Shown here: piece by piece, positions 1 to 64,000 of the stretch
Layout: each line of letters starts with the position of its first letter
Numbering within the stretch: position 1 is the first letter of the stretch
From: Polaribacter sp. SA4-12
GTDB lineage: Bacteria > Bacteroidota > Bacteroidia > Flavobacteriales > Flavobacteriaceae
Direction: 5' to 3'
Length of the DNA: 64,000 nt
Assembly: GCF_002163675.1 (NCBI RefSeq)
Contig: NZ_CP019334.1
Coordinates: 2,523,501 to 2,587,500, forward strand
Position numbers and translations under genes: made by a program
Notes under the pieces: model-generated
Seen by the model: the letters and a program-made list of their open reading frames with translations, nothing else
What the model was told of the DNA's origin: nothing
Database searches by the model: none

Positions 1-492
1 GTGCTCCTCCTTGAGATTGAACACTTACACCTGCCATTCTACCTTGTAATGCTTGTGCAGGATCGTTAAACGTTAAGTTTTCAATATCTTTCGCCCCCAC
101 AGTAGAAACTGCTCCTGTAAGATCTTTTCTCTTTTGAGAGCCATAACCAACAATTACAATTTCTTCTAAACTTTCTGTACTTGCTTCTAAAACAATTTTT
201 ATGTTTTTTTCAGAACCTACAGTAACTTCCTTAGCTTTATAACCTAAATAAGATGCGACTAAAACATCTCCTTTTTTTGCTTTAATAATAAAATTACCAT
301 CAAAGTCTGTTGAAGCACCTACTGTTGTGCCTTTCACTGAAACGTTAACTCCTGGTAATGTAATACCATCAATATCCACTACAGACCCTTCAATAGTTTG
401 TGCATTTAGATGCTGCATACTCATTGCTGAAAACAGCAATAACAGTAATGAAGCATTTTTTAAGAATTTAAAAAATAATTTTCTGTTCATAA
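1..492 (-). CDS. SusC-like TonB-dependent receptor, N-terminal part (cut by left edge)
   Basis: Outer-membrane TonB-dependent transporter of the SusC/RagA type; only about the first 164 residues lie in the window and the frame is open to position 1. The visible protein has a signal peptide (residues 1-30, ending LNAQ), a carboxypeptidase-regulatory-like beta-sandwich domain (about 31-105, with PGVNVSVKGTTVG and STDFDGNF), and the start of the plug domain with the SusC hallmark VGYGSQKRKDLTGAV followed by ALQGRMAGVSV. The start is the ATG at 490-492. It lies 213 bp downstream of a VCBS lipoprotein on the same strand, and a SusD partner is expected beyond the left edge. The substrate cannot be read from this fragment. 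Confidence 0.93.
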
Positions 493-705
493 AGTTTTAA
501 ATTTGGTTGAATTAGTTTTTGAAGCTTGCCTTATTATTATCACAATAACTTCACTCCAAAGAAACAGGTTTAACGAATTTAAGATTGGTAATATCGTGTC
601 AAGTTTCAGGAAATGACAACCAAAACCCACTAAAAATAGGTGTTTGATAATAAATAGGTAAAAAAATTATGCTTTTGACAAAAAACAAGAAATGTATTCT
701 ATAAA

Positions 706-3700
706 TTATTTTTGTTCTTTTAAAGATTGTATTTTAAATAACTTTAGGTTGCCATTGTTTAATGCAAATAGTAAAGATTTCTTTTTTTCTTTACCTATAT
801 AAATAGTTTCAATCTCTTTAATTTCACCATTTATAAATAACCCATTTGTTTTTGAAGTAACAATTTTATTAGAAGAATTAGGCTGAAGTACTAAACCATA
901 ATCACCATCGTTTCTTGGAGTCTCAACTTCTGATTGATATAAATTACCACCACTAATAATTTGTAAATTTTTATTACGGTTAGTTAAAACTTCAAAATCG
1001 TTTATAGAAGAAAATTGCGCCCTACGTGGTAGCTCATTTAAAACATACGTATTATCTCCTTTATTTTCTATCCAAGAATTTGCAAAAGTACGTGCTTTAT
1101 AATGTAGCGATTTATCTAACATGGTTTTACCATAAATATCTTCTAAAGTTGCGTTAGCAAACAAATCGAAAGTTTCAAAACGCTTTTTTATTGCAGGTAC
1201 TTGTTGCGAAGAACATTCCCTACCTCTTAAAGGTAATAAGATTCCTTTTTTTCTATAACTTAAAACAATATCTGTTGTTCCATTTTCATCAAAATCGTTT
1301 GCATAAACTTCAAAAGGTTGTTTTTCACTGGCTTTATACTTGTAGTTTAAACCTAGGTTTCCTGCTACATAATCCATGTCTCCATCATTATCATAATCTA
1401 CCTTTTTGATGCTATTCCACCAACCAATAGACTTTTCTAAACCTACCTTTTTTGTAACTTCTTTAAATTTATTTCCATCATTTTTAAAAAAACGAATTGG
1501 CATCCACTCTCCAGTAATTATTAAATCTGTTTTACCGTCATTATCAAAATCTTCCCACAAAGCAGTTGTTACCAAACCTAAATTAGATAGTTCTGGAAAT
1601 ATTTGTTTTGTAACATTTACAAATTTAATGTCAGCATCTATTCCTCCTACATTTTTTAAAATATAACTTTCTGCTGGAAATGGATACTTACCAGGAACAA
1701 TTCTACCACCAATAAATAAATCTAAATCACCATCATTATCATAATCATTTGCTGTTACTACTAATCCGCTTGTGCTTATTTTAGGTAAAGATTTTGTTGT
1801 TTTAACAAAGCCCTCTTTTGTATTTACATACAATCTGTCTTCATAATATTTTAATGACTTAGAAACATCGTTACCACCACTTACAACATATAAATCTAAA
1901 TCATTATCTCCATCTGCATCAAAAAATATTGCACCTGTATCTTCTTTATTTATATCATTTTGCCAAGGCCCGTTTAAAACATTAAAACTTCCCGAAGTAT
2001 TTTGAACATACATTATAGCTTCATTATTGGCTGCATTACCAATAAAAAAATCATCTAAACCATCATTATTTATATCGCCAACAGCTAAGGCAGGACCTAA
2101 TTGAGAATTTTTATGAGGCAATAACGGTTCTACTGCAAAGTCATTGTACGAATCTTCTGTGTGTTTAAAATCTATTCCAGATTTTAATGTAATATCTTTA
2201 AATAAATAAGAATTTTTATGTGGTTTTTCATCTGTAGAAACAGCTTTTTTATAGTCCAAGTTTATAGTTTTATTTACAGCAACATTGTACAAAATTTGTT
2301 CTTTTTTATTTGGCCAAACTATTCTTAAAGAATCTATAACAGTGTCTTCATTTAATCCGAAATGCATTATTGGCTCTACACTAGATTGAAAACCTCTTGT
2401 TAATGTAAACTCTTGAAACTGCTTACCTTCTTTACTGTTTACAGTAACTTTTACACCTAAACCTAAAGGATTATTTTCTGCTCCTTTAAATTTAATTCTT
2501 AAGTAATTAGAAGTGCTATTATTTTTAAAAATAGAAACTGCATCGTCTAAATTATTAATTACAAGATCTAAATCTCCATCATTATCTAAATCACCATAAG
2601 AAACACCATTTGAAAAGCCTTTATAGCTTATATTCCAATTCTTATTTGCTTTAGAAAATTTGTAATTTCCTTCATTTTTAAATATAAAATTATCTATTGG
2701 CGTACTTGGATAACTTTTATAATCTATACTTTTATTAAAGTCCGAAAAACCAGTCATTTTCGTTCTTTTATTCACGTCATTGTTATTCACATCACGCTTC
2801 ATACCATTGGTGATAAAGACATCTTTTAAACCATCATTATCAAAATCTGCAAATAAAACACCCCAGCTCCAATCTGTCGTTGCTAAATTAGTTAGCCTAG
2901 AAACATCACTATAAACAGGAACTCCGTTTTTGTTAATTCCATTATTAACTTGCAAGACGTTTTGCATATATTGGTAATGCAAACCTAAATCTACAGCTTC
3001 TTTAAAAGATTCAGGATTCATACTTGCCATATTCGTTTTAGATCTTTTATGATCTGCTGGCGTCATATCTAATTGCACAATATCTAATAATTTATCATTA
3101 TTAAAATCGGCAACATCAATTCCCATTCCAAACATTGCTGTATGTTTTGTTGCTTCTTTTACAACTTCTTTAAAAGTACCATCACCTTTATTAAGGTAAA
3201 AATAATCGGGTACATTAAAATCATTAGATAAGTAAAGATCTGGTAAACTATCATTGTTAAAATCGGATGTTATGATACCTAAAGTCATCCCAAAATTTTT
3301 AACATTTGCTTTCTCTGTTACGTCGATAAAAGTGTTATTACCGTTGTTTTTATATAAATGACCAGAATCTTCTAATTTATTTTCTTGCATTTTTTGATGA
3401 TAATACTGGTTTCCCATACTTACTTTTACCATCGGATAATTTGCCACAAAAACATCTAATAATCCATCTTTATCATAATCTAAAAAAGTTGCTTGTATAG
3501 AGGTTGAAGCATCATTTAAACCATATTCTTTTGCTTTTTCTGAGAAAGTATTGTCTTTATTATTTATAAAAAGCTGGTTTTTTGTATTACCAAAGATTCC
3601 AGATACAGAAACGTAAATATCTAACCAACCATCAGAATTTACATCTGCCATAGTTACTCCTGTATACCATCTATTGTCTCCAGAAACATTTGCAGCATCA

Positions 3701-4005
3701 CTAATGTCTTCAAACTGCATATTTCCTTTATTCAAATAGAGTTTATTTTTGGACATATTTCCTGTAAAATAAACGTCAGATAAACCATCATTATTAATAT
3801 CTCCAATAGCAACTCCACCTCCTAAATACATATATGGAAAAGTAAAATAGTTTAAAGTATCACTCTCTATAATATTATTTGAAAAGCTAATTCCTGAGTC
3901 TTCACTTAACACTGAGGTGAATTTTGTGCTACTCGTTTTAAAGGTTTCTTTATTACAAGAAAAAAGAGTGAAAAACAAGAGTGAAATTCCGAAGATTTTT
4001 TTCAT
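706..4005 (-). CDS. FG-GAP/VCBS repeat lipoprotein with ASPIC/UnbV domain
   Basis: Large predicted surface lipoprotein of 1099 residues. A lipoprotein signal is visible (MKKIFGISLLFFTLFSC, Cys 17). The body is made of repeated calcium-binding-like FG-GAP/VCBS motifs such as GDINNDGLSDVYFTG and DFNNDSLPDLYLSNDF, which suggest a beta-propeller, and an ASPIC/UnbV segment near residues 500-580 (LTRGFQSSVEPIMHFGL). More FG-GAP repeats follow, then a conserved C-terminal part with RGRECSSQQVPAIKKRF. It is closely similar in architecture and motifs to the 1100-residue protein at 59137-62439. In Flavobacteriia such genes sit next to susCD pairs, as here with susC downstream. The exact role is unknown; glycan binding or a structural part of the SusCD machinery are guesses. 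Confidence 0.88.
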   Translation of the reverse strand: MKKIFGISLLFFTLFSCNKETFKTSSTKFTSVLSEDSGISFSNNIIESDTLNYFTFPYMYLGGGVAIGDINNDGLSDVYFTGNMSKNKLYLNKGNMQFEDISDAANVSGDNRWYTGVTMADVNSDGWLDIYVSVSGIFGNTKNQLFINNKDNTFSEKAKEYGLNDASTSIQATFLDYDKDGLLDVFVANYPMVKVSMGNQYYHQKMQENKLEDSGHLYKNNGNNTFIDVTEKANVKNFGMTLGIITSDFNNDSLPDLYLSNDFNVPDYFYLNKGDGTFKEVVKEATKHTAMFGMGIDVADFNNDKLLDIVQLDMTPADHKRSKTNMASMNPESFKEAVDLGLHYQYMQNVLQVNNGINKNGVPVYSDVSRLTNLATTDWSWGVLFADFDNDGLKDVFITNGMKRDVNNNDVNKRTKMTGFSDFNKSIDYKSYPSTPIDNFIFKNEGNYKFSKANKNWNISYKGFSNGVSYGDLDNDGDLDLVINNLDDAVSIFKNNSTSNYLRIKFKGAENNPLGLGVKVTVNSKEGKQFQEFTLTRGFQSSVEPIMHFGLNEDTVIDSLRIVWPNKKEQILYNVAVNKTINLDYKKAVSTDEKPHKNSYLFKDITLKSGIDFKHTEDSYNDFAVEPLLPHKNSQLGPALAVGDINNDGLDDFFIGNAANNEAIMYVQNTSGSFNVLNGPWQNDINKEDTGAIFFDADGDNDLDLYVVSGGNDVSKSLKYYEDRLYVNTKEGFVKTTKSLPKISTSGLVVTANDYDNDGDLDLFIGGRIVPGKYPFPAESYILKNVGGIDADIKFVNVTKQIFPELSNLGLVTTALWEDFDNDGKTDLIITGEWMPIRFFKNDGNKFKEVTKKVGLEKSIGWWNSIKKVDYDNDGDMDYVAGNLGLNYKYKASEKQPFEVYANDFDENGTTDIVLSYRKKGILLPLRGRECSSQQVPAIKKRFETFDLFANATLEDIYGKTMLDKSLHYKARTFANSWIENKGDNTYVLNELPRRAQFSSINDFEVLTNRNKNLQIISGGNLYQSEVETPRNDGDYGLVLQPNSSNKIVTSKTNGLFINGEIKEIETIYIGKEKKKSLLFALNNGNLKLFKIQSLKEQK

Positions 4006-4119
4006 TTTGAAGATATTTTTATATCAGTAAATAAATATCGACATTTTAAAAATATTGGGCATACCAACTTTATATTTTGACATCTATATACTATTAAATG
4101 AACACCAATTACCAAAGAA

Positions 4120-4159
4120 AATCTCACTTCAACTGTTAACAACAGTAGAAGTGAGATTA
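4120..4159 (-). terminator. Intrinsic terminator after the enoyl-CoA hydratase gene
   Basis: A long inverted repeat pairs AATCTCACTTC with GAAGTGAGATT, continues with ACTGTT/AACAGT after one mismatch, and closes on an AAC loop. On the minus strand it is followed by a T-rich tail. It lies 25 bp beyond the stop of the hydratase gene and separates that gene from the VCBS gene. Confidence 0.75.
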
Positions 4160-4184
4160 ATCAATCTCAAAAAAAATAATGATA

Positions 4185-4952
4185 CTACTTTTTAAATTTT
4201 GATAATGCTTCTTTTGTAAATTCTGATAAAACCAATTCACCAGAAACAGCAGCTCTTTCTGCTAATAAATCATTCCAATTTTCTGTTCCTTGCCACAGTG
4301 CCTTTTTTATTTCTGATAAAGCTCCAGGATTATAAGAAGCCAATTTTTCTGACAACAATTCTATTGCTTCATCCAACTCTTTTTGACTTTCAAATACCTT
4401 TGCATACAACCCTTTTTCTTTTGCCCAATAGGCGTTTTTCCAATTAGTAGCATCTAACGTAAGTTCTGCTGTTCCTGAAACTCCAATTTTACGAGTTACA
4501 GCAGGTTCAATTACAAAAGGTCCGATTCCTATTGTGAATTCAGATAATTTTATCCCAGCATTTTCAGTTGCCAAAACATAATCACAAGCAGCTGCTAAAC
4601 CAACTCCACCACCAACAGTTTTTCCTTGAACACGACCAATAATTAGTTTTCCACAAGTTCTCATCGCGTTAATTACGTTTGCAAAACCAGAGAAAAATTG
4701 TTTTCCATCTTCTAAATTAGAAATAGCAACCAATTCATCAAAAGAAGCGCCAGCACAAAATGCTTTTTCCCCTTCAGATTTTAAAATAATTACAGAAACG
4801 TCTGTATTATTTCCTACTAAAATTAATTCTTTAGTTAATCTGTCTAATAATTCACTTGGAAAAGAATTACTTGCAGGATGACCAAATTCTATCGTTGCAA
4901 TCTTATTTTGAACGTTGGTATATAAACTTCCGTTTTGTCTTGTAGTGCTCAT
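4185..4952 (-). CDS. Enoyl-CoA hydratase/isomerase family protein
   Basis: Crotonase-fold enzyme of 255 residues, the usual length for the family, expected to hydrate an enoyl-CoA in fatty acid or branched-chain amino acid breakdown in the cytoplasm. The oxyanion-hole segments are visible: AFCAGASFDEL near residues 65-75 and GKTVGGGVGLAAACDYVLA near 110-128, followed by KLSEFTIGIGP. The family resembles methylglutaconyl-CoA hydratase-like proteins of Bacteroidota, but the substrate cannot be fixed from sequence. It is a single-gene unit with its own downstream hairpin. Confidence 0.88.
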   Translation of the reverse strand: MSTTRQNGSLYTNVQNKIATIEFGHPASNSFPSELLDRLTKELILVGNNTDVSVIILKSEGEKAFCAGASFDELVAISNLEDGKQFFSGFANVINAMRTCGKLIIGRVQGKTVGGGVGLAAACDYVLATENAGIKLSEFTIGIGPFVIEPAVTRKIGVSGTAELTLDATNWKNAYWAKEKGLYAKVFESQKELDEAIELLSEKLASYNPGALSEIKKALWQGTENWNDLLAERAAVSGELVLSEFTKEALSKFKK

Positions 4953-4990
4953 AAACTGAATTTTTAGTAAAAATAAGGTTTTATCCTCAA

Positions 4991-5031
4991 TGTCATTTCG
5001 AAATGAGACTTTTTAGTCGATTGAGAAATCT
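4991..5031 (-). repeat. AGATT...AATGACA palindromic repeat, copy 1
   Basis: Read on the minus strand it begins AGATTTC and ends GAAATGACA, so the arms pair (TTTC/GAAA). It contains a second inner pair AGTC/GACT. It belongs to a five-copy family in this window whose ends are constant while the pairing arms differ from copy to copy. Confidence 0.6.
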
Positions 5032-5055
5032 AAAAATAAAAATATACTATTTAAT

Positions 5056-5081
5056 GAGATTGCTTCGTTCCTCGCAATGAC
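5056..5081 (+). repeat. AGATT...AATGACA palindromic repeat, copy 2
   Basis: Begins GAGATTGC and ends GCAATGAC, with ATTGC/GCAAT arms around a 10-base centre. It lies 18 bp beyond the MATE gene stop and next to copy 1, in opposite orientation. Confidence 0.6.
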
Positions 5082-5098
5082 AACACAAACTAATTACT

Positions 5099-6424
5099 TT
5101 AAATAAGTGGTAAAAACTTCTTTCTAAATCTAATAATTAAAGGTAATCCTCTTGCAATCATCCAAAGTGTGAAGGCAATCCAAATTGCTGTTAGTTTTAA
5201 ATCGTAATAATCAAAAACTAATAAAGTTGGAATAAAAACCAATCCTGTTGAAAGAATTAAAAGGTTTCTTAAGTATTTCATTTCTCCCATTCCTTTGAAC
5301 ATTCCGTCAAAAATGAATGTAATTGCGCTTATTGGTTGAGTTATTAAAACAATCCAAAAAACATTATAGAATTGTTCTAAAACCGCAGGATCTTTCGTAA
5401 AAATTTGTCCGATGAAATTATAGAAAACAGCACCTACTATACCAATAATGATTCCTGTAGACAAACCATATTTTAAGAGTTTATTACTTAACTCAACCAA
5501 AGATTTGTAATCTTTTGCGCCTAAAAATTTCCCTGATAAAATGTTTCCTGCACTAGAATATCCATCAACCATAAAAGCACCTAACAACCAAATATTAATT
5601 CCAATTGTGTAAGCTGCAATGTATTCTTTCCCATAATCTGTGGCATAAGAAGTTGCAAAATACAAAGCGGTATTTAATGCGATTGTTCTTACAAAAAGAT
5701 TTGCTATCATACCCAACAAACGAGGAATTTCTGGATGAACTTTAAATGTTATTTTTAATGAAATTGGTGTTTTTTTAATTAATAAAACCAATGCAATAAT
5801 TGCCATAACAATTTGCGCTATTATACTCGCATAAGCCGCGCCTTCAATATTCATTGCAGGAATATAACCTTCTACTCCGTAGACAAAAATAATATCTAAA
5901 AACACATTTAATAATGCTCCAATAATTGCAATTATCATTGGGTAATAGGTGTTTTGTAAACCTCTAAAGATTCCAAAAACTGCAAATACAAATAGTGAAA
6001 ATGGAAATCCGAAGATTCTTATTTTAAAATACGTAATACAATATTCTAAAACTGAATCTGATGCATTATAGAATTGAAAAATTTGTTTTGCAAACGGATA
6101 AGAAATTGCTAATACAAACAAACTTCCTAAAACTACAATTGCAATTGCTTGCGCTGGTAATGCTTTTACTTCGTCTAATTTATTTGCACCTACATATTGA
6201 GAAATTATAGAAGAAATAGCACTTCTAATTTGCCCAAAAACCCATATTAACATTGAAATAAATGCTCCTACAATTCCTACTGCAGCTAAACTTTCTGTAG
6301 CGTTTTCATTAATATTACCAATGATTGCTGTGTCTGTAATAGACAATAACGGTTCTGCAATACCTGCAATTAAAGCAGGAATTGCTAACTTATTTATGTT
6401 TTTAAAACTGGTATTTGATGTCAT
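5099..6424 (-). CDS. MATE family efflux transporter
   Basis: Inner-membrane multidrug and toxin extrusion antiporter of 441 residues, with about 12 hydrophobic segments spread along its length, as is usual for the family. The opening FKNINKLAIPALIAGIAEPL and the early TAIIGN segment are typical of MATE proteins; a second MATE half begins near residue 225. The ATG at 6422-6424 is chosen over an upstream in-frame TTG at 6437-6439, because that TTG lies inside a good -7 box. The exported substrate is unknown. It is transcribed away from the universal stress gene on the other side of a structured intergenic element. Confidence 0.9.
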   Translation of the reverse strand: MTSNTSFKNINKLAIPALIAGIAEPLLSITDTAIIGNINENATESLAAVGIVGAFISMLIWVFGQIRSAISSIISQYVGANKLDEVKALPAQAIAIVVLGSLFVLAISYPFAKQIFQFYNASDSVLEYCITYFKIRIFGFPFSLFVFAVFGIFRGLQNTYYPMIIAIIGALLNVFLDIIFVYGVEGYIPAMNIEGAAYASIIAQIVMAIIALVLLIKKTPISLKITFKVHPEIPRLLGMIANLFVRTIALNTALYFATSYATDYGKEYIAAYTIGINIWLLGAFMVDGYSSAGNILSGKFLGAKDYKSLVELSNKLLKYGLSTGIIIGIVGAVFYNFIGQIFTKDPAVLEQFYNVFWIVLITQPISAITFIFDGMFKGMGEMKYLRNLLILSTGLVFIPTLLVFDYYDLKLTAIWIAFTLWMIARGLPLIIRFRKKFLPLI

Positions 6425-6436
6425 ATCTAAATTTTG

Positions 6437-6444
6437 CAAATGTA
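6437..6444 (-). promoter_or_regulatory. -7 box of the MATE gene
   Basis: Reads TACATTTG on the minus strand, an exact match to the Bacteroidota TAnnTTTG box, 12 bases upstream of the chosen ATG. A clear -33 element was not identified. Confidence 0.5.
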
Positions 6445-6453
6445 ACTAGATTT

Positions 6454-6534
6454 GCGTTAAGGATTGCAGTGAAAAGCCCACAGTGAGGAACGAACGAGGA
6501 CTTGAAACGAAAAGCCTGACCCTTGTGGTAACGC
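6454..6534 (+). ncRNA. Dispersed structured intergenic element, copy D (possible Flavo-1-like RNA)
   Basis: Outer arms GCGTTA and TAACGC pair. Inside them AGG pairs with CCT next to the conserved single-stranded words ATTG and AACGAAAAGC, and a small ACC/GGT hairpin sits in the 3' part. The framework matches the copy at 27503-27583, but the central arm here is different (rich in GAACGAACGAGGA). It fills the space between the divergent MATE and universal stress genes and abuts the promoter of the latter. The RNA interpretation and strand are inferred from stem covariation and purine-rich loops. Confidence 0.5.
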
Positions 6535-6548
6535 CCAAAAAAAATATG

Positions 6549-6556
6549 TAACTTTG
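6549..6556 (+). promoter_or_regulatory. -7 box of the universal stress protein gene
   Basis: TAACTTTG matches the TAnnTTTG consensus 19 bases before the ATG. A TTG at 6523-6525 could be the -33 element, although the spacing is a few bases longer than usual; it lies inside the structured element. Confidence 0.55.
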
Positions 6557-6575
6557 CTTCTTTAAATTTAGCATT

Positions 6576-7367
6576 ATGAAAAATATTTTGGTCCCAATTG
6601 GATCTACAGAAAAAGCAATTACCACTTTACAATACGCCATTGATTTTGCAGAAGAAATAAATGCAAATGTATTAGTTTTTAGGGCGTACAAAGCAAAATC
6701 TAAAGCTGGTAGCATGGTAAATATGACTGCAATTATTGAGCGCGAAACAAAATTATATCTAAAAACAATGGTGAGTGCTGTTGATAGAAAAAATGTTGAC
6801 GTGAAATTGATTTCTTCTAAAGGTGGAGTTCTTGAAAGCGTGGAAGCTATTGATAATGAAATTGGTGTAGATTTAATTATAGTGGGTGCTAAAAGTAATT
6901 CTATTAAAGACGGTGTTTTTCTAGGAACTACAGCTGGTAGTTTGGTTAAAAAATCGAACTTACCTGTTTTAACGATTCCTGAAGGTTATGTTTATAAACC
7001 CGTAAAATCGATTTTATTGGCTTTTAAATCTGGTGTTGTTAAATGTAAAACGGCTTTAAATCCTTTGACAATTATAGCTGAAAAATTTAATCCAGAAATA
7101 AACTCTTTACTAGTTAAAACTGTTGGTTATAAAGATGAAGATTTAGTTATAGATAAAGAATTAATTGAATTACAAACGAGTCTTACTACTACAGAAAACG
7201 CAACTACGTATCAAGGTGTTTTAGAGCATTTTAAAACGCATAATCCAGATATGTTGTGTGTTTTTAGACGTAAAAGAGGTTTCTTCAAAAAATTATGGGA
7301 AAAAAATACAGTTCTTAAAAAAGAGTTTTATACTTCTATTCCTTTGTTAATTTTGAAAGGGAAGTAG
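6576..7367 (+). CDS. Universal stress protein family protein
   Basis: Cytoplasmic UspA-fold protein of 263 residues. The first domain (about 1-135) is clear: it opens MKNILVPIGSTEKA, has the VDLIIVGAKS strand and ends with VKKSNLPVLTIP. The classical ATP-binding glycine motif is only partly kept (GVFLGTTAGSLV). The second half (about 140-263) looks like a degenerate second Usp domain ending ILKGK, so this is a tandem-domain type. Role in stress survival is family knowledge; no substrate or partner is visible. It is alone on the plus strand and its stop lies 1 base from the stop of the convergent nuclease gene. Confidence 0.88.
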   Translation: MKNILVPIGSTEKAITTLQYAIDFAEEINANVLVFRAYKAKSKAGSMVNMTAIIERETKLYLKTMVSAVDRKNVDVKLISSKGGVLESVEAIDNEIGVDLIIVGAKSNSIKDGVFLGTTAGSLVKKSNLPVLTIPEGYVYKPVKSILLAFKSGVVKCKTALNPLTIIAEKFNPEINSLLVKTVGYKDEDLVIDKELIELQTSLTTTENATTYQGVLEHFKTHNPDMLCVFRRKRGFFKKLWEKNTVLKKEFYTSIPLLILKGK

Positions 7368-7368
7368 A

Positions 7369-10107
7369 TTAATATTTTAAATCTGCTGGTTCTATAAAAT
7401 CTACATCAAGAGTATAAATCTCTTTGATGTAGGTTTTTATTTCAGTGATAAATTCTTCTAATTTTTCTTCTGTAATTTCTACATCTGGTTTTCTATAATT
7501 TGATGAAAAATTGACAGGTAAAAATCCACTATTTAGGTTTTTAAAAGAATAAATTCCGGCTTCTAAAGGCTTATTAAAATTATACTTTTTGCTTTTTGTA
7601 TATAAATACCCATACAACAATACTTGAATGGCTTTGTATTGTTCTTTTTCTCTTAATTTCTCAAAATCTAACACTCGTAATTCAGCGCCACTTACCATTC
7701 CTGTTTTATAATCGATAATTCGTAAAACGCCATTTAATTCGTCTACTCTATCTACTTGACCATGAATTTTAATTGGAAAGTCTATTCCTTCGATTTCTAT
7801 TTCTGTTGCTAGGTTTTCTTCTGTTCCTATTATTCTTAATTCGTTCTTTTTATCTTTTAGTAAGTCCTTTTCTTGTGCTAAAAAATTATTAACAAATCTA
7901 TTAGCAACTTCAAAAATTAAACGATTTCTTCCTGTTGATATATCTCCGTTTTTAAATTCAATTTTAAAATATTTTACAACTAATTCTTTGGATTTTTCTT
8001 TCATCAAATCCACATCTTTCTCTAATAAGAATTTACCTACAAAAGGTGTGTATAATTCATCTAAAGTTTCGTGAACAACTGTACCTAACGTATTGTAAGC
8101 AACTGTTTCCTCTACATCATCAAATTCTTTTAATTTTAATACTTTCTGTTTGTAAAATGAAATTGGGTTGTATAAATAATTGGTTAAAGCAGATGGTGAA
8201 ATCCCTTTTTCTGCCAATATTTTTAGTTGTTCTAAAACAGCATCGTTTTTCTTAACTTCTTTTAAAGCGATGTTTTGCGCTTCTACTTTAGGTGAAATAA
8301 TTTTCTGAACAATATCCGATCGCATCATTTCTAATTGCGTTACAAACCTGCTTTTTTCTCCGCTTCCAAAAACGTCGTGTTCTGTATTGTAAATGATAAA
8401 AACGTTTTTTGCTCTTTGCATTAATCTAAAAAAGTGATACGAAAAAATAGCATCTTTTTCTCTATATGTTGGCAAACCAAATTCGACCTTAACATCAAAA
8501 GGAACAAAAGAATTCTGTTGGCTACTTGCTGGTAGAATTCCTTCGTTTGTAGAAACTAAAATAATGTTTTCGAAATCTAAAACACGCGTTTCTAACATTC
8601 CCATTAACTGTAACCCTCTTAATGGTTCTCCCTGAAATGATAAACTTTCTGAAGAAATTAATTGTCTAAAAAAAAGTGCTAATGTTTTTAAATCTGGAAA
8701 ATATTTAAACTGATTTTGCAATGTTTTTAACTGGGTAAACGTCGTGTAAAAACGGAATAAATATTCTTTTTCTAAATCGCTAACATCTTCTTTTAAAAGG
8801 TTGATTAAATTGATAATTCTATCGATAAATTCGTCTATAGAAATGTAAGAATTAAAGATTGATAGAATTGCTTCTTTCAATTTAGGCTCTGTATTTTCTA
8901 ATAATTTATTGATGTGAACTTGTTTGATAAACGTCTGATTTTGTTTTGCAACATCATCTGAAAAAGCATCTATTCCTGGTATTAAATTGTAAACAGATTG
9001 ATGTTTTAAAAATCTGATTACATCTTTATAATAAAACTGATTTACAACTGTTTTCTGTAATTTATCTTGAGAAACAAATAGTTGAAATATTGAAAATAAC
9101 AGATTGGTAGTTGGCACATCTTTTAAAGGATATCCCATTGTTATATTGATTGCATTGATATTTTTTGGCAACGAATTCAATGTTATTGGTAACAATGTTT
9201 CATCTGCTAAAACCAACGCTGTGTTCTTAAAATCGGTGATTTTCTCTAAAATTTCTCCAGCATATTTTATTTGAGTCGTATTTTTTGACGCTCCAATTAC
9301 TTCAATGTTTTTAGGTTGAGAAAATGTATCACCAAGTGTTTTTACTTCATTTTTCTCATAATATCTCCACTCCTTTTTATATCTTCTGATAAACCTTCCT
9401 GCCTGATGATTTGATTTGAAAAACGCAGTATCAATATCCCAATAAATATCTGAATTCTTGTTTTCTAAAACTTTCTGAAATAAAAACTCTTCCGCAGTAT
9501 TTAATGCATTAAACCCAATGAAAAAGAACTTCTTAGTCTGATTTCTCTCTAAATACGAATCAATTTTCTTGCAAGATTCTCTGTAGATTAAACCTTGATA
9601 TCCAATATTATTTTCCTTTAAGAATTTATAAAAAGCATTGTAATAAATATTTAGTTTTTCTAAAAACGAATAATGATCTTCCATTAATTCGGTTTCTTTA
9701 AACTCGCCTTCTACAGACCATTTTTTTAAACGTTGAATATCTCTTAAGTAAAGGAAAATTTCTTTGGTGTTTATTAAATGCTGATCTAATTCATTAAAAT
9801 CTTGAATTACAGTAAATGCCCAAGACGCAAAAACATCAAAAGAGACAGGTTCTTTCTCTAGACCTTTATAAATAGTATAAAAATGAAATAGTAATTGAAT
9901 GCTATCTGCTTTTTCAATTCCAGAAACTTGATTTATAAATTGCTCAACATTTATAATTTCTGGTAAAAACCCAACCGTAATTTTATCTTTAAAGGTTTGT
10001 TTTACAAACACTTTTGCCCTTTGTGATGGAAGGATAAAAACGACGTCTTCAAAAGATTTTGTGGTTTTTAAAATATTATCTAAAGTATCAGAAATGAAAG
10101 ATTGCAT
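7369..10107 (-). CDS. PD-(D/E)XK nuclease family protein (AddB/RecB-like)
   Basis: Large DNA repair protein of 912 residues resembling the AddB subunit of AddAB helicase-nucleases. An N-terminal inactivated-helicase-like part contains FILPSQRAKVFVKQTF. Near the C-terminus the RecB-type nuclease signature is seen: GTVVHETLDELY at about 660, and RVDELNGVLRIIDYKTG at about 785-800 with the catalytic Asp and the D-Y-K motif. A Cys-cluster for an Fe-S centre, present in Bacillus AddB, is not evident. The start is the ATG at 10105-10107; a TTG lies directly before it. No AddA-like gene is adjacent, so the partner must be elsewhere. Confidence 0.85.
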   Translation of the reverse strand: MQSFISDTLDNILKTTKSFEDVVFILPSQRAKVFVKQTFKDKITVGFLPEIINVEQFINQVSGIEKADSIQLLFHFYTIYKGLEKEPVSFDVFASWAFTVIQDFNELDQHLINTKEIFLYLRDIQRLKKWSVEGEFKETELMEDHYSFLEKLNIYYNAFYKFLKENNIGYQGLIYRESCKKIDSYLERNQTKKFFFIGFNALNTAEEFLFQKVLENKNSDIYWDIDTAFFKSNHQAGRFIRRYKKEWRYYEKNEVKTLGDTFSQPKNIEVIGASKNTTQIKYAGEILEKITDFKNTALVLADETLLPITLNSLPKNINAINITMGYPLKDVPTTNLLFSIFQLFVSQDKLQKTVVNQFYYKDVIRFLKHQSVYNLIPGIDAFSDDVAKQNQTFIKQVHINKLLENTEPKLKEAILSIFNSYISIDEFIDRIINLINLLKEDVSDLEKEYLFRFYTTFTQLKTLQNQFKYFPDLKTLALFFRQLISSESLSFQGEPLRGLQLMGMLETRVLDFENIILVSTNEGILPASSQQNSFVPFDVKVEFGLPTYREKDAIFSYHFFRLMQRAKNVFIIYNTEHDVFGSGEKSRFVTQLEMMRSDIVQKIISPKVEAQNIALKEVKKNDAVLEQLKILAEKGISPSALTNYLYNPISFYKQKVLKLKEFDDVEETVAYNTLGTVVHETLDELYTPFVGKFLLEKDVDLMKEKSKELVVKYFKIEFKNGDISTGRNRLIFEVANRFVNNFLAQEKDLLKDKKNELRIIGTEENLATEIEIEGIDFPIKIHGQVDRVDELNGVLRIIDYKTGMVSGAELRVLDFEKLREKEQYKAIQVLLYGYLYTKSKKYNFNKPLEAGIYSFKNLNSGFLPVNFSSNYRKPDVEITEEKLEEFITEIKTYIKEIYTLDVDFIEPADLKY

Positions 10108-10186
10108 CAATTTATTTGGATCAGTTTGAATTTCTAAATTACAAAAACTTACTTTTATACCTCTTTAATCATTAAATTATTTTTTG

Positions 10187-10969
10187 ATGCAAAACGAATT
10201 AAATGTTATTGGTATTCAGGCTGATTTAGTTTGGGAAAACCCAACCGAAAACTTAGCCTTTTTTGAAAGTAAAATAAACACTCTTTCTAAAGGTATAGAT
10301 CTTGTTGTGTTGCCAGAAATGTTTACTTCTGGTTTTACAATGAATCCTGAAAAAGTTGCTGAAAAAATGGATGGAAATGCTATTTCTTGGATGCAAAAAA
10401 TGGCTTCGGAAAATGAAATTGCCATTTGTGGAAGTTTGATAATTGAAGAAAATGAAAATTATTATAATCGCTTAGTTTTTGTTCATCCTTCTCAGAAAAT
10501 AGAAACGTATGATAAAAGACATTCTTTTACTTTGGCAGGAGAAGATAAAGTGTACACTTCTGGATCAAAAAAGTTAATTGTAACTTATAAAGGATGGAAA
10601 ATATGTCCTTTAGTTTGTTACGATTTACGTTTCCCTGTTTGGGCGAGAAATACCGAAAATTACGATCTTTTAATTTTTATGGCTAATTGGCCAGTTACAC
10701 GAATTAAAGCTTGGGAAACCTTGTTAAAAGCGCGTGCAATAGAAAATATGAGTTATGTAATTGGTGTAAATAGAACCGGTAAAGACGCTAATGATTATAA
10801 ATATTCAGGAAATTCTTTGGTTGTAGATTATTTTGGTCAAGAAATTTCTAATTTACAGAATAATGAGGTTGGCATTGTAAAAGCCACTTTAGTTAAAACG
10901 GAACAAGATAGAATTCGAAAGAAACTTGGTTTTTTAAATGATAAGGATTCTTTTAAAATTGAATTTTAA
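10187..10969 (+). CDS. Carbon-nitrogen hydrolase, omega-amidase (YafV-like)
   Basis: Nitrilase-superfamily amidase of 260 residues, probably a cytoplasmic omega-amidase that hydrolyses 2-oxoglutaramate or similar omega-amides made by transaminases. The catalytic triad can be seen: Glu in VLPEMF near residue 44, Lys in YDKRHSF near 110, and Cys in PLVCYDLRFP near 146. Length and motifs fit the YafV/Nit2 type. The start is the ATG at 10187; a TTG precedes it directly. It is transcribed divergently from the AddB-like gene. Confidence 0.88.
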   Translation: MQNELNVIGIQADLVWENPTENLAFFESKINTLSKGIDLVVLPEMFTSGFTMNPEKVAEKMDGNAISWMQKMASENEIAICGSLIIEENENYYNRLVFVHPSQKIETYDKRHSFTLAGEDKVYTSGSKKLIVTYKGWKICPLVCYDLRFPVWARNTENYDLLIFMANWPVTRIKAWETLLKARAIENMSYVIGVNRTGKDANDYKYSGNSLVVDYFGQEISNLQNNEVGIVKATLVKTEQDRIRKKLGFLNDKDSFKIEF

Positions 10970-10977
10970 AGTTAATG

Positions 10978-11012
10978 ACCACATAGAAGCATAGAAAAAA
11001 TAAGTTTTAGTC
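10978..11012 (+). repeat. ACCACATAG dispersed repeat, copy 1
   Basis: About 35 bases beginning ACCACATAGAAGCATAG, closely similar to 24519-24553. It sits 8 bases after the omega-amidase stop. Both copies lie near a copy of the structured intergenic element. Confidence 0.5.
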
Positions 11013-11013
11013 T

Positions 11014-11064
11014 TAAAATAAATAAACCCTTCATAATTTGAATCTGAAGGGTTTATTTATTTTA
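11014..11064 (+). terminator. Bidirectional intrinsic terminator, 20-bp perfect stem
   Basis: A perfect 20-bp inverted repeat with core AAACCCTTCA/TGAAGGGTTT closes on an 11-base loop, with A-rich and T-rich flanks on the two sides. It lies between the convergent omega-amidase and desaturase genes and can serve both. Confidence 0.85.
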
Positions 11065-11074
11065 TTTCTAAAAA

Positions 11075-11115
11075 GAGATTGCCACATCAAACAAAAAAGT
11101 TTGATTCGCAATGAC
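11075..11115 (+). repeat. AGATT...AATGACA palindromic repeat, copy 3
   Basis: Begins GAGATTGC and ends GCAATGAC. A second, inner arm pairs ATCAAAC with GTTTGAT, giving a longer hairpin than in copy 2. Confidence 0.6.
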
Positions 11116-11134
11116 AGTAAATTAGCAAACAAGT

Positions 11135-11206
11135 CTAGCCCTGATTGAAGTGACATCCTTTTTGTTTTTCACAAAAAGATATAACGAAAAGCAGGAAATA
11201 GCTTCT
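11135..11206 (+). ncRNA. Dispersed structured intergenic element, copy A (possible Flavo-1-like RNA)
   Basis: CCTG at 11140-11143 pairs with CAGG at 11192-11195, AGC pairs with GCT outside it, and the central arm pairs TTTTTGT with ACAAAAA plus ATC/GAT across a bulged C. The conserved words GATTGAAGTG and AACGAAAAGC flank the central arm. It ends 5 bases from the desaturase stop. The 3' end (GGAAATAGCTTCT) is shared with copy B but not with copies C and D. Confidence 0.5.
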
Positions 11207-11211
11207 AAAAA

Positions 11212-12192
11212 CTACGCTGGAATCATCCATTTAAATTTAAAGTCTGTATCTGGAACTACAATTCTTTCTGTAATTCTGTACATTCTTGCTGGTAATTTCA
11301 TTAAATAATCTCTTGCCTTTTCTGCTTCTGGAGTAAGATTTGTAATTTTATCTATTTCCCACATTGTGTTTAGTTTCTGAATAATATCTACATAATCGAA
11401 ACCTGTATAAACACCAATTCTTTGTGCTACTGCTGAAAAATCATCGAATGCACTTCCTTTTGCTCCAAAAGATTCTCTTAAGTGTAATGCTGGCATTACA
11501 ATTTTATGTTTCATCATGTGTTGAAAAGCCAACATCATTTCACTTGGATCTATTTTAAAGATTTCTTTTACGAAATGAGAATATGCTTGATGGTGACGCA
11601 TTTCATCTCCTGCAATAATTTTAGACATTTTAGCTAATGCTTTGTGTCCTTTTTTACGTGCAATTTTAGCTACATTGTTATGAGAAACATACGTTGCTAG
11701 TTCTTGAAAACTTGTATATACAAAGTTTTTATATGGATCTGATGATGTACCAATATCGAAACCGTCTGCAATTAAATGTTGTGTAGAAATTTCTACTTCA
11801 CGCATATTTACACGACCTGATAGGTACAAGTATTTGTTTAAAACATCTCCATGTCTATTTTCTTCTGCAGTCCAGGTTCTAACCCAAGTTGCCCAACTAT
11901 TATCTGGTTGTTGAGAAACACCATCTAAATCTAATAACCAAGATTCATATGTTGGTAACGCTTCTTCTGTAATAGTATCTCCTACTAATACAACCCAAAA
12001 ATCGTCGTGTAATTCTTTAGATAACTCTCTAATTTCTTCTACTTCTGTAATAAAAGAATCTTTTTGAGAGTTCGGTAAAAAATCTGTTGGTTGCCAGATT
12101 TTTTCTGCAGGTATTAAATATTTATCTACAAAAGTTTGCATACTTTTTTCTAAAGTTAGCATTACTTCTTTTCTGACGTTGTGTATAGACAT
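11212..12192 (-). CDS. Acyl-ACP desaturase (plant stearoyl-ACP desaturase type)
   Basis: Soluble di-iron enzyme of 326 residues that introduces a double bond into an acyl chain carried on acyl carrier protein. The two iron-binding helices are visible: EENRHGD near residue 130 and DEMRHH near 216, each giving the E-x2-H ligand pair of the FA_desaturase_2 family. It is 4 bases upstream of nothing but itself 4 bases downstream of the plsC gene, so acyl chain desaturation and phosphatidic acid synthesis appear co-transcribed, giving a small membrane lipid operon with the membrane protein gene at 12928-13350. Confidence 0.92.
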   Translation of the reverse strand: MSIHNVRKEVMLTLEKSMQTFVDKYLIPAEKIWQPTDFLPNSQKDSFITEVEEIRELSKELHDDFWVVLVGDTITEEALPTYESWLLDLDGVSQQPDNSWATWVRTWTAEENRHGDVLNKYLYLSGRVNMREVEISTQHLIADGFDIGTSSDPYKNFVYTSFQELATYVSHNNVAKIARKKGHKALAKMSKIIAGDEMRHHQAYSHFVKEIFKIDPSEMMLAFQHMMKHKIVMPALHLRESFGAKGSAFDDFSAVAQRIGVYTGFDYVDIIQKLNTMWEIDKITNLTPEAEKARDYLMKLPARMYRITERIVVPDTDFKFKWMIPA

Positions 12193-12196
12193 AGTT

Positions 12197-12925
12197 TTAT
12201 TTTATGTGTTCTTTTATAACTGACTCTGTTTTTTCCATCAATTCATCAAAAGGTAAAGAGTCTATTTTAATCGGTTGATGCGTAGTAATCGTAATTGGAC
12301 TTCCTAAACCTAATGGAAATTTTCCGTATTTAAAAATTTTCCACGAATTATTTATGGTTAACGGTACTATATACCCATCTTTATTGTATTTACAAATCAC
12401 CTTTAAACCACTCTTAGCAAAGGATTTAGGTTCCCCATTCCTACTTCTAGTTCCTTCTGGAAAAATAACTGCTCCCCATTTGTTTTTATTAATTCTTTTA
12501 GAAAAATTAACCAATGCACTTATTGATTGTTTTGGGTCTTTTCTATCTATTAGTGCTCCACCACCATTCTTTAAGTTGAAAGAGACACTTGGAATACCTT
12601 TACCTAGTTCTATTTTTGAAACAAATTTTGGGTTATGTTTTCTAAAATACCATCCTATTGGAGGAATATCTGAAATTGATTGGTGATTTGACACAAAAAC
12701 AATTGATGTGTTTTCTGGTATCTTATGTTTATTGATTACACGAACAGTTACACCAATAAGTAACATAGATTTAACCAAACTAAAATTTAATGCATTTACA
12801 ACTTTAGCATGTCCTTTAACACCAAATAGAGTGAAACTTAGCCACTGAAAAGGATGAAAAATAATCAATAATAAAGTAAAAGTAAGTACAAAAATCGGTG
12901 ATAATATGTAGCTTAAAAATTTCAT
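12197..12925 (-). CDS. plsC: 1-acyl-sn-glycerol-3-phosphate acyltransferase (PlsC family)
   Basis: Membrane-associated acyltransferase of 242 residues that adds the second acyl chain to lysophosphatidic acid. An N-terminal membrane segment (about 5-25) is followed by the family motifs NHQSISD (the HX4D catalytic box, near 81-87) and FPEGTRSRNG (near 155-164). It lies 2 bases after a small membrane protein gene and 4 bases before the desaturase gene, which supports a phospholipid role. Another lysophospholipid acyltransferase of the family cannot be excluded. Confidence 0.9.
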   Translation of the reverse strand: MKFLSYILSPIFVLTFTLLLIIFHPFQWLSFTLFGVKGHAKVVNALNFSLVKSMLLIGVTVRVINKHKIPENTSIVFVSNHQSISDIPPIGWYFRKHNPKFVSKIELGKGIPSVSFNLKNGGGALIDRKDPKQSISALVNFSKRINKNKWGAVIFPEGTRSRNGEPKSFAKSGLKVICKYNKDGYIVPLTINNSWKIFKYGKFPLGLGSPITITTHQPIKIDSLPFDELMEKTESVIKEHIK

Positions 12926-12927
12926 AT

Positions 12928-13350
12928 TTAGAACCAGTTACTCCAAGGAATTCTTGAAAGAATCAATAATAAGGCTAAACCGTAAAAAATAGCAAATGTT
13001 TTAAATTTTGCTGCGTCTTCTGTTTTCTTTTTGTGTTTAGACCAACCAATTGTAATCAATACAATTGCAAGAATCATCATAATAGGATGCTCTACGGCTA
13101 ATAATCTTGCTGCTTTATCTCCCATAACTTCTCCTCCATTTTCTTTTAAAGCTTTAAACCAAGGTGACATAAAATACCATCCTAAACCAATTAATAGCTG
13201 TATATGAGATAGAATAAGTGTAAATAAACCCAATCTTAAATCTCTATCTGCAAATTCCTTTTTCTGTTTTAAACCAATTATAGCATTTACTACTGTAAAA
13301 ATTAATATTGCTAGTACTAGGTATGCCCAGTATGAATGGATATCTTTCAT
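12928..13350 (-). CDS. Small integral membrane protein, four predicted helices
   Basis: Protein of 140 residues with about four transmembrane segments (near 8-27, 40-60, 86-105 and 115-133). Histidines lie in or near helices (HSYWAY at the N-terminus, SHIQLL, VEHPIMM), which recalls small cytochrome b-like membrane proteins, a label flavobacterial homologues sometimes carry; heme binding is not shown. It begins the plsC-desaturase operon with only 2 bases to the next gene, which suggests a function linked to membrane lipid or redox chemistry of the desaturase, but this is inference. Confidence 0.75.
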   Translation of the reverse strand: MKDIHSYWAYLVLAILIFTVVNAIIGLKQKKEFADRDLRLGLFTLILSHIQLLIGLGWYFMSPWFKALKENGGEVMGDKAARLLAVEHPIMMILAIVLITIGWSKHKKKTEDAAKFKTFAIFYGLALLLILSRIPWSNWF

Positions 13351-13401
13351 TTGTTTGTGTAGTTTTTGTTGTTTTGCAAAGTTACTAATTTTATATACAA
13401 A

Positions 13402-13427
13402 AAAACCACCTCGATTGAGGTGGTTTT
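13402..13427 (-). terminator. Intrinsic terminator between the TonB/lipoprotein unit and the lipid operon
   Basis: CCACCTC and GAGGTGG pair around a GATT loop, with A-runs before and T-runs after on both strands. It lies 20 bases after the stop of the lipoprotein gene at 13447 and can end that transcript. Confidence 0.85.
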
Positions 13428-13446
13428 ATATGAATTTTTTTTATCT

Positions 13447-15255
13447 CTAGTCGTTAACAACCCAAGCCCCATCAGTTTTGATGAAACTCGTTTGATAATC
13501 ATTCTCTCCGTTGTCATAAATAACATACGTTAAAAGATACTTTTGTTTCTCTGCCGCATTTGGGTCTAAATGATCTAAAAATAGTATTAAAGCGTATTGA
13601 ATTTGTTCATCTGACCAGTTATAATCAAAATCACCATAACTAGCTAAGTTAGCTAAACTAACATTTGAAAAGTCTGCATTTCCTTCCAATGCATTAGACA
13701 TAAACTCATAATCAGCATTTCTTACTAACGTATATTTAATTGTATTATCTGGAACCCAAGAAGATCCATCATGACCAAATTGTAAAGTTGTATCAATTGT
13801 CGATTGATATCCAACCCATACACCATCAGTTTTTGTATATGAATTACCACGTGTCTGTGCTCCACTTGAACTAGATACATAATTATAAGTTACATCCAAT
13901 TCACTTCCTTCTAATGCATAAGGGAATTTTATATTTAAGAATGCTGGTAAATAATCTTCTGCTGGAGTTGAACTCCCAAAATTCTCAAGACCCATAGATG
14001 CAAAATCTGCATCGCTTAATAAGTAAAAACCATCAGTAGATGGAACTTCCCAAGCACTATCAGTATATGTATAAACCGCTTTATTAGATACTTTAGTTCC
14101 TACTGTCTCATCATCTAATTCGTCATTACTCATAATAGCTGACCAAGTATTTGCTACACGAATACCATCTATTGTTCCTGTTGGTCCACCACCACCTTGG
14201 CGTATTCCAATTCTATTTGCAGAGTTCCCTTTATTACCAGTGTTTGTTGCTTCTGGTATTGAAGGTTCTAATGTTAAAGCTGAAGTTAATATATGTAAAT
14301 TAGAAACTCCGCTTTCAATATTATAAGATGCAACTAAAAGATAGGTTGTATCTAAGTTAAAAGCTGTTGTACCATAAGTTAAACTACTTGAACTAGCCCC
14401 AATACCAAATAAAATATTTCCAGACCCATCACTTTTTGCACCAACTCTTGCTGAATAACTATAACTACCATCTTCTTCCATAAGGTGGAAAAAATAAGTT
14501 CCATCACCAACCTCACTAAAATTTACTAAGGCACTTGAATACACTATTTTTGTCTCTATTATTGGTGTAATTGAAGTATTTACATCTTGAGAACCTGAAC
14601 CTATTGTCATAGACCCTCCTATATTAGAAGCAGGATAGTTTTCCATAGACAAACTTGCCGTTGAATATCCTACAGCCGTATTCCCTGAATGAGCTTCCCA
14701 ATTACTAGAAATAGTTGTTAGATCTCCAGCTGTTGTTCCTAAATTAAAATTTTCTTCTAAAGAAATTGTAGGTGTAACTACATATGCACTTCCAGTATAT
14801 TGGAAATATGTTGCAGCTACATAATCTCCTTCTTTAGGAGAACTGTAATTACTACTAATAATATCTGCTAAATAATCTTCTGGAGCTACATCAGATTTAA
14901 AACCTAATAATTCACTTCCACTTAGAGTATAATCCTCTTGTTTTAGACTATAACCTTTTAAACTAAAAGCATTTCCAACATATAGTTTATAACCAAGTAA
15001 AACAGAAGAGTTTTTTCCCCAAACAGGGTATTTGTCAGTTAAAAAAGCAGGAATAGCTGCTTTTGCATCGTCTACAGAACTAAAACTACCGTAAGATAAT
15101 TCTAATGCATCATAATCTTCATCTGTAAGTGTGTAAACTACGTCTCCTACTATTGCAGAAGCTTGTGCATCAACTTCTGCATTGATGTCTTCTAATGGCT
15201 CACAAGAAGTGAAAACCATTGTAAAAACTGTTAATAATAAAAATATTTTTTTCAT
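13447..15255 (-). CDS. Surface lipoprotein with four repeat modules and an inserted LamG-like domain
   Basis: Protein of 602 residues with a lipoprotein signal (MKKIFLLLTVFTMVFTSC). I do not recognise a named family. Four copies of a module that reads Y-L-x-DxDY...YL...Y...Y are seen near residues 43-95, 100-160, 410-490 and 515-600 (YTLTDEDYDAL, YSLKQEDYTLS, YLLSDADFASM, YTLVRNADYEF). Between modules two and three lies a beta-rich stretch of about 210 residues, ending GTIDGIRVANTW, which resembles a concanavalin/LamG-like domain. It is 10 bases downstream of a TonB-dependent receptor gene and probably acts as its surface partner, in the place SusD takes in other systems. The ligand is unknown. 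Confidence 0.8.
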   Translation of the reverse strand: MKKIFLLLTVFTMVFTSCEPLEDINAEVDAQASAIVGDVVYTLTDEDYDALELSYGSFSSVDDAKAAIPAFLTDKYPVWGKNSSVLLGYKLYVGNAFSLKGYSLKQEDYTLSGSELLGFKSDVAPEDYLADIISSNYSSPKEGDYVAATYFQYTGSAYVVTPTISLEENFNLGTTAGDLTTISSNWEAHSGNTAVGYSTASLSMENYPASNIGGSMTIGSGSQDVNTSITPIIETKIVYSSALVNFSEVGDGTYFFHLMEEDGSYSYSARVGAKSDGSGNILFGIGASSSSLTYGTTAFNLDTTYLLVASYNIESGVSNLHILTSALTLEPSIPEATNTGNKGNSANRIGIRQGGGGPTGTIDGIRVANTWSAIMSNDELDDETVGTKVSNKAVYTYTDSAWEVPSTDGFYLLSDADFASMGLENFGSSTPAEDYLPAFLNIKFPYALEGSELDVTYNYVSSSSGAQTRGNSYTKTDGVWVGYQSTIDTTLQFGHDGSSWVPDNTIKYTLVRNADYEFMSNALEGNADFSNVSLANLASYGDFDYNWSDEQIQYALILFLDHLDPNAAEKQKYLLTYVIYDNGENDYQTSFIKTDGAWVVND

Positions 15256-15265
15256 GATTTATTTT

Positions 15266-17809
15266 TTAAAAGTTAACTTTTAATCCTAAACTAAATGTTC
15301 TTCCGGCTCCGTAATAAACATTCGCACCCGCAGCAGTATGAGTTCCATCGTCGAACCCATCAGAGATATATTCAACATCAAAAATGTTGTTCATTTTACC
15401 AGATAATGAAGTTTCGAATTCTCCAATGGTAAATCCATGTCTAAAACCTAAGTCAAATAAATGATATGCTGGCATTTTCCAAGTATCTAATCTATCTGTA
15501 CTTCTTGTTATGTCAAATTTAGAATATAAATCTCCTGCATAATTATAATCTAAAAATATAGTTGATTTTTCTAAAGCTTTATAATTTAAACCAAAAGCAA
15601 AAGTAGTTTGAGCAGCATCAGAAACTTTTAAACCATTTGCATTAACGGTTACTTTCTGAATAGAAGCTCCAGATTGATCAAATATCTCACCTTCTACATC
15701 ACTTTTCCATTGCCAATCTCCTAAAGAAACCATACCAGTAAGCTTTAATTTTTCAGACATTTTATAAACAAAATCAAGTTCTATACCTTGATGTAATGCA
15801 TCTAATCCTGCAATGTTTGCTTCTAAAAACTGACCTAAATTATCTGGATCTAAAACTCTTGCTGTAACCGATTTATCTAACCAAGAAGTTCTATAAATAT
15901 TTACATTAGCATTAAATTTTTCACTTCTATATCCGTAACCAATTTCTGCACTAAAAACTTTTTCGTTTAATGCATCATCATTTAACTCTACAGATTCTTT
16001 ATTAAGAAAAACATTTCCTGTTAAAAAAGGTGCTTTAGAGAAGTAACCAATATTTGCAAAAACATTATGGTTATCATCTAAATTATAATTTGCTCCACCT
16101 TTTGTACCAAACCCTAAGAAATTTGCATTATCAGAAACCGTTCCATTTGGATTAGAAGAATCATCTAAGAAACTAGATCTACCATATCTTGTATTAGATA
16201 TTGATGAAGATAAGAAAAGAGATAAATCATCTTTTGAATATTCTAATTGAGCAAATGTACCGTATCTTAATACTCTACCCTCGTAATCTCTATTAAAATG
16301 ATCTCCAACTTGTAATGCTTCGTTATAGTTATTGTCATTTGAATTAGGGTTTAAATAATATTGTCCTCCTAATAAATCTGTAATTTCATACCAGTGTGAA
16401 CCAATATAATATCTACCATCTAAACCAGCAGACAAAACGATGTTTTCTGATAAATCTGTTTTTAAAGTAGATAAAACACCATACCATTTATGATCATTGT
16501 TAGAAGCTGCAAAAACATCTGTAGAACCTAAAGCTCCATTTCCTTTATTTTCCTCAACTATTCTATCAAAATCAATAGGTTGATCTATATCTCCTAATCT
16601 GTAATCATTATTAGTGAATTTACCAGAACCTTGAGTCCTTCTACCACCACCAGAACCATAAGAAGCGTAAACTACAGTAGTTAAGAAAGTTTTATCAGAA
16701 ATAGTCCAATCATGATTTAAAGATATTTGTGGCTTGTGATAGAAGTTAAAAGAAATATTTTCAACTTGTCCGTTTCTATAACCCCAATCCGGATTAAATC
16801 TTTTTCCACCTTGCTCAGTAGCTCTGTTTTGTGCTATAGTTCTTGTATTAAATCTTTGTCCGTGAGTTTGTTGAGCTCCTATTACATTAAAAGATAATTT
16901 GTGATTAGCATTTATTATTTTAGATACGTTTAAAAAGTAATTTACTCCACTAAATTGAAGTCCATCTACATAACCGTCACCTGAAATCTTAGCAGCTGAA
17001 GCAGTTATTGCAAGACCATTGTCCATTAAACCAGTAGATAAAGTCATACCGTATTTTTGGTATCCACTATTACCAGTAGACATTGTTACGTTTCCACCTT
17101 TCTCAGCATCTGTAGATTTAGAGATAACATTAATTGTTCCTCCAATTGAAGGCACAGCAACTTTAGAAGCTCCTAAACCTCTTTGTACTTGCATTGCAGA
17201 AGTAACGTCTGATAAACCAGCCCAATTAGACCAATAAACAGCTCCATTTTCCATATCATTAACAGGAACCCCATTAATCATAACCGCAACATTTTCCGAA
17301 CTAAAACCTCTTAAGTTAATTCTAGAATCTCCATACCCACCACCAGTTTTAGTAGCGTATACACCTGGAGTAGATTTTAAAATCTCTGGAAATTCTTGTG
17401 TACCTAATTTAGTTTCAATATCTGACGCTTTAATTGTAGAAACAGCAACTGGTGTTTTTCTATCAATAGCAAATGATGTAGCAGTAATTACAATTTCATC
17501 TAATGTACCTGCATCTTCAGCTAATTTTATAGAACCTAAATTAGCTTTCGAAGAGGAAAAACTAACTTCTTTAGACTGGTAGCCAATAAAAGAAACTACA
17601 ACTGTTCCAGAAGTAGATCCTGCTTTTAGCGTAAATTTTCCATCAAAATCAGTTGATGTACCGTTTGTTGTACCTTTCACAACAACACTTGCTCCTGGTA
17701 AAGGTTGATTTGTCTCATCGACAATCGTACCTGTAATTTTAGTTTGTCCTAAAACTGTAGCTGTTACAAAAAACAGAGCTACAAATAATAAGTTTTTAAA
17801 ATTTCTCAT
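15266..17809 (-). CDS. TonB-dependent receptor with carboxypeptidase-regulatory-like domain
   Basis: Outer-membrane active transporter of 847 residues. It has a signal peptide (cut after about residue 21, VLGQ), a carboxypeptidase-regulatory-like domain (about 23-100, ITGTIVDETNQPLPGASVVV), a plug domain (about 115-235, with KSTPGVYATKTGGGYGDSRI and RGLGASKVAVPSIGG), and a 22-strand barrel ending in the terminal phenylalanine of GAGRTFSLGLKVNF. It lacks the SusC hallmark VGYG, so it is not a classical SusC. It is co-transcribed with the module-repeat lipoprotein 10 bases downstream. The cargo is not evident; no iron or vitamin genes lie near. Confidence 0.92.
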   Translation of the reverse strand: MRNFKNLLFVALFFVTATVLGQTKITGTIVDETNQPLPGASVVVKGTTNGTSTDFDGKFTLKAGSTSGTVVVSFIGYQSKEVSFSSSKANLGSIKLAEDAGTLDEIVITATSFAIDRKTPVAVSTIKASDIETKLGTQEFPEILKSTPGVYATKTGGGYGDSRINLRGFSSENVAVMINGVPVNDMENGAVYWSNWAGLSDVTSAMQVQRGLGASKVAVPSIGGTINVISKSTDAEKGGNVTMSTGNSGYQKYGMTLSTGLMDNGLAITASAAKISGDGYVDGLQFSGVNYFLNVSKIINANHKLSFNVIGAQQTHGQRFNTRTIAQNRATEQGGKRFNPDWGYRNGQVENISFNFYHKPQISLNHDWTISDKTFLTTVVYASYGSGGGRRTQGSGKFTNNDYRLGDIDQPIDFDRIVEENKGNGALGSTDVFAASNNDHKWYGVLSTLKTDLSENIVLSAGLDGRYYIGSHWYEITDLLGGQYYLNPNSNDNNYNEALQVGDHFNRDYEGRVLRYGTFAQLEYSKDDLSLFLSSSISNTRYGRSSFLDDSSNPNGTVSDNANFLGFGTKGGANYNLDDNHNVFANIGYFSKAPFLTGNVFLNKESVELNDDALNEKVFSAEIGYGYRSEKFNANVNIYRTSWLDKSVTARVLDPDNLGQFLEANIAGLDALHQGIELDFVYKMSEKLKLTGMVSLGDWQWKSDVEGEIFDQSGASIQKVTVNANGLKVSDAAQTTFAFGLNYKALEKSTIFLDYNYAGDLYSKFDITRSTDRLDTWKMPAYHLFDLGFRHGFTIGEFETSLSGKMNNIFDVEYISDGFDDGTHTAAGANVYYGAGRTFSLGLKVNF

Positions 17810-18025
17810 TTTTTAATTTTATGTTATTAAATGTTTTACAAAAATCCTCTTTTTGAAATTCTGCAATGTTAATTTAATGTTAAGATTTAACAAAAAATTA
17901 AGACATCGAAATATATAAAATTAAAAATTAAAAACTGAGAATCAAGCTATTACATATTAACAAATTTGTTAACATAAAGCTACGAAACAGTTAATTATTA
18001 AATAATCAATTTAGAACAGTCGATT

Positions 18026-19594
18026 TTACTGATTATTCAATAATTTTTTAGCCAGTTCTTTTCCTAATTCTACTCCAAATTGATCATAACTATATATGTT
18101 CCATAAAATTCCTTGTGTAAAGATTTTATGTTCATAAAGTGCTATTAATTTCCCTAAAGAACGAGGAGTTAATTTATCAAAAAGAATTGCATTACTTGGT
18201 CTGTTTCCTTCAAAAACTTTAAATGGTAAAAGTGATCCAATTTTATCTTCATTTCCAGAAAACTTCAATTCTAAATGAACCTCTTCTTTTGTTTTACCAA
18301 AAGCCAAAGCATCCATTTGACCGTAATAGTTTGCCATTAATTTTTTGTGATGATCTGTTAAACCATATAAAGACTCTTTATAACCAATAAAATCACACGG
18401 AATTAATTTAGTTCCTTGATGCACTAACTGCATAAAAGCATGCTGCATATTTGTACCTGTGCTTCCCCAAACAATTGTTCCTGTCTGATAATCAATTTTA
18501 TCTCCATTTCTATCTACACCTTTACCATTACTTTCCATAATAGCTTGTTGTAAATAATCTGGAAGTTTCTTTAAATACTGAGAATAAGGTAAAACAGCTT
18601 CTGTTTCTGCTCCATAAAAATTATTATACCAGATACTTAACAGTGCTAAAATTACAGGAATATTTTGATCAAAATCTTCGTTTTTATAGTGAAGATCCAT
18701 TTCTTCTGCCCCTTCTAACAATGCTTTATAATTATCGTAACCAACAGATAAACTGATAGACAAACCAACTGCAGACCAAAGAGAAAAACGACCTCCAACC
18801 CAATTCCACATAGGAAAAACGTTTTTCTTGTCGATTCCAAAATTATCTACCGCTTCTAAATTTGTAGAAACAGCAACAAAATGTTTAGGAATATCGAAAA
18901 TAGTTGCCGATTTTAAAAACCAGTTTTTAATCGTTTCTGAATTCGTGATTGTTTCTTGTGTCGTAAATGTTTTTGATACAATTACAAACAAAGTCGTTTC
19001 AGGGTTTAAGGTTTTTATAATTTCTGAAACATGATCTCCATCTACATTAGAAACAAAATGAGTTGTTAATTGATTCTTATAATATTTTAAAGACTCTACA
19101 ACCATATCTGGTCCTAAGTCCGATCCACCAATACCAATATTTACAATATCTGTAATAGATTTACCTGTATATCCTTTCCATTTACCAGAAATAACTTTGT
19201 TAGAAAAACTTTTAATTTTTCTTAAAGCAGCCTGAATTTGAGGTTTAATATTTTTCCCTTCAACCAAAATTGGTTCTTCAGAAGTGCTTCTTAAAGCTGT
19301 GTGTAAAACTTCTCTTCCTTCTGTAACATTTATTACTTCACCAGAATATTGTTTTTCAATTGCATCTTTTAAATCTACTTCTTTTGCTAATTCTACTAAT
19401 AAACTAATGGTCTCTTTTGTAATTCTATTTTTAGAAAAATCAACTGATAAATCATCAAAATTTAATGAAAAATCTTCTTTTCTATTTACTTCCTTATCTA
19501 AATCTTTTATGTTGATATTTTGAATATCATTAAAATGATTTGTTAATGCTTTCCAAGCGTTGGTTGTAGTTGGGTTGATGTTTTTTAATGCCAT
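18026..19594 (-). CDS. pgi: Glucose-6-phosphate isomerase
   Basis: Cytoplasmic glycolytic enzyme of 522 residues that interconverts glucose 6-phosphate and fructose 6-phosphate. Sugar-phosphate-binding and signature segments are clear: [14 protein letters not shown] near residues 151-164, [12 protein letters not shown] near 207-218, and [18 protein letters not shown] near 376-393, with the later [10 protein letters not shown] signature near the C-terminus. The length is slightly under the about 550 of E. coli Pgi. It lies 5 bases downstream of a peptidase gene, so the two may be co-transcribed. Confidence 0.95.
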
Positions 19595-19599
19595 TATAT

Positions 19600-20868
19600 T
19601 TATTTTTTCGCTATATAGTCTATAACTTCTGGCTCTTTAACCGGAAGTATTTTATTTTCTAATTGATATTTAAGTGGTTTCATAAACTCTAAAAACTTAG
19701 GTTTTAAACTCTTCTTTAAAGGTTCTGCTGCTGGTAATTTTTGTTTAAATGGATCTACTTCTTTCCCATTTTTCCAAAAACGATAACAAACGTGTGGTCC
19801 TCCTGTATTTCCTGTCATTCCTACCCAACCAATTACATCTCCTTGTTTTACGTATTGTCCTTTTTTAACTTTACGTTTTTTCATATGAAGATACTGTGTT
19901 GAATATGTGTTATTATGTTTCAATTTTACATAATTTCCATTACCTCCTCTTCTTTCAGATTTTGTAACAGTTCCACTTGCAGTTGCTAAAATTGGAGTTC
20001 CTCTGTTGGCTGCAAAATCTGTACCTCTATGTGGTTTAATTCTATTACCATAAAAAGCAATTCTTCTTTTTAGGTTATATCTTGATGAAATTCTGTATTG
20101 AAATTTTATTGGAGATTTTAAAAATTGACTACGTAACATATTTCCATTCTCATCATAATATTCTGGAATCCCTTTAATTGAATCTGCTAAGTATTTAAAA
20201 GCAAAAAGATCTTGTCCTTTGTGTTTAAAAACTGCCGATTTCACATCTCCATAACCAGCAAAAATAGTATCGTCAATAAATCTCTCTTCATACATAAACT
20301 TAAAAGAATCTCCTTTTTGAAGTTTATAAAAATCTAAAGTCCATGCATAAATATCTGCAATCGTATACGTTAAATTTGCTGATAAATGTAAACTATCCAT
20401 TGTAACAGATAAACTTGAGTTTATAACACCTTTTGCAGTTCTTAAAATAGTTTTTATAGGTTTTTGATGACGTTTTACGGTAATAATTGAATCTTTAAAA
20501 TCTACAATTGTAGCATTAATTTTATCGTGTTTATAAATAAAAACCTTTGCTTTTTCTACTGAATCTTTACTAGCTAAAATAGTATAAGGTTTACCTGCTC
20601 TAACTCTTCTAACATCAAAAACTTCTTTAATTGACCCTGCTATTTGATTAATTTTAGGGTAAAAAACATGATGCCTATCTAAAATAGCTCCAAAACTTTC
20701 TCCTCTTTCAATAGTGTCTTGTATCACAACAAAGTCGTCTAATTTATAACCAAATCGATATACAGGTTTTGGTTTTACTTTTTTAAGAGTTGTAACTGAC
20801 TTTTCTATATCTTTTTTACAAGATGAAAATGAGATAATTAAAACTAAAAGGAGGAATATTTTTTTCAA
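19600..20868 (-). CDS. M23 family peptidoglycan metallopeptidase, lipoprotein
   Basis: Predicted envelope murein endopeptidase of 422 residues with lipoprotein signal [17 protein letters not shown]. The C-terminal LytM domain (about 270-360) has the first zinc site HRGTDF and the conserved [10 protein letters not shown] where most M23 enzymes have GPHLHFE. The second His of the HxH motif is therefore Cys; the metal may be held by Cys instead, or activity may differ. No in-frame ATG exists at the signal; I chose the TTG at 20866-20868 because an earlier TTG at 20896-20898 overlaps a -7 box. Confidence 0.85.
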
Positions 20869-20895
20869 AAAACGGGTGCTATTTAATGTGGCTTT

Positions 20896-20903
20896 CAAAA
20901 GTA
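20896..20903 (-). promoter_or_regulatory. -7 box of the M23 peptidase-pgi unit
   Basis: TACTTTTG on the minus strand, an exact TAnnTTTG match, 27 bases upstream of the chosen TTG start of the peptidase. It argues against translation from the TTG inside the box. Confidence 0.45.
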
Positions 20904-21159
20904 CAAATAAAAAAGTTTTTTAAGTCTCTAATCTTAATGAAGTTCCTAAAACGGTTTCGTTAAAGTTTCCATAAATTCTGGGATTACTTATTAATTTAGT
21001 GAAAAATTAAAATTGTCAAAATCATTTCAAAAAAATAAGAAAGATTACTTATGAAAGAAATAAAGATAAACCAATCACTTTTAACAATTCAATTATTGAG
21101 ATTAAAATGAATAAAAATAAAGGCTTACTTATTAAGAAATGATAACAAATACAATAGAA

Positions 21160-21930
21160 TTAGTTTTTAACAAATGGATTTGCTAAACCTTTGTAATGTT
21201 CTAACTCTGCTCTAAGAGAACCAACAGATAAATTTGCTTTCATTTTAATTGGTATTTTATTTGCATCATCAGTAATCCACAGTGTAACACTTTCTTGTGC
21301 TTTAAAAACTCTACCAGATTGAACCATAGGTCTAAAAATCATTGTTTTTACTTTTCCGAATTTTGTTTTTAAAACTTCTCTTCCTAAAAAACGTAACTTA
21401 AAAGGGTATACTTGAGAATCCATAAACATATCAATTGCAATTTCTTCTCCTTTTTTCATGTTTTTTACATCTCTATTTCTTAAATAATAAAAAGAAGAAA
21501 GCATGTCTTGCACATTAAAAAACGCTACGGAAGTATCTTTTTGTAAAGTAAAATCTTGTGTATAAGCTTTATTTGAAAGATGGTTAAATGAAGTTATTCT
21601 ATGTTTTTTATAACCACCTTCATCAATCTTTCTTTTAAAAAGATAAGGCCTAACGGTATCTTTATCAAAATAAGATTCATATTTATCATCTACTTGAAAA
21701 AACCATTTAATCATACCAGAAGTCCAACCAGAACCTTTTGTATGAAATACTTTTTTACCATTTAATTCTTTTTCTTTAACTTCTAAAACTGCTGTTCCAG
21801 CTCTTAGAAATCCACTGTAGCTCATTTTATAACGCAGCGACTCACCACTTTTAAAGGCGACTGATTTTTCTTGACTATTAGTAGTTGTCAAGAAAAAAAA
21901 CGTAAAAAATAATAGGATATACTTATTCAT
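21160..21930 (-). CDS. DUF3108 family exported protein
   Basis: Protein of 256 residues with a cleavable signal peptide (MNKYILLFFTFFFLTTTNSQ). The body matches the DUF3108 type: an early FKSGESLRYKMSYSGFLRAG, a middle KWFFQVDDKYESYFD, and a later VTLWITDDANKIPIKM. It is predicted periplasmic; the function of this family is not established. The ATG at 21928-21930 is chosen because it starts a good signal peptide, while the longer frame adds 30 residues from a leader-like stretch. It stands alone, with about 290 bp upstream of the M23 gene direction and 190 bp to tryptophan dioxygenase. Confidence 0.8.
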   Translation of the reverse strand: MNKYILLFFTFFFLTTTNSQEKSVAFKSGESLRYKMSYSGFLRAGTAVLEVKEKELNGKKVFHTKGSGWTSGMIKWFFQVDDKYESYFDKDTVRPYLFKRKIDEGGYKKHRITSFNHLSNKAYTQDFTLQKDTSVAFFNVQDMLSSFYYLRNRDVKNMKKGEEIAIDMFMDSQVYPFKLRFLGREVLKTKFGKVKTMIFRPMVQSGRVFKAQESVTLWITDDANKIPIKMKANLSVGSLRAELEHYKGLANPFVKN

Positions 21931-22121
21931 AGAAACCAAACTTATAAAAAAGTAATGACAATTACCGTTCCAAAACAAAAAAAACCATTTAATATCTATT
22001 AGTAAATAGCTTTTTAACATGTATTTATGAGTTCTCTATACCCAATTAAATTGAGTATAAACTTTATGAGAATGACAATTTTAACTGTAATATCAATAAA
22101 AAATTGATGAATTAGTCTAAT

Positions 22122-23039
22122 TTAAAATGTTCCCCAGTTTTTTAATTCTTCTTCACTCCATAAATATGGATAAAAAATTCTTCTTTGATATTTTGGATGC
22201 ATGTATTTACGCCAATTACTACCACCTGTAGCTTTTAATTCTGAATCACTACCACCAATATATTTTGCAGCTGCATTGTAATGAGCCATTACCCACTTTA
22301 CATTTACAGTATAATCGTAATGACGCATTGCTTTGATTAAATCTTTATTTTCTTGTACTTCTTTTGGAAGTTGTTTAAATTTTAGAGATAAATTAATATC
22401 ATTATAATCTTCCATAAAATCGATAAAATCTCCCATATATTTTTTCTCAAAAAGATTTAATAAAGTTGATTTTTGCCCAGTTGTATAATTTTTACCTGCA
22501 GCTTGCCAATACAAATGATTATAGGCATTTTTAAATGATGAACTTCTATCTATAGAATCTCTAAAACGAACATCAATTAAATTAATCAATTCTGTGGAAG
22601 CAAATTCAATTTTTCTGTATTGAGCACTTTGAAAACCACTTGCAGGCGTTAATGTATTTCTGAATTTTAAATATTGTTCACGTTCCATTCCATCTGCCAT
22701 CACAGTAAAAGAACTGCATAACATATCAAAATATCGGCTAATTCTACCTAAATGCATCGAAAATTTAGCTGCAGTAACTTCAGTTGTTTTTGCAACTTGA
22801 TCAATTTCCCACAAAATCATTTTAAATAACAACTCATTAACCTGATGATACATGATAAAAACCATTTCATCTGGTTGTGTTGTTCTTGGAGTTTGTAAAC
22901 CTAACAAAGCATCTGTTTGAATATAATCCCAATACGTAATTGGTGTACTATGAAGTAAACCTTCCAACATAGCATCTACTGGAACACCTAACTTATCGTA
23001 CTTTTCTTCTATTGCTTTTAAAATTTCGTCTCTTTCCAT
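22122..23039 (-). CDS. kynA: Tryptophan 2,3-dioxygenase family protein
   Basis: Heme dioxygenase of 305 residues that opens the indole ring of tryptophan to N-formylkynurenine, first step of the kynurenine pathway. Family features are present: TPITYWDYIQTDALLGLQ near residues 30-47, QPDEMVFIMYHQVNELLFKM with a heme-pocket His near 66-70, and RQ-like substrate-binding context GFQSAQYRKIEF near 132. The ATG at 23037-23039 is chosen; an in-frame TTG further upstream lies within a terminator hairpin. The gene is preceded by that strong hairpin only 15 bases before the ATG, so expression may depend on readthrough. No other kynurenine genes are in the window. Confidence 0.88.
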   Translation of the reverse strand: MERDEILKAIEEKYDKLGVPVDAMLEGLLHSTPITYWDYIQTDALLGLQTPRTTQPDEMVFIMYHQVNELLFKMILWEIDQVAKTTEVTAAKFSMHLGRISRYFDMLCSSFTVMADGMEREQYLKFRNTLTPASGFQSAQYRKIEFASTELINLIDVRFRDSIDRSSSFKNAYNHLYWQAAGKNYTTGQKSTLLNLFEKKYMGDFIDFMEDYNDINLSLKFKQLPKEVQENKDLIKAMRHYDYTVNVKWVMAHYNAAAKYIGGSDSELKATGGSNWRKYMHPKYQRRIFYPYLWSEEELKNWGTF

Positions 23040-23053
23040 TGCTGTTTGATGTA

Positions 23054-23097
23054 TAAAAAAAATCAAGAAGCAAGATAGTTAAATCTTGTTTCTTGAC
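23054..23097 (-). terminator. Strong intrinsic terminator between HPPD and tryptophan dioxygenase
   Basis: TCAAGAA pairs with TTCTTGA and CAAGAT with ATCTTG, with one mismatch between the two helices and a 6-base loop. On the minus strand a run of eight T follows. The T-run ends about 14 bases before the dioxygenase ATG, unusually close for a terminator of the upstream gene alone. Confidence 0.82.
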
Positions 23098-23190
23098 TCT
23101 ATTTTTCTTTTCACTATTTAATAAAGAGATTACTTCATTCTTCGATTAACTTACTCAATTGCAAACTGCTACTGAAGACTGTTTACTGAT

Positions 23191-24351
23191 TTATAATGTT
23201 CCTCTTTTTGCTTGTTCTCTTTCTATAGATTCAAATAATGCCTTAAAATTCCCAGCTCCAAAACCTTTTGCGCCCATTCTTTGAATGATTTCGAAAAACA
23301 AAGTTGGTCTGTCTTCTACTGGTTTTGTGAAAATTTGTAGTAAATACCCTTCTTCATCAGCATCAATCATAATACCTAACTCTTTTAAGTTTTCGATATC
23401 TTCTCTTAATTCATGACTATATTCTTCTAATCTTCCAGGAACTGCGTTGTAATATTCTTCTGGTGGTGTTGATAAAAATTCTACTCCACTATAACGTAAT
23501 TGAGTTACAGTTGCAATAATATCATCTGTTGCAACTGCAATGTGTTGCACACCTGCTCCTTCATAAAAATCTAAATATTCTTCTATTTGAGAACGTTTTT
23601 TCCCTTCTGCTGGTTCATTTATCGGAAACTTAATTCTCCCATTTCCATTAGACATTACTTTACTCATTAAAGCTGAATAATCTGTATGAATCTGCTTGTC
23701 ATCGAAAGATAGAAAGTTTTCAAACCCCATAACATCTTCATACCATTTTACCCAAACATCCATTTGATTCCACCCCACATTACCAACCATGTGATCTATG
23801 TATTTTAAACCTGCAATTGGTGGATTGTAATCTGATTCCCATTTTTGAAAACCTGGTAAAAATGTTCCTTTGTAATTTTTACGCTCTACAAACATATGCA
23901 CAGTTTCTCCATATGTATAAATTCCTGCTCTTACAACTTCTCCATGTTCATCAGTTTCAACTCTTGGCTCCATGTAAGATTTTGCTCCTCTAGAAGTTGT
24001 TTCTTCATAGGCTTTTCTAGCATCTTCTACCCAAAGCGCAATTACTTTTACACCATCGCCATGTTTTACGATATGGTCGTTTATTGGTGATTTACTGTTT
24101 AATGGAGTTGTTAAAACTAATTTAATTTTATCTTGCGTTAGTACATAACTCACAACATCTTTAGACCCTGTTTCTAATCCTTTATAAGCATATGATTGAA
24201 AACCAAATGCTGTTTTGTAAAAGTGTGCTGCTTGTTTTGCGTTACCAACGTAAAACTCTACATAATCTGTACCTAACAATGGAAGGAAATCTTGTGCTCC
24301 TTCAAATATTTTTTCTAAACCGTAGTTTACTGATTTTAAATCGTGTGCCAT
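23191..24351 (-). CDS. hppD: 4-hydroxyphenylpyruvate dioxygenase
   Basis: Non-heme iron enzyme of 386 residues that turns 4-hydroxyphenylpyruvate into homogentisate in tyrosine breakdown. It has two vicinal-oxygen-chelate halves: the N-terminal GTDYVEFYVGNAKQAAHFY and the catalytic C-terminal part. The iron ligands can be placed at His in YIDHMVGNV (about 186), His in VQHIAVATDD (about 266) and Glu in LFFEIIQRMG (about 354), followed by KGFGAGNFKALFESIE at the C-terminus. The gene lies 243 bp downstream of homogentisate dioxygenase, with the next pathway step, on the same strand. Confidence 0.95.
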   Translation of the reverse strand: MAHDLKSVNYGLEKIFEGAQDFLPLLGTDYVEFYVGNAKQAAHFYKTAFGFQSYAYKGLETGSKDVVSYVLTQDKIKLVLTTPLNSKSPINDHIVKHGDGVKVIALWVEDARKAYEETTSRGAKSYMEPRVETDEHGEVVRAGIYTYGETVHMFVERKNYKGTFLPGFQKWESDYNPPIAGLKYIDHMVGNVGWNQMDVWVKWYEDVMGFENFLSFDDKQIHTDYSALMSKVMSNGNGRIKFPINEPAEGKKRSQIEEYLDFYEGAGVQHIAVATDDIIATVTQLRYSGVEFLSTPPEEYYNAVPGRLEEYSHELREDIENLKELGIMIDADEEGYLLQIFTKPVEDRPTLFFEIIQRMGAKGFGAGNFKALFESIEREQAKRGTL

Positions 24352-24401
24352 CTTTTGATGATTTTAGTATTTTGTAATTGCTATTTGTTTGCAAATATGT
24401 T

Positions 24402-24496
24402 TAGCCCAGATTGAAGTCGTTCGAATAACTGTTGATATTCTTAACCTTTTTTATTTTTCTTAAAAAAGATACAACGGAAAGCTGGAAATAGCTTCT
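24402..24496 (+). ncRNA. Dispersed structured intergenic element, copy B (possible Flavo-1-like RNA)
   Basis: CCAG pairs with CTGG where copy A has CCTG/CAGG, a compensatory swap. The words GATTGAAGT and ACAACGGAAAGC are kept and the central arm pairs TTTTTTA with TAAAAAA. A stretch of about 22 extra bases after GAAGT forms its own GAATA/TATTC mini-hairpin. It lies between the hmgA and hppD genes, which are on the minus strand. Confidence 0.5.
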
Positions 24497-24518
24497 TATT
24501 ATTTTAATGAACTTTTTT

Positions 24519-24553
24519 ACCACATAGCAACATAGAAAACATAGTTTTTAAGT
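24519..24553 (+). repeat. ACCACATAG dispersed repeat, copy 2
   Basis: About 35 bases beginning ACCACATAGCAACATAG, matching the copy at 10978-11012 with a few changes. Confidence 0.5.
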
Positions 24554-24565
24554 ATGTTACTCGCT

Positions 24566-24582
24566 CCTTCCCTTTGGGAAGG
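24566..24582. repeat. Short perfect hairpin CCTTCCC/GGGAAGG
   Basis: A 7-bp perfect stem with a TTT loop, 12 bases beyond the homogentisate dioxygenase stop. It has no T-tract on the minus strand, so a terminator role is doubtful; it looks like an intergenic repeat fragment. Confidence 0.4.
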
Positions 24583-24594
24583 TTGGGATGGACT

Positions 24595-25752
24595 TTACTC
24601 CAACCAAGATTTATAATACGCTTCATCGGCAATTTTCATAGCTTCTTCTGTAACTTGTAAAGGCTTAAAAGTATCTACCATAACTGCTAATTCTTCGGTT
24701 TTTGTTTTGCCAATACTTTTTTCTGCTGTTCCTGGATGTGGACCATGAGGAATTCCTGCTGGATGCAAAGAAATATGACCTTGATCGATATCGTTTCTGC
24801 TCATAAAATCGCCAGCTACATAATATAAAACCTCGTCTGAATCGATGTTACTGTGGTTGTATGGCGCTGGAATTGCGTTTGGATGATAGTCGTACAAACG
24901 CGGCACAAAACTGCAAATTACAAACGTATTTGTTTCAAAAGTTTGATGCACTGGTGGCGGCTGATGAATTCGCCCAGTAATTGGCTCAAAATCGTGTATT
25001 GAAAATGCATAAGGAAAATTATAACCATCGTAACCAACAACATCAAAAGGATGTGAAGCGTAAATCATTTCTATAATTTCGCCTTGTTTTTTTACTTTGA
25101 TTAAGAAATCTCCTAATTCATTATGTGTTTCTAGTTCTTCTGGTCTTCGTAAATCTCGTTCGCAAAATGGTGAATGTTCTAATAATTGACCAAAATAGTT
25201 TCTGTATCTTTTTGGAGTATACACTGGCGAATAGGATTCTACGATAAAAAGTCTGTTGTTTTCATCATCGAAGTCTAGTTTGTAAATAATTCCACGAGGA
25301 ATTACTAAATAATCTCCGTATTTAAAGTTGATATTCCCTAGATGCGTTCTTAATTTTCCGGTTCCTTTATGAATAAAAATAACTTCATCTGCATCTGTAT
25401 TTTTATAAAAATAATCTGTGGTAGATTTTTTTGGTGCTGATAAAATAATATTACAATCAGAATTTGTTAAAACGATTTTTCTACTTTCTAAATAATCGTT
25501 TTCTGGCGGAACTTGAAATCCTCTAAACCTGTATGATTGAATGTTATTTGCTTTCGCTATTTTTGGTTTCACAGAATATTGTTTTCCAATATGTTTTACC
25601 ATTGTTGGTCTGTGTTCGTGATACGAATTGGTAGACATTCCGTCGAAACCAATTGTACCAAAAAGTTGTTCGTAATATAAACTCCCGTCTTTTTTACGAA
25701 ACTGCGTGTGTCTTTTAGGTGGAATTTTTCCTAATTTATGATAAAAAGGCAT
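24595..25752 (-). CDS. hmgA: Homogentisate 1,2-dioxygenase
   Basis: Ring-cleaving iron dioxygenase of 385 residues that converts homogentisate into maleylacetoacetate, downstream of HPPD in tyrosine and phenylalanine breakdown. Cupin-type segments are seen: DADEVIFIHKGTGKLRTHLG near 125, DYLVIPRGIIYKLDFD near 150, and the metal-site region HQTFETNTFVICSF with later HPAGIPHGPHPG near 335-345. It is shorter than the about 430 residues of the animal enzyme, as in other Bacteroidota homologues. A possible -7 box (TATATTTG on the minus strand) lies at 25891-25898. Maleylacetoacetate isomerase and fumarylacetoacetase genes are not in the window. Confidence 0.93.
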   Translation of the reverse strand: MPFYHKLGKIPPKRHTQFRKKDGSLYYEQLFGTIGFDGMSTNSYHEHRPTMVKHIGKQYSVKPKIAKANNIQSYRFRGFQVPPENDYLESRKIVLTNSDCNIILSAPKKSTTDYFYKNTDADEVIFIHKGTGKLRTHLGNINFKYGDYLVIPRGIIYKLDFDDENNRLFIVESYSPVYTPKRYRNYFGQLLEHSPFCERDLRRPEELETHNELGDFLIKVKKQGEIIEMIYASHPFDVVGYDGYNFPYAFSIHDFEPITGRIHQPPPVHQTFETNTFVICSFVPRLYDYHPNAIPAPYNHSNIDSDEVLYYVAGDFMSRNDIDQGHISLHPAGIPHGPHPGTAEKSIGKTKTEELAVMVDTFKPLQVTEEAMKIADEAYYKSWLE

Positions 25753-25935
25753 GTTTTTTAATGTATTAAATGATTAAAAATTTGAATGATTTTTAAGTTC
25801 ATTTAAACAGTTACTCAGGCTTGCGCTTTATTAAAAATTTTAGGTATGTAAGTAAATCTGAAAACATCTCAATCGATTTCGTTGTTCTACAAATATAAGA
25901 AAAGATTGTTAGAAAATTATTTTACGATTAAAAAA

Positions 25936-26256
25936 CTAAAGTCCTAAGAATTCCTGAAAAGATGTAAATACCATAAAAATAATTAAAAAAAATGCTAGAA
26001 TTTTAACCCAAGTAGAAGTTGTTTTTTTATCAATAAAAAAACTAACATCATTAGAATTTGATTGTAATAAGATGTCTTTTGAATGATAAATTGGGCAGTC
26101 TAATTCACTAATAGTATCGTTACTTTTTGGGATTCTATTATAATAAAAAAGAAGCATTGAAATAATTACAAATGAACCTAATGTAAACATTAATAAATCA
26201 TAAGCAGTTGGATAATACCCAAATGGATAGGGTCCAAAACAATTTAAAGCAATCAT
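25936..26256 (-). CDS. Hypothetical small membrane protein
   Basis: Protein of 106 residues not recognised as any family. Two hydrophobic segments are visible near residues 18-41 (an N-terminal helix) and 86-104 (C-terminal helix), separated by a polar loop with ELDCPIYHSKD. It stands alone between the flavoprotein and hmgA. Codon use looks like that of its neighbours. It could be a real species- or genus-level gene; the membrane topology is inferred. Confidence 0.5.
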   Translation of the reverse strand: MIALNCFGPYPFGYYPTAYDLLMFTLGSFVIISMLLFYYNRIPKSNDTISELDCPIYHSKDILLQSNSNDVSFFIDKKTTSTWVKILAFFLIIFMVFTSFQEFLGL

Positions 26257-26350
26257 AGTTTTAATTTTTCTATAAGATAATTATTAGTTCATTATTTCTA
26301 TAAAACAAGAGTCTATAAAAAAATAAATTAAATATTCATTAACTTATTCT

Positions 26351-26376
26351 AGATTCCTGCCTTCGCAGGAATGACA
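26351..26376 (+). repeat. AGATT...AATGACA palindromic repeat, copy 4
   Basis: ATTCCTGC and GCAGGAAT pair perfectly around a CTTC loop between the constant ends AG and GACA. It lies 5 bases from the flavoprotein stop and may help terminate that transcript. Confidence 0.6.
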
Positions 26377-26381
26377 AATGA

Positions 26382-27437
26382 TTATTCAATTTTTTTAACA
26401 ACTGCTTTTGGTGCTTCTTTTTTGGTTCCATCAAAACCTTGTACCCCACCAACTGTAGTGTATTTCATAACATACTTTTTATCTGGAAAAATACGTTTAT
26501 AAGCACTTTGACACATTAATGTTGCTTCGTGAAAACCACATAAAATCAACTTTAATTTTCCTGGATATGTATTTACATCTCCAATGGCATAAATACCAGG
26601 AATATTCGTTTGATAGTCTAATGAATTATCAACTTTGATAGCATTTTTTTCAATTTCTAATCCCCAATTTGCAATAGGACCTAGTTTTGGTGACAATCCA
26701 AACAACGGAATAAAATGATCTGTTTCAACGGTAAATGGTTCTTCTCCTTTTTTAACAACAGAAACACCTGTTACTTTATCTGTACCAACAATTCCTTTTA
26801 CTTCTGCAGGAGTAATCATTGTAATTTTACCTGCATCTTTTAATTCTTGTACTTTATCTACAGAATCTAAAGCGCCTCTAAATTCGTTTCTTCTGTGAAT
26901 TAAAGTTACTGAAGATGCTACATCTGTCAAAAATATTGACCAATCTAAAGCTGAATCTCCTCCTCCAGAAATAACTACTTTTTTATCGCGATAAAATTCT
27001 GGATCACGAATAATGTATTCTACTCCTTTATCTTCAAAATCTGCAATATTTGGTATTGGAGGTTTTCTTGGTTCAAAAGAACCTAAACCACCAGCAATTG
27101 CAACTATTTTTGCGTGATGCTCTGTTCCTTTATTTGTTGTTACAATAAAAGTACCATCATCTTGTTTGTCTATTGTTTCTGCACGTTCTCCTAAAGTAAA
27201 ACCGGGTTCAAATTGTTTAATTTGTTCCATTAATTTATGCGTTAAATCTCCTGCTAAAATTTCTGGATATGCAGGAATATCATAAATAGGTTTCTTTGGA
27301 TAAATTTCTGAACATTGCCCACCAGCTTGTGGCAAAGCATCTATTAAATGACAACGTAGTTTTAATAAACCAGCTTCAAAAACGGTAAACAATCCTGTTG
27401 GTCCTGCACCAATAATTAAGATATCTGTAGTAATCAT
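26382..27437 (-). CDS. NAD(P)/FAD-dependent oxidoreductase, ferredoxin-NADP reductase type 2
   Basis: Cytoplasmic flavoprotein of 351 residues in the thioredoxin-reductase-like ferredoxin-NADP+ reductase family (YumC type). The FAD site GAGPTGLFTVFEAG is at residues 9-22, the NADPH site SGGGDSALDWS near 160-170, and a second FAD contact in GIYAIGDVNTYPGK near 280-293. No CxxC redox pair lies at the position used by thioredoxin reductases, which supports the FNR assignment. A 34-bp perfect palindrome sits 13 bases upstream of the ATG. The Mrp/NifU Fe-S genes lie upstream on the same strand. Confidence 0.88.
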   Translation of the reverse strand: MITTDILIIGAGPTGLFTVFEAGLLKLRCHLIDALPQAGGQCSEIYPKKPIYDIPAYPEILAGDLTHKLMEQIKQFEPGFTLGERAETIDKQDDGTFIVTTNKGTEHHAKIVAIAGGLGSFEPRKPPIPNIADFEDKGVEYIIRDPEFYRDKKVVISGGGDSALDWSIFLTDVASSVTLIHRRNEFRGALDSVDKVQELKDAGKITMITPAEVKGIVGTDKVTGVSVVKKGEEPFTVETDHFIPLFGLSPKLGPIANWGLEIEKNAIKVDNSLDYQTNIPGIYAIGDVNTYPGKLKLILCGFHEATLMCQSAYKRIFPDKKYVMKYTTVGGVQGFDGTKKEAPKAVVKKIE

Positions 27438-27450
27438 TTTTTTATTTTTT

Positions 27451-27484
27451 AAGACCTCATAAGATTATAATCTTATGAGGTCTT
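27451..27484. repeat. 34-bp perfect palindrome upstream of the ferredoxin-NADP reductase gene
   Basis: AAGACCTCATAAGATTA is followed directly by its exact reverse complement. The T-run lies on the plus strand side, so as a terminator it would suit plus-strand transcription, but no plus-strand gene ends here. It could be an operator, a leader hairpin for the reductase gene, or the terminator of the NifU unit used in an atypical way. Confidence 0.75.
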
Positions 27485-27502
27485 TTATGTATGTTAATGA
27501 GC

Positions 27503-27583
27503 GCGTTAGGGATTGAAGTGGTATCCTTTTTTGTTTTTCTCAAAAAAGATACAACGAAAAGCCCGACCTTTTTAGGGAACGCC
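27503..27583 (+). ncRNA. Dispersed structured intergenic element, copy C (possible Flavo-1-like RNA)
   Basis: Outer helix GCGTT/AACGC, inner helix GGG/CCC beside GATTGAAGTG and AACGAAAAGC, a central arm TATC-C-TTTTTTG paired with CAAAAAA-GATA with a bulged C, and a small CCT/AGG hairpin in the 3' part. This is the most complete copy and gives the reference fold, a multi-branch structure. Strand and RNA nature are inferred. Confidence 0.55.
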
Positions 27584-27628
27584 CAAAAATATATTATTAT
27601 AGATGTATAAAAACTGATTATTGTCAGT

Positions 27629-27865
27629 TTACCCTATATTAACAACCTCTTTAATTTGTGGAGCATACTTTTTAATAGTAGCTTCTACTCCGTTTTTTAA
27701 AGTCATTTGATTTACAGAACAACCTGTACAAGCACCTTCTAACTGCACTTTTACGATATCATCCTCTATAGAAAGCAGCTTAATATTTCCTCCATCGCTT
27801 ATTAAAAAAGGACGAATTTCATCTAACGCTTTTTCAACATTATTTAATGTTTCTTGTTCTGTCAT
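27629..27865 (-). CDS. NifU C-terminal domain protein
   Basis: Small Fe-S scaffold or carrier protein of 78 residues made of a single NifU-C/NfuA-like domain. The CxxC cluster-binding motif is in EGACTGCSVNQMTLKNG near residues 43-59. It starts at the ATG 27863-27865, 4 bases after the stop of the Mrp-type ATPase gene, so the two are translationally close and likely deliver Fe-S clusters together. A longer frame from an upstream GTG would overlap the ATPase gene and is less likely. Confidence 0.92.
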   Translation of the reverse strand: MTEQETLNNVEKALDEIRPFLISDGGNIKLLSIEDDIVKVQLEGACTGCSVNQMTLKNGVEATIKKYAPQIKEVVNIG

Positions 27866-27869
27866 AACC

Positions 27870-29009
27870 TTATTTTTTAACTGAACTACAACCACTCATT
27901 GTTGTAATTCTAACAACTTCTGTTGGTGGTAAATTTGCATTTCTTTTTAATAATTCGGCAACCATTTCTTTAGTAATATCATTAAATGATTTTTCTAAAA
28001 TAGTTCCTTCTTGTAAAGCTACAGGACGACCAACGTCTCCAGCTTCTCGAATACTTTGTACCAATGGAATTTCACCTAAAAACCTAGTTTTAATATCTGT
28101 TGCTAAATTTTTTGCTCCATCTTTACCAAAGATATAATATTTATTGTCTGGCAATTCTTCTGGTGTAAAATAAGCCATGTTTTCAATGATTCCTAAAACA
28201 GGAACATTAATATTTTCTTGTTGAAACATTGCAACACCTTTTTTAGCATCTGCTAACGCAATGTTTTGTGGTGTACTTACTACAACTGCTCCGTTTATTG
28301 GTAATGCTTGTACTATTGATAAATGCACATCTCCTGTTCCTGGAGGTAAATCAATCAATAAGAAATCTAATTCTCCCCAATCTGCATCAAAAATTAATTG
28401 ATTTAATGCTTTTGAAGCCATTGGTCCACGCCAGATAACTGCTTGATCTGGATTTGTGAAAAACCCTAAAGACAATAATTTAACTCCGTAATTTTCTACA
28501 GGTTTCATCTTAGAACGACCATCAATCTTCACAGAAAGTGGTCTTGCTTTTTCTACATCAAACATAATATGTTGTGATGGCCCATAAACATCTGCATCTA
28601 AAACGCCAACACTAAAGCCCATTTTAGCTAAAGAAATTGCTGTATTTGAAGTAATTGTAGATTTACCTACACCACCTTTACCAGATGCAATTGCAATAAT
28701 ATTTTTAATATTAGGAATTGCTTTTCCTTTAATTTGATTCGGATTTTCTTTTACTGCTGGTTTTTCTACTGTTAATTTGATTTTTACATCAATATCTTCG
28801 CCAACAAGTGTTTGAATAGCCTTCGTAATTTCTAATTCAACTTTCTTTTTTGCTTGTAAGGTTGGATTACTGATTGTAACATCTATTAACACTTCGTCAC
28901 CAAAAGCAACAACGTTTGTAATATTATTATTTTCTATTAAACTCTTACCCTCTCCTGGAGCTGTAATAGTTTCTAATGCTTTGTATATATCTTGTTTTTT
29001 AAAACTCAT
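27870..29009 (-). CDS. apbC: Mrp/NBP35 family ATP-binding protein (iron-sulfur cluster carrier)
   Basis: Cytoplasmic P-loop protein of 379 residues that carries and delivers Fe-S clusters. An N-terminal MIP18/DUF59-like domain (about 1-90) is followed by the deviant Walker A IASGKGGVGKST near residues 106-117, the ADVYGPSQ switch, and LLIDLPPGTGDVHLS near 205-219. The CxxC-type motif of Mrp proteins seems reduced: only ENMAYF is seen in that region. The C-terminal extension ends MSGCSSVKK. It is directly followed by the NifU-C gene. Confidence 0.93.
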   Translation of the reverse strand: MSFKKQDIYKALETITAPGEGKSLIENNNITNVVAFGDEVLIDVTISNPTLQAKKKVELEITKAIQTLVGEDIDVKIKLTVEKPAVKENPNQIKGKAIPNIKNIIAIASGKGGVGKSTITSNTAISLAKMGFSVGVLDADVYGPSQHIMFDVEKARPLSVKIDGRSKMKPVENYGVKLLSLGFFTNPDQAVIWRGPMASKALNQLIFDADWGELDFLLIDLPPGTGDVHLSIVQALPINGAVVVSTPQNIALADAKKGVAMFQQENINVPVLGIIENMAYFTPEELPDNKYYIFGKDGAKNLATDIKTRFLGEIPLVQSIREAGDVGRPVALQEGTILEKSFNDITKEMVAELLKRNANLPPTEVVRITTMSGCSSVKK

Positions 29010-29043
29010 TTTAGAGACTTTAATTATAATTTATTCTGAATTA

Positions 29044-29051
29044 CAAAGATA
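29044..29051 (-). promoter_or_regulatory. -7 box of the apbC-nifU unit
   Basis: TATCTTTG on the minus strand matches TAnnTTTG, 34 bases upstream of the apbC ATG. No clear -33 element was found. Confidence 0.45.
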
Positions 29052-29186
29052 CTTTTAAAAAAACTTGTAAGGAAGTAAAGGAGTAATTACTACAATTAAA
29101 AAACGAATAAAAGTTTAAAAACAACATTTTATATTGTTTTTAAATAATTTTTATTACATTTATAAAATAATTTAACCCCTACGATT

Positions 29187-29639
29187 ATGAAAAACGCAAG
29201 CCCCCTAAAATGTGTAGCTTTCCTATTATTGATTTCTTTTAATTTTCAAACATCTTTTTCTCAAGACCTAGCATTAAGTAATTTCTTAAAGCCTTTGTCT
29301 AAATCTTATGCAATATCTAATAATATTGTTGTTAAGAATGCTGTTTTAGAAGATGGAAACTATACGTACATATTTAAAGAGAAAAATATCTCAGTAGAGA
29401 TTAAAGATGGTTACTACTATGAGTATCATCCTAACAAAGAATACATTAAAGCTAAAATTGATTGGGTAACTGAATACAAGTACAACCTAGTTATTGTTGA
29501 TATCGAAAAAAGAGCTTCTCCTTTAAAAATTGGTAGTAAACTTACTGCCGAAATAACAAAAATTGAAGGTGATGAATATTTTTACACATCTGTTTTAAAT
29601 AATAAAAAAGGAAGTGGTAGCTTTAAAAAAGTAAAGTAA
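29187..29639 (+). CDS. Small secreted protein, paralogue 1
   Basis: Protein of 150 residues with a signal peptide (about 1-26, ending TSFSQ). I do not recognise the family. The mature part is rich in Lys, Glu and Tyr, with YYEYHPNKEYIKAKIDW near 90-106 and PLKIGSKLTAEI near 119. It is strongly similar to the 146-residue protein at 30265-30705, so the pair arose by duplication. A hairpin terminator follows directly. Predicted periplasmic or secreted; function unknown. Confidence 0.75.
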   Translation: MKNASPLKCVAFLLLISFNFQTSFSQDLALSNFLKPLSKSYAISNNIVVKNAVLEDGNYTYIFKEKNISVEIKDGYYYEYHPNKEYIKAKIDWVTEYKYNLVIVDIEKRASPLKIGSKLTAEITKIEGDEYFYTSVLNNKKGSGSFKKVK

Positions 29640-29668
29640 TTAAACTATTACGTTTAAAGATTAAAATA

Positions 29669-29703
29669 AAAATCTCATCAATATTTGATGGGATTTTTTT
29701 TTG
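29669..29703 (+). terminator. Intrinsic terminator after secreted paralogue 1
   Basis: CATCAA/TTGATG plus AATC/GATT form the stem around an ATAT loop, and eight T follow on the plus strand. The arm words recur in the terminator of paralogue 2. Confidence 0.85.
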
Positions 29704-29716
29704 ATTATTTCAATAA

Positions 29717-30058
29717 TTAGTAAATACTAGGCAACTCATTCATAGGAATCCACAAAACTTTTTCTAAATCTTGTATTTGATTTTCAACAACAACAATTCC
29801 TTCACTTTCTAATAATTGCTGCATTAAGTTAGTACCGTCAAAATGATGTTTTCCTGTTAGTAATCCTTTTCTATTTACAACTCTATGTGCAGGAATGTCT
29901 TCTAAATTATGAGCTTTATTCATTGCCCAACCTACCATTCTTGCAGATCTTGCTGCACCTAAATAGGTTGCAATAGCTCCATAACTGGTAACTCTTCCGT
30001 AAGGAATTAAGCGTGTTACTTTATAAACTTTATCAAAAAAATTATCAGATTCTTTCAC
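29717..30058 (-). CDS. Alkyltransferase-like protein (MGMT family, no active-site Cys)
   Basis: Small DNA damage-sensing protein of about 113 residues that resembles the C-terminal DNA-binding domain of O6-methylguanine methyltransferase. The MGMT catalytic PCHR is IPAHRVVNRKG here, with Ala in place of Cys, as in Atl proteins that flag alkylated guanine for nucleotide excision repair. VTSYGAIATYLG and ARMVGWAMNK are the other conserved parts. The start is uncertain: a GTG at 30056-30058 fits the family length, and a TTG at 30113-30115 would add 19 residues. It lies antisense between the two secreted paralogues. Confidence 0.85.
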   Translation of the reverse strand: MKESDNFFDKVYKVTRLIPYGRVTSYGAIATYLGAARSARMVGWAMNKAHNLEDIPAHRVVNRKGLLTGKHHFDGTNLMQQLLESEGIVVVENQIQDLEKVLWIPMNELPSIY

Positions 30059-30264
30059 GAAGTGAAGATAGGAAATATTCGAATTATAAGATGATATTCT
30101 AAAAGAACCTTTCAATTGTTCTCAAGTAAACAATTTTCAATTACTATAAACCTTAACCTTTAACTGCCTACAGTTCGACAATAGAAAATTGTTATTCGGC
30201 AGAAACCATCAAATTGTTTTTGAATATTGATCTAATTTTAAAGTAAATTTAATCACTTAAAGTT

Positions 30265-30705
30265 ATGAAACACACATCTCACATAATTTATATAGCATCC
30301 CTTATATTGATTTCATTTAATTCTCAAATAACTTTTTCTCAAAATATGATAGACAAACCATCGTCAAAATCTCACTCAATGTTTAATAAAGTTATTGTTG
30401 AGCGTGGTATATTAAATGATGGAAAATATACCTACGAATTTAAAGGGAAAAAAGTTTTAGTAGAAATTAAAGATGGCTACTACTATGAGTACCATCCAGA
30501 AAAAGAGTACATTAAAGCAAAAATTGACTGGTTAACAGAATATAGATACAAACTTACTATAGTTGATCTTCAGAAAAGAGGAGTTCCTTTAAAAATTGGT
30601 AGTAAACTTACTTCTATAATCGTGAAAATTGAAGGAGACGAATATTTTTACACCTCTATTTTAAACAAAAAAACAGGAAAAGGAAGCTTTAAAAAAGTGA
30701 ATTAA
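30265..30705 (+). CDS. Small secreted protein, paralogue 2
   Basis: Protein of 146 residues, a diverged copy of the one at 29187-29639. Signal peptide about 1-26 (ITFSQ). Shared blocks include YYEYHPEKEYIKAKIDW, PLKIGSKLT, IEGDEYFYTS and the ending GSFKKVN. Differences are concentrated just after the signal peptide. Family not recognised; secretion is inferred from the signal alone. Confidence 0.75.
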   Translation: MKHTSHIIYIASLILISFNSQITFSQNMIDKPSSKSHSMFNKVIVERGILNDGKYTYEFKGKKVLVEIKDGYYYEYHPEKEYIKAKIDWLTEYRYKLTIVDLQKRGVPLKIGSKLTSIIVKIEGDEYFYTSILNKKTGKGSFKKVN

Positions 30706-30734
30706 ATTACTTTTCTCCAATTTAACAAAAAAAC

Positions 30735-30763
30735 CCTCATCAAGTTTTGATGAGGATTTTTTG
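30735..30763 (+). terminator. Intrinsic terminator after secreted paralogue 2
   Basis: CCTCATCAA and TTGATGAGG pair perfectly around GTT, followed by a T-run. It also carries an A-run on the other side and may serve the convergent trmB gene. Confidence 0.88.
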
Positions 30764-30787
30764 TAATTATTAATGGATCAGAAAACA

Positions 30788-31459
30788 CTAATATTTTAAT
30801 CTGAATTTTATATACGTAATAGGTTTATCAACCTCTAAATATTGATTTTCGTAAAAAGTTTGTGTCTCTGTAACTTCTTTTGGTGCGCCTTCGTTTTTAT
30901 ATACAGTATGATTTGCATATAAAATTTCATGCCCTTCTCCATGTAACAAACCTAAAGTATAACCATGCATAAATTCAGAATCTGTTTTTAGATTCATAAT
31001 ACCCTCTTCATTTAAAATATGATAGTATTTTTTCATAAAACTAGAATTTGTCATTCTATGTTTTGTACGCTGAAACTTTATTTGTGGATCTGGAAAAGTA
31101 ATCCAAATCTCTGAAACTTCATTTTCTGCAAAAATAAAATCGACCAACTCAATCTGCGTTCTTACAAAAGCAACGTTTGGTAAATTTTCTTCAATTGCAG
31201 TTTTAGCTCCACGCCAAAAACGTGCGCCTTTTATATCGATTCCAATATAATTTTTGTTTGGATTTTTTTGTGCTAAAGCAATCGTATATTCTCCTTTACC
31301 ACAACCCAACTCAACAACAATAGGATTGTTGTTACCAAAAAAAGAATGCCATTTACCTTTATGAGAGAAATCTGTTACAACTTCTTCTCTTGTTGGTTGA
31401 ATGACATTTTTAAACGTTTCGTTTTCTTTAAAACGTTTCAATTTGTTTTTGCTTCCCAA
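30788..31459 (-). CDS. trmB: tRNA (guanine-N7-)-methyltransferase
   Basis: SAM-dependent enzyme of 223 residues that makes m7G46 in the tRNA variable loop. Motifs seen: VELGCGKGEYTIALA near residues 49-63 (SAM binding), NYIGIDIKGAR near 70-80, and ITFPDPQIKFQRTKHR near 120-135, followed by the tail YENQYLEVDKPITYIKFR. There is no ATG at the N-terminus; the TTG at 31457-31459 (TTG GGA AGC AAA) gives MGSKNKLKRFKENETF, the N-terminus usual in flavobacterial TrmB, so I accept it as the start. Confidence 0.93.
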   Translation of the reverse strand: MGSKNKLKRFKENETFKNVIQPTREEVVTDFSHKGKWHSFFGNNNPIVVELGCGKGEYTIALAQKNPNKNYIGIDIKGARFWRGAKTAIEENLPNVAFVRTQIELVDFIFAENEVSEIWITFPDPQIKFQRTKHRMTNSSFMKKYYHILNEEGIMNLKTDSEFMHGYTLGLLHGEGHEILYANHTVYKNEGAPKEVTETQTFYENQYLEVDKPITYIKFRLKY

Positions 31460-31468
31460 AGTATAAAA

Positions 31469-31690
31469 TTAAACTTTATCTTCTGTACCTTCTCTCTTAA
31501 ACTTAAGAGATTGACTCATCCAATATGCGAATAATACTAATAAAACTATTAGAAATAACCAATTTACTGTATTAGAAATCCACCAACCAAAATCTGCATG
31601 CGCTACACTTGTGCGTAACCAATTAAAAGGAAGGAATAATAAATCAGTAAATAAACTACCAATCCATCTAAAAATATTGCTTGCTATCAT
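31469..31690 (-). CDS. Small membrane protein, possibly DUF6341 family
   Basis: Protein of 73 residues with a membrane-anchoring helix near 43-61 (WLFLIVLLVLFAYW) and a Trp-rich N-terminal region (RWIGSLFTDLLFLPFNW). It resembles a small flavobacterial family found beside upp and trmB; the DUF6341 label is from memory and unsure. It sits 9 bases upstream of trmB on the same strand, and a -7 box (TATTTTTG) is at 31712-31719. Confidence 0.65.
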   Translation of the reverse strand: MIASNIFRWIGSLFTDLLFLPFNWLRTSVAHADFGWWISNTVNWLFLIVLLVLFAYWMSQSLKFKREGTEDKV

Positions 31691-31731
31691 AACTTAATTA
31701 TCTTTACGCTGCAAAAATAACAAAAGAAACA

Positions 31732-32661
31732 ATGCTAGCCAATTTTTTAGAGAAATCTAAACCAATCAATTTTATAGTCTATTTAGTATTATTCTTTTGT
31801 TTCTTTTTTATAACCGTATTTTCAAATATTTCTGGAGCTGAATTCACGTGGTACAAGGTCTTAGAAAGCGTTTCTTATTTTTTTCTTTTTATTTCTATTT
31901 TCTTCTTTTATCATTTTGTAGTTTCAAAAAACAAACTAACTTTCGATAATTCTTACTCTTTTTTCCTCTTTACCTTAACTATAATCCTTTTTATCTCTAA
32001 GTTATTTGACTTTAAAGTGCTAATACTACTTTTAGTATACCTTCTCTTTTTAAGAAAAATTTATAGTTTACGATCATCAAAAAAAGTGATTCAAAAAATA
32101 TTTGATAGTGGTTTTTGGTTAGGAATTCTTTGTATTCTAGAACCGTTTTCATTGCTATTTTCAATTTTGATATTTGCAGCAATTTTATTACATCAAAAAA
32201 TAACAATTCATACACTAGTATCTCCTATTATAGGTTTTATTACTCCATTAGTAACCTATTCTGCTTATTTATTCTGGAATGATTCTATTGATGTGTTTAC
32301 ACAACTATTTTATTTTGATGAGATAAATAACCTATTCATTTACGCAGAAGATTATACCTTTTGGATTTTTGGAGTAATCGTTTTACTAACTATTTTATCT
32401 ATCTTTTTAAAATCGCCAAAAGCATTATCTGTAAATAATTCTTTTAAGAAAAATTGGATACTATTAATAATTAATGCAATTATTACAGCAATTTTTGCTT
32501 TTATAATTACAGAAAAAAATGGCTCTGAAATTATTTTTTTATTAGTACCATCATCCATAATTATTGCAAATGGATTTGAAGTTATTCAAAAAAACGTATT
32601 AAAAAACATTCTATTTGGATTATTACTAATTGGAACTGTTATAACTTTTTTCTGGTTATAA
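31732..32661 (+). CDS. Polytopic membrane protein, possibly DUF6427 family
   Basis: Protein of 309 residues with about nine or ten hydrophobic segments and few polar loops. I do not recognise a function; flavobacterial homologues next to upp have been called DUF6427, which I recall without certainty. The neighbours are the divergent small membrane protein gene and the convergent upp gene, whose stop overlaps this one's stop by 6 bases. Confidence 0.7.
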   Translation: MLANFLEKSKPINFIVYLVLFFCFFFITVFSNISGAEFTWYKVLESVSYFFLFISIFFFYHFVVSKNKLTFDNSYSFFLFTLTIILFISKLFDFKVLILLLVYLLFLRKIYSLRSSKKVIQKIFDSGFWLGILCILEPFSLLFSILIFAAILLHQKITIHTLVSPIIGFITPLVTYSAYLFWNDSIDVFTQLFYFDEINNLFIYAEDYTFWIFGVIVLLTILSIFLKSPKALSVNNSFKKNWILLIINAIITAIFAFIITEKNGSEIIFLLVPSSIIIANGFEVIQKNVLKNILFGLLLIGTVITFFWL

Positions 32662-33309
32662 TTTAGGTCCAAACGCTAAATCACCAGCATCCCCTAAACC
32701 AGGAACAATATATCCTTTGCTATTCAATACAGGATCTACTGCAGCAATCCATAAATGTGTGTTTTCAGGAAATTTGTCTTTTAGATACTCAATACCTTCT
32801 TCAGAACCAATTACAGCAACAATATGAATTTCATTTACAGTTCTTTGTTTTTTTATTGCTTCATAAACAGAAACTAAAGATTGCCCTGTTGCTAACATTG
32901 GATCTGCCAGTAATAACGTTTTATTTTCTAGTGAAGGTGCTGCAAAATATTCTACAACAATTTCAAACTCTGCATCATTATTGGGGTGATGTCTATATGC
33001 TGATATAAAAGCGTTTTCTGCATCATCAAAATAGTTTAACAACCCTTGGTGTAAAGGTAAACCAGCTCTTAATATTGAACATAAAACGACATCTTTATTA
33101 GACAATTGCTCTTCTTTAATACCTAAAGGTGTTTCTATAGAAACATTAGAATATTTTAAACTTTTACTCAACTCATATCCAAGAACCTCTCCAATTCTTT
33201 CAATATTTCTTCTAAATCGAAGTGAGTCTTTTTGAACTTTTACATCTCTAATCTCTGAGATGAATTTATTAAGAATAGAATTTTTTTCTTGTAAGTGATG
33301 AATTATCAT
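32656..33309 (-). CDS. upp: Uracil phosphoribosyltransferase
   Basis: Cytoplasmic pyrimidine salvage enzyme of 217 residues that makes UMP from uracil and PRPP. The PRPP-binding loop is in LLADPMLATGQSLVSV near residues 130-145, and the uracil-binding end has GYIVPGLGDAGDLAFG near the C-terminus. The ATG at 33307-33309 is chosen (MIIHHLQEKN); the longer frame begins inside the promoter region. A -7 box lies 20 bases upstream. Confidence 0.93.
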   Translation of the reverse strand: MIIHHLQEKNSILNKFISEIRDVKVQKDSLRFRRNIERIGEVLGYELSKSLKYSNVSIETPLGIKEEQLSNKDVVLCSILRAGLPLHQGLLNYFDDAENAFISAYRHHPNNDAEFEIVVEYFAAPSLENKTLLLADPMLATGQSLVSVYEAIKKQRTVNEIHIVAVIGSEEGIEYLKDKFPENTHLWIAAVDPVLNSKGYIVPGLGDAGDLAFGPKL

Positions 33310-33329
33310 TTTTGTATAAATTATATGAA

Positions 33330-33337
33330 CAAATGTA
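33330..33337 (-). promoter_or_regulatory. -7 box of upp
   Basis: TACATTTG on the minus strand, an exact TAnnTTTG match 20 bases before the upp ATG. Confidence 0.5.
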
Positions 33338-33405
33338 AAGAAATTGCTTAAAATTTGTATCTTGCCTAAGAACAAAAATCAAAATATTAATAAAAATCAA
33401 AAAAA

Positions 33406-33876
33406 ATGGGAATTTTTTCATTCATTAAAAATGCTGGAGCATCAGTTTTCGGTATTGGAAAAACTACAGAAGAAGAAAATGCAGAGAAATCTGGACAATT
33501 AAGAAACGCTGTTTCAGCTTTAGAACTAGAGGTTGCTGACTTATCTATTGAGGTAGATGATGATGCTGTAAAACTTTGGGGAGAAGCTGCAGATTTAGCT
33601 ACTAAAGAAAAAGTAGTTTTAGTTGTTGGTAACACAAATGGTGTTGCATCTGTAGAAGACAATTTAACTGTAGCAGAAGTTGAAGTAATTGAAGAAGCTT
33701 TATTAGCTCAATTTCATACAGTAGAAAGCGGAGATACTTTAGGTAAAATTGCAAAAAACTATTATGGTAACGCAATGAAATACCCTGTAATTTTCGAAGC
33801 TAACAAACCTATGTTATCACATCCAGATAAAATTTATCCTGGTCAGGTTTTAAGAATACCACCTTTAGTGGACTAA
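33406..33876 (+). CDS. BON and LysM domain protein (Kbp/YgaU-like)
   Basis: Protein of 156 residues with the same layout as E. coli Kbp (YgaU): a BON domain at about 30-95 (LEVADLSIEVDDDAVKLWG, VLVVGNTNGVASVEDN) and a LysM domain at about 103-155 (FHTVESGDTLGKIAKNYYG, YPGQVLRIPPL). Kbp binds K+ in the cytoplasm; LysM otherwise binds peptidoglycan. No signal peptide is seen, which supports a cytoplasmic Kbp-like role. Single-gene unit with its own terminator. Confidence 0.9.
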   Translation: MGIFSFIKNAGASVFGIGKTTEEENAEKSGQLRNAVSALELEVADLSIEVDDDAVKLWGEAADLATKEKVVLVVGNTNGVASVEDNLTVAEVEVIEEALLAQFHTVESGDTLGKIAKNYYGNAMKYPVIFEANKPMLSHPDKIYPGQVLRIPPLVD

Positions 33877-33902
33877 TCAAAAGTCAATCAACCAAAGGAA
33901 AA

Positions 33903-33937
33903 AGGGTTTCAATATTTATTTGAAGCTCTTTTTTTAT
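33903..33937 (+). terminator. Intrinsic terminator after the BON/LysM gene
   Basis: GGTTTCAA and TTGAAGCT pair (two G-U pairs) around a short AT loop, then CTTTTTTTA follows. It is 30 bases after the stop. Confidence 0.7.
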
Positions 33938-33996
33938 GCAATAAATTTAAAATTTATCATCAACTTAGCGCTTCAAATTTTAGATTTAATCCTTTT

Positions 33997-34893
33997 ATGA
34001 ATAAAAGAACATTAGCATTAATTGCCGTTTCTATAGCCACGCTAATTTACGGTGTTAATTATACGATTGCTAAAGAAGTAATGCCAGTTTATGTAAAACC
34101 TTTTGGCTTTATATTAATAAGGGTTATTGGAGCAACTACAATTTTTTGGGTGCTAAGTTTATTTGTTAAATCTCAAAAAATAGACAAATCCGATTATAAA
34201 AAAATACTTTTAGCTTCCTTTTTTGGTGTTGGTTTAAACATGCTAACTTTTTTTAAAGGACTAAGTTTAACAACACCCATAAGTGCTTCTGTTATGATGG
34301 TAACATCACCAATAATGGTTTTAATTTTTTCTAGTATTTTAATTAAAAAAAATATTGGCAAACAAAGAATTATAGGTATAATTATAGGTTTAGTTGGCGC
34401 CATTATATTAATTACTTATGGTAATTCGCATGAAACTGAGGCAACAAATAGTAATTGGGGTAATTTTTTAGTTTTTGTAAATGCAGCATCTTATGGGTTG
34501 TATTTGGTAATCTCTAAAAATTTGATTGAAAAATACCATCCAATTATCCTTGTAAAATGGTTGTATCTATTTGGGTTAATTTTTACAATTCCTTTTGGAT
34601 ACAATGAATTAAAAGAAGTTATATGGCAAGAAATGCCGACAAATATTTATTGGAGTATTGGTTTTGTGGTTGTCTTTACCTCTTGTGTTACCTATCTTTT
34701 CAATTTGTATGGTTTATCAAAATTAAAACCTACAACTGTTAGCGTTTTCATTTATTTACAACCTGTAATTGCAACAATTTATGCACTAATTGTTGGTAGC
34801 GACTCTTTAAACTTAGTAAAAATCGGCGCAACATTACTCATCTTTTCTGGTGTATATTTAGTAACCAAACAAGTAGAAAATTCTGTTAAATAA
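33997..34893 (+). CDS. EamA/DMT family transporter
   Basis: Inner-membrane drug/metabolite transporter of 298 residues with about ten transmembrane helices in two EamA halves (about 1-135 and 150-290). Typical words are LIYGVNYTIAKEVMP at the first helix, SASVMMVTSPIMVLI near 95, and SVFIYLQPVIATIYALI near 250. The substrate is not evident from sequence or from the neighbours. Confidence 0.9.
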   Translation: MNKRTLALIAVSIATLIYGVNYTIAKEVMPVYVKPFGFILIRVIGATTIFWVLSLFVKSQKIDKSDYKKILLASFFGVGLNMLTFFKGLSLTTPISASVMMVTSPIMVLIFSSILIKKNIGKQRIIGIIIGLVGAIILITYGNSHETEATNSNWGNFLVFVNAASYGLYLVISKNLIEKYHPIILVKWLYLFGLIFTIPFGYNELKEVIWQEMPTNIYWSIGFVVVFTSCVTYLFNLYGLSKLKPTTVSVFIYLQPVIATIYALIVGSDSLNLVKIGATLLIFSGVYLVTKQVENSVK

Positions 34894-34897
34894 AAAC

Positions 34898-34905
34898 TAT
34901 ATTTG
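34898..34905 (+). promoter_or_regulatory. -7 box upstream of yicC
   Basis: TATATTTG matches TAnnTTTG, 24 bases before the yicC ATG and just after the stop of the transporter gene, so yicC probably has its own promoter. Confidence 0.45.
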
Positions 34906-34929
34906 CCCCTCATCTAAAACGTTGATTTT

Positions 34930-35796
34930 ATGATTCAATCTATGACTGGTTATGGTAAATCTGTATTACAATTACCTACAAAAAAAGTAACCATAGAAAT
35001 TAAATCCTTAAACAGTAAAAACCTCGATTTAAACGTTCGAATTCCTTCTTATTATAAAGAGAAAGAATTAGCTGTTCGTAAAAAATTAGCAAGCTCTTTA
35101 GTTCGTGGTAAAGTAGATTTTTCAATTTTTGTTGAAATGACTGCTGATGAAACTTCTACAACTATTAATCATGGAGTTGTAAAAGAATATATGCAACAAC
35201 TTAGAAATGTAGTTCAAACAGGATCTACGGATGATGTTGAGTTATTAAAAATGGCAGTAAGAATGCCAGATGCATTAAAAACAGAACGAGAAGAATTAGA
35301 TGAAAACGAATGGAATCTTATCAACGAAAGTGTAGATATTGCTATTAAAGATATTGTACAATATAGAGTTGACGAAGCAGCTTCTTTAGAAATAGATTTT
35401 AAAGAAAGAATTGCAAATATTAAAACTTATTTAGAAGAAGTAAAAGCTTTAGATGGCGATAGAGTAGAAAACGTTAAAACACGTTTAAAAAAGGCTATTG
35501 ATGATTTAAAAGTTGATACTGATGAAAATCGTTTTGAACAAGAATTGATTTATTATCTAGAAAAATTAGATATTAATGAAGAAAAAGTTCGTTTAGCAAA
35601 TCATCTAGATTATTTCTTACAAACATTGACTTCTGAAGAATCTAATGGTAAAAAATTAGGATTTATTGTTCAAGAAATGGGAAGAGAAATAAATACAACA
35701 GGTTCTAAAGCAAATTTTGCACCAATGCAAAAAGCAGTAATTCAAATGAAAAACGAGTTAGAGCAAATTAAGGAACAAATTTTAAACGTGCTTTAA
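34930..35796 (+). CDS. YicC/YloC family endoribonuclease
   Basis: Protein of 288 residues of the YicC/YloC family, ribonucleases active on RNA in stress and sRNA decay. The N-terminal YicC domain (about 1-155) opens MIQSMTGYGKS and has EIKSLNSKNLDLNVRIP, and the C-terminal DUF1732 part ends with NTTGSKANFAPMQKAVIQMK. The conserved Glu/His-containing part GKKLGFIVQEMGREINT is present. It is followed by gmk, the common neighbour of yicC in many bacteria. Confidence 0.92.
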   Translation: MIQSMTGYGKSVLQLPTKKVTIEIKSLNSKNLDLNVRIPSYYKEKELAVRKKLASSLVRGKVDFSIFVEMTADETSTTINHGVVKEYMQQLRNVVQTGSTDDVELLKMAVRMPDALKTEREELDENEWNLINESVDIAIKDIVQYRVDEAASLEIDFKERIANIKTYLEEVKALDGDRVENVKTRLKKAIDDLKVDTDENRFEQELIYYLEKLDINEEKVRLANHLDYFLQTLTSEESNGKKLGFIVQEMGREINTTGSKANFAPMQKAVIQMKNELEQIKEQILNVL

Positions 35797-35810
35797 ATAA
35801 AACTTAAAGC

Positions 35811-35831
35811 AAGCTGAACTTGTTTCAGCTT
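35811..35831 (+). repeat. Intergenic hairpin AAGCTGAA/TTCAGCTT
   Basis: An 8-bp perfect stem with a 5-base loop, 15 bases after yicC and 17 bases before copy 5 of the AGATT repeat. Confidence 0.55.
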
Positions 35832-35848
35832 ATCACTATTCATAAACA

Positions 35849-35875
35849 AGATTCTGAAATAAATTCAGAATGACA
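35849..35875 (+). repeat. AGATT...AATGACA palindromic repeat, copy 5
   Basis: ATTCTGAA and TTCAGAAT pair perfectly around ATAAA, between constant ends AG and GACA. Its final ATG at 35870 is in frame with gmk and can mislead start prediction. Confidence 0.65.
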
Positions 35876-35890
35876 AAAATTACAAAATTT

Positions 35891-36484
35891 ATGTCAGATT
35901 TTAAAGGGAAGTTATTTGTCTTTTCCGCACCTTCAGGTTCAGGTAAAACGACAATTGTACGTCATTTATTAAAGCAAGAAAGATTTAATCTAGAATTTTC
36001 TATTTCTGCAACTTCTAGAGAACCTAGAGGTGAAGAAAAAGAAGGTGAAGATTATTATTTTATCAATTTAAGAGAATTTAAAGATAAAATTAAAAATGAT
36101 GAATTTTTAGAGTGGGAAGAAGTTTATAGAGATAACTTTTACGGAACTTTAAAAACTGAAGTAGAAAGAATTTGGGCATTAAAAAAACATGTTATTTTTG
36201 ATATTGATGTTGTTGGCGGATTGAGAATTAAACATAAATTTCCAGATGAAACTTTAGCCGTTTTTGTAAAACCACCAAGTGTAGATGAATTAAAAATTCG
36301 TTTAAAAAAGCGTTCTACAGAAAGTGACGACAAAATAAATATGCGTATTGCTAAAGCTTCTGTTGAGTTAGCAACTGCGCCACAATTTGATAAAATTATT
36401 AAAAATTACGTACTAGAAGATGCTCTAAAAGAAGCAGAAGAATTAGTGAGTAATTACTTGGAATTAAAGGAGAATAATGAGTAG
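35891..36484 (+). CDS. gmk: Guanylate kinase
   Basis: Essential nucleotide kinase of 197 residues converting GMP to GDP. Walker A is in FSAPSGSGKTTIVRHLL near residues 11-27, the GMP-binding part has ATSREPRGEEKEGEDYYFI near 40-58, and DIDVVGGLRIKHKF follows near 100-113. The ATG at 35891 (MSDFKGKLFVFS) is chosen because the earlier ATG at 35870 lies within a dispersed repeat. It is followed closely by nadD. Confidence 0.95.
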   Translation: MSDFKGKLFVFSAPSGSGKTTIVRHLLKQERFNLEFSISATSREPRGEEKEGEDYYFINLREFKDKIKNDEFLEWEEVYRDNFYGTLKTEVERIWALKKHVIFDIDVVGGLRIKHKFPDETLAVFVKPPSVDELKIRLKKRSTESDDKINMRIAKASVELATAPQFDKIIKNYVLEDALKEAEELVSNYLELKENNE

Positions 36485-36505
36485 AAAAACAAGAAAAAAG
36501 AGGTA

Positions 36506-36550
36506 AGAAAAGAGATGAATAAGAAGTCTCTTGTCTTTCATCTCTTTTCT
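36506..36550 (+). terminator. Long hairpin between gmk and nadD
   Basis: AGAAAAGAGATGA and TCATCTCTTTTCT pair perfectly (13 bp), with a weaker AAGA/TCTT pairing inside the loop. T-rich bases follow but not an uninterrupted run, so it may be a partial terminator or processing hairpin; nadD starts 16 bases later. Confidence 0.5.
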
Positions 36551-36566
36551 ATTATCTTTTAAAAGT

Positions 36567-37151
36567 ATGAGTAAAATCGGTTTATATTTTGGCACCTTCA
36601 ATCCAATTCATATTGGGCATTTAATTATTGCCAATCATATGGTTGAACATTCAGATTTAAATGAAATTTGGATGGTTGTAACACCTCATAATCCATTTAA
36701 AAAGAAAAGTTCTTTGCTTGATAATAATCATCGTTTTGAGATGGTTTACAGGGCAACAGAAAATTATTCGAAGATAAAACCTTCTGATATTGAGTTTAAA
36801 TTACCGCAACCTAATTACACTGTTTATACATTAGCACATATTTCTGATATATACCCAGACAAAGAATTTTGTTTAATTATGGGTGAAGACAATCTGAAAA
36901 ATTTACATAAATGGAAAAATTATGAAACTATTTTAGAGCATCATCACATTTATGTGTATCCAAGAATTTCTGAAGGAAAAGTAGAGACTCAGTTTGATAA
37001 GCATCCAAAAATTCATAAAGTAGATGCACCAATTGTGCAAATTTCTTCTACCATAATTAGAAACGGAATTAAAGACCAAAAAAACATACAACCACTCTTA
37101 TCTAAAGAGGTTTGGGAATATGTAGATGAAATGAATTTTTATAGAAAATAA
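36567..37151 (+). CDS. nadD: Nicotinate-nucleotide adenylyltransferase
   Basis: Cytoplasmic NAD biosynthesis enzyme of 194 residues that adenylates nicotinate mononucleotide. The nucleotidyltransferase motif GTFNPIHIGHLIIA is at residues 8-21 and the second motif ISSTIIRNGI near 166-175. FCLIMGEDNLKNLHKWK near 103-119 is typical of NadD. The ATG at 36567 (MSKIGLYFG) is chosen; the longer frame starts with a TTG inside the upstream hairpin. Confidence 0.94.
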   Translation: MSKIGLYFGTFNPIHIGHLIIANHMVEHSDLNEIWMVVTPHNPFKKKSSLLDNNHRFEMVYRATENYSKIKPSDIEFKLPQPNYTVYTLAHISDIYPDKEFCLIMGEDNLKNLHKWKNYETILEHHHIYVYPRISEGKVETQFDKHPKIHKVDAPIVQISSTIIRNGIKDQKNIQPLLSKEVWEYVDEMNFYRK

Positions 37152-37170
37152 TTTCACTTAAAATTCGTTG

Positions 37171-37178
37171 TATATTTG
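37171..37178 (+). promoter_or_regulatory. -7 box upstream of the M23-GH3-queD run
   Basis: TATATTTG matches TAnnTTTG, 21 bases before the GTG start of the M23 gene. Confidence 0.5.
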
Positions 37179-37199
37179 TTAAACATCAAATAAATTTTT

Positions 37200-38066
37200 G
37201 TGGCTAAAAAGGATAAAAAGAAAGGGAGATTTAAACAAAAACTAACTGATAAATACAGATTGGTTGTTTTAAATGAAGACACTTTTGAAGAGCGTTTTTC
37301 ATTAAAACTATCCAGGTTAAATGTATTTGTTTTTGGTGGTATTTTTTCCATTTTATTAGTTGCTGCAACCATTGTATTAATTGCCTTCACACCTATAAAA
37401 GAATACATTCCAGGTTATTCATCATCGAAATTAAAATCTGATGCTTTAAAAGCTACTTTAGAAGTGGATTCTCTAAAAACAAAATTAGCTTTTTTAGAAA
37501 ACTATACAAAAGCATTAAAACCTGTTTTAACGGGTGAAATTGAAGCTGAAAGTATCGACTCTATTCTAACTGAAGCTAGACATCGTTTAATTAATGAAAG
37601 TGAATTAAATGCAACAAAAGAAGATTCTTTATTTAGAGAAAAAATAGAAAGTGAAACTCGTTTTTCATTACAAAATAATGCTCAAAGCAATGTTAAAATT
37701 GTCTTTTTTGCACCTTTAAATGGTCTTATCTCTCAAGGTTTCGATGCTACTTCTAAACATTTTGCTGTAGACATTACTGCAAAAACAGGCGATCCAATAA
37801 AAGCAACTGCAGATGGTACTGTTATTTTTTCTGGCTGGACTATTGAAACTGGTTATGTTATCATTTTAAAACACGCTAAAGAATATATTTCTGTTTATAA
37901 ACACAATGGAAATTTACTAAAAGAACAAGGAGATTTTGTAAAGTCTGGTGAAGTAATTGCAACTGTAGGTTCTACAGGAGAATTATCAACAGGACCACAT
38001 TTACATTTTGAACTTTGGAACGGTGGTTATGCCGTAAATCCAACAAATTTTATAGATTTTAAATAA
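37200..38066 (+). CDS. M23 family metallopeptidase, membrane anchored
   Basis: Murein hydrolase-type protein of 288 residues. A cytoplasmic basic N-terminus (AKKDKKKGRFKQ) is followed by one membrane helix (about 39-62), a coiled-coil-like stretch (about 80-150), and a LytM domain (about 170-285). The zinc site is canonical: HFAVDI near 190 and GPHLHFELW near 265. This contrasts with the peptidase at 19600. It starts with GTG at 37200-37202. Its stop overlaps the next gene's ATG by one base, so translation is coupled. Confidence 0.9.
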   Translation: MAKKDKKKGRFKQKLTDKYRLVVLNEDTFEERFSLKLSRLNVFVFGGIFSILLVAATIVLIAFTPIKEYIPGYSSSKLKSDALKATLEVDSLKTKLAFLENYTKALKPVLTGEIEAESIDSILTEARHRLINESELNATKEDSLFREKIESETRFSLQNNAQSNVKIVFFAPLNGLISQGFDATSKHFAVDITAKTGDPIKATADGTVIFSGWTIETGYVIILKHAKEYISVYKHNGNLLKEQGDFVKSGEVIATVGSTGELSTGPHLHFELWNGGYAVNPTNFIDFK

Positions 38067-39565
38067 TGAGTATCAAATCTATTTTTGCAATTCCGTTTGC
38101 TAAAATCGCGACGAAAAAAGTCTACAAATGGGCTAATAATCCGCATAAAACACAAGAAAAAGTTTTTAAAAATTTAATTTCTAAAGGAAGTAAAACAGCT
38201 TTTGGAAAAGATCATAATTTTGATGAAATATCTAATTATGAAGATTTTAAAAAACAAGTAAAAGTTACAGATTACGAAGGTTTAAGAAAATATGTAGATA
38301 GAATTGTAGCAGGAGAATCTGATGTTCTTTGGACAGGGAAACCGCTGTATTTTGCAAAAACTTCTGGAACAACTTCTGGCGCAAAATATATACCAATTAC
38401 CAAAGACTCAATGCCTACGCATATTAAAGCAGCAAAAAATGCGATGCTTTTTTATATTGTTGAAAAAAATGATGCAAGTTTTGTAAACGGAAAAATGATT
38501 TTCTTACAGGGAAGTCCTGTTTTACAAGATAAAAACGGCGTAAAATTGGGTAGATTAAGTGGTATTGCAGCACATTATGTTCCTAATTATTTACTTAAAA
38601 ATCGTTTACCAACTTGGGAAACCAATTGTATAGACGATTGGGACACCAAAGTAAATGCAATTGTAGAAGAAACCGTAAATGAAGATATGTCTGTAATTAG
38701 CGGAATTCCTTCTTGGGTACAAATGTATTTTGAAAAATTAATTGAGAAAACAGGGAAATCAGTTTCAGAATTGTTCCCCAATTTTAACTTCTTTATTTAT
38801 GGAGGGGTAAATTTTGAACCTTATAAAAATAAGTTCGAAAGTTTAATTGGTAAAAAGATAGATTACATCGAATTATATCCTGCTTCAGAAGGATTTATTG
38901 CATATCAAGATTCTCAAACTGAGAAAGGAATGTTGTTACAATTAGATTCAGGGATTTTCTATGAATTTATTCCTGCAACTGAGTTTTTTGATGAAAATCC
39001 GACAAGAATTTCTTTAAAGGATGTAAAAATTGGAGTGAATTATGTCATCATTCTAAATACAACTGCAGGTCTTTGGGGTTATAATATTGGTGATACTGTA
39101 GAATTTACATCAACAAAACCTTATAGAATTAAAGTTACCGGAAGAATAAAACATTTTATATCCGCCTTTGGCGAACACGTTATTGGTAAAGAAGTAGAAA
39201 AAGCGTTAAACGATTCTATTTTAGGAACACCAATAAATATTAGTGAGTTTACAGTTGCGCCACAAGTAAGTCCAGAAAATGGTTTACCTTATCATGAATG
39301 GTTTATTGAATTTGAAAATGAACCTGAAAATTTAGGTGATTTTGCAGCTAAGATTGATGCATCAATGCAAGCCCAAAACATCTATTATGTAGATTTAATT
39401 AAAGGAAAAGTGTTACGTCCTTTAGTTATTAGAAAAGTAAAAAAAGGTGGTTTTCATGAATATATGAAATCTATTGGTAAGTTTGGAGGACAAAATAAGA
39501 TTCCGCAATTATCTGATAACAGAAAAATTGCAGATGTTTTAGATAATTTTTTAGTTGAAGAATAA
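38066..39565 (+). CDS. GH3 auxin-responsive promoter family protein
   Basis: Acyl-adenylate-forming enzyme of 499 residues, homologous to plant GH3 acyl acid amido synthetases. The ATP/AMP motifs are AKTSGTTSGAKYIPIT near residues 94-109, YPASEGFIAYQ near 271-281, and NIGDTVEFTSTKPYRIKVTG near 335-354, with SAFGEHVIGKEVE after it. The name refers to the plant family; the bacterial substrate is unknown and no auxin role is implied. It is translationally coupled to the M23 gene by a one-base overlap. Confidence 0.9.
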   Translation: MSIKSIFAIPFAKIATKKVYKWANNPHKTQEKVFKNLISKGSKTAFGKDHNFDEISNYEDFKKQVKVTDYEGLRKYVDRIVAGESDVLWTGKPLYFAKTSGTTSGAKYIPITKDSMPTHIKAAKNAMLFYIVEKNDASFVNGKMIFLQGSPVLQDKNGVKLGRLSGIAAHYVPNYLLKNRLPTWETNCIDDWDTKVNAIVEETVNEDMSVISGIPSWVQMYFEKLIEKTGKSVSELFPNFNFFIYGGVNFEPYKNKFESLIGKKIDYIELYPASEGFIAYQDSQTEKGMLLQLDSGIFYEFIPATEFFDENPTRISLKDVKIGVNYVIILNTTAGLWGYNIGDTVEFTSTKPYRIKVTGRIKHFISAFGEHVIGKEVEKALNDSILGTPINISEFTVAPQVSPENGLPYHEWFIEFENEPENLGDFAAKIDASMQAQNIYYVDLIKGKVLRPLVIRKVKKGGFHEYMKSIGKFGGQNKIPQLSDNRKIADVLDNFLVEE

Positions 39566-39580
39566 CAAAATACAAACAAA

Positions 39581-39664
39581 ATGGGAGGAGATTTTTTATT
39601 TATAGGATTGGCAATAGGATTAGTTATTGTTTACTTTTACAACAAATTTAGAAACAAACGTTAA
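39581..39664 (+). CDS. 27-residue membrane microprotein
   Basis: A short frame (MGGDFLFIGLAIGLVIVYFY then NKFRNKR) with one predicted transmembrane helix and a basic cytoplasmic end. It starts 15 bases after the GH3 gene stop, and its TAA shares a base with the ATG of the next gene. The tight coupling on both sides, the preceding A-rich leader and the clear helix plus positive tail argue that it is expressed. Not recognised as a family; too short to be confident without conservation data. Confidence 0.6.
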   Translation: MGGDFLFIGLAIGLVIVYFYNKFRNKR

Positions 39665-40113
39665 TGAGCACAATTAGAATTACCAAACAGTTTAATTTTG
39701 AAACAGGTCATGCTTTATATGGTTATGATGGAAAATGTAAAAACGTTCACGGACATTCTTACAAGCTTTCTGTAACTGTTTCTGGAACTCCAATATCTGA
39801 CAATACAAATGTAAAATTTGGAATGGTTATAGATTTTGGTGATTTAAAGAAAATTGTTAACGAAGAAATTGTAGATGTTTTTGATCATGCAACAGTATTT
39901 AACAAAAACACGCCTCACGTAGAATTAGCTAAAGAATTAATGGACAGAGGTCATGAAGTTTTATTGGTAGATTATCAGCCAACAAGTGAAATGATGGTAA
40001 TTGATTTTGCTGAAAAAGTTAAAGAAAGACTACCTGAAAACATCAAATTACATTCTATAAAACTACAAGAAACAGATTCTAGTTTTGCTGAGTGGTTTGC
40101 AAGTGAAAATTAA
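39664..40113 (+). CDS. queD: 6-pyruvoyl-tetrahydropterin synthase / QueD family protein
   Basis: Zinc enzyme of 149 residues of the PTPS/6-carboxytetrahydropterin synthase family, probably acting in queuosine precursor synthesis. The catalytic Cys and zinc ligands are in GKCKNVHGHSYKL near residues 20-32 (CxxxHxH, the QueD pattern), with DFGDLKKIV near 55-63 and VFDHATVFN near 73-81. KLQETDSSFAEWF near the C-terminus holds the catalytic Glu. A pterin salvage role cannot be excluded. Start overlaps the microprotein stop by one base. Confidence 0.88.
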   Translation: MSTIRITKQFNFETGHALYGYDGKCKNVHGHSYKLSVTVSGTPISDNTNVKFGMVIDFGDLKKIVNEEIVDVFDHATVFNKNTPHVELAKELMDRGHEVLLVDYQPTSEMMVIDFAEKVKERLPENIKLHSIKLQETDSSFAEWFASEN

Positions 40114-40200
40114 TTATTCACTTAAAAAGTAAAATAACGGCTAATTTTGAAACAAATATATGTCTTGCTAGACAATAATTAAAAAAATATTATTTTATAA

Positions 40201-40229
40201 AAAAAGCTATCTTTAATAGATAGCTTTTT
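40201..40229 (+). terminator. Bidirectional intrinsic terminator after queD
   Basis: AAAAAGCTATCT and AGATAGCTTTTT pair perfectly around TTAAT, with further T on the plus strand. It lies between the convergent queD and LVIVD lipoprotein genes. Confidence 0.88.
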
Positions 40230-40348
40230 GTTTTTTAAACAATGTAAATTGATTGAGAATTACTTATTTCCATTCAATTTATTAAAGATTTGTAATGAAT
40301 TTGTTCTAAAAAAAATATTATTTTTCACAACATCACTCAAATAAAATT

Positions 40349-41101
40349 TTAAAAAGTAAACGTACTTATTTTCTTAAAGTTAGTAATATCAGTATCATTT
40401 AACTCATATTGATCTATACTAAAGTCTGAAATAATAAAAGCATGATTATTTCTAATAATAATATCAATAGCTCCTTTAGTAGGTATTTCTTCTAAATATT
40501 TTGAATCCGTTGGATCTGAAACATCAAAAATCTTTACAGAATCATCACAAACTAGAAGATAATTAGCACCAAACAAACTCAACCCTTTTGGCTCTGTTAA
40601 ACCCCTTGTGTTTAATAATATTGGATTTTCGATATCTTCTATATTATAAGTTTTCAGTTCATTTACTATTCCTCTACAACTAGAATTACTATGAAGTGTT
40701 ACGTATGCATTTTTATCATTTGCAACTACAGGGTCGCAAGCTCTAAAATGTGTTGATTGCGATAGTAATTTTGGTAACTCTTTATTAGAAACATCATAAA
40801 TATACATTGCATCTTGTGAGCCAATAAATAAGTAATCTTTAAAACTAAAGAGTGTTTCTATATTAAAACCAACATCAATTGTATTAACTTTTACTGGATT
40901 TATTGGATTGCTTACATTAAAAACAGATAAATTATAAAAGTCTACTGTATATAAATATTCCCCTTTTAAAGTAAAAGTTGCCAAAGAGCCTCCTTGTCCA
41001 TCTCCAGAAACATTATTTGTTGAATTAGAATCTGATGATTCTTGGCTACATGCAAAAATCAAAAAAATAACAGATACTATTGTTAATAATTTCTTTTTCA
41101 T
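40349..41101 (-). CDS. LVIVD repeat lipoprotein
   Basis: Surface or periplasmic lipoprotein of 250 residues (signal MKKKLLTIVSVIFLIFAC). LVIVD-type beta-propeller repeats are visible, each with an F-x-V/I-S-N/D-P pattern: YNLSVFNVSNPINPVKV, AMYIYDVSNKELPKLL, KTYNIEDIENPILL and VKIFDVSDPTDSKYL. This family gives small propellers without known activity. It starts 4 bases after the stop of a related 163-residue lipoprotein gene. Confidence 0.85.
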   Translation of the reverse strand: MKKKLLTIVSVIFLIFACSQESSDSNSTNNVSGDGQGGSLATFTLKGEYLYTVDFYNLSVFNVSNPINPVKVNTIDVGFNIETLFSFKDYLFIGSQDAMYIYDVSNKELPKLLSQSTHFRACDPVVANDKNAYVTLHSNSSCRGIVNELKTYNIEDIENPILLNTRGLTEPKGLSLFGANYLLVCDDSVKIFDVSDPTDSKYLEEIPTKGAIDIIIRNNHAFIISDFSIDQYELNDTDITNFKKISTFTF

Positions 41102-41105
41102 CTTT

Positions 41106-41597
41106 TTATTTTTTAATCCAATTTACAACCACTTTATTGTTTTCAGAAAAATATTCTCCATCAGGAGAAAGCAATTCTGGAAAAACATTTTTTAATCTTT
41201 TATTGACTTGGAAAGAAAAATCGTTAAAATTTAGTGTTAAAACCACTAAATCTGTAGCTTGATTAATGTATAATATATTGTTTCTAACAGCAATATCTGT
41301 TGCTCCTGGAATCTTTAAAAACTTCTTTTTAATAGGGTTAGCAGTATCTGAATTATCGAATATATGAAACCCCGTTCGTTTGTCATTTATAAAAATATAG
41401 TTATTTATAATATAAATTTTAGAAGATGTAACTACTTCTTTTTCTTCTTGAATAACAATTGAACTTTCAAAAACATCTCTATCTAAAGTAACTGGATCAT
41501 AACTAGATACAAAAATATTATCAATAGGTTCATCTTCTCTATTGTAAAAACAACTTGTAAGAGAAAAACATAACATAATTAAGACTAACTTTTTCAT
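41106..41597 (-). CDS. Small LVIVD-like lipoprotein
   Basis: Lipoprotein of 163 residues (signal MKKLVLIMLCFSLTSC). Its middle part, GFHIFDNSDTANPIKKKFL and GATDIAVRNNILYINQATD, resembles one or two LVIVD repeats, so it seems a shortened relative of its downstream neighbour, with which it forms a two-gene unit. Too few repeats for a closed propeller on its own; assembly with the partner is speculation. Confidence 0.75.
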   Translation of the reverse strand: MKKLVLIMLCFSLTSCFYNREDEPIDNIFVSSYDPVTLDRDVFESSIVIQEEKEVVTSSKIYIINNYIFINDKRTGFHIFDNSDTANPIKKKFLKIPGATDIAVRNNILYINQATDLVVLTLNFNDFSFQVNKRLKNVFPELLSPDGEYFSENNKVVVNWIKK

Positions 41598-41723
41598 AAC
41601 GTATGTGTTTAATTCTATTCTTCTACTAATATATATTTTATAGATGAGAAAAAAACAAAATGGTTGCGTGAATTACTGTTAAAAATTTGTTTTTGAAAAT
41701 AAGTGTTCTAAATATATAATGGA

Positions 41724-42353
41724 TTATTTACCATTAAAAGTATTCATAGTATTTGCCAAACCCTCAGTACCAAAAGAGGTTATTATTTTTGCAGAAGTCG
41801 GTAAACGCTCTATTAACTGGCTAATCTCTTCTTTATTCCATTCTCCAAGCACAAAGTCTGCTTGTCTTCCTTTACTGTAATTACCACCAACACCAAACCT
41901 AAAACGTGCATATTGTTGGGTATTTAATTTTTCTTGAATATCTTTTAATCCATTGTGCCCACCAGCAGAACCTTTGGCTTTTAATCTAATACTTCCAAAA
42001 TCTATATGTACATCATCTGTGACTACTAAAATATTTTCTATGGATATATTCTCTTTTTCCATCCAATATTTCACTGCTTTTCCGCTTAAATTCATAAATG
42101 TACTTGGCTTTAACAGGATAAAAGTTCTGCCTTTAAATCGGAATGTAGCAACATCACCTAGCTTTTCAGTTTCAAAAGTCACCTTGTTTTCTTCTGCAAC
42201 TTCATCAAGAATTTTAAACCCGATGTTATGACGTGTATTTGTATACTTTTCGCCAATGTTTCCTAAACCAACAATTAAAAATTTCTTCATCAATTCTTCT
42301 TTAGTTTCAACTTTTGTTCCAAATAAATTAGAAAAGAAGTTTTTTAAATCCAT
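41724..42353 (-). CDS. pth: Peptidyl-tRNA hydrolase
   Basis: Essential enzyme that frees tRNA from stalled peptidyl-tRNA. The full frame is 209 residues; the conserved domain begins at residue 22 (MKKFLIVGLGNIGEKY). Catalytic residues are visible: Asn and His in YTNTRHNIGF near 37-46 and Asp in VVTDDVHIDFG near 113-123. FRFGVGGNYSKGRQADFVLG follows. The 21-residue extension may be real, but the -7 box ends 5 bases before its ATG, so translation from the ATG at 42288-42290 is also plausible. Confidence 0.93.
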   Translation of the reverse strand: MDLKNFFSNLFGTKVETKEELMKKFLIVGLGNIGEKYTNTRHNIGFKILDEVAEENKVTFETEKLGDVATFRFKGRTFILLKPSTFMNLSGKAVKYWMEKENISIENILVVTDDVHIDFGSIRLKAKGSAGGHNGLKDIQEKLNTQQYARFRFGVGGNYSKGRQADFVLGEWNKEEISQLIERLPTSAKIITSFGTEGLANTMNTFNGK

Positions 42354-42357
42354 TTGG

Positions 42358-42365
42358 CAAAAATA
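42358..42365 (-). promoter_or_regulatory. -7 box of pth
   Basis: TATTTTTG on the minus strand matches TAnnTTTG. It lies almost at the first ATG, which predicts a leaderless or very short-leader message for the long form. Confidence 0.45.
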
Positions 42366-42375
42366 CTAAAATAAA

Positions 42376-42405
42376 AAAAAGCGTTACAGACTTGTAACGC
42401 TTTTT
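42376..42405 (-). terminator. Intrinsic terminator after rplY
   Basis: AAAAAGCGTTACA and TGTAACGCTTTTT pair perfectly (13 bp) around GACT. It ends the prs-rplY unit on the minus strand, 20 bases after the rplY stop. Confidence 0.9.
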
Positions 42406-42425
42406 GTAAATTATGCTTGCAAAAA

Positions 42426-43028
42426 TTATTCTGCAGCAGCTTCTGTAGCTTCTTCTGTACCTTCTTCTTCGTCTTCTGCAGTTGCATTACGAGAAGTTCT
42501 TACTTGAACAACAACAGTGTTATCTGGGTGCATAAATGTATACGCATCATTTACTATTGAAGATACCAATAATTTACTTCCAATTTTTAACTCAGAAATA
42601 TCTGCAGTTACAAAATCTGGTAAATTAGATGGTAAAGCTTTTACTTTTAATTTACGGTTAGTAAAACGTAAAGAACCACCATTTAATACTCCCGGAGAAG
42701 TACCAGTTAATCTTACAGGAATCTTCATTGTAATTTCTTTATCATCAAATAATTGATAAAAATCTACATGAATAATTCTGTCTGTTACTGGGTGAAACTG
42801 AATATCTTGCAATACTGCTTCTACTTTTTGACCATCAACATCTAAACTTGCTGTATAAACATTTGGAGTGAATACCAAGTTTTTAAACGCTTTTTCTTCT
42901 GCTGAAAAGTGTATTGGTGTTTTTCCTCCGTATATAACGCAAGGAACCATACCAGCATTACGTAAGGCTTTAGTTGCTACTTTACCTACGCTTTCTCTTT
43001 TTGATCCTTTAATCGAAATTGATTTCAT
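42426..43028 (-). CDS. rplY: 50S ribosomal protein L25 (CTC/TL5 form)
   Basis: Ribosomal protein of 200 residues that binds 5S rRNA. The N-terminal L25 domain (about 1-88) begins [16 protein letters not shown], with MVPCVIYGG near 28-36, and the C-terminal beta domain (about 95-180) holds [16 protein letters not shown] and [15 protein letters not shown]. An acidic tail rich in Glu and Ala ends the protein. It follows prs by 17 bases, a common pair in Bacteroidota and other bacteria. Confidence 0.95.
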
Positions 43029-43045
43029 TACTTTTATTATTTTAT

Positions 43046-43987
43046 TTACATTAAAAATTGTCCACTAATTGAAGTATTGTCTTGCACTTTATGCATAACA
43101 TCAGCAAATAATGGCGCGCAAGATACTACTTTTATTTTAGAAGTTACCTTCTTTAAAGGAATTGTATCTGAAACAATTAGCTCTGTTAACCCAGAGTTTT
43201 CTATTTTTTCATAAGCTCCTCCAGAAAGTATTGGGTGTGTACAAATTGCACGAACACTTAAAGCTCCTCTTTCCATCATTAAATCTGCTGCATGTGCTAA
43301 TGTTCCTCCAGTATCAATCATGTCATCAACTAAGATTACATTCTTTCCTTTGACATCTCCAATTAACTCCATATGCCCTATTACATTTGCTTTTTTACGC
43401 TGTTTATAACAAATTACAACATCACAATGTAAATGTTTAGAATATGCATAAGCTCTTTTAGAACCACCCATGTCTGGGGAAGCAATTGTTAAATTATCTA
43501 AGTTTAAACTCTCAATATATGGCATAAAGATTGTTGAAGCATACAAATGATCAACTGGCTTTTCAAAGAAACCTTGAATTTGATCTGCATGTAAATCCAT
43601 GGTCATAATTCTAGTTGCTCCTGCAACCTGTAATAAGTTTGCAACTAATTTTGCTCCAATAGCAACTCTTGGCTTATCTTTCCTGTCTTGTCTTGCCCAT
43701 CCAAAATATGGCATTACTGCTGTTATATGTCTTGCAGATGCTCTTTTAGCAGCATCTATCATTAATAACATTTCCATTAAATTATCTGCTGTTGGAAATG
43801 TAGAACCTATTAAAAAGACTCTTCTTCCCCTAACAGATTCTTCGAAAGCTGGCTGAAATTCGCCATCACTAAAGTGAGTTGTAATTACATTTCCTAATTC
43901 AGCACCATATACTTTAGCTATTTTTTCTGCTAAAACGGTACTTTGTGAGCACGCAAAAAGTTTTGGTGCTAATTGATTTGTAGGCAT
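43046..43987 (-). CDS. prs: Ribose-phosphate pyrophosphokinase
   Basis: Cytoplasmic enzyme of 313 residues that makes PRPP from ribose 5-phosphate and ATP. Signature segments are [31 protein letters not shown] near residues 133-143, and the PRPP-binding loop [14 protein letters not shown] near 219-232. It heads the prs-rplY unit; a -7 box match (TACTTTTG on the minus strand) is at 44022-44029, about 35 bases before the ATG. Confidence 0.96.
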
Positions 43988-44059
43988 TTAGTTGTTTTTT
44001 TGTTGTGTTGTTGTCTAAATACAAAAGTAGAAATTATTTTTTGAGTTTCGATTTTATTT

Positions 44060-44093
44060 TTTGACTTTAAAATAAAATAATTTAATACATTTG
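44060..44093 (+). promoter_or_regulatory. Promoter of tRNA-Leu
   Basis: TTTG at 44060-44063 and TACATTTG at 44086-44093 match the Bacteroidota -33 and -7 elements with a 22-base spacer. The tRNA begins 18 bases later. Confidence 0.6.
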
Positions 44094-44111
44094 CAATCGT
44101 ATTTATTACTT

Positions 44112-44193
44112 GCTCAAGTGGCGGAATTGGTAGACGCGCTGGATTCAAAATCCAGTTCTTTCGGGAGTGTGGGTTCGATTCCCACCTTGAGTA
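44112..44193 (+). tRNA. tRNA-Leu (CAA anticodon)
   Basis: An 82-base type II tRNA. The acceptor arms are GCTCAAG and CTTGAGT with a G-U first pair, followed by discriminator A. The D arm holds TGGTAGAC, the anticodon stem CTGGA/TCCAG encloses loop TTCAAAA with anticodon CAA at 44146-44148, the long variable arm is present, and the T arm is GTGGG-TTCGATT-CCCAC. CCA is not encoded. It reads UUG codons. Confidence 0.96.
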
Positions 44194-44200
44194 CAAAGGA

Positions 44201-44230
44201 AAAACCTCAACTTTTATAGTTGAGGTTTTT
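44201..44230 (+). terminator. Bidirectional intrinsic terminator after tRNA-Leu
   Basis: AAAACCTCAACT and AGTTGAGGTTTT pair perfectly around TTTAT with T-runs on both strands. It can end both the tRNA transcript and the xylan operon that arrives from the right. Confidence 0.9.
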
Positions 44231-44266
44231 TCGATTAACACTTATTCTTCAATTATATATAAACAA

Positions 44267-45304
44267 CTAATCGTTATAAGGTTCTATTGTTTGTATTGTT
44301 CCGTCTGAATTATAATTAATTTCTATAACTTTTACAGAACGTAAATGAGTAACTCCTTTCGATAAACTAGAATCATGATAAAACAAATAATCTTTCCCAT
44401 CAACATTACAAACAGAGTGGTGAGAAGTCCAACCTACAACTGGTTCTAAAATCTTACCTGCATATGTAAATGGTCCATAAGGATTATCTCCTATAGCATA
44501 ACAGATAAAGTGCGTATCTCCTGTTGAATATGAGAAGTAATATTTTCCATTGTGTTTATGCATCCATGCTGCTTCAAAAAAACGTCTATCAATATCTTTT
44601 GCTAATAATAACGCTCCATTTTCATCAATAATTTCTATTTCTTTTGGCTTTTCGTCATATTCTAACAAATCATCTGTCATTTTAGCTACAAAAGGCAATA
44701 ATGCAGGTTCATTATCTTCAGGAATAAATGCTGTTGGACTATCTGGTTGCTCTGCATTAAATTCACCTGATCGCCAACGCTGTAATTGTCCACCCCAAAG
44801 GCCACCAAAATACATATAACAACTTCCATCATCATCTTTAAAAACTGCAGGATCTATAGAAAAACTACCTTTAATTGCTTCTGGTTGTGCTTTAAATGGA
44901 CCTGTTGGAGAATCACTAACAGCAACCCCAATTCTAAAAATATCATCATGTGCTTTTGCAGGAAAAAACAAATAATATTTTCCATCTTTTTCATTAGCAT
45001 CTGGTGCCCACATTTGTTGTTTTGCCCAAGGAACATCATCTACATGAAGTGCCAAACCATTATCAACAGCAAGACCATCAATACTATCCATAGAAATTAC
45101 ATGGTAATCTTCCATCGCAAAATGGCTTCCTAAATCATCAAAAGCTTCTCCTGCATCAATATCATGAGATGGATAAATATATATTTTACCATCAAAAACA
45201 TGTGCAGATGGATCTGCTGTATAAATATGAGATACTAATGGTTGTGAAATGGCTTTCTTATTTAATTCATCAAAATTGATGTGTTCTATACTTTTTTCTG
45301 GCAT
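44267..45304 (-). CDS. Glycoside hydrolase family 43, cytoplasmic beta-xylosidase-like
   Basis: Enzyme of 345 residues with no signal peptide, so probably cytoplasmic, expected to release xylose (or arabinose) from imported xylo-oligosaccharides. The GH43 catalytic residues can be placed: base Asp in YTADPSAHVFDGKIY near 30-44, pKa-tuning Asp in SIDPAVFKDDDG near 148-159, and acid Glu in RFFEAAWMHKHNGKYY near 245-260. The five-bladed propeller length is usual. It lies 11 bases after the symporter gene, consistent with cytoplasmic processing of the transported sugar. Confidence 0.9.
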   Translation of the reverse strand: MPEKSIEHINFDELNKKAISQPLVSHIYTADPSAHVFDGKIYIYPSHDIDAGEAFDDLGSHFAMEDYHVISMDSIDGLAVDNGLALHVDDVPWAKQQMWAPDANEKDGKYYLFFPAKAHDDIFRIGVAVSDSPTGPFKAQPEAIKGSFSIDPAVFKDDDGSCYMYFGGLWGGQLQRWRSGEFNAEQPDSPTAFIPEDNEPALLPFVAKMTDDLLEYDEKPKEIEIIDENGALLLAKDIDRRFFEAAWMHKHNGKYYFSYSTGDTHFICYAIGDNPYGPFTYAGKILEPVVGWTSHHSVCNVDGKDYLFYHDSSLSKGVTHLRSVKVIEINYNSDGTIQTIEPYND

Positions 45305-45315
45305 TTTATAATTTT

Positions 45316-46752
45316 TTAAGCGGTTCTTCTTTCGTTTAACTCTTTTTCAATTTTTAATTCCATCTTTTTATCAATTTCATAGAAAAACAATAATCCAACT
45401 CCTATTAAAAATGGAATTGCAGGAAAAATACTGATTAACATTTTTGTTCCATGAATTGCACTTTCTACTTGTGAATCTGCTTTTGGAACATAATTGTACA
45501 ATCCTAAAATCCATGCAACTAAAGCACTACCAATACTTAAACCTCCTTTTAACCCCACCATCATTGCCGAAAAAATGATAGCAGTTGCTCTACGGTTGTT
45601 TTTCCATTCAGAATAATCAGCTACATCTGCAATCATAGCCCAAAGAATGGGTATTGTTATTCCGTAGAAAAAACCATGTAAAATTTGTGATAAGAAAATC
45701 AATCCAATAGACTCTGGAGAGAGAAAATAGAAGAAAATAATAAACAATGTTGATATAAATAAAAATGTTTTAAAAACATCTCTTTTCCCATATTTATCAG
45801 CTAATTTTTTAGACAATCCAATACCAACCATCATAAAAATAATTCCTCCTGCGTTGAACAATCCAAAACCTGCAGAAACAGGATTTTCTCCAAAGAAATT
45901 AATACCAATACTTGATAAAAAATCTAAAATAGGACTTATAAAACTTGTTAATTCTTTCTCATCTACAAAATTGTTAAAATAATAAACGTAAGAGCCACCT
46001 TTCATTGCCAATGTAACAAAGACTAACGTTGTTAAAACCAACATAATAACCCAAGGTTTATTTTTAAATAAATCTCCTAAATCTTCTTTTAAACTTGACT
46101 TCTGTTCTGGTTTAGGTATAATACGTTCTTTTGTGGTAAAGAAAGTAATTAATAACATTACGGTACCTATAACTGCTAGCCACGTCATTACTAATTCAAT
46201 ACCAACTGCTTTATCTCCTCCACCAGCAGTTTCAATAATTGGTAACATAAATACTTGCACAAAGAACTGAGCAAACATTACAGCGACAAATCGATAGGAA
46301 GAAATACTATTTCTTTCTCCCATATCACCTGTAATTACACCACTTAAAGCTGAATAAGGTAAATTATTTGCTGAATATAATAACAGTAACAAAGTATACG
46401 TTATGACTGCATAAATAACTTTTCCTTTGTATTCAAAATCTGGTGTTGTAAAAGCTAAAATTGCTGTTACACCTAAAGGTATTGCAGTCCATAAAATCCA
46501 AGGTCTAAACTTACCAATTTTAGTATTTGTTCTATCTGCAATAGCTCCAATAATTGGATTAAAACCAAAAGCTGCTACAAGACCAACTGTCAATATTATT
46601 GCAGATGCATGATTTGATTCAAGACCATAGATATCAGTATAGAAATATGCTAGATAGGTCATTAAAGTTTGAAAAACTAAATTGGCTGCTAAATCTCCAA
46701 GAGCATAACCTACTTTTTCTTTTACTGATAATTTTTGTGAAATAGTTGTCAT
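45316..46752 (-). CDS. MFS transporter, glycoside-pentoside-hexuronide cation symporter family
   Basis: Inner-membrane symporter of 478 residues with about 12 helices, similar to XynB/XylP/MelB-type GPH carriers. The opening KEKVGYALGDLAANLVFQTL is typical, as are GFNPIIGAIADRTNTKIGKF near 57-76 and the later PILWAMIADVADYSEWKN near 375-392. Xylobiose or other xylo-oligosaccharides are the likely cargo, from the GH10 and GH43 genes on each side. It follows the GH10 gene by 13 bases. Confidence 0.92.
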   Translation of the reverse strand: MTTISQKLSVKEKVGYALGDLAANLVFQTLMTYLAYFYTDIYGLESNHASAIILTVGLVAAFGFNPIIGAIADRTNTKIGKFRPWILWTAIPLGVTAILAFTTPDFEYKGKVIYAVITYTLLLLLYSANNLPYSALSGVITGDMGERNSISSYRFVAVMFAQFFVQVFMLPIIETAGGGDKAVGIELVMTWLAVIGTVMLLITFFTTKERIIPKPEQKSSLKEDLGDLFKNKPWVIMLVLTTLVFVTLAMKGGSYVYYFNNFVDEKELTSFISPILDFLSSIGINFFGENPVSAGFGLFNAGGIIFMMVGIGLSKKLADKYGKRDVFKTFLFISTLFIIFFYFLSPESIGLIFLSQILHGFFYGITIPILWAMIADVADYSEWKNNRRATAIIFSAMMVGLKGGLSIGSALVAWILGLYNYVPKADSQVESAIHGTKMLISIFPAIPFLIGVGLLFFYEIDKKMELKIEKELNERRTA

Positions 46753-46765
46753 AATTTAGGAGCTG

Positions 46766-47914
46766 TTATTTTGCCTTATTTTTAAGAGCAATTACATTAT
46801 TATAAACTTCCTTTGGTTTATTATCTCTACCAAAAAGTAACGGATAGTTTGTTCTACCATTTATTGGCCAATCATTTAACCAAGACTGTCCATCATTAAC
46901 TCCCCAAAATGTAACACGACTAATTTTATCTTTATGTTTTAAGAAAAGATTGAAAATATCTTCATATCGTTTTGCTATTTTTTGTTTTGCTTCTTCTGTT
47001 AATCCATCTACATAAGGATCCATTTTAGGATCACCTTCATAACGCTCATAACTTTGTTCTACTGCTGCTCCATCCAATTCCCATGGATTCGGCAAAGCGG
47101 TAACATCTAATTCTGTGAACATTACTTTTACACCCAAGTCTGAATATGCAATAATACTGTTCTCAATATCTTCTATTGATGGTCCTTCTATACTCCAATG
47201 AGCTTGCATACCTACACCATCAATCTTAATTCCTTTTGCTTGTAAATTCTTTACAACTCTAATGACTCCTTCTCTTTTTGCTGGTTTCCACAGATTATAA
47301 TCATTGTAAACTAACTCTGCATCTGGTGCTGCTTTTGCAGCTAGTTTAAATGCTAACTCTAAATAACTTTCATCTCCAAATAACTTATAGAAAATTGATT
47401 CTCTTGGAGTTCCATCTTCATTTAAAGCTTCATTAACTACATCCCAAGAATCAATTTTACCTTTATATCTTCCTGCAATTGTATTTATATGTTTTGTAAT
47501 CTGATTTACTAAAGTGTCTTTGTTTTTTATCTCATTTACCCAAGGAGCCAATTGACTATGCCAAAGCAAAGTATGCCCCACAACGTGCATATTATTTTTT
47601 TTACCGAAAGCAACATAAGCATCTGAAACCTCAAAATTATAAGTATCTTTTTCTGGGTGAATTTGCTCCCACTTTAAATCATTTTCTGGAGTAATTGCAT
47701 TAAACTCTTTAGTTATTAAAGTCGTCTGTTTTGCATCTACTTCTTTAATTTGACCAGTATTAAGAGCTGTACCAATTAAAAAATCTCCATTATAACTTTT
47801 CTTTAAAGAGATTTCAATTTCTTGATTCTGAATCGTGTTTTCTTTTTTTGCCTCTTTACAACTTAAAAAGCAAATTGAGAATAAGAGTAAAGTTGAATTT
47901 ATTTTATTAAACAT
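46766..47914 (-). CDS. Endo-1,4-beta-xylanase, GH10, lipoprotein
   Basis: Xylanase of 382 residues with a lipoprotein signal (MFNKINSTLLLFSICFLSC). A complete GH10 barrel follows (about 35-375). The acid/base Glu is in WDVVNEALNEDG near 158-169 and the nucleophile Glu in MFTELDVTALPNP near 262-274; GHTLLWHSQLAPWVN is the conserved strand-3 block. A membrane-bound, periplasm-facing or surface position is likely. It sits between a Kelch lipoprotein (11 bases upstream) and the symporter. Confidence 0.95.
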   Translation of the reverse strand: MFNKINSTLLLFSICFLSCKEAKKENTIQNQEIEISLKKSYNGDFLIGTALNTGQIKEVDAKQTTLITKEFNAITPENDLKWEQIHPEKDTYNFEVSDAYVAFGKKNNMHVVGHTLLWHSQLAPWVNEIKNKDTLVNQITKHINTIAGRYKGKIDSWDVVNEALNEDGTPRESIFYKLFGDESYLELAFKLAAKAAPDAELVYNDYNLWKPAKREGVIRVVKNLQAKGIKIDGVGMQAHWSIEGPSIEDIENSIIAYSDLGVKVMFTELDVTALPNPWELDGAAVEQSYERYEGDPKMDPYVDGLTEEAKQKIAKRYEDIFNLFLKHKDKISRVTFWGVNDGQSWLNDWPINGRTNYPLLFGRDNKPKEVYNNVIALKNKAK

Positions 47915-47925
47915 ATATATTGTAT

Positions 47926-48903
47926 TTATTTGTAAATTTCTATTGATGTTAATTCTGGCCCACCTCCTTGATTTCCACTTCCTGAAGCGATATAAATTTT
48001 ATCGTTTAAAACAGCAGCATTTGTTCCGTGTCTCCCTATATTTAAACTTGGCTTTTTCATCCACGTTTTATCCTTTAAATTAAAACTAAACATTAATTTA
48101 TTGGCTTCTTTTTTCGCTGTTTCTCCTCCGAGAAAATAAAGTTCATCATTTAAAACAACAGTTCCACTTCCTGCTGCAGGATTTGGTAATACTTCTTTAA
48201 ATGTGCTCCATTTATGAGTTGAAAAATCGAAATAATCAACCGTGTTTATTGCTGTTTTAAAGAAGGCTGCAAAGTTATCATCTTCATGATAGCTTGTATT
48301 TCTACCTCCTAAAGCAATTAAATAATTCTCTAAAACAACTGCAGAACTATGATCTCTTTTAGTAGGTGAATTTGGTAAAACTTTCCATGTATTATTTACA
48401 GGATCATAAACATCAAACATTGATGAAGTACCACTTGTATGCCCATTAACAATACCATTTGTTATGTATATTTTATCATTAAAAAGAACGACACCTGCTC
48501 CACCTCTTCTTCTTTCTAAAGGAATTTCAAAAACAGTTTGCCAAATATCTTTTTCTGCATCAAACTTATAAACGTGAGTTAAAGGTTTTTCTAAAGGATA
48601 ATTACCAGTTAAACCAGAAACAATATAAATACTACCATTAAAAGAAACTGGCGTAATATGATTCATTTCTATTGGTGTTTCATTTAATGACGACCATGTA
48701 TTGTTTGCTGTTGTAAATTTATCTACTGGTCTATCTCCTCTTCCACCAATTAAATAAAGTGCATTTTTATGGGCAACAAAACCACATTCATGTCTTGCAG
48801 TGCAATTTCCTTTAGCATCAATAACGTTCCATTTAGGATTGCTATTACAACCGAAAATAAAAACGGCAACGAACAAGTATTTAAATATATTTTTCCTTAA
48901 CAA
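47926..48903 (-). CDS. Kelch repeat lipoprotein
   Basis: Protein of 325 residues built from about six Kelch repeats, a beta-propeller, with blocks such as NALYLIGGRGDRPVD, GSIYIVSGLTGNYPLE, DKIYITNGIVNGHTSG, LIALGGRNTS and ELYFLGGETAKK. A lipoprotein signal (LRKNIFKYLFVAVFIFGC) is visible only if translation starts at the TTG at 48901-48903; no ATG is available nearby and an in-frame stop lies just upstream. Kelch proteins of PULs may bind glycans or act as mutarotase-like enzymes; here the role is open. Confidence 0.83.
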   Translation of the reverse strand: MLRKNIFKYLFVAVFIFGCNSNPKWNVIDAKGNCTARHECGFVAHKNALYLIGGRGDRPVDKFTTANNTWSSLNETPIEMNHITPVSFNGSIYIVSGLTGNYPLEKPLTHVYKFDAEKDIWQTVFEIPLERRRGGAGVVLFNDKIYITNGIVNGHTSGTSSMFDVYDPVNNTWKVLPNSPTKRDHSSAVVLENYLIALGGRNTSYHEDDNFAAFFKTAINTVDYFDFSTHKWSTFKEVLPNPAAGSGTVVLNDELYFLGGETAKKEANKLMFSFNLKDKTWMKKPSLNIGRHGTNAAVLNDKIYIASGSGNQGGGPELTSIEIYK

Positions 48904-49113
48904 AATCTAACTATTGTATGTTTCTCTTAATGCGATTAAGTGAATTTTTAATATAAATTGATAAACAAGTCATTGTATAAAAAACGCCTTGTTAGTTGAT
49001 TAAAATTAGCTGTAATCTGTAGATTTATATAAAACAAATACTGCTTTTAGTAAAACAATTCTTGCATTACAATAATTAAATTCTATTTTAAAAGGTTTGA
49101 TAATGTGAAGCAA

Positions 49114-50164
49114 TCATTTACCAACACTAAACTTATAAGTAGTTCTTGAAAAATATTTTTCTCTTGGAAGTAATAACGTTGATGGAAAGTTTGATTGATT
49201 AGGACTATTTGGAAAATGTTGGGTTTCTAAACAAAACGCTGCTCTTTTTTGATATAAAATACCGCCTTTACCTTCTATATCTTTTAGATGATTTCCTGAA
49301 TAAAATTGCACTCCAGTTTCTGTTGTATAAACCTCTAAATTTCTACCAGAATTTTCATCAATGACCTTTGCTACAAAATCAGAATCAACCTCATTTAGGA
49401 CAAAATTATGGTCAAAACCACTACCTAACTCTATTTGTTTATGCTGTTTTTTTAAAGCTTTCTTTATAGTTTTTAAGTTTCTAACTTAAAAGAGAATTCC
49501 TAACATTTTCTAAATTACCAATAGGAATCATTTTTTCATTTACTGGTAAATAATGATCTGCCTTTATTTGAAATAAATGATTTTCTATTGTGTTGTTAAA
49601 ATCGCCCGATAAATTAAAATAAGAATGGTTTGTTAAGTTTACAACAGTTTTTGCATCCGAAACTGCAAAATATTCTATTTGTAATTCATTTTCATCGGTT
49701 AATGTATAAACAACCTTCACTTCTAAATTACCAGGAAAACCTTGATCTAAGTGTTTTGACAAATAAGTTAACTCTAAACTAGATTCTGATATTTGTTTTG
49801 CTTCCCAAACAACTGCATGAAAACCTTTTTCACCTCCATGTAATTGGCATTCTTCTTCATTTTTAGCTAACGAAAACTCATTATTATCTATGCTGAATTT
49901 ACCATCAGCAATTCTATTTCCATATCGACCAATAATAGCTCCAAAAAAATGATCAGGCTTTTCTAAATAATCTTTTGCAGAGTCGTAGCCTAAAACAACA
50001 TCTTTAAAAACACCATTTTTATCAGGAACAAAAAGGTTTACAACCCTACCTCCATAATTGGTAATCTGACTAACAATTCCGTTCTTATTTTTTAAGGTAA
50101 ATAATTTAATTCCTAGTTCTTCAGAACCCGTTGAGAACTTATCAGCATCTATTAATTTTATCAT
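49114..50164 (-). pseudogene. Aldose 1-epimerase (GalM family), frameshifted
   Basis: The first 227 codons (50164 to 49481) encode a GalM N-terminal part: QITNYGGRVVNLFVPDKNG, FFGAIIGRYGNRIADG, LHGGEKGFHAVVWE with the catalytic His, and NLTNHSYFNLSG, ending abruptly at TAG 49481-49483. The rest of the protein continues in another frame from about 49482 to 49114: IELGSGFDHNFVLN, YTTETGVQFYSGNHL, AFCLETQHFPNSPNQ with a catalytic Glu. One extra base or two missing bases near 49481-49488 explain it; two added T would give SFR where the family has DFR. True loss or a sequencing error cannot be told apart here. Confidence 0.85.
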
Positions 50165-50170
50165 TTTTGT

Positions 50171-50932
50171 TCAGTCTTCTTTATTTTTCTTTGAAACCCA
50201 ATAAATACCTCCAAAAATATGGTTTAAGAAGTTTTTGTCTTTATACGATTCTGGTTTATGACCTAAAGCTGTATAAAACGATCTTCCTCCTTCATAATCT
50301 TGATACCATGAAATAGGATGCAACTCTCCCATGCCTTTTAACGGAATGTCATTATAACCCGCAGTAAAATCATAAGAAGCTTCATCAACAGTCAATAGAA
50401 AATTTAGTTTATCTAAATTCATGTTTTTAAAGTTATACCATTCATCACTACGAAGCCATTTATTTGGCAGATGGCAGGTTGCTGGAAAATCATTATTCTC
50501 AACTTTTACAATTGCGGCTTGCAATTTTGGATGATTCACAAATTTCGCTCCAACAAGCCCATCAAACCAAGAATTATTGTTTTCACCATCTGCTGTTCCG
50601 TGAATACCAACAAAGCCTCCGCCTCTTTTCATAAATGCTTTTAAAGCAATCATATGCTTTGTCTTTAAAGAATCGGCATTGGCGTTCATAAATATTACTA
50701 CATCGTGTTTTGGTAATTTCGTTATAAGATCATTTGGCCTTTGTGTCCAATTAAATTTAAACTGATGTTCTTTTGCCATTTCTTCAAAAGCCTGAATAGC
50801 AACAGGTATAGTATTATAATGCCAATCATCATGTTGGGTAAACAATAAAACACTAAACTGATCTTGAGCCATGTTTTTTTGAGTAATTAAAATGGTTAGA
50901 AGTAGTAGTGCAAGTAATTTCGATTTTAACAT
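50171..50932 (-). CDS. ThuA domain protein, exported
   Basis: Protein of 253 residues with a signal peptide (about 1-22, ending NMAQ). It has a ThuA/trehalose-utilisation class I amidotransferase-like fold: SVLLFTQHDDWHYNTIP near 27-43, LPKHDVVIFMNANAD, FMKRGGGFVGIHGTAD near 100-115, and GGRSFYTALGHKPESYKD near the end. The family often occurs with sugar isomerases and oxidoreductases; the reaction is not known. It is 7 bases upstream of galM and 8 bases downstream of the broken isomerase-like gene. Confidence 0.87.
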   Translation of the reverse strand: MLKSKLLALLLLTILITQKNMAQDQFSVLLFTQHDDWHYNTIPVAIQAFEEMAKEHQFKFNWTQRPNDLITKLPKHDVVIFMNANADSLKTKHMIALKAFMKRGGGFVGIHGTADGENNNSWFDGLVGAKFVNHPKLQAAIVKVENNDFPATCHLPNKWLRSDEWYNFKNMNLDKLNFLLTVDEASYDFTAGYNDIPLKGMGELHPISWYQDYEGGRSFYTALGHKPESYKDKNFLNHIFGGIYWVSKKNKED

Positions 50933-50939
50933 AATTATT

Positions 50940-52219
50940 TTACTTTAAAAGTTGATAATATAAATATCCCCAAGCTAAACCAACACTTGTAATTGTTGGA
51001 TAGTTGTAATCTTCCACCTCTGCAATTACATATTTTAAACCTGCTTTTTCTGCTGATAAAAATATTTTATTAAAGTCTATTTTACCACTGTGCCCTAGTT
51101 CTTTATAATCTTTTACATGCCAACTTATAAATCGTTTTGGATACTTTTTAAAGTAAGTAACTGGGTTAATTTCAGCGACAACCATCCAATATAAATCTGA
51201 CTGAAAATAAACGAATTCTGGATTGGTATTCTTTAATAAAAAACTTCTCCATCAATTGATAAAAATTCGTCTTTATGATTGTGATAAACAAACTGTAAAC
51301 CTGCATCTTTACACATCTTACCAACCTTATTATAATAACTGGTGTACTTTTTTAAATCTTCTAAATTTTTGATGTTTTTGATATCATTATTAGATGTTGA
51401 AATGTATGCAACACCTGCCTTTTTATGATCCAAGATTGTTTTACGCCACCACTTCTCAATTTCTTTGTTGCTTTTATCAATTGGATTGTAAAAAGTCATA
51501 GAACCTAAAAAACGCATGCCGTTTTCTTCTACCAGTTCTTTAAATTTGGCAGGAGAATAATTGTAAAAAGAACCTTTTTTATATACAAACGTTTCTACAT
51601 AACTATAGCCCATTCTTCCCAATTGTTTCAAGGTTTTTTCTGGATTTTCTTCCATTAAATCTTTAACAGAAACTAACTGAATGCCAATATTTTTATCCTT
51701 CGGGTTTTGTTTGATGTATTTTATTCCCCACAACTCCTTGTCTAAACTATCTGTAGCTTTTAAAACCACTTCTGAACTACTTAAAAAATTAAAATTCACT
51801 GTAGAAATATGTTCTCCATTTAAATTTTCATCTTTCATAATCCAAAGATTATTTTCATAAAACGCTCCTTTACCTATAAAGCATTCATTTTTCTCATTAA
51901 TCCCTTTTGCTATAATTTTATCAGTTAAAGCATCATAAGAAATTAGTTCTACCAAAATAGTTTTCCATTCATTTTCCCTACTCTCAAAAACCTCGACTTG
52001 TAAACCATTTGTAAAACCAATTGTAGGTTTTACCACCATTTTAATCTTAGGATTTTTCCCTAAATCAACATCATTAATATTTTCTGCACCATACCAAGTA
52101 CCAATATATTTTGATAACTCTTGTAGTTGGTTTTTTGATTTATGCTGAGCATTTAAAACCAAACCTTGAAAAACAAAAATGCTTAATAAAAGAAATCGTA
52201 CTATTTTAGAATGTAACAT
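50940..52219 (-). pseudogene. Exported sugar phosphate isomerase/epimerase-like protein, frameshifted
   Basis: The first part (52219 to 51233, 328 residues) has a signal peptide (ending VLNAQ), an N-terminal beta-rich domain (about 30-175), and then the AP-endonuclease-2-like TIM barrel, with GLQFVYHNHKDEF near 310. It stops at IDGEVFY. The barrel continues in another frame from about 51240 to 50940: FVYFQSDLYWMV, PKRFISWHVKDYKE, KYVIAEVEDYNYP. A run of six A at 51238-51243 (plus strand) is the likely site; one added A restores the frame. A recent mutation, a phase-variable tract or a base-calling error are all possible. Confidence 0.85.
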
Positions 52220-52284
52220 TATTTTGAGTTTTAAATTCTGTAATAAGTGCTATAACCTTCAACTTATAAAGAAAAAAGAGTCTA

Positions 52285-53415
52285 TTAATTCTCCTTCTTC
52301 CAACTTGTTAATTCAAATATTTTATGAAAAATTTCTGTGTTTTCATATATTCCAGAAAAAGATTCAGAACCAGGACCAAAAGCAAACACAGGTATTAAAG
52401 TAGCCGAATGTCCTTTGGTTGAAAACGTTCCTGTAATTTCCTTATAATCATTATAAGCTGTACCATCTTCTTTTTTCTTTGGCGTAGACGCTAAAGTAAA
52501 TCCTCCTGTTTCATGATCTGCAGTTACGATAACCAATGTATTACCATCTTTCTCTGCAAAATCTAGTGCTTTACCTACAGCATCATCAAAATCGATCAAT
52601 TCAGATATCAAATAATCTGCATCATTATCATGACCTCCCCAATCTATTTGTGAACCTTCTACCATCATAAAAAAACTAGATTTAGCAGGATCCTTATTCA
52701 AAAATTTTATCCCTAATTCTGTTGCATTCGATAAAAAATCTCCACGATCTTTAGACACTGCATTCATGTGCTCTTCTGCTAATAAATAAGCGATTTTAGA
52801 ATGCTTTTTAATTTCTGTAAAACTCCCTAAAGCAGTAGTATCTACCTCAAATCCATTTACTTTTAATTCCTCTAATAAATTTTTTCCATCTTTTCTTTTA
52901 TTCAAAAAATGTCTTCCACCACCAGCTAAAAAGTCTACATCTGAAGTAACCAAATCTAAAGCAATATCTTCATATTGACCTCTATTTAAAACATGTGCAT
53001 AAAAACTTGCTGGAGTTGCGTGTTGTATTGCCGAGGTTGCAATTAATCCGGTTTTAACATGTTGTGGAGATAAAATTTCTATTAAAGTTTTTAGTTTCGT
53101 AGAGTCTACAGCAACACCAACTGCACCATTATACGTCTTTTGTCCAGTTGAAAATGCAGTTGCACCAGCAGCAGAATCTGTAATATCTTCTCTTGCAGAA
53201 GAGGTCCTAATAAGTCCAATTGACTTAAAACGTGCATAATTTGGTCTTGTTTTCTTGAAATAAAATGCTGAAGATACTTGAGATAATCCCGTACCGTCTG
53301 CAATTAAAAGAATAACATTTTTAGCCTTTGGCCTTACTTCTTCTTTAGTAATTTGTGGTTTACATGAGAATAATGTCATTAATAGAGCTATAAAAATAAT
53401 ACTTTTATAAGTCAT
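52285..53415 (-). CDS. Alkaline phosphatase, lipoprotein
   Basis: PhoA-family phosphatase of 376 residues with a lipoprotein signal (MTYKSIIFIALLMTLFSC). Metal and nucleophile sites are visible: NVILLIADGTGLSQ near 34-47, the Ser nucleophile in ITDSAAGATAFSTGQKT near 78-94, SQIDWGGHDNDADYL near 258-272, and VTADHETGGFTL near 302-313. It lies inside a carbohydrate operon between GH43 and the isomerase-like gene, unusual company for phosphate scavenging. Confidence 0.93.
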   Translation of the reverse strand: MTYKSIIFIALLMTLFSCKPQITKEEVRPKAKNVILLIADGTGLSQVSSAFYFKKTRPNYARFKSIGLIRTSSAREDITDSAAGATAFSTGQKTYNGAVGVAVDSTKLKTLIEILSPQHVKTGLIATSAIQHATPASFYAHVLNRGQYEDIALDLVTSDVDFLAGGGRHFLNKRKDGKNLLEELKVNGFEVDTTALGSFTEIKKHSKIAYLLAEEHMNAVSKDRGDFLSNATELGIKFLNKDPAKSSFFMMVEGSQIDWGGHDNDADYLISELIDFDDAVGKALDFAEKDGNTLVIVTADHETGGFTLASTPKKKEDGTAYNDYKEITGTFSTKGHSATLIPVFAFGPGSESFSGIYENTEIFHKIFELTSWKKEN

Positions 53416-53435
53416 GAATTCTATTTTTATTATTG

Positions 53436-55112
53436 TTAATATTTATTTGTATTCTTATTTTCAAACCAATGATAAACAGCTTTATTAATACTTTTTTCTC
53501 CTGATGAAGTTGTGTACATTCCGTAAATTGTACCTACAAAACCTCCAGCTATTTTTGTACTTAAAAAAGTAGCATCAACATTTTCATTTAAAGGAAGCCA
53601 ATCTTTATTATTTATTGAATAGAAAAAACTATAATATTTACCTTTAGCTTCAATTTTAAAAGATATTTTATCACTCTTATTAATTGATTTAAAAGCGATT
53701 TCTTCTGTTCCGTTTTCTGTTGATTTCAATAATTGAACAACAGGTTTATTGTCTTTTAAACTCTTACACAAGTAGTAATAATGGGTTTCATTTTGAAAAG
53801 CAATTAAACCTGCTTTTTCATTTTCTGAAACTGTATTAAAAGATAGGTTTGTTGTAACATTCCCAAATAAATGTTTTTGTCTATACCCAATAAAACTTGG
53901 GTTTGAAGTTCCTGAAGTAGTTTCTGGACGTGTATTTATGGTTAATTCTCCATTTAAAAGTGAATACCATTTTTCTTTTGGTGTTCTTAAAAAGAGCCAA
54001 TCAAAAGCTAAAGAATTAGCATTAAATTCATCTTTAAAATCCGCATTTCTAGATATTGTTTTAGTTGGGAATTTATCAATAGTAATTTTATAATTATCTT
54101 TTACAATATTTCCTTCTAAATCAAAAACGGGCCAATCATCTTTCCATTTTACTGGAACCATAAATGTTTCTCTTCCTGTATTAAAATGATTCTCATTATC
54201 ATAAGGTCTACATCCTAAAAATACGCCCCACCAATTCCCTAAATTATCTTCAATAATATCTCCATGTCCCGTTGAGGTAAATGGATTTTTTCTATTATCA
54301 CTTAAATTTCGTTGTGTTAAAATCGGATTATTTTCATAACTTTTATAAGGCCCAAAAATATTTTTACTCCTAAAAACTACTTCAGAATGATCTTCTGCTG
54401 TACCACCTTCTGCCGCCATTAAATAATAAAATCCATTTCTGTTATAAATATGTGGCCCTTCAATCCAAATTGGTTTATCTTCTGGATTTGCGCCCTTATT
54501 TATAATTATTTTTGATTCTCCAATTGTATTTAGACTCTCTACATCTAACTCAATAATTTTAATAGATCTGTGTCCATCATATTCTGGCGTATTATTAGGA
54601 GGATTACTATTAAAAACAACATACGTTTTTCCATTTTCATCAAAAAACATTGAAGGATCTATCCCCTCTACTTTTGGCAACCATGTTGGATTAGACCAAG
54701 GTCCTGCAGGATTAGTAGCAGAAATAATAAAATTGTTTTTACCACCAACAATCGTGTTAATAATATAAAACATTCCATTATGATAAGAAATTGCAGGGGC
54801 AAAAACGCCTCTAGAAACCTCTAAACCTTCTAAGTTTAATTGCTCTGGTCTGTCTAAAGCATTTCCTATTTGTTTCCAGTTTACTAAATCATCACTTTTA
54901 AAAACAGGAATTCCTGGAAAATATGCAAAAGTTGAGTTTATAAGATAATAACTGTTATCTACTTTACAAATACTTGGGTCAGGATAAAATCCTTTCAAAA
55001 TAGGATTTAAAAATGTGGTTTCTATTACTTGTTTTATGTCTTTATTTTCCTTTTTAGTTGAACAACTTAGAATAAAGGCACTAATAAATACGGCTATAAA
55101 AAATTTCTTCAT
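53436..55112 (-). CDS. Glycoside hydrolase family 43 with C-terminal beta-sandwich, lipoprotein
   Basis: Beta-xylosidase/arabinofuranosidase-type enzyme of 558 residues (lipoprotein signal MKKFFIAVFISAFILSC). The GH43 propeller covers about 30-345: base Asp in GFYPDPSICKVDNSYYL, second Asp in EGIDPSMFFDENGKTYVVF, acid Glu in IEGPHIYNRNGFYYLMAAEG. A beta-sandwich like the XynB C-terminal/DUF1349 domain covers about 355-545 (FIGYRQKHLFGNVTTNL). It starts 3 bases after the upstream GH10 stop, clearly co-transcribed, and probably trims xylo-oligosaccharides in the periplasm. Confidence 0.93.
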   Translation of the reverse strand: MKKFFIAVFISAFILSCSTKKENKDIKQVIETTFLNPILKGFYPDPSICKVDNSYYLINSTFAYFPGIPVFKSDDLVNWKQIGNALDRPEQLNLEGLEVSRGVFAPAISYHNGMFYIINTIVGGKNNFIISATNPAGPWSNPTWLPKVEGIDPSMFFDENGKTYVVFNSNPPNNTPEYDGHRSIKIIELDVESLNTIGESKIIINKGANPEDKPIWIEGPHIYNRNGFYYLMAAEGGTAEDHSEVVFRSKNIFGPYKSYENNPILTQRNLSDNRKNPFTSTGHGDIIEDNLGNWWGVFLGCRPYDNENHFNTGRETFMVPVKWKDDWPVFDLEGNIVKDNYKITIDKFPTKTISRNADFKDEFNANSLAFDWLFLRTPKEKWYSLLNGELTINTRPETTSGTSNPSFIGYRQKHLFGNVTTNLSFNTVSENEKAGLIAFQNETHYYYLCKSLKDNKPVVQLLKSTENGTEEIAFKSINKSDKISFKIEAKGKYYSFFYSINNKDWLPLNENVDATFLSTKIAGGFVGTIYGMYTTSSGEKSINKAVYHWFENKNTNKY

Positions 55113-55115
55113 TAC

Positions 55116-56207
55116 TTAATTTTTTTCTTTTAATCCTTCTAAAAATCCAAAATATGCAGGTTTAGGCTCAAGCTGTTCATCAAAAATAGTTGGCCAATCA
55201 TTTATATTAAAAAACCCTTTAATCCATGTATCTCTATCAGTAAAGTCCCAAAAAGTAATTCCGTATTGTTGTTCTTTTGGCACTATCGTTTTATACATTT
55301 TAACAATGCTTTTATATTTCTTGGCTTGCTCTTGTTTCATTTCGTCAGTTAGTTTTTCATAAACTTGTATACCACCTCTTCTAGTGTCATCGTGTTTATT
55401 AAAAATAATATCTAACTCTGAAATATGAATTTGTAAACCTGTTTTTACTGCTTTTTTTAATGAATTTGCAATTACTTCATTTGGAGTATCCATTCTAATA
55501 TGCATTTGAAAACCTAATCCAGATATAGGAACTCCTTTTGCCTGTAATTCTTTAATCATTTTAAGAGTACTATTCAGTTTTAACGTATCTCTTTCAATAT
55601 TAAAATCATTATAAAACAAAATAGCTTCTGGGTCTGCTTCATGCGCATATTGAAATGCTTTTGCTATATAATCTTTACCTAATGCGTTGTACCACATTGT
55701 TTTTCTAACGTTACCTCCATGAGATTCTAAACCTTCATTAACGACATCCCAAGCAGCAACTTTTCCTTTATATCTTGTTACATACTTTGTAATGTATTCT
55801 TTCATAAAAGTACCTAACCACAAACTATCTTTAGCTGCTTTTTCTTTAACCCAATTAGGAGTAGAACTATGCCAAATTAAATTATGTCCAAATAATCTTT
55901 GATTGTTTTTATGTGCATAACCAACAATGCTATCTATTATTCCCCATGAATAAACACCTTCTTTAGGCGTTATATTATTCATCTTCATATCACTTGCTGA
56001 AGTAATGCTATTAAAATTACTTATCTGTAATTTTTGTAGCTTCTCATCTTTAGATAACGTTTTTATTTTAATTGCTGTTCCTATAGGGAAATCTGCATGC
56101 TCTTTTAATCCTTTTAGTTTTTCTTTTTTATCACTACCGTTACAAGAAAGTAATAAAGAAACTATTGTAATTATAAAGATTGAGTTAAAGTATTTACTGT
56201 AATTCAT
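55116..56207 (-). CDS. Endo-1,4-beta-xylanase, GH10, lipoprotein
   Basis: Xylanase of 363 residues with a lipoprotein signal ending LLLSC. The GH10 barrel covers about 35-360: LFGHNLIWHSSTPNWV near 100-115, acid/base Glu in WDVVNEGLESHGG near 155-167, nucleophile Glu in HISELDIIFNKHDD near 258-271, and YGITFWDFTDRDTWIKGF near 320. No extra domain is present, unlike the neighbouring xylanase. It begins a new transcript after a strong terminator. Confidence 0.95.
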   Translation of the reverse strand: MNYSKYFNSIFIITIVSLLLSCNGSDKKEKLKGLKEHADFPIGTAIKIKTLSKDEKLQKLQISNFNSITSASDMKMNNITPKEGVYSWGIIDSIVGYAHKNNQRLFGHNLIWHSSTPNWVKEKAAKDSLWLGTFMKEYITKYVTRYKGKVAAWDVVNEGLESHGGNVRKTMWYNALGKDYIAKAFQYAHEADPEAILFYNDFNIERDTLKLNSTLKMIKELQAKGVPISGLGFQMHIRMDTPNEVIANSLKKAVKTGLQIHISELDIIFNKHDDTRRGGIQVYEKLTDEMKQEQAKKYKSIVKMYKTIVPKEQQYGITFWDFTDRDTWIKGFFNINDWPTIFDEQLEPKPAYFGFLEGLKEKN

Positions 56208-56247
56208 TTTATAATATTTAAAATATTAACTAATTATTTTTCACAAA

Positions 56248-56287
56248 AAAACAGTTAAATTTATAAGTATATATATTTAACTGTTTT
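56248..56287 (-). terminator. Intrinsic terminator between two GH10 genes
   Basis: AAAACAGTTAAAT and ATTTAACTGTTTT pair perfectly (13 bp) around a 14-base AT loop, followed by a T-run on the minus strand. It lies 35 bases after the stop of the 455-residue GH10 gene. Confidence 0.8.
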
Positions 56288-56322
56288 CTAATTCAAAACT
56301 TCATTTAACAACTATTATTCAC

Positions 56323-57690
56323 TTATTGTAATCCTTCTAAGAATCCATCATAAGCTTTCTTTTTATTGTAATCATCATCATACATTAGTGGCCAATCTGC
56401 ATGACCCCAAAAATCTAACAACCACGATTCATTATCTTTTAAACCCCAAACAGTTAATGCATACTTATTATCTAATGGAATTGAGTTATAAATTTGAACA
56501 ACTTCTTTAAACTTTGCTTTTTGTGCATCTGCTCTTTGAGAAGTTAAACTTGTTTGATCGTTATTAGGATTTGCTCTAATATCTAACTCAGCAAAATGTA
56601 ATTTTAAACCTCTAGACACAGTACCATTTGCTACTGCCTGAATATTAGATTTTGATGGACCATTATATGAAATGTGCATTTGTGCACCAACTCCGTCAAT
56701 TAAATCTCCTAAATCATCTACTATTTTAAACATTGCTGCTCTTTTACCAGAACTAGATGCCATATTATAATCGTTATAAAACAATAAACAATCAGGATCT
56801 GCGTCTCTTGCCCATTGAAAACATTTTTTAATGTAATCATCTCCCATTTTTTGTTTAAAAACAGAATTTCTTAAAGGGTTTCCACTACCATCGTCGATTG
56901 CTTCGTTTACAACATCCCAAGATCCAATTTTACCTTTATACCTTGTTACGGTTGTTGTTATATAATCTTTAACCATCGCTTCAAATTCTGAATCAGTACC
57001 AGTAAAATCATTTACCCAATCTGGAGTTGCATTGTGCCAAATTAGCGCATGACCATGGACATTAATTCCATTATTAACTCCAAAATTCACAATAGCATCT
57101 GCAGCAGTAAAATCGTAATTACCTTGAGAAGGGTACATTACATTCATTTTCATTTCGTATTCTGATGTAATACTAGAAAAATCACTTTTTAAAACCTCTA
57201 CATGTTTACCACCAGCGTTTACTCTAGAAGATCTAGTAATATTACCAACAAAAAACGTTGTTGCAGCATCTTTTAATGCAGAAGTACTAGTTGACCCGCA
57301 ATTTCCGTTAGGGCAAATTCCACCAGCTGAATTATCTACAACTACAGTTTTACTATCTACTGTTAAACCTGCGGCATTACTAACTAACAATCTTACAGAA
57401 AATGTACCATCAGTATCAAATCTTACTTCTTCTATTCCTGGTAAGTCTTGTACTAAACCATCTCCTTGTCCAAAATCCCATTCACTTATAAAGTCTCCAA
57501 TTCCTGAAGTTTTGTTATCTAACAACAAAACATTTGGATCTGATGGAGAAATTGACATCTCAAAAGTTGCTTGAACTCTTGTTGGTGGAATAATTATCGG
57601 TCCATCATTATCAGAGTCTCCATCACACGAAAGTGTTAATAATAGTATTGGTAAGACTTTTAAAATATTGAATATATTTTTAATTTTCAT
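56323..57690 (-). CDS. Endo-1,4-beta-xylanase, GH10, with N-terminal PKD-like domain
   Basis: Xylanase of 455 residues with a lipoprotein signal (ILLLTLSC). A PKD-like immunoglobulin domain (about 38-118; ISEWDFGQGDG) leads, through a short linker with two Cys (CPNGNC), to a GH10 barrel (about 140-452). The acid/base Glu is in WDVVNEAIDDGSG and the nucleophile Glu in HFAELDIRANPNND; GHALIWHNATPDWVND is conserved. The PKD domain matches the one in the upstream CBM lipoprotein, and both are likely displayed on the cell surface as first-attack components. Confidence 0.93.
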   Translation of the reverse strand: MKIKNIFNILKVLPILLLTLSCDGDSDNDGPIIIPPTRVQATFEMSISPSDPNVLLLDNKTSGIGDFISEWDFGQGDGLVQDLPGIEEVRFDTDGTFSVRLLVSNAAGLTVDSKTVVVDNSAGGICPNGNCGSTSTSALKDAATTFFVGNITRSSRVNAGGKHVEVLKSDFSSITSEYEMKMNVMYPSQGNYDFTAADAIVNFGVNNGINVHGHALIWHNATPDWVNDFTGTDSEFEAMVKDYITTTVTRYKGKIGSWDVVNEAIDDGSGNPLRNSVFKQKMGDDYIKKCFQWARDADPDCLLFYNDYNMASSSGKRAAMFKIVDDLGDLIDGVGAQMHISYNGPSKSNIQAVANGTVSRGLKLHFAELDIRANPNNDQTSLTSQRADAQKAKFKEVVQIYNSIPLDNKYALTVWGLKDNESWLLDFWGHADWPLMYDDDYNKKKAYDGFLEGLQ

Positions 57691-57704
57691 TTATATCTCT
57701 TTTT

Positions 57705-58973
57705 TTAGTTTTTAACAACTTTTACGTTATCAATTATAAAATTACCTTTTAATTTACCCATATCTAATGCCAAAGATGTTATATCTGAATTAGCAGTAAA
57801 TTCCCAAGAATATTTAGACCAAGTTGCAGTAGCTTCATAACCACCTGCATATTGTTCTGTACCTCCTGCACCAGGATTTGTAGAATATCTAATATTTGCA
57901 GTACCTTTAATCCATACAGAAGCTGTATAAGAATCTCCACTTACTGTATCAAAACCATCACTTACAAATTGTGTTTCCCATTCATTACCATCTGCAGCAT
58001 TATTTACTCTTACTGCTCTAGAACCACTTACAACATCTGTAACTTCTTCACTAAAATTATCTGGTCCGTTGTTTTTACCCCAATTTGTAAAATCACTTCC
58101 AGTTCCTTCTTCAAAACTACCGTTTAACAATTCACTATCATTAGAAGGAGCAGGTAAAGCACTAGTACCTTCTACTAACTCTACTCCGTCAATTACAAAA
58201 TTCCCTTTTGATTTCCCCATATCTAATGCAACAGTAGTTGTACTAGAATTTGCTGTTATTGTCCAAGAATGTTGTTGCCAATCTGCAGTAGCTGTAAAAT
58301 TTGGTCCATATTGTTCAGTTCCTCCAGAACCTGGATTTGTAGAAAAACGAATTACATTTGAATCTCCACCTTTCATCCAAACTGAAATAGTATACTCTAC
58401 ACCATTTGTTGTTGGGGCAGCAGCACTTACTAATTGTGTATCCCATTCATTACCTTCTGCACCATTATTTACCACAATCGCTCTTACACTAATATTACCA
58501 TCTGTAGATTCAGTCATATTATCAGCACCATTGTTTAAACCCCAACTTGTAAACTCGTTTCCTGTTCCGTCTGCAAAATATGCGTTCTCGATTAAGTTTT
58601 CTGGATTGATTAAAAAACGATCATCTGTTGGTGGTGGTAAAACTACTGTAACTGCTTGTGAAGTTTGTAAGTAACCTTCGTCTCCTAACATTGTTAATGT
58701 TACAATTTTTACACCATTAGAATCGTATTTATATTCTACGGTTCCTGGTTTATCAGCCGCAACTTTTTTTCCAGCTACGTCAAACTCAAAATAACTATAA
58801 AACTCTTCTTTATTTGGAGTTGTATTTTCAAAAACAATTACACTTGAATCTTCTTCAGAAACTGTTGTTGTAAATGTTGGTTGATTTAGTTCTGGTAATT
58901 TATTATCTTCTTCACAAGAAGTAAAAGCTGTTACCAATAATAAAAGGCTTAAAAGTTTAGTAATTTTCATCAT
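57705..58973 (-). CDS. Surface glycan-binding lipoprotein with PKD-like domain and two CBM4/9-like modules
   Basis: Non-catalytic protein of 422 residues with lipoprotein signal (LLVTAFTSC). A PKD-like domain (about 28-112) is followed by two tandem carbohydrate-binding modules, about 126-272 and 280-420. They are near copies: each has F-TSWG/FTNWG-LNNG or KNNG, NEWDTQLVS/NEWETQFVS, a YT-SVW-KG strand, RFSTNPGSGGTEQY/RYSTNPGAGGTEQY and ALDMGK-KGNF-ID. The fold resembles CBM4/CBM9. It sits where a PUL keeps its surface glycan-binding protein, 14 bases upstream of a GH10 gene. A second in-frame ATG follows the first directly. Confidence 0.85.
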   Translation of the reverse strand: MMKITKLLSLLLLVTAFTSCEEDNKLPELNQPTFTTTVSEEDSSVIVFENTTPNKEEFYSYFEFDVAGKKVAADKPGTVEYKYDSNGVKIVTLTMLGDEGYLQTSQAVTVVLPPPTDDRFLINPENLIENAYFADGTGNEFTSWGLNNGADNMTESTDGNISVRAIVVNNGAEGNEWDTQLVSAAAPTTNGVEYTISVWMKGGDSNVIRFSTNPGSGGTEQYGPNFTATADWQQHSWTITANSSTTTVALDMGKSKGNFVIDGVELVEGTSALPAPSNDSELLNGSFEEGTGSDFTNWGKNNGPDNFSEEVTDVVSGSRAVRVNNAADGNEWETQFVSDGFDTVSGDSYTASVWIKGTANIRYSTNPGAGGTEQYAGGYEATATWSKYSWEFTANSDITSLALDMGKLKGNFIIDNVKVVKN

Positions 58974-59044
58974 TATTTATAATTTATTAAAAAATTCATT
59001 ATTTAGAACTCTAAACTATAAATAGCATCTTGTTTAAAACATAA

Positions 59045-59080
59045 AAAATGATGCATTTGGTAAAAAAAATACATCATTTT
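59045..59080 (-). terminator. Probable terminator after the VCBS gene
   Basis: AAAATGATG and CATCATTTT pair around an 18-base loop and T-rich bases follow on the minus strand. The long loop makes it weaker than the other hairpins. It separates the VCBS gene from the CBM lipoprotein gene. Confidence 0.5.
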
Positions 59081-59136
59081 GGGTTATTTATAGCATTCGC
59101 CTCGATTAATTAGAAATCATAAAAATAAAGTTGAAA

Positions 59137-62100
59137 TTATTTATTAATATTAATGTAAATAACCTCATCATTATTTCTAACCACAATAATATATTTCTTT
59201 TCTCCTTTCTGAATTAGCTTCATTCCTTTTACATCTCCAGAAGCAAAAAAACCTGATTCTTTTCTTGATAGTGCATTAAATGTTCCATCTCCATTTCCTT
59301 GTAAAAAAGTACCATAACTAGCATCGTTTCTGGGCGTTTCTACTTCAGACATATGTAAATTTCCTGCAATTAAAGCATCTAGATTACCATCTTTGTCAAA
59401 ATCTGTAACGAGGATTTCATTTATGCTAGAAACCTGAACTTCTTGTGGTAGTTTGTGCACAATTAACTTTCCATTTTTATTTTCTAAATAAATACTAGCA
59501 AAAGATTTTACTTGATAATGTAAAGATGATTCTAATGCTTTATCAGTAAAAACATCGACTAAAGTAGCTTCAGAAAAGCTTTCATAATCTTTAAATTTCT
59601 TTTTAATTCCTGGTATTTGTTGTGATGAACATGATCTACCTCTAACAGGATATTGTTTCCCTTCGTTATAATAACTTAATACAATATCTTCCTTTTTATT
59701 CTTGTCAAAATCGTTCACATAAATATCAAAAGTTTCATTCTCGTTGGCTTGATATTTATAATTAAGACCATTATTTCCTAAAATATAATCTGTATCTCCA
59801 TCATTATCAAAATCCCCTTCATTAATACTCCACCACCAACCTGTAGTATTTTTATCTAAACCTAATTCATTTGAAACATCAGAAAAACCATTTTTATTAT
59901 TTTTAAATACTTTAATTGGCATCCATTCTCCTACAACAATAATATCTAACCAATTATCATTGTTATAATCTGTAATTATTGCTGATGTTGCCATTCCTAA
60001 ATCATTAAAAGGTTTTGCAAATTCATCTGAAAAGAACTCAAATTTGGCATTTCCTTTTGACCCAACATTTTTCAATAAATAAGTGGTTGCTGGCTGAGGA
60101 TATTTACCAGGAATTTGACGTCCTAAGACTAATAAATCTTCTTTACCATCTTTATCAAAATCTGCACTATAAACTTTTGATCCGCTAGAAATAAATTTAG
60201 GTAAAGTACCTTTTTTTGCTTTTGATAAAATTCCGTTTCCATCATTTATATACAATCTGTCTTGTAGTAATTCTGATTTTTCATCAAACTCATAACCTCC
60301 ACTAACCAAATACAAATCATTATCGCCGTCTGCGTCTGCATCAAAAATTAAAGCACCCAAATCTTCACATAAAATATCTTCTTCTAAAAAAGTAACATTT
60401 TGTGCTTCGAAACCTGTTTTTGTTTGATAAAATAAATTACCCATTTTACCTTTAGATCCTCCAATAAAATAATCTTCTAAACCATCATTATTTAAATCTC
60501 CAACGGCTAAAGTTGGACCTAAAGAAGACATTTTGTGAGGTAATAAAACTTGAGTTGCAAAATCATCATGTTTGTTTTCTAGATGTTTATGCTTTGGAAA
60601 TAGATTGTTTTCTGCTGTAAATAATTTTTCTTTTTCTACTTCTTTTTGGGTTGATGGTTTTAATGCATCTTCATATTTAAAAGTAAGATTTTTATTTACA
60701 GATACATTTTTTAAAGTCTGTACATTTCCATTCTGCCAAACTACTTTTACTTCTTCAATTTTAGAAACAGCACCTAAACCAAAATGGATTTCTGGAGCAA
60801 CAGAAGATTGAAAACCTCTTGTTAATGTTAACTCTTGCATTTGAGTTTTATCACCGGTTTTTACATAAACACGATTTCCTAATCCAAATTTATTTGTAGA
60901 ATTCCCTGTAAAATTGACCTTTAAAAAATTACTTTTTTCAGCACTTTTATTCTCAAAAACAGCAGCATAATCATCTATATTATTTGTAATAATTTCTAAA
61001 TCTCCATCATTATCTAAATCTGCATAAACAGCTCCAGTAGAAAACCCTTTAAACTCTATTCCCCATTTTTTATTTGCTTTTTCAAAGTTTAAATTTCCAT
61101 TATTTTTAAAAATAAAGTTATCTATTTTCTCTGATGGAATTTTTAAACTCATCTCTAAAGATTTGTCCCTACCAACTTTTTTTTCTTCTAACTTATTAAA
61201 ATAATCTCTATTATTTATCTCCCTTCTATTTCCGTTTGATACAAATACATCTTTAAGTCCGTCGTTATCAAAATCTGCAATTAAAGGTCCCCAACTCCAA
61301 TCTGTAGAAGACATTCCAGTAATTCTAGACATATTAGAAAAATAAGGAATTCCATCTTTAAAAGCTCCTGAATTTACTTGAAGACAGTTTTGCATATATT
61401 GATAATGAAAGCCAGCATCTACAACACTCCAAAACAAATCAGGATTCATACTTGCCATATTTGCTTTCTGTCTACGATTGCTGTTGGCATCCATATCAAC
61501 CTGAAAAATATCTAAAGAACCATCATTATTAAAATCTGCAATATCAGCTCCCATTCCATAGAACGCAGTGTGAGCAGTTGCTTTTTTCACCACTTCTTTA
61601 AAAGTTCCATCTTTTTGATTGATGTACATAAAATCTGGTGAATTAAAATCATTAGAAACATATAGATCTTGCCAACCATCATTATTTAAGTCGCCAGCAG
61701 TTGCACTTAAAGTCAAACCGAAATTTGTTAAACCTGCTTCATTAGTAACATTTGTAAAGGAGTTTCCATCGTTTCTGTACAAATGATCTGATTCAGCATC
61801 TTTTACATTTTCCATTCGTAATTTATACACAAATGTTGGAGAGCTAAATTTTAAAATTGGATAATTTGCTACATAAACATCTAAATCACCATCATTATCA
61901 TAATCGAAAAAAGTGGCATTTATACTATTTCCTGCATCTGCTAAACCATATTTTTCTGCTTGTTCTGTAAAGGTATTGTCTTTATTATTGATAAAAAGCT
62001 GATTCTTTTTAGACCCAAACTTTCCTGAAACAGAGCAATAAATATCTAAAAAACCATCATTATTTACATCTGCCATTGTAACGCCAGTATGCCATTCTTT

Positions 62101-62439
62101 ACTACCTGAAACACCAGAGGAACTTGTAATATCTTCAAATTTTAAATTTCCTTTATTTAAGTACAATTTGTTAGAAACTTGATTTCCTACAAAATATAAA
62201 TCTGGCAAACCATCATTATTTATATCTCCAACAGAAACACCACCACCCAAATAAATATAGGAATACGTAAAGTAATTTATAGAATCGTTTTCTGTAAGAA
62301 TATTTTTAAAGTCAATATTTGTTGAGCTATGTTTTATTTGATTAAAAATTTGTGATGGCACAGTTTCAACGTCCTTAGAACAGGAACTTAATATTACTAA
62401 AAAAATGTAAAAGCATATGAATCTAATACTCTTTTTCAT
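59137..62439 (-). CDS. FG-GAP/VCBS repeat lipoprotein with ASPIC/UnbV domain, second copy
   Basis: Surface lipoprotein of 1100 residues (signal MKKSIRFICFYIFLVILSSC). FG-GAP repeats include GDINNDGLPDLYFVG, DVNNDGFLDIYCSVSG, DYDNDGDLDVYVANYP and DFNNDGSLDIFQVDMD. The ASPIC/UnbV part is near 510-575 (LTRGFQSSVAPEIHFGLG), and the C-terminal block has VRGRSCSSQQIPGIKKKF. It is the paralogue of the protein at 706-4005 with the same domain order and almost equal length. It lies between susD and the CBM lipoprotein, flanked by hairpins on both sides, so it may be a single-gene transcript. Confidence 0.88.
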   Translation of the reverse strand: MKKSIRFICFYIFLVILSSCSKDVETVPSQIFNQIKHSSTNIDFKNILTENDSINYFTYSYIYLGGGVSVGDINNDGLPDLYFVGNQVSNKLYLNKGNLKFEDITSSSGVSGSKEWHTGVTMADVNNDGFLDIYCSVSGKFGSKKNQLFINNKDNTFTEQAEKYGLADAGNSINATFFDYDNDGDLDVYVANYPILKFSSPTFVYKLRMENVKDAESDHLYRNDGNSFTNVTNEAGLTNFGLTLSATAGDLNNDGWQDLYVSNDFNSPDFMYINQKDGTFKEVVKKATAHTAFYGMGADIADFNNDGSLDIFQVDMDANSNRRQKANMASMNPDLFWSVVDAGFHYQYMQNCLQVNSGAFKDGIPYFSNMSRITGMSSTDWSWGPLIADFDNDGLKDVFVSNGNRREINNRDYFNKLEEKKVGRDKSLEMSLKIPSEKIDNFIFKNNGNLNFEKANKKWGIEFKGFSTGAVYADLDNDGDLEIITNNIDDYAAVFENKSAEKSNFLKVNFTGNSTNKFGLGNRVYVKTGDKTQMQELTLTRGFQSSVAPEIHFGLGAVSKIEEVKVVWQNGNVQTLKNVSVNKNLTFKYEDALKPSTQKEVEKEKLFTAENNLFPKHKHLENKHDDFATQVLLPHKMSSLGPTLAVGDLNNDGLEDYFIGGSKGKMGNLFYQTKTGFEAQNVTFLEEDILCEDLGALIFDADADGDNDLYLVSGGYEFDEKSELLQDRLYINDGNGILSKAKKGTLPKFISSGSKVYSADFDKDGKEDLLVLGRQIPGKYPQPATTYLLKNVGSKGNAKFEFFSDEFAKPFNDLGMATSAIITDYNNDNWLDIIVVGEWMPIKVFKNNKNGFSDVSNELGLDKNTTGWWWSINEGDFDNDGDTDYILGNNGLNYKYQANENETFDIYVNDFDKNKKEDIVLSYYNEGKQYPVRGRSCSSQQIPGIKKKFKDYESFSEATLVDVFTDKALESSLHYQVKSFASIYLENKNGKLIVHKLPQEVQVSSINEILVTDFDKDGNLDALIAGNLHMSEVETPRNDASYGTFLQGNGDGTFNALSRKESGFFASGDVKGMKLIQKGEKKYIIVVRNNDEVIYININK

Positions 62440-62523
62440 AAGAAATGGTTTTAATTTTAAAATATAATCAACTTTCTAATATTAGAGAAATTAATAAAGA
62501 AATACACTATTTATAAAAACAAA

Positions 62524-62554
62524 AAAACAGCGCTTCGTTAGAATACGCTGTTTT
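62524..62554 (-). terminator. Intrinsic terminator after susD
   Basis: AAAACAGCG and CGCTGTTTT pair perfectly around a 13-base loop and a run of seven T follows on the minus strand. It is 37 bases after the susD stop. Confidence 0.82.
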
Positions 62555-62591
62555 AATCATCAACTCAAATCAAATTATAATTGTATTCTTA

Positions 62592-64000
62592 TTAAAATCC
62601 AGGGTTTTGATCTGCACTTGTAACATTTACATTAGATGCAATTTCTCTATCTGGTATTGGCCATAACTCATTTTTTCCTGCTTGAAAATTTGTTCCTGCC
62701 AAAGCTGTTGAAGAAATTCCCCAACGTAATATATCATCAAAACGAACTTGCTCTCCACATAATTCAACTTTACGCTCTTGTACAATAGCATCGAAAACTT
62801 GTTGTTTGCTTAACGAAGTTGCTAAATTTGGTATACTAGCTCTTGTTCTAACTTTATTTATAAAACCAACAGCATCTGATTGTGTTCTAACTTCATTTGC
62901 ACATTCTGCCATCATTAATAAAACATCAGAATATCTAATTACTTTTGCATTTATACCAGATTCTTGGTTTTCATTTGGTTGCTTATAGTAATTTTGATAT
63001 TTTTTCCAAGCAACAGGTCTTATATTTCCTCCATTTTCTTTAAAATCTCCAGAAACAAATACACTGTTACCATTATTATAAGTATCTCCTTCAAAATAGA
63101 AATTACCATTTAATCTTTTATCTCCAGCTTCATAAGACGCAACTAAGTCATCTGTTGGGTATACATTAAACCAATCTACAACACCATAATCTTGTCCTCT
63201 ATAAGTTGCATGATTTTTACCAGAACCACTAACAAGGCTAGACCATTTATCTCCTGTTCCTAAAGTTAAATCGTATTGAATTTCCCAAACAGATTCAATC
63301 CCATGTTCAGTTTCTTCTTTAAAGTTATCAAAATAATCAACCTCTAAATCATAACCTTTCATTTTTTCAAATGACGTTAATGCTTCTCCGTATCTTTTTT
63401 CATATAAGAAAACTTTTCCTAAAAATGCTTGAGCAGCACCTTTGTTTGCTCTACCATTATCTTCAGTTCCTTTAGATAAAAGATTAACTGAAGCATATTC
63501 TAAATCTTCAATTATTAAATTAATTACATCTGCTTTAGTGCTTCTAGCTTTTCCTTCTGGTTCTGTAAAATCTCCATTTCTTAATGGTACACCACCAAAA
63601 CGATTCACTAATAACCAATAATATTGTGCTCTCATAAATTTTGCTTCTGCAATAAATTTTTTCTTACGTGAAGCACTTAATTCAGAATCTGGTATTGCGT
63701 TAATTCTATCTGCATTACCTATAACAAAATTTGCTTTGTTAACTCCTCTATAACAAGCATCCCAATATTCTGCAATTTGACCATTGGTAGAATCGAAAGA
63801 AAAGTCTGCAAATGTTACTTTATCTGCTTCTTGTTGTCCGTTACCGAATTGTTCATGCGCCATGTTATCCATCATATACCAAACTAGCCTTCCATATAAA
63901 GCAATTGTTTGTAAGTTAGCATATGATGCATTTACAGAAGCTTGTACTTGTGCTTCATTAGCAAAATAAGTTTCTGGCGATAATTGATTAGGATTAGTTA
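62592..64000 (-). CDS. SusD/RagB family nutrient-binding lipoprotein, C-terminal part (cut by right edge)
   Basis: Outer-membrane lid lipoprotein partner of a SusC transporter. The reading frame is open to the right edge; upstream of the first Met at 63873-63875 it continues with PETYFANEAQVQASVNASY, the usual SusD N-terminal helix, so the true start lies outside. Visible features are WDACYRGVNKANFVIGNAD, AEAKFMRAQYYWLLVNRFGG, RYSDVLLMMAECANE and the ending WGISSTALAG, LWPIPDREIASN, NPGF. From its place in a xylan locus it probably binds xylan or xylo-oligosaccharides; its SusC is expected just beyond the edge. Confidence 0.93.
   Translation of the reverse strand, partial: TNPNQLSPETYFANEAQVQASVNASYANLQTIALYGRLVWYMMDNMAHEQFGNGQQEADKVTFADFSFDSTNGQIAEYWDACYRGVNKANFVIGNADRINAIPDSELSASRKKKFIAEAKFMRAQYYWLLVNRFGGVPLRNGDFTEPEGKARSTKADVINLIIEDLEYASVNLLSKGTEDNGRANKGAAQAFLGKVFLYEKRYGEALTSFEKMKGYDLEVDYFDNFKEETEHGIESVWEIQYDLTLGTGDKWSSLVSGSGKNHATYRGQDYGVVDWFNVYPTDDLVASYEAGDKRLNGNFYFEGDTYNNGNSVFVSGDFKENGGNIRPVAWKKYQNYYKQPNENQESGINAKVIRYSDVLLMMAECANEVRTQSDAVGFINKVRTRASIPNLATSLSKQQVFDAIVQERKVELCGEQVRFDDILRWGISSTALAGTNFQAGKNELWPIPDREIASNVNVTSADQNPGF

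Follow-up and report, generated by a model that had tools for sequence, protein, structure and literature searches.

The four dispersed intergenic elements in the window (the whole stretch of 64,000 nt of the Polaribacter sp. SA4-12 genome that was analysed) are confirmed copies of Flavo-1 (Rfam family RF01705) with one covarying fold. Comparison of these copies with those elsewhere in the genome and in related species revealed several characteristic features of the family: (i) the number of copies varies between genomes, (ii) elements are present, absent or inverted at orthologous sites, (iii) their junctions with neighbouring genes can be exact, (iv) the inner arm changes at fixed sites, and (v) base pairing is strand-specific. 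The best reading of these features is that Flavo-1 is a mobile modular structured element, either RNA or single-stranded DNA, rather than a conventional sRNA gene. It is probably a non-autonomous element of the REP/MITE-like kind, with modular arms and with a fold that is required on the strand annotated in Rfam. The sequence-only reading had listed a terminator, an sRNA and a mobile REP-like element as possible functions; the comparative data favour the last of these, with structure selected on the Rfam strand.

A Flavo-1 copy is present at each of the four sites proposed earlier (6454-6534, 11135-11206, 24402-24496 and 27503-27583), always on the + strand. The identity with Flavo-1, which had been suspected but could not be confirmed from the letters, holds for the family covariance model: two of the four copies score above its curated cut-off of 42 bits, and the two others score below it. 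The copies and one adjoining tail are as follows.

6454..6534, + strand: Flavo-1 copy of frame II; its outer helix is GCGTTA/TAACGC and its inner arm is divergent, as described from the sequence (RF01705 match at 6444-6525, 32.1 bits, under the cut-off).
11125..11203, + strand: Flavo-1 copy of frame I (TAGCCC/GGAAATAGCT) with a CATCC/GATA arm (RF01705 match at 11133-11202, 72.8 bits).
11204..11211, + strand: A/T-rich 3' tail TCTAAAAA from the outer frame to the stop codon of the neighbouring gene, an A-rich 3' end as in frame I.
24393..24493, + strand: Flavo-1 copy of frame I with an unusual, longer arm (RF01705 match at 24399-24492, 32.5 bits, under the cut-off).
27503..27582, + strand: Flavo-1 copy of frame II; its arm is CATCC-like/GATA, and a small second hairpin precedes AACGC (RF01705 match at 27496-27572, 57.3 bits, over the cut-off).

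A new covariance model, R1, was built from 62 copies that include the 11135 and 27503 copies and exclude the 24402 and 6454 copies. This model recovers all four window copies with E <= 1.1e-7, the next match having an E value of 0.045, and the two copies outside its training set score 40.1 bits (24402) and 39.6 bits (6454). The two neighbouring pairs on which the idea of a conserved fold had been based were quoted correctly: the pair beside GATTG is G-C in the 6454 and 27503 copies, T-A in the 11135 copy and A-T in the 24402 copy, and the following pair is A-T (6454), G-C (27503) and C-G (11135 and 24402).

From the outside inwards, the element consists of an outer frame, a variable short helix, the internal loop GATTG/AAAGC, the two covarying pairs and an arm. 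The division into two outer-helix subtypes, seen first in the four window copies, is real, since among 150 copies 91 have TAGCC/GGAAATAGCT (frame I), 58 have GCGTT/AACGC (frame II) and one is unassigned. The A-rich 3' end is common to the 91 frame I copies. In frame II, a small extra hairpin is often present before AACGC, and in some copies the two sides of the outer helix vary in step, as in GCGTG/CACGC (L061), GCATT/AATGC (L120) and GCGCT/AGCGC (L115); here and below, L-numbers denote loci and G-numbers denote genomes, G000 being the own genome. Judged by eye, the arms are of the kinds CATCC/GATA, AAATCC/GATTG and GAGCTC/GCGAG, together with rarer ones.

The loops of Flavo-1 host other dispersed repeats. 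The repeats CAGTTCGAGTGAATTT...GTATCGAGAAC and TATGCTGAACTCG...TTCAG lie within apical loops (L413, L227, L232, L176 and L026, L412, L414, L415) and occur with both main kinds of arm. Immediately upstream of the 11135 copy, window positions 11075-11116 hold a different repeat, GAGATTGCCACA...TTCGCAATGACA and its variants, which recurs inside the apical loops of L019, L020, L029, L043, L044 and L411. In L046, L047, L408, L409 and L410, the GATT/TGAA internal loop contains a module of about 44 nt that includes a small hairpin, AATGC-NNN-GCATT, and in L405 the palindrome CCTGCCTGCCGCAGGCAAG is inserted in the 3' spacer of the frame. Finally, the interval from the 24402 copy to the stop codon at 24595 contains, at window positions 24519-24570, a stretch of the type ACCACATAGCAACATAGAAAACATAG; this stretch is common to some orthologous loci (L071, L072 and L073), and L069 lacks it.

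The claim that compensatory change points to a selected fold was borne out, and the covariation holds both in the own genome and in relatives. Across 62 distinct copies, 94.5% of the cells at the named pairs hold a standard pair compared with 80.0% (sd 0.7) after shuffling, cells changed on both sides number 154 compared with 53.5, and the covariation score is 0.418 compared with 0.137; structures slid out of register pair in only 42-58% of cells. RNAalifold, applied to the same 62-row alignment, gave nearly identical helices. Two other counts on these copies were unremarkable: 7 of 15 pairs have a change on both sides (5.7 in shuffles, 55 of 500 shuffles being as high), and 16 further pair types occur (15.3 in shuffles, 226 of 500 as high). 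The folding energies of the four window copies are unremarkable as well, with z-scores of -0.28, -0.93, -0.31 and -1.78 on the Rfam strand and a lower z-score for the reverse strand in three of the four. Thus, the evidence for structure is the covariation and not the energy of single copies.

The same pairs indicate which strand folds. In the five core pairs of the 150 copies, there are 19 G.U cells versus a single A.C cell (p 4e-5 under independence of the cells, an assumption that does not hold). Two of the copies, L046 and L047, contain an additional insert and are parsed wrongly in this test; without L046, the counts are 18 and 0. The excess of G.U over A.C identifies the Rfam strand as the folded one. 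Folding energies agree weakly with RNA parameters (78 versus 54 in favour of the Rfam strand, p 0.03; 45 versus 28, p 0.06, for non-redundant copies) and strongly with DNA parameters (115 versus 17; 63 versus 11 for non-redundant copies), so that RNA and single-stranded DNA are not told apart.

The own genome (3.99 Mb, one contig) contains at least 69 matches at E <= 0.001 among the best 150 of 1166 candidates, a list from which the 6454 copy is absent. Fifty-two of these matches are over the RF01705 cut-off and 17 are under it, many of the latter with GAGCTC arms. A search with exact frame I words found a further 11 whole copies and one 3' half, which were left out of the statistics and bring the total to at least 81 copies. 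Flavo-1 matches were found in 22 of the 39 genomes searched, the own genome included. Within the genus, the range is from none to at least 91 per genome, the high counts being lower bounds from the best 91 candidates scored in each. Five of the 24 same-genus genomes (own included) have no match, and two of these are 99% complete and larger than 4 Mb; no Flavo-1 match was found in the near-complete genomes G002 and G003. At least 120 stretches match Flavo-1. The 80 listed come from Polaribacter, Chryseobacterium, Flavobacterium, Tenacibaculum and further Flavobacteriales, apart from a few whose label is only Bacteroidetes and one labelled as a Nitrotoga MAG, which is probably a mis-binned contig; the best identities to own loci in this set, 84-87%, come from Polaribacter contigs. 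Phages and plasmids gave no match to the 11135 copy, and viral contigs gave no exact match to one arm pattern.

Orthologous sites reveal the turnover of whole elements. They were assigned to 25 groups, at least one of which (a group of 8) merges different sites. At the L063 site, 29 loci of relatives were compared. In 8 of them, the element separates a gene's stop codon from the start codon of the following gene. In 5 of the 29, this stop and start abut, with 0 nt between them in L233, L234, L237 and L243 and -1 in L235, and some of the remaining loci hold different inserts at the same junction. At the L056 site, two of 29 loci are clean, the two genes overlapping in TTAA (L159 and L161), and in G000 and L157 the element lies between two full stop codons, both of them kept. 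Seven of these 29 loci have an element, either at this place or after the same left gene where the right neighbour is a different one, and one has a remnant. At the L029 site, among 29 relatives, the element is in the forward orientation in three, inverted and attached to the other gene in two and reduced to a 3' remnant in one; in the other 23 no element was found in the 220 nt before the right gene that were compared. At the L057 site, 6 of 29 loci have the element, and none of the 29 gave a clean junction. A possible, unconvincing target duplication of the MITE type, TTAA on both sides, was seen at L056 only, and none at L063.

This turnover represents movement or precise loss. A tree was made for the neighbour of L063 from 19 of the 30 loci, with 18 rows used and one too short. 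On it, the three states of the site require 6 changes compared with 7.3 after shuffling, with 28 of 200 shuffles as low. This tree gives no direction of change, so the clean sites could be precise losses; we favour the interpretation that the filled sites would be gains. As for the other inserts at the L063 junction, those in L236, L240 and L253 have a small GIY-YIG-like ORF (by eye; 106 aa in L236), and L252 has a Y1-transposase gene (profile match).

The positions of the copies relative to genes were determined with a home-made ORF caller for 150 copies, 70 of the own genome and 80 chosen from the highest-ranked matches in relatives. Copies prefer an antisense placement directly behind a stop codon. 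The gene on the 3' (right) side of the element is antisense in 54 of the 70 own copies (p 6e-6); by frame, this applies to 34 of 40 own copies of frame I (p 8e-6) and 19 of 29 of frame II (p 0.14), and to 38 of 58 frame II copies overall (p 0.025). On the 5' (left) side, no orientation bias was found (39 of 70 own copies). The distance from the outer frame to the stop codon of the 3' neighbour is exactly 10 nt in 24 of the 60 cases with 0-34 nt (13 of 35 own), and 49 of the 60 (28 of 35 own) are in one reading phase, 1 mod 3. The 60 near cases count orthologues separately, the 35 own sites are mutually non-orthologous, and two negative values (L088 and L149) were judged to be artefacts of ORF calling. 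At 35-120 nt there is no such phase (18 of 45). In many of the cases at longer distances, a terminator-like hairpin of the neighbour lies in between, with its T-tract abutting the element (by eye). In the window, the 11135 copy is antisense to the fatty acid desaturase gene at 11212-12192 (-), 8 nt from its stop codon.

The in-phase spacing of 10 nt would be explained by junctions of 0 nt between genes, into which the element would insert exactly and at which later changes of the stop codon would remain in frame. We also considered, and rejected, insertions into the ends of coding sequences whose stop codon would then come from the element: the expected distance of 0, with TGA at the end of the element, does not occur among the distances of up to 34 nt.

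The same placement would be expected of a selected cis-acting 3'-end element, in which Flavo-1 either ends opposing transcription as an antisense RNA or roadblock or serves as a 3' element of the adjoining gene. The spacing of 10 nt is close to the reach of the ribosome beyond the stop codon. E. coli REPs less than 16 nt from the stop codon are reported, in the accessible part of the source, to downregulate translation (PMC12306157). The covariation is strand-specific, as a cis function would have it, and several sites are kept in many species despite diverged intergenic DNA, a persistence that selection on such a function would also give. However, many same-genus species have no Flavo-1 at the same junctions, the folded strand is the antisense and not the mRNA strand, and the in-phase 10 nt would likewise arise if no insertions survived other than those exactly at tight junctions. 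Moreover, the genes around the window copies are unrelated and have no function in common (MatE transporter, universal stress protein, carbon-nitrogen hydrolase, fatty acid desaturase, glyoxalase/HPPD-like, homogentisate dioxygenase-like, pyridine nucleotide oxidoreductase and NifU). A terminator or 3'-UTR element of the antisense neighbour was rejected, since inspection of both strands by eye gave no consistent U-tract after the hairpin, and the strand test favours the other strand. In the accessible text of an RNA-seq study of Flavobacterium psychrophilum, several 5' regions coincide with Flavo-1 hits, the hits are sense or antisense with many outside transcribed regions, and no clue to the function of Flavo-1 is given. 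On balance, we consider a cis-acting role unlikely.

If Flavo-1 is mobile, as we prefer to read it, an enzyme acting in trans would be required, and the obvious candidates were searched for. Like REPs, Flavo-1 is extragenic, has tens of copies and depends on a folded strand, which would fit a REP moved by a RAYT or an IS200/IS605-type Y1 transposase since lost from the own genome. RAYTs of the Bacteroidetes subclass 2.6 are described, in the accessible part of the source, as having 'atypical secondary structures' at their flanks, of which further copies lie elsewhere in the genome (PMC6006769). The distribution of Y1 genes argues against this origin. No Y1_Tnp match was found in G000, G001, G004, G008 or G021; of these, G000, G001 and G021 have 57-62 Flavo-1 matches each in the same-genus scan, whereas G006 has 8 Y1_Tnp matches but just 5 of Flavo-1. 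Thirty-four of the 44 listed Y1 matches were checked together with their flanks, and a single stretch (L433) has Flavo-1 over the cut-off; model R1 found no additional Flavo-1 in these 34. One copy of G018 (L118) is adjacent to a RAYT, a coincidence in our judgement, since the sister-species site L125 has Flavo-1 without such an ORF. Thus, with no Y1_Tnp match in three high-copy genomes and Y1 genes mostly not near Flavo-1, membership of the REP/RAYT class is not supported.

The element strand is on the strand of negative GC skew in 46 of 69 cases (p 0.002; partition chosen on skew alone). IS200-type elements have a bias for the lagging-strand template, and the bias of Flavo-1 is unlike it. 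A replication-strand mechanism for Flavo-1 itself was dropped, because the gene-orientation bias can produce the skew bias, whose direction is, moreover, away from the lagging-strand template. We regard an origin by RAYT or Y1 transposase as improbable.

A SINE-like retroelement, whose A-rich 3' tail would allow Flavo-1 RNA to be reverse-transcribed at T-tracts behind stop codons and terminators, would account for the A-rich 3' ends of frame I copies and for junctions at T-rich stretches of the neighbour's strand. However, no RVT_1 match was found in G000 or G021 (elsewhere, there is one in G001, two in G008 and three in G018), the Flavo-1 transcript is putative, and A/T-rich junctions are common in a genome of such composition; this origin appears very improbable. 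Two other candidates were rejected. An autonomous copy with a gene inside frame I is not found among 46 exact 5' and 47 exact 3' words in the own genome, where all word pairs lie within about 145 nt with no long insert between the halves. The likeness to integron attC sites (GTTA/TAAC boxes) fails on the reversed order of the boxes.

Change of the arm at fixed sites is a second level of variation. In orthologous copies, the frame and the flanks are constant and the arm type differs. At the 24402 site, the element is present in five relatives, absent in one and not comparable in one, and at the 27503 site it is present in four and not comparable in three; both sites have arms of both main kinds, and the 27503 orthologues in L069 and L071 have GAGCTC arms. 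The arm type also differs between L052, L059, L045, L058 and L060 and their respective orthologues. At the L063 site, even the sister species G048 and G051 (support 100/99) have different arms, and G051 has further inserts in the junction. Gene conversion among the dozens of copies would be the simplest mechanism for these changes.

The mobile element that we favour would thus be a non-autonomous unit of about 100-150 bp (in short-looped copies). Whole elements would arrive at gene junctions, mostly antisense behind a stop codon or behind the T-tract of the neighbour's terminator, and then persist. Resident copies would swap the inner arm by recombination with other copies, and an enzyme acting in trans would move the element by recognising its folded strand. 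A more specific version is possible, and we offer it only tentatively: a two-tier selfish element, in which whole units enter stop-codon junctions in the antisense orientation, arm cassettes spread among the residents, and a single strand, RNA or DNA, is recognised by a system outside the REP/RAYT, IS200/IS605 and group II classes.

If Flavo-1 is mobile, the annotation of Flavobacteriales genomes should not treat its Rfam hits as sRNA genes, the covariation would stem from recognition by a mobilising factor, and the exchange of arms at fixed sites would provide a clear system for the concerted evolution of structured repeats. This reading also makes the function of Flavo-1 testable via transposition, strand specificity and the effect on the adjoining gene. 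The family itself is already known: in the accessible part of the 2010 discovery paper, it has one table row, in which RNA is marked 'probably', and a review, likewise accessible in part, names it. Among the papers listed by a search of the open-access literature, outside which most subscription papers lie, none was seen to describe Flavo-1 as mobile or arm-swapping. The new observations are the turnover from species to species, the antisense placement at stop codons, the change of arms at fixed sites and the lack of Y1-transposase and RVT_1 matches in the own genome and in the relative G021.

Comparison with known systems places Flavo-1 as follows. The window copies have the same conserved words and helices as the Rfam family, which is classed there as an sRNA gene, whereas the copies described here behave as mobile; copies with the inserts of about 44 nt or with longer arms are missed by the RF01705 search. 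With REPs and REPINs that have RAYTs, Flavo-1 shares a dispersed, extragenic and folded nature, strand identity and a frequent position close behind stop codons, and it differs in its longer, multi-helix fold with modular arms and in the absence from the own genome of a cognate RAYT gene flanked by Flavo-1. Like MITEs, it is short, non-coding and present or absent at orthologous sites; unlike them, it showed no terminal inverted repeats beyond its outer helix and no consistent target duplication, and its structure covaries. The STAXI motif, from the same 2010 paper, is similar in that it covaries and in that the authors weighed single-stranded DNA against RNA, and it differs, by the description in the accessible part of that paper, in fold, taxa and gene context.
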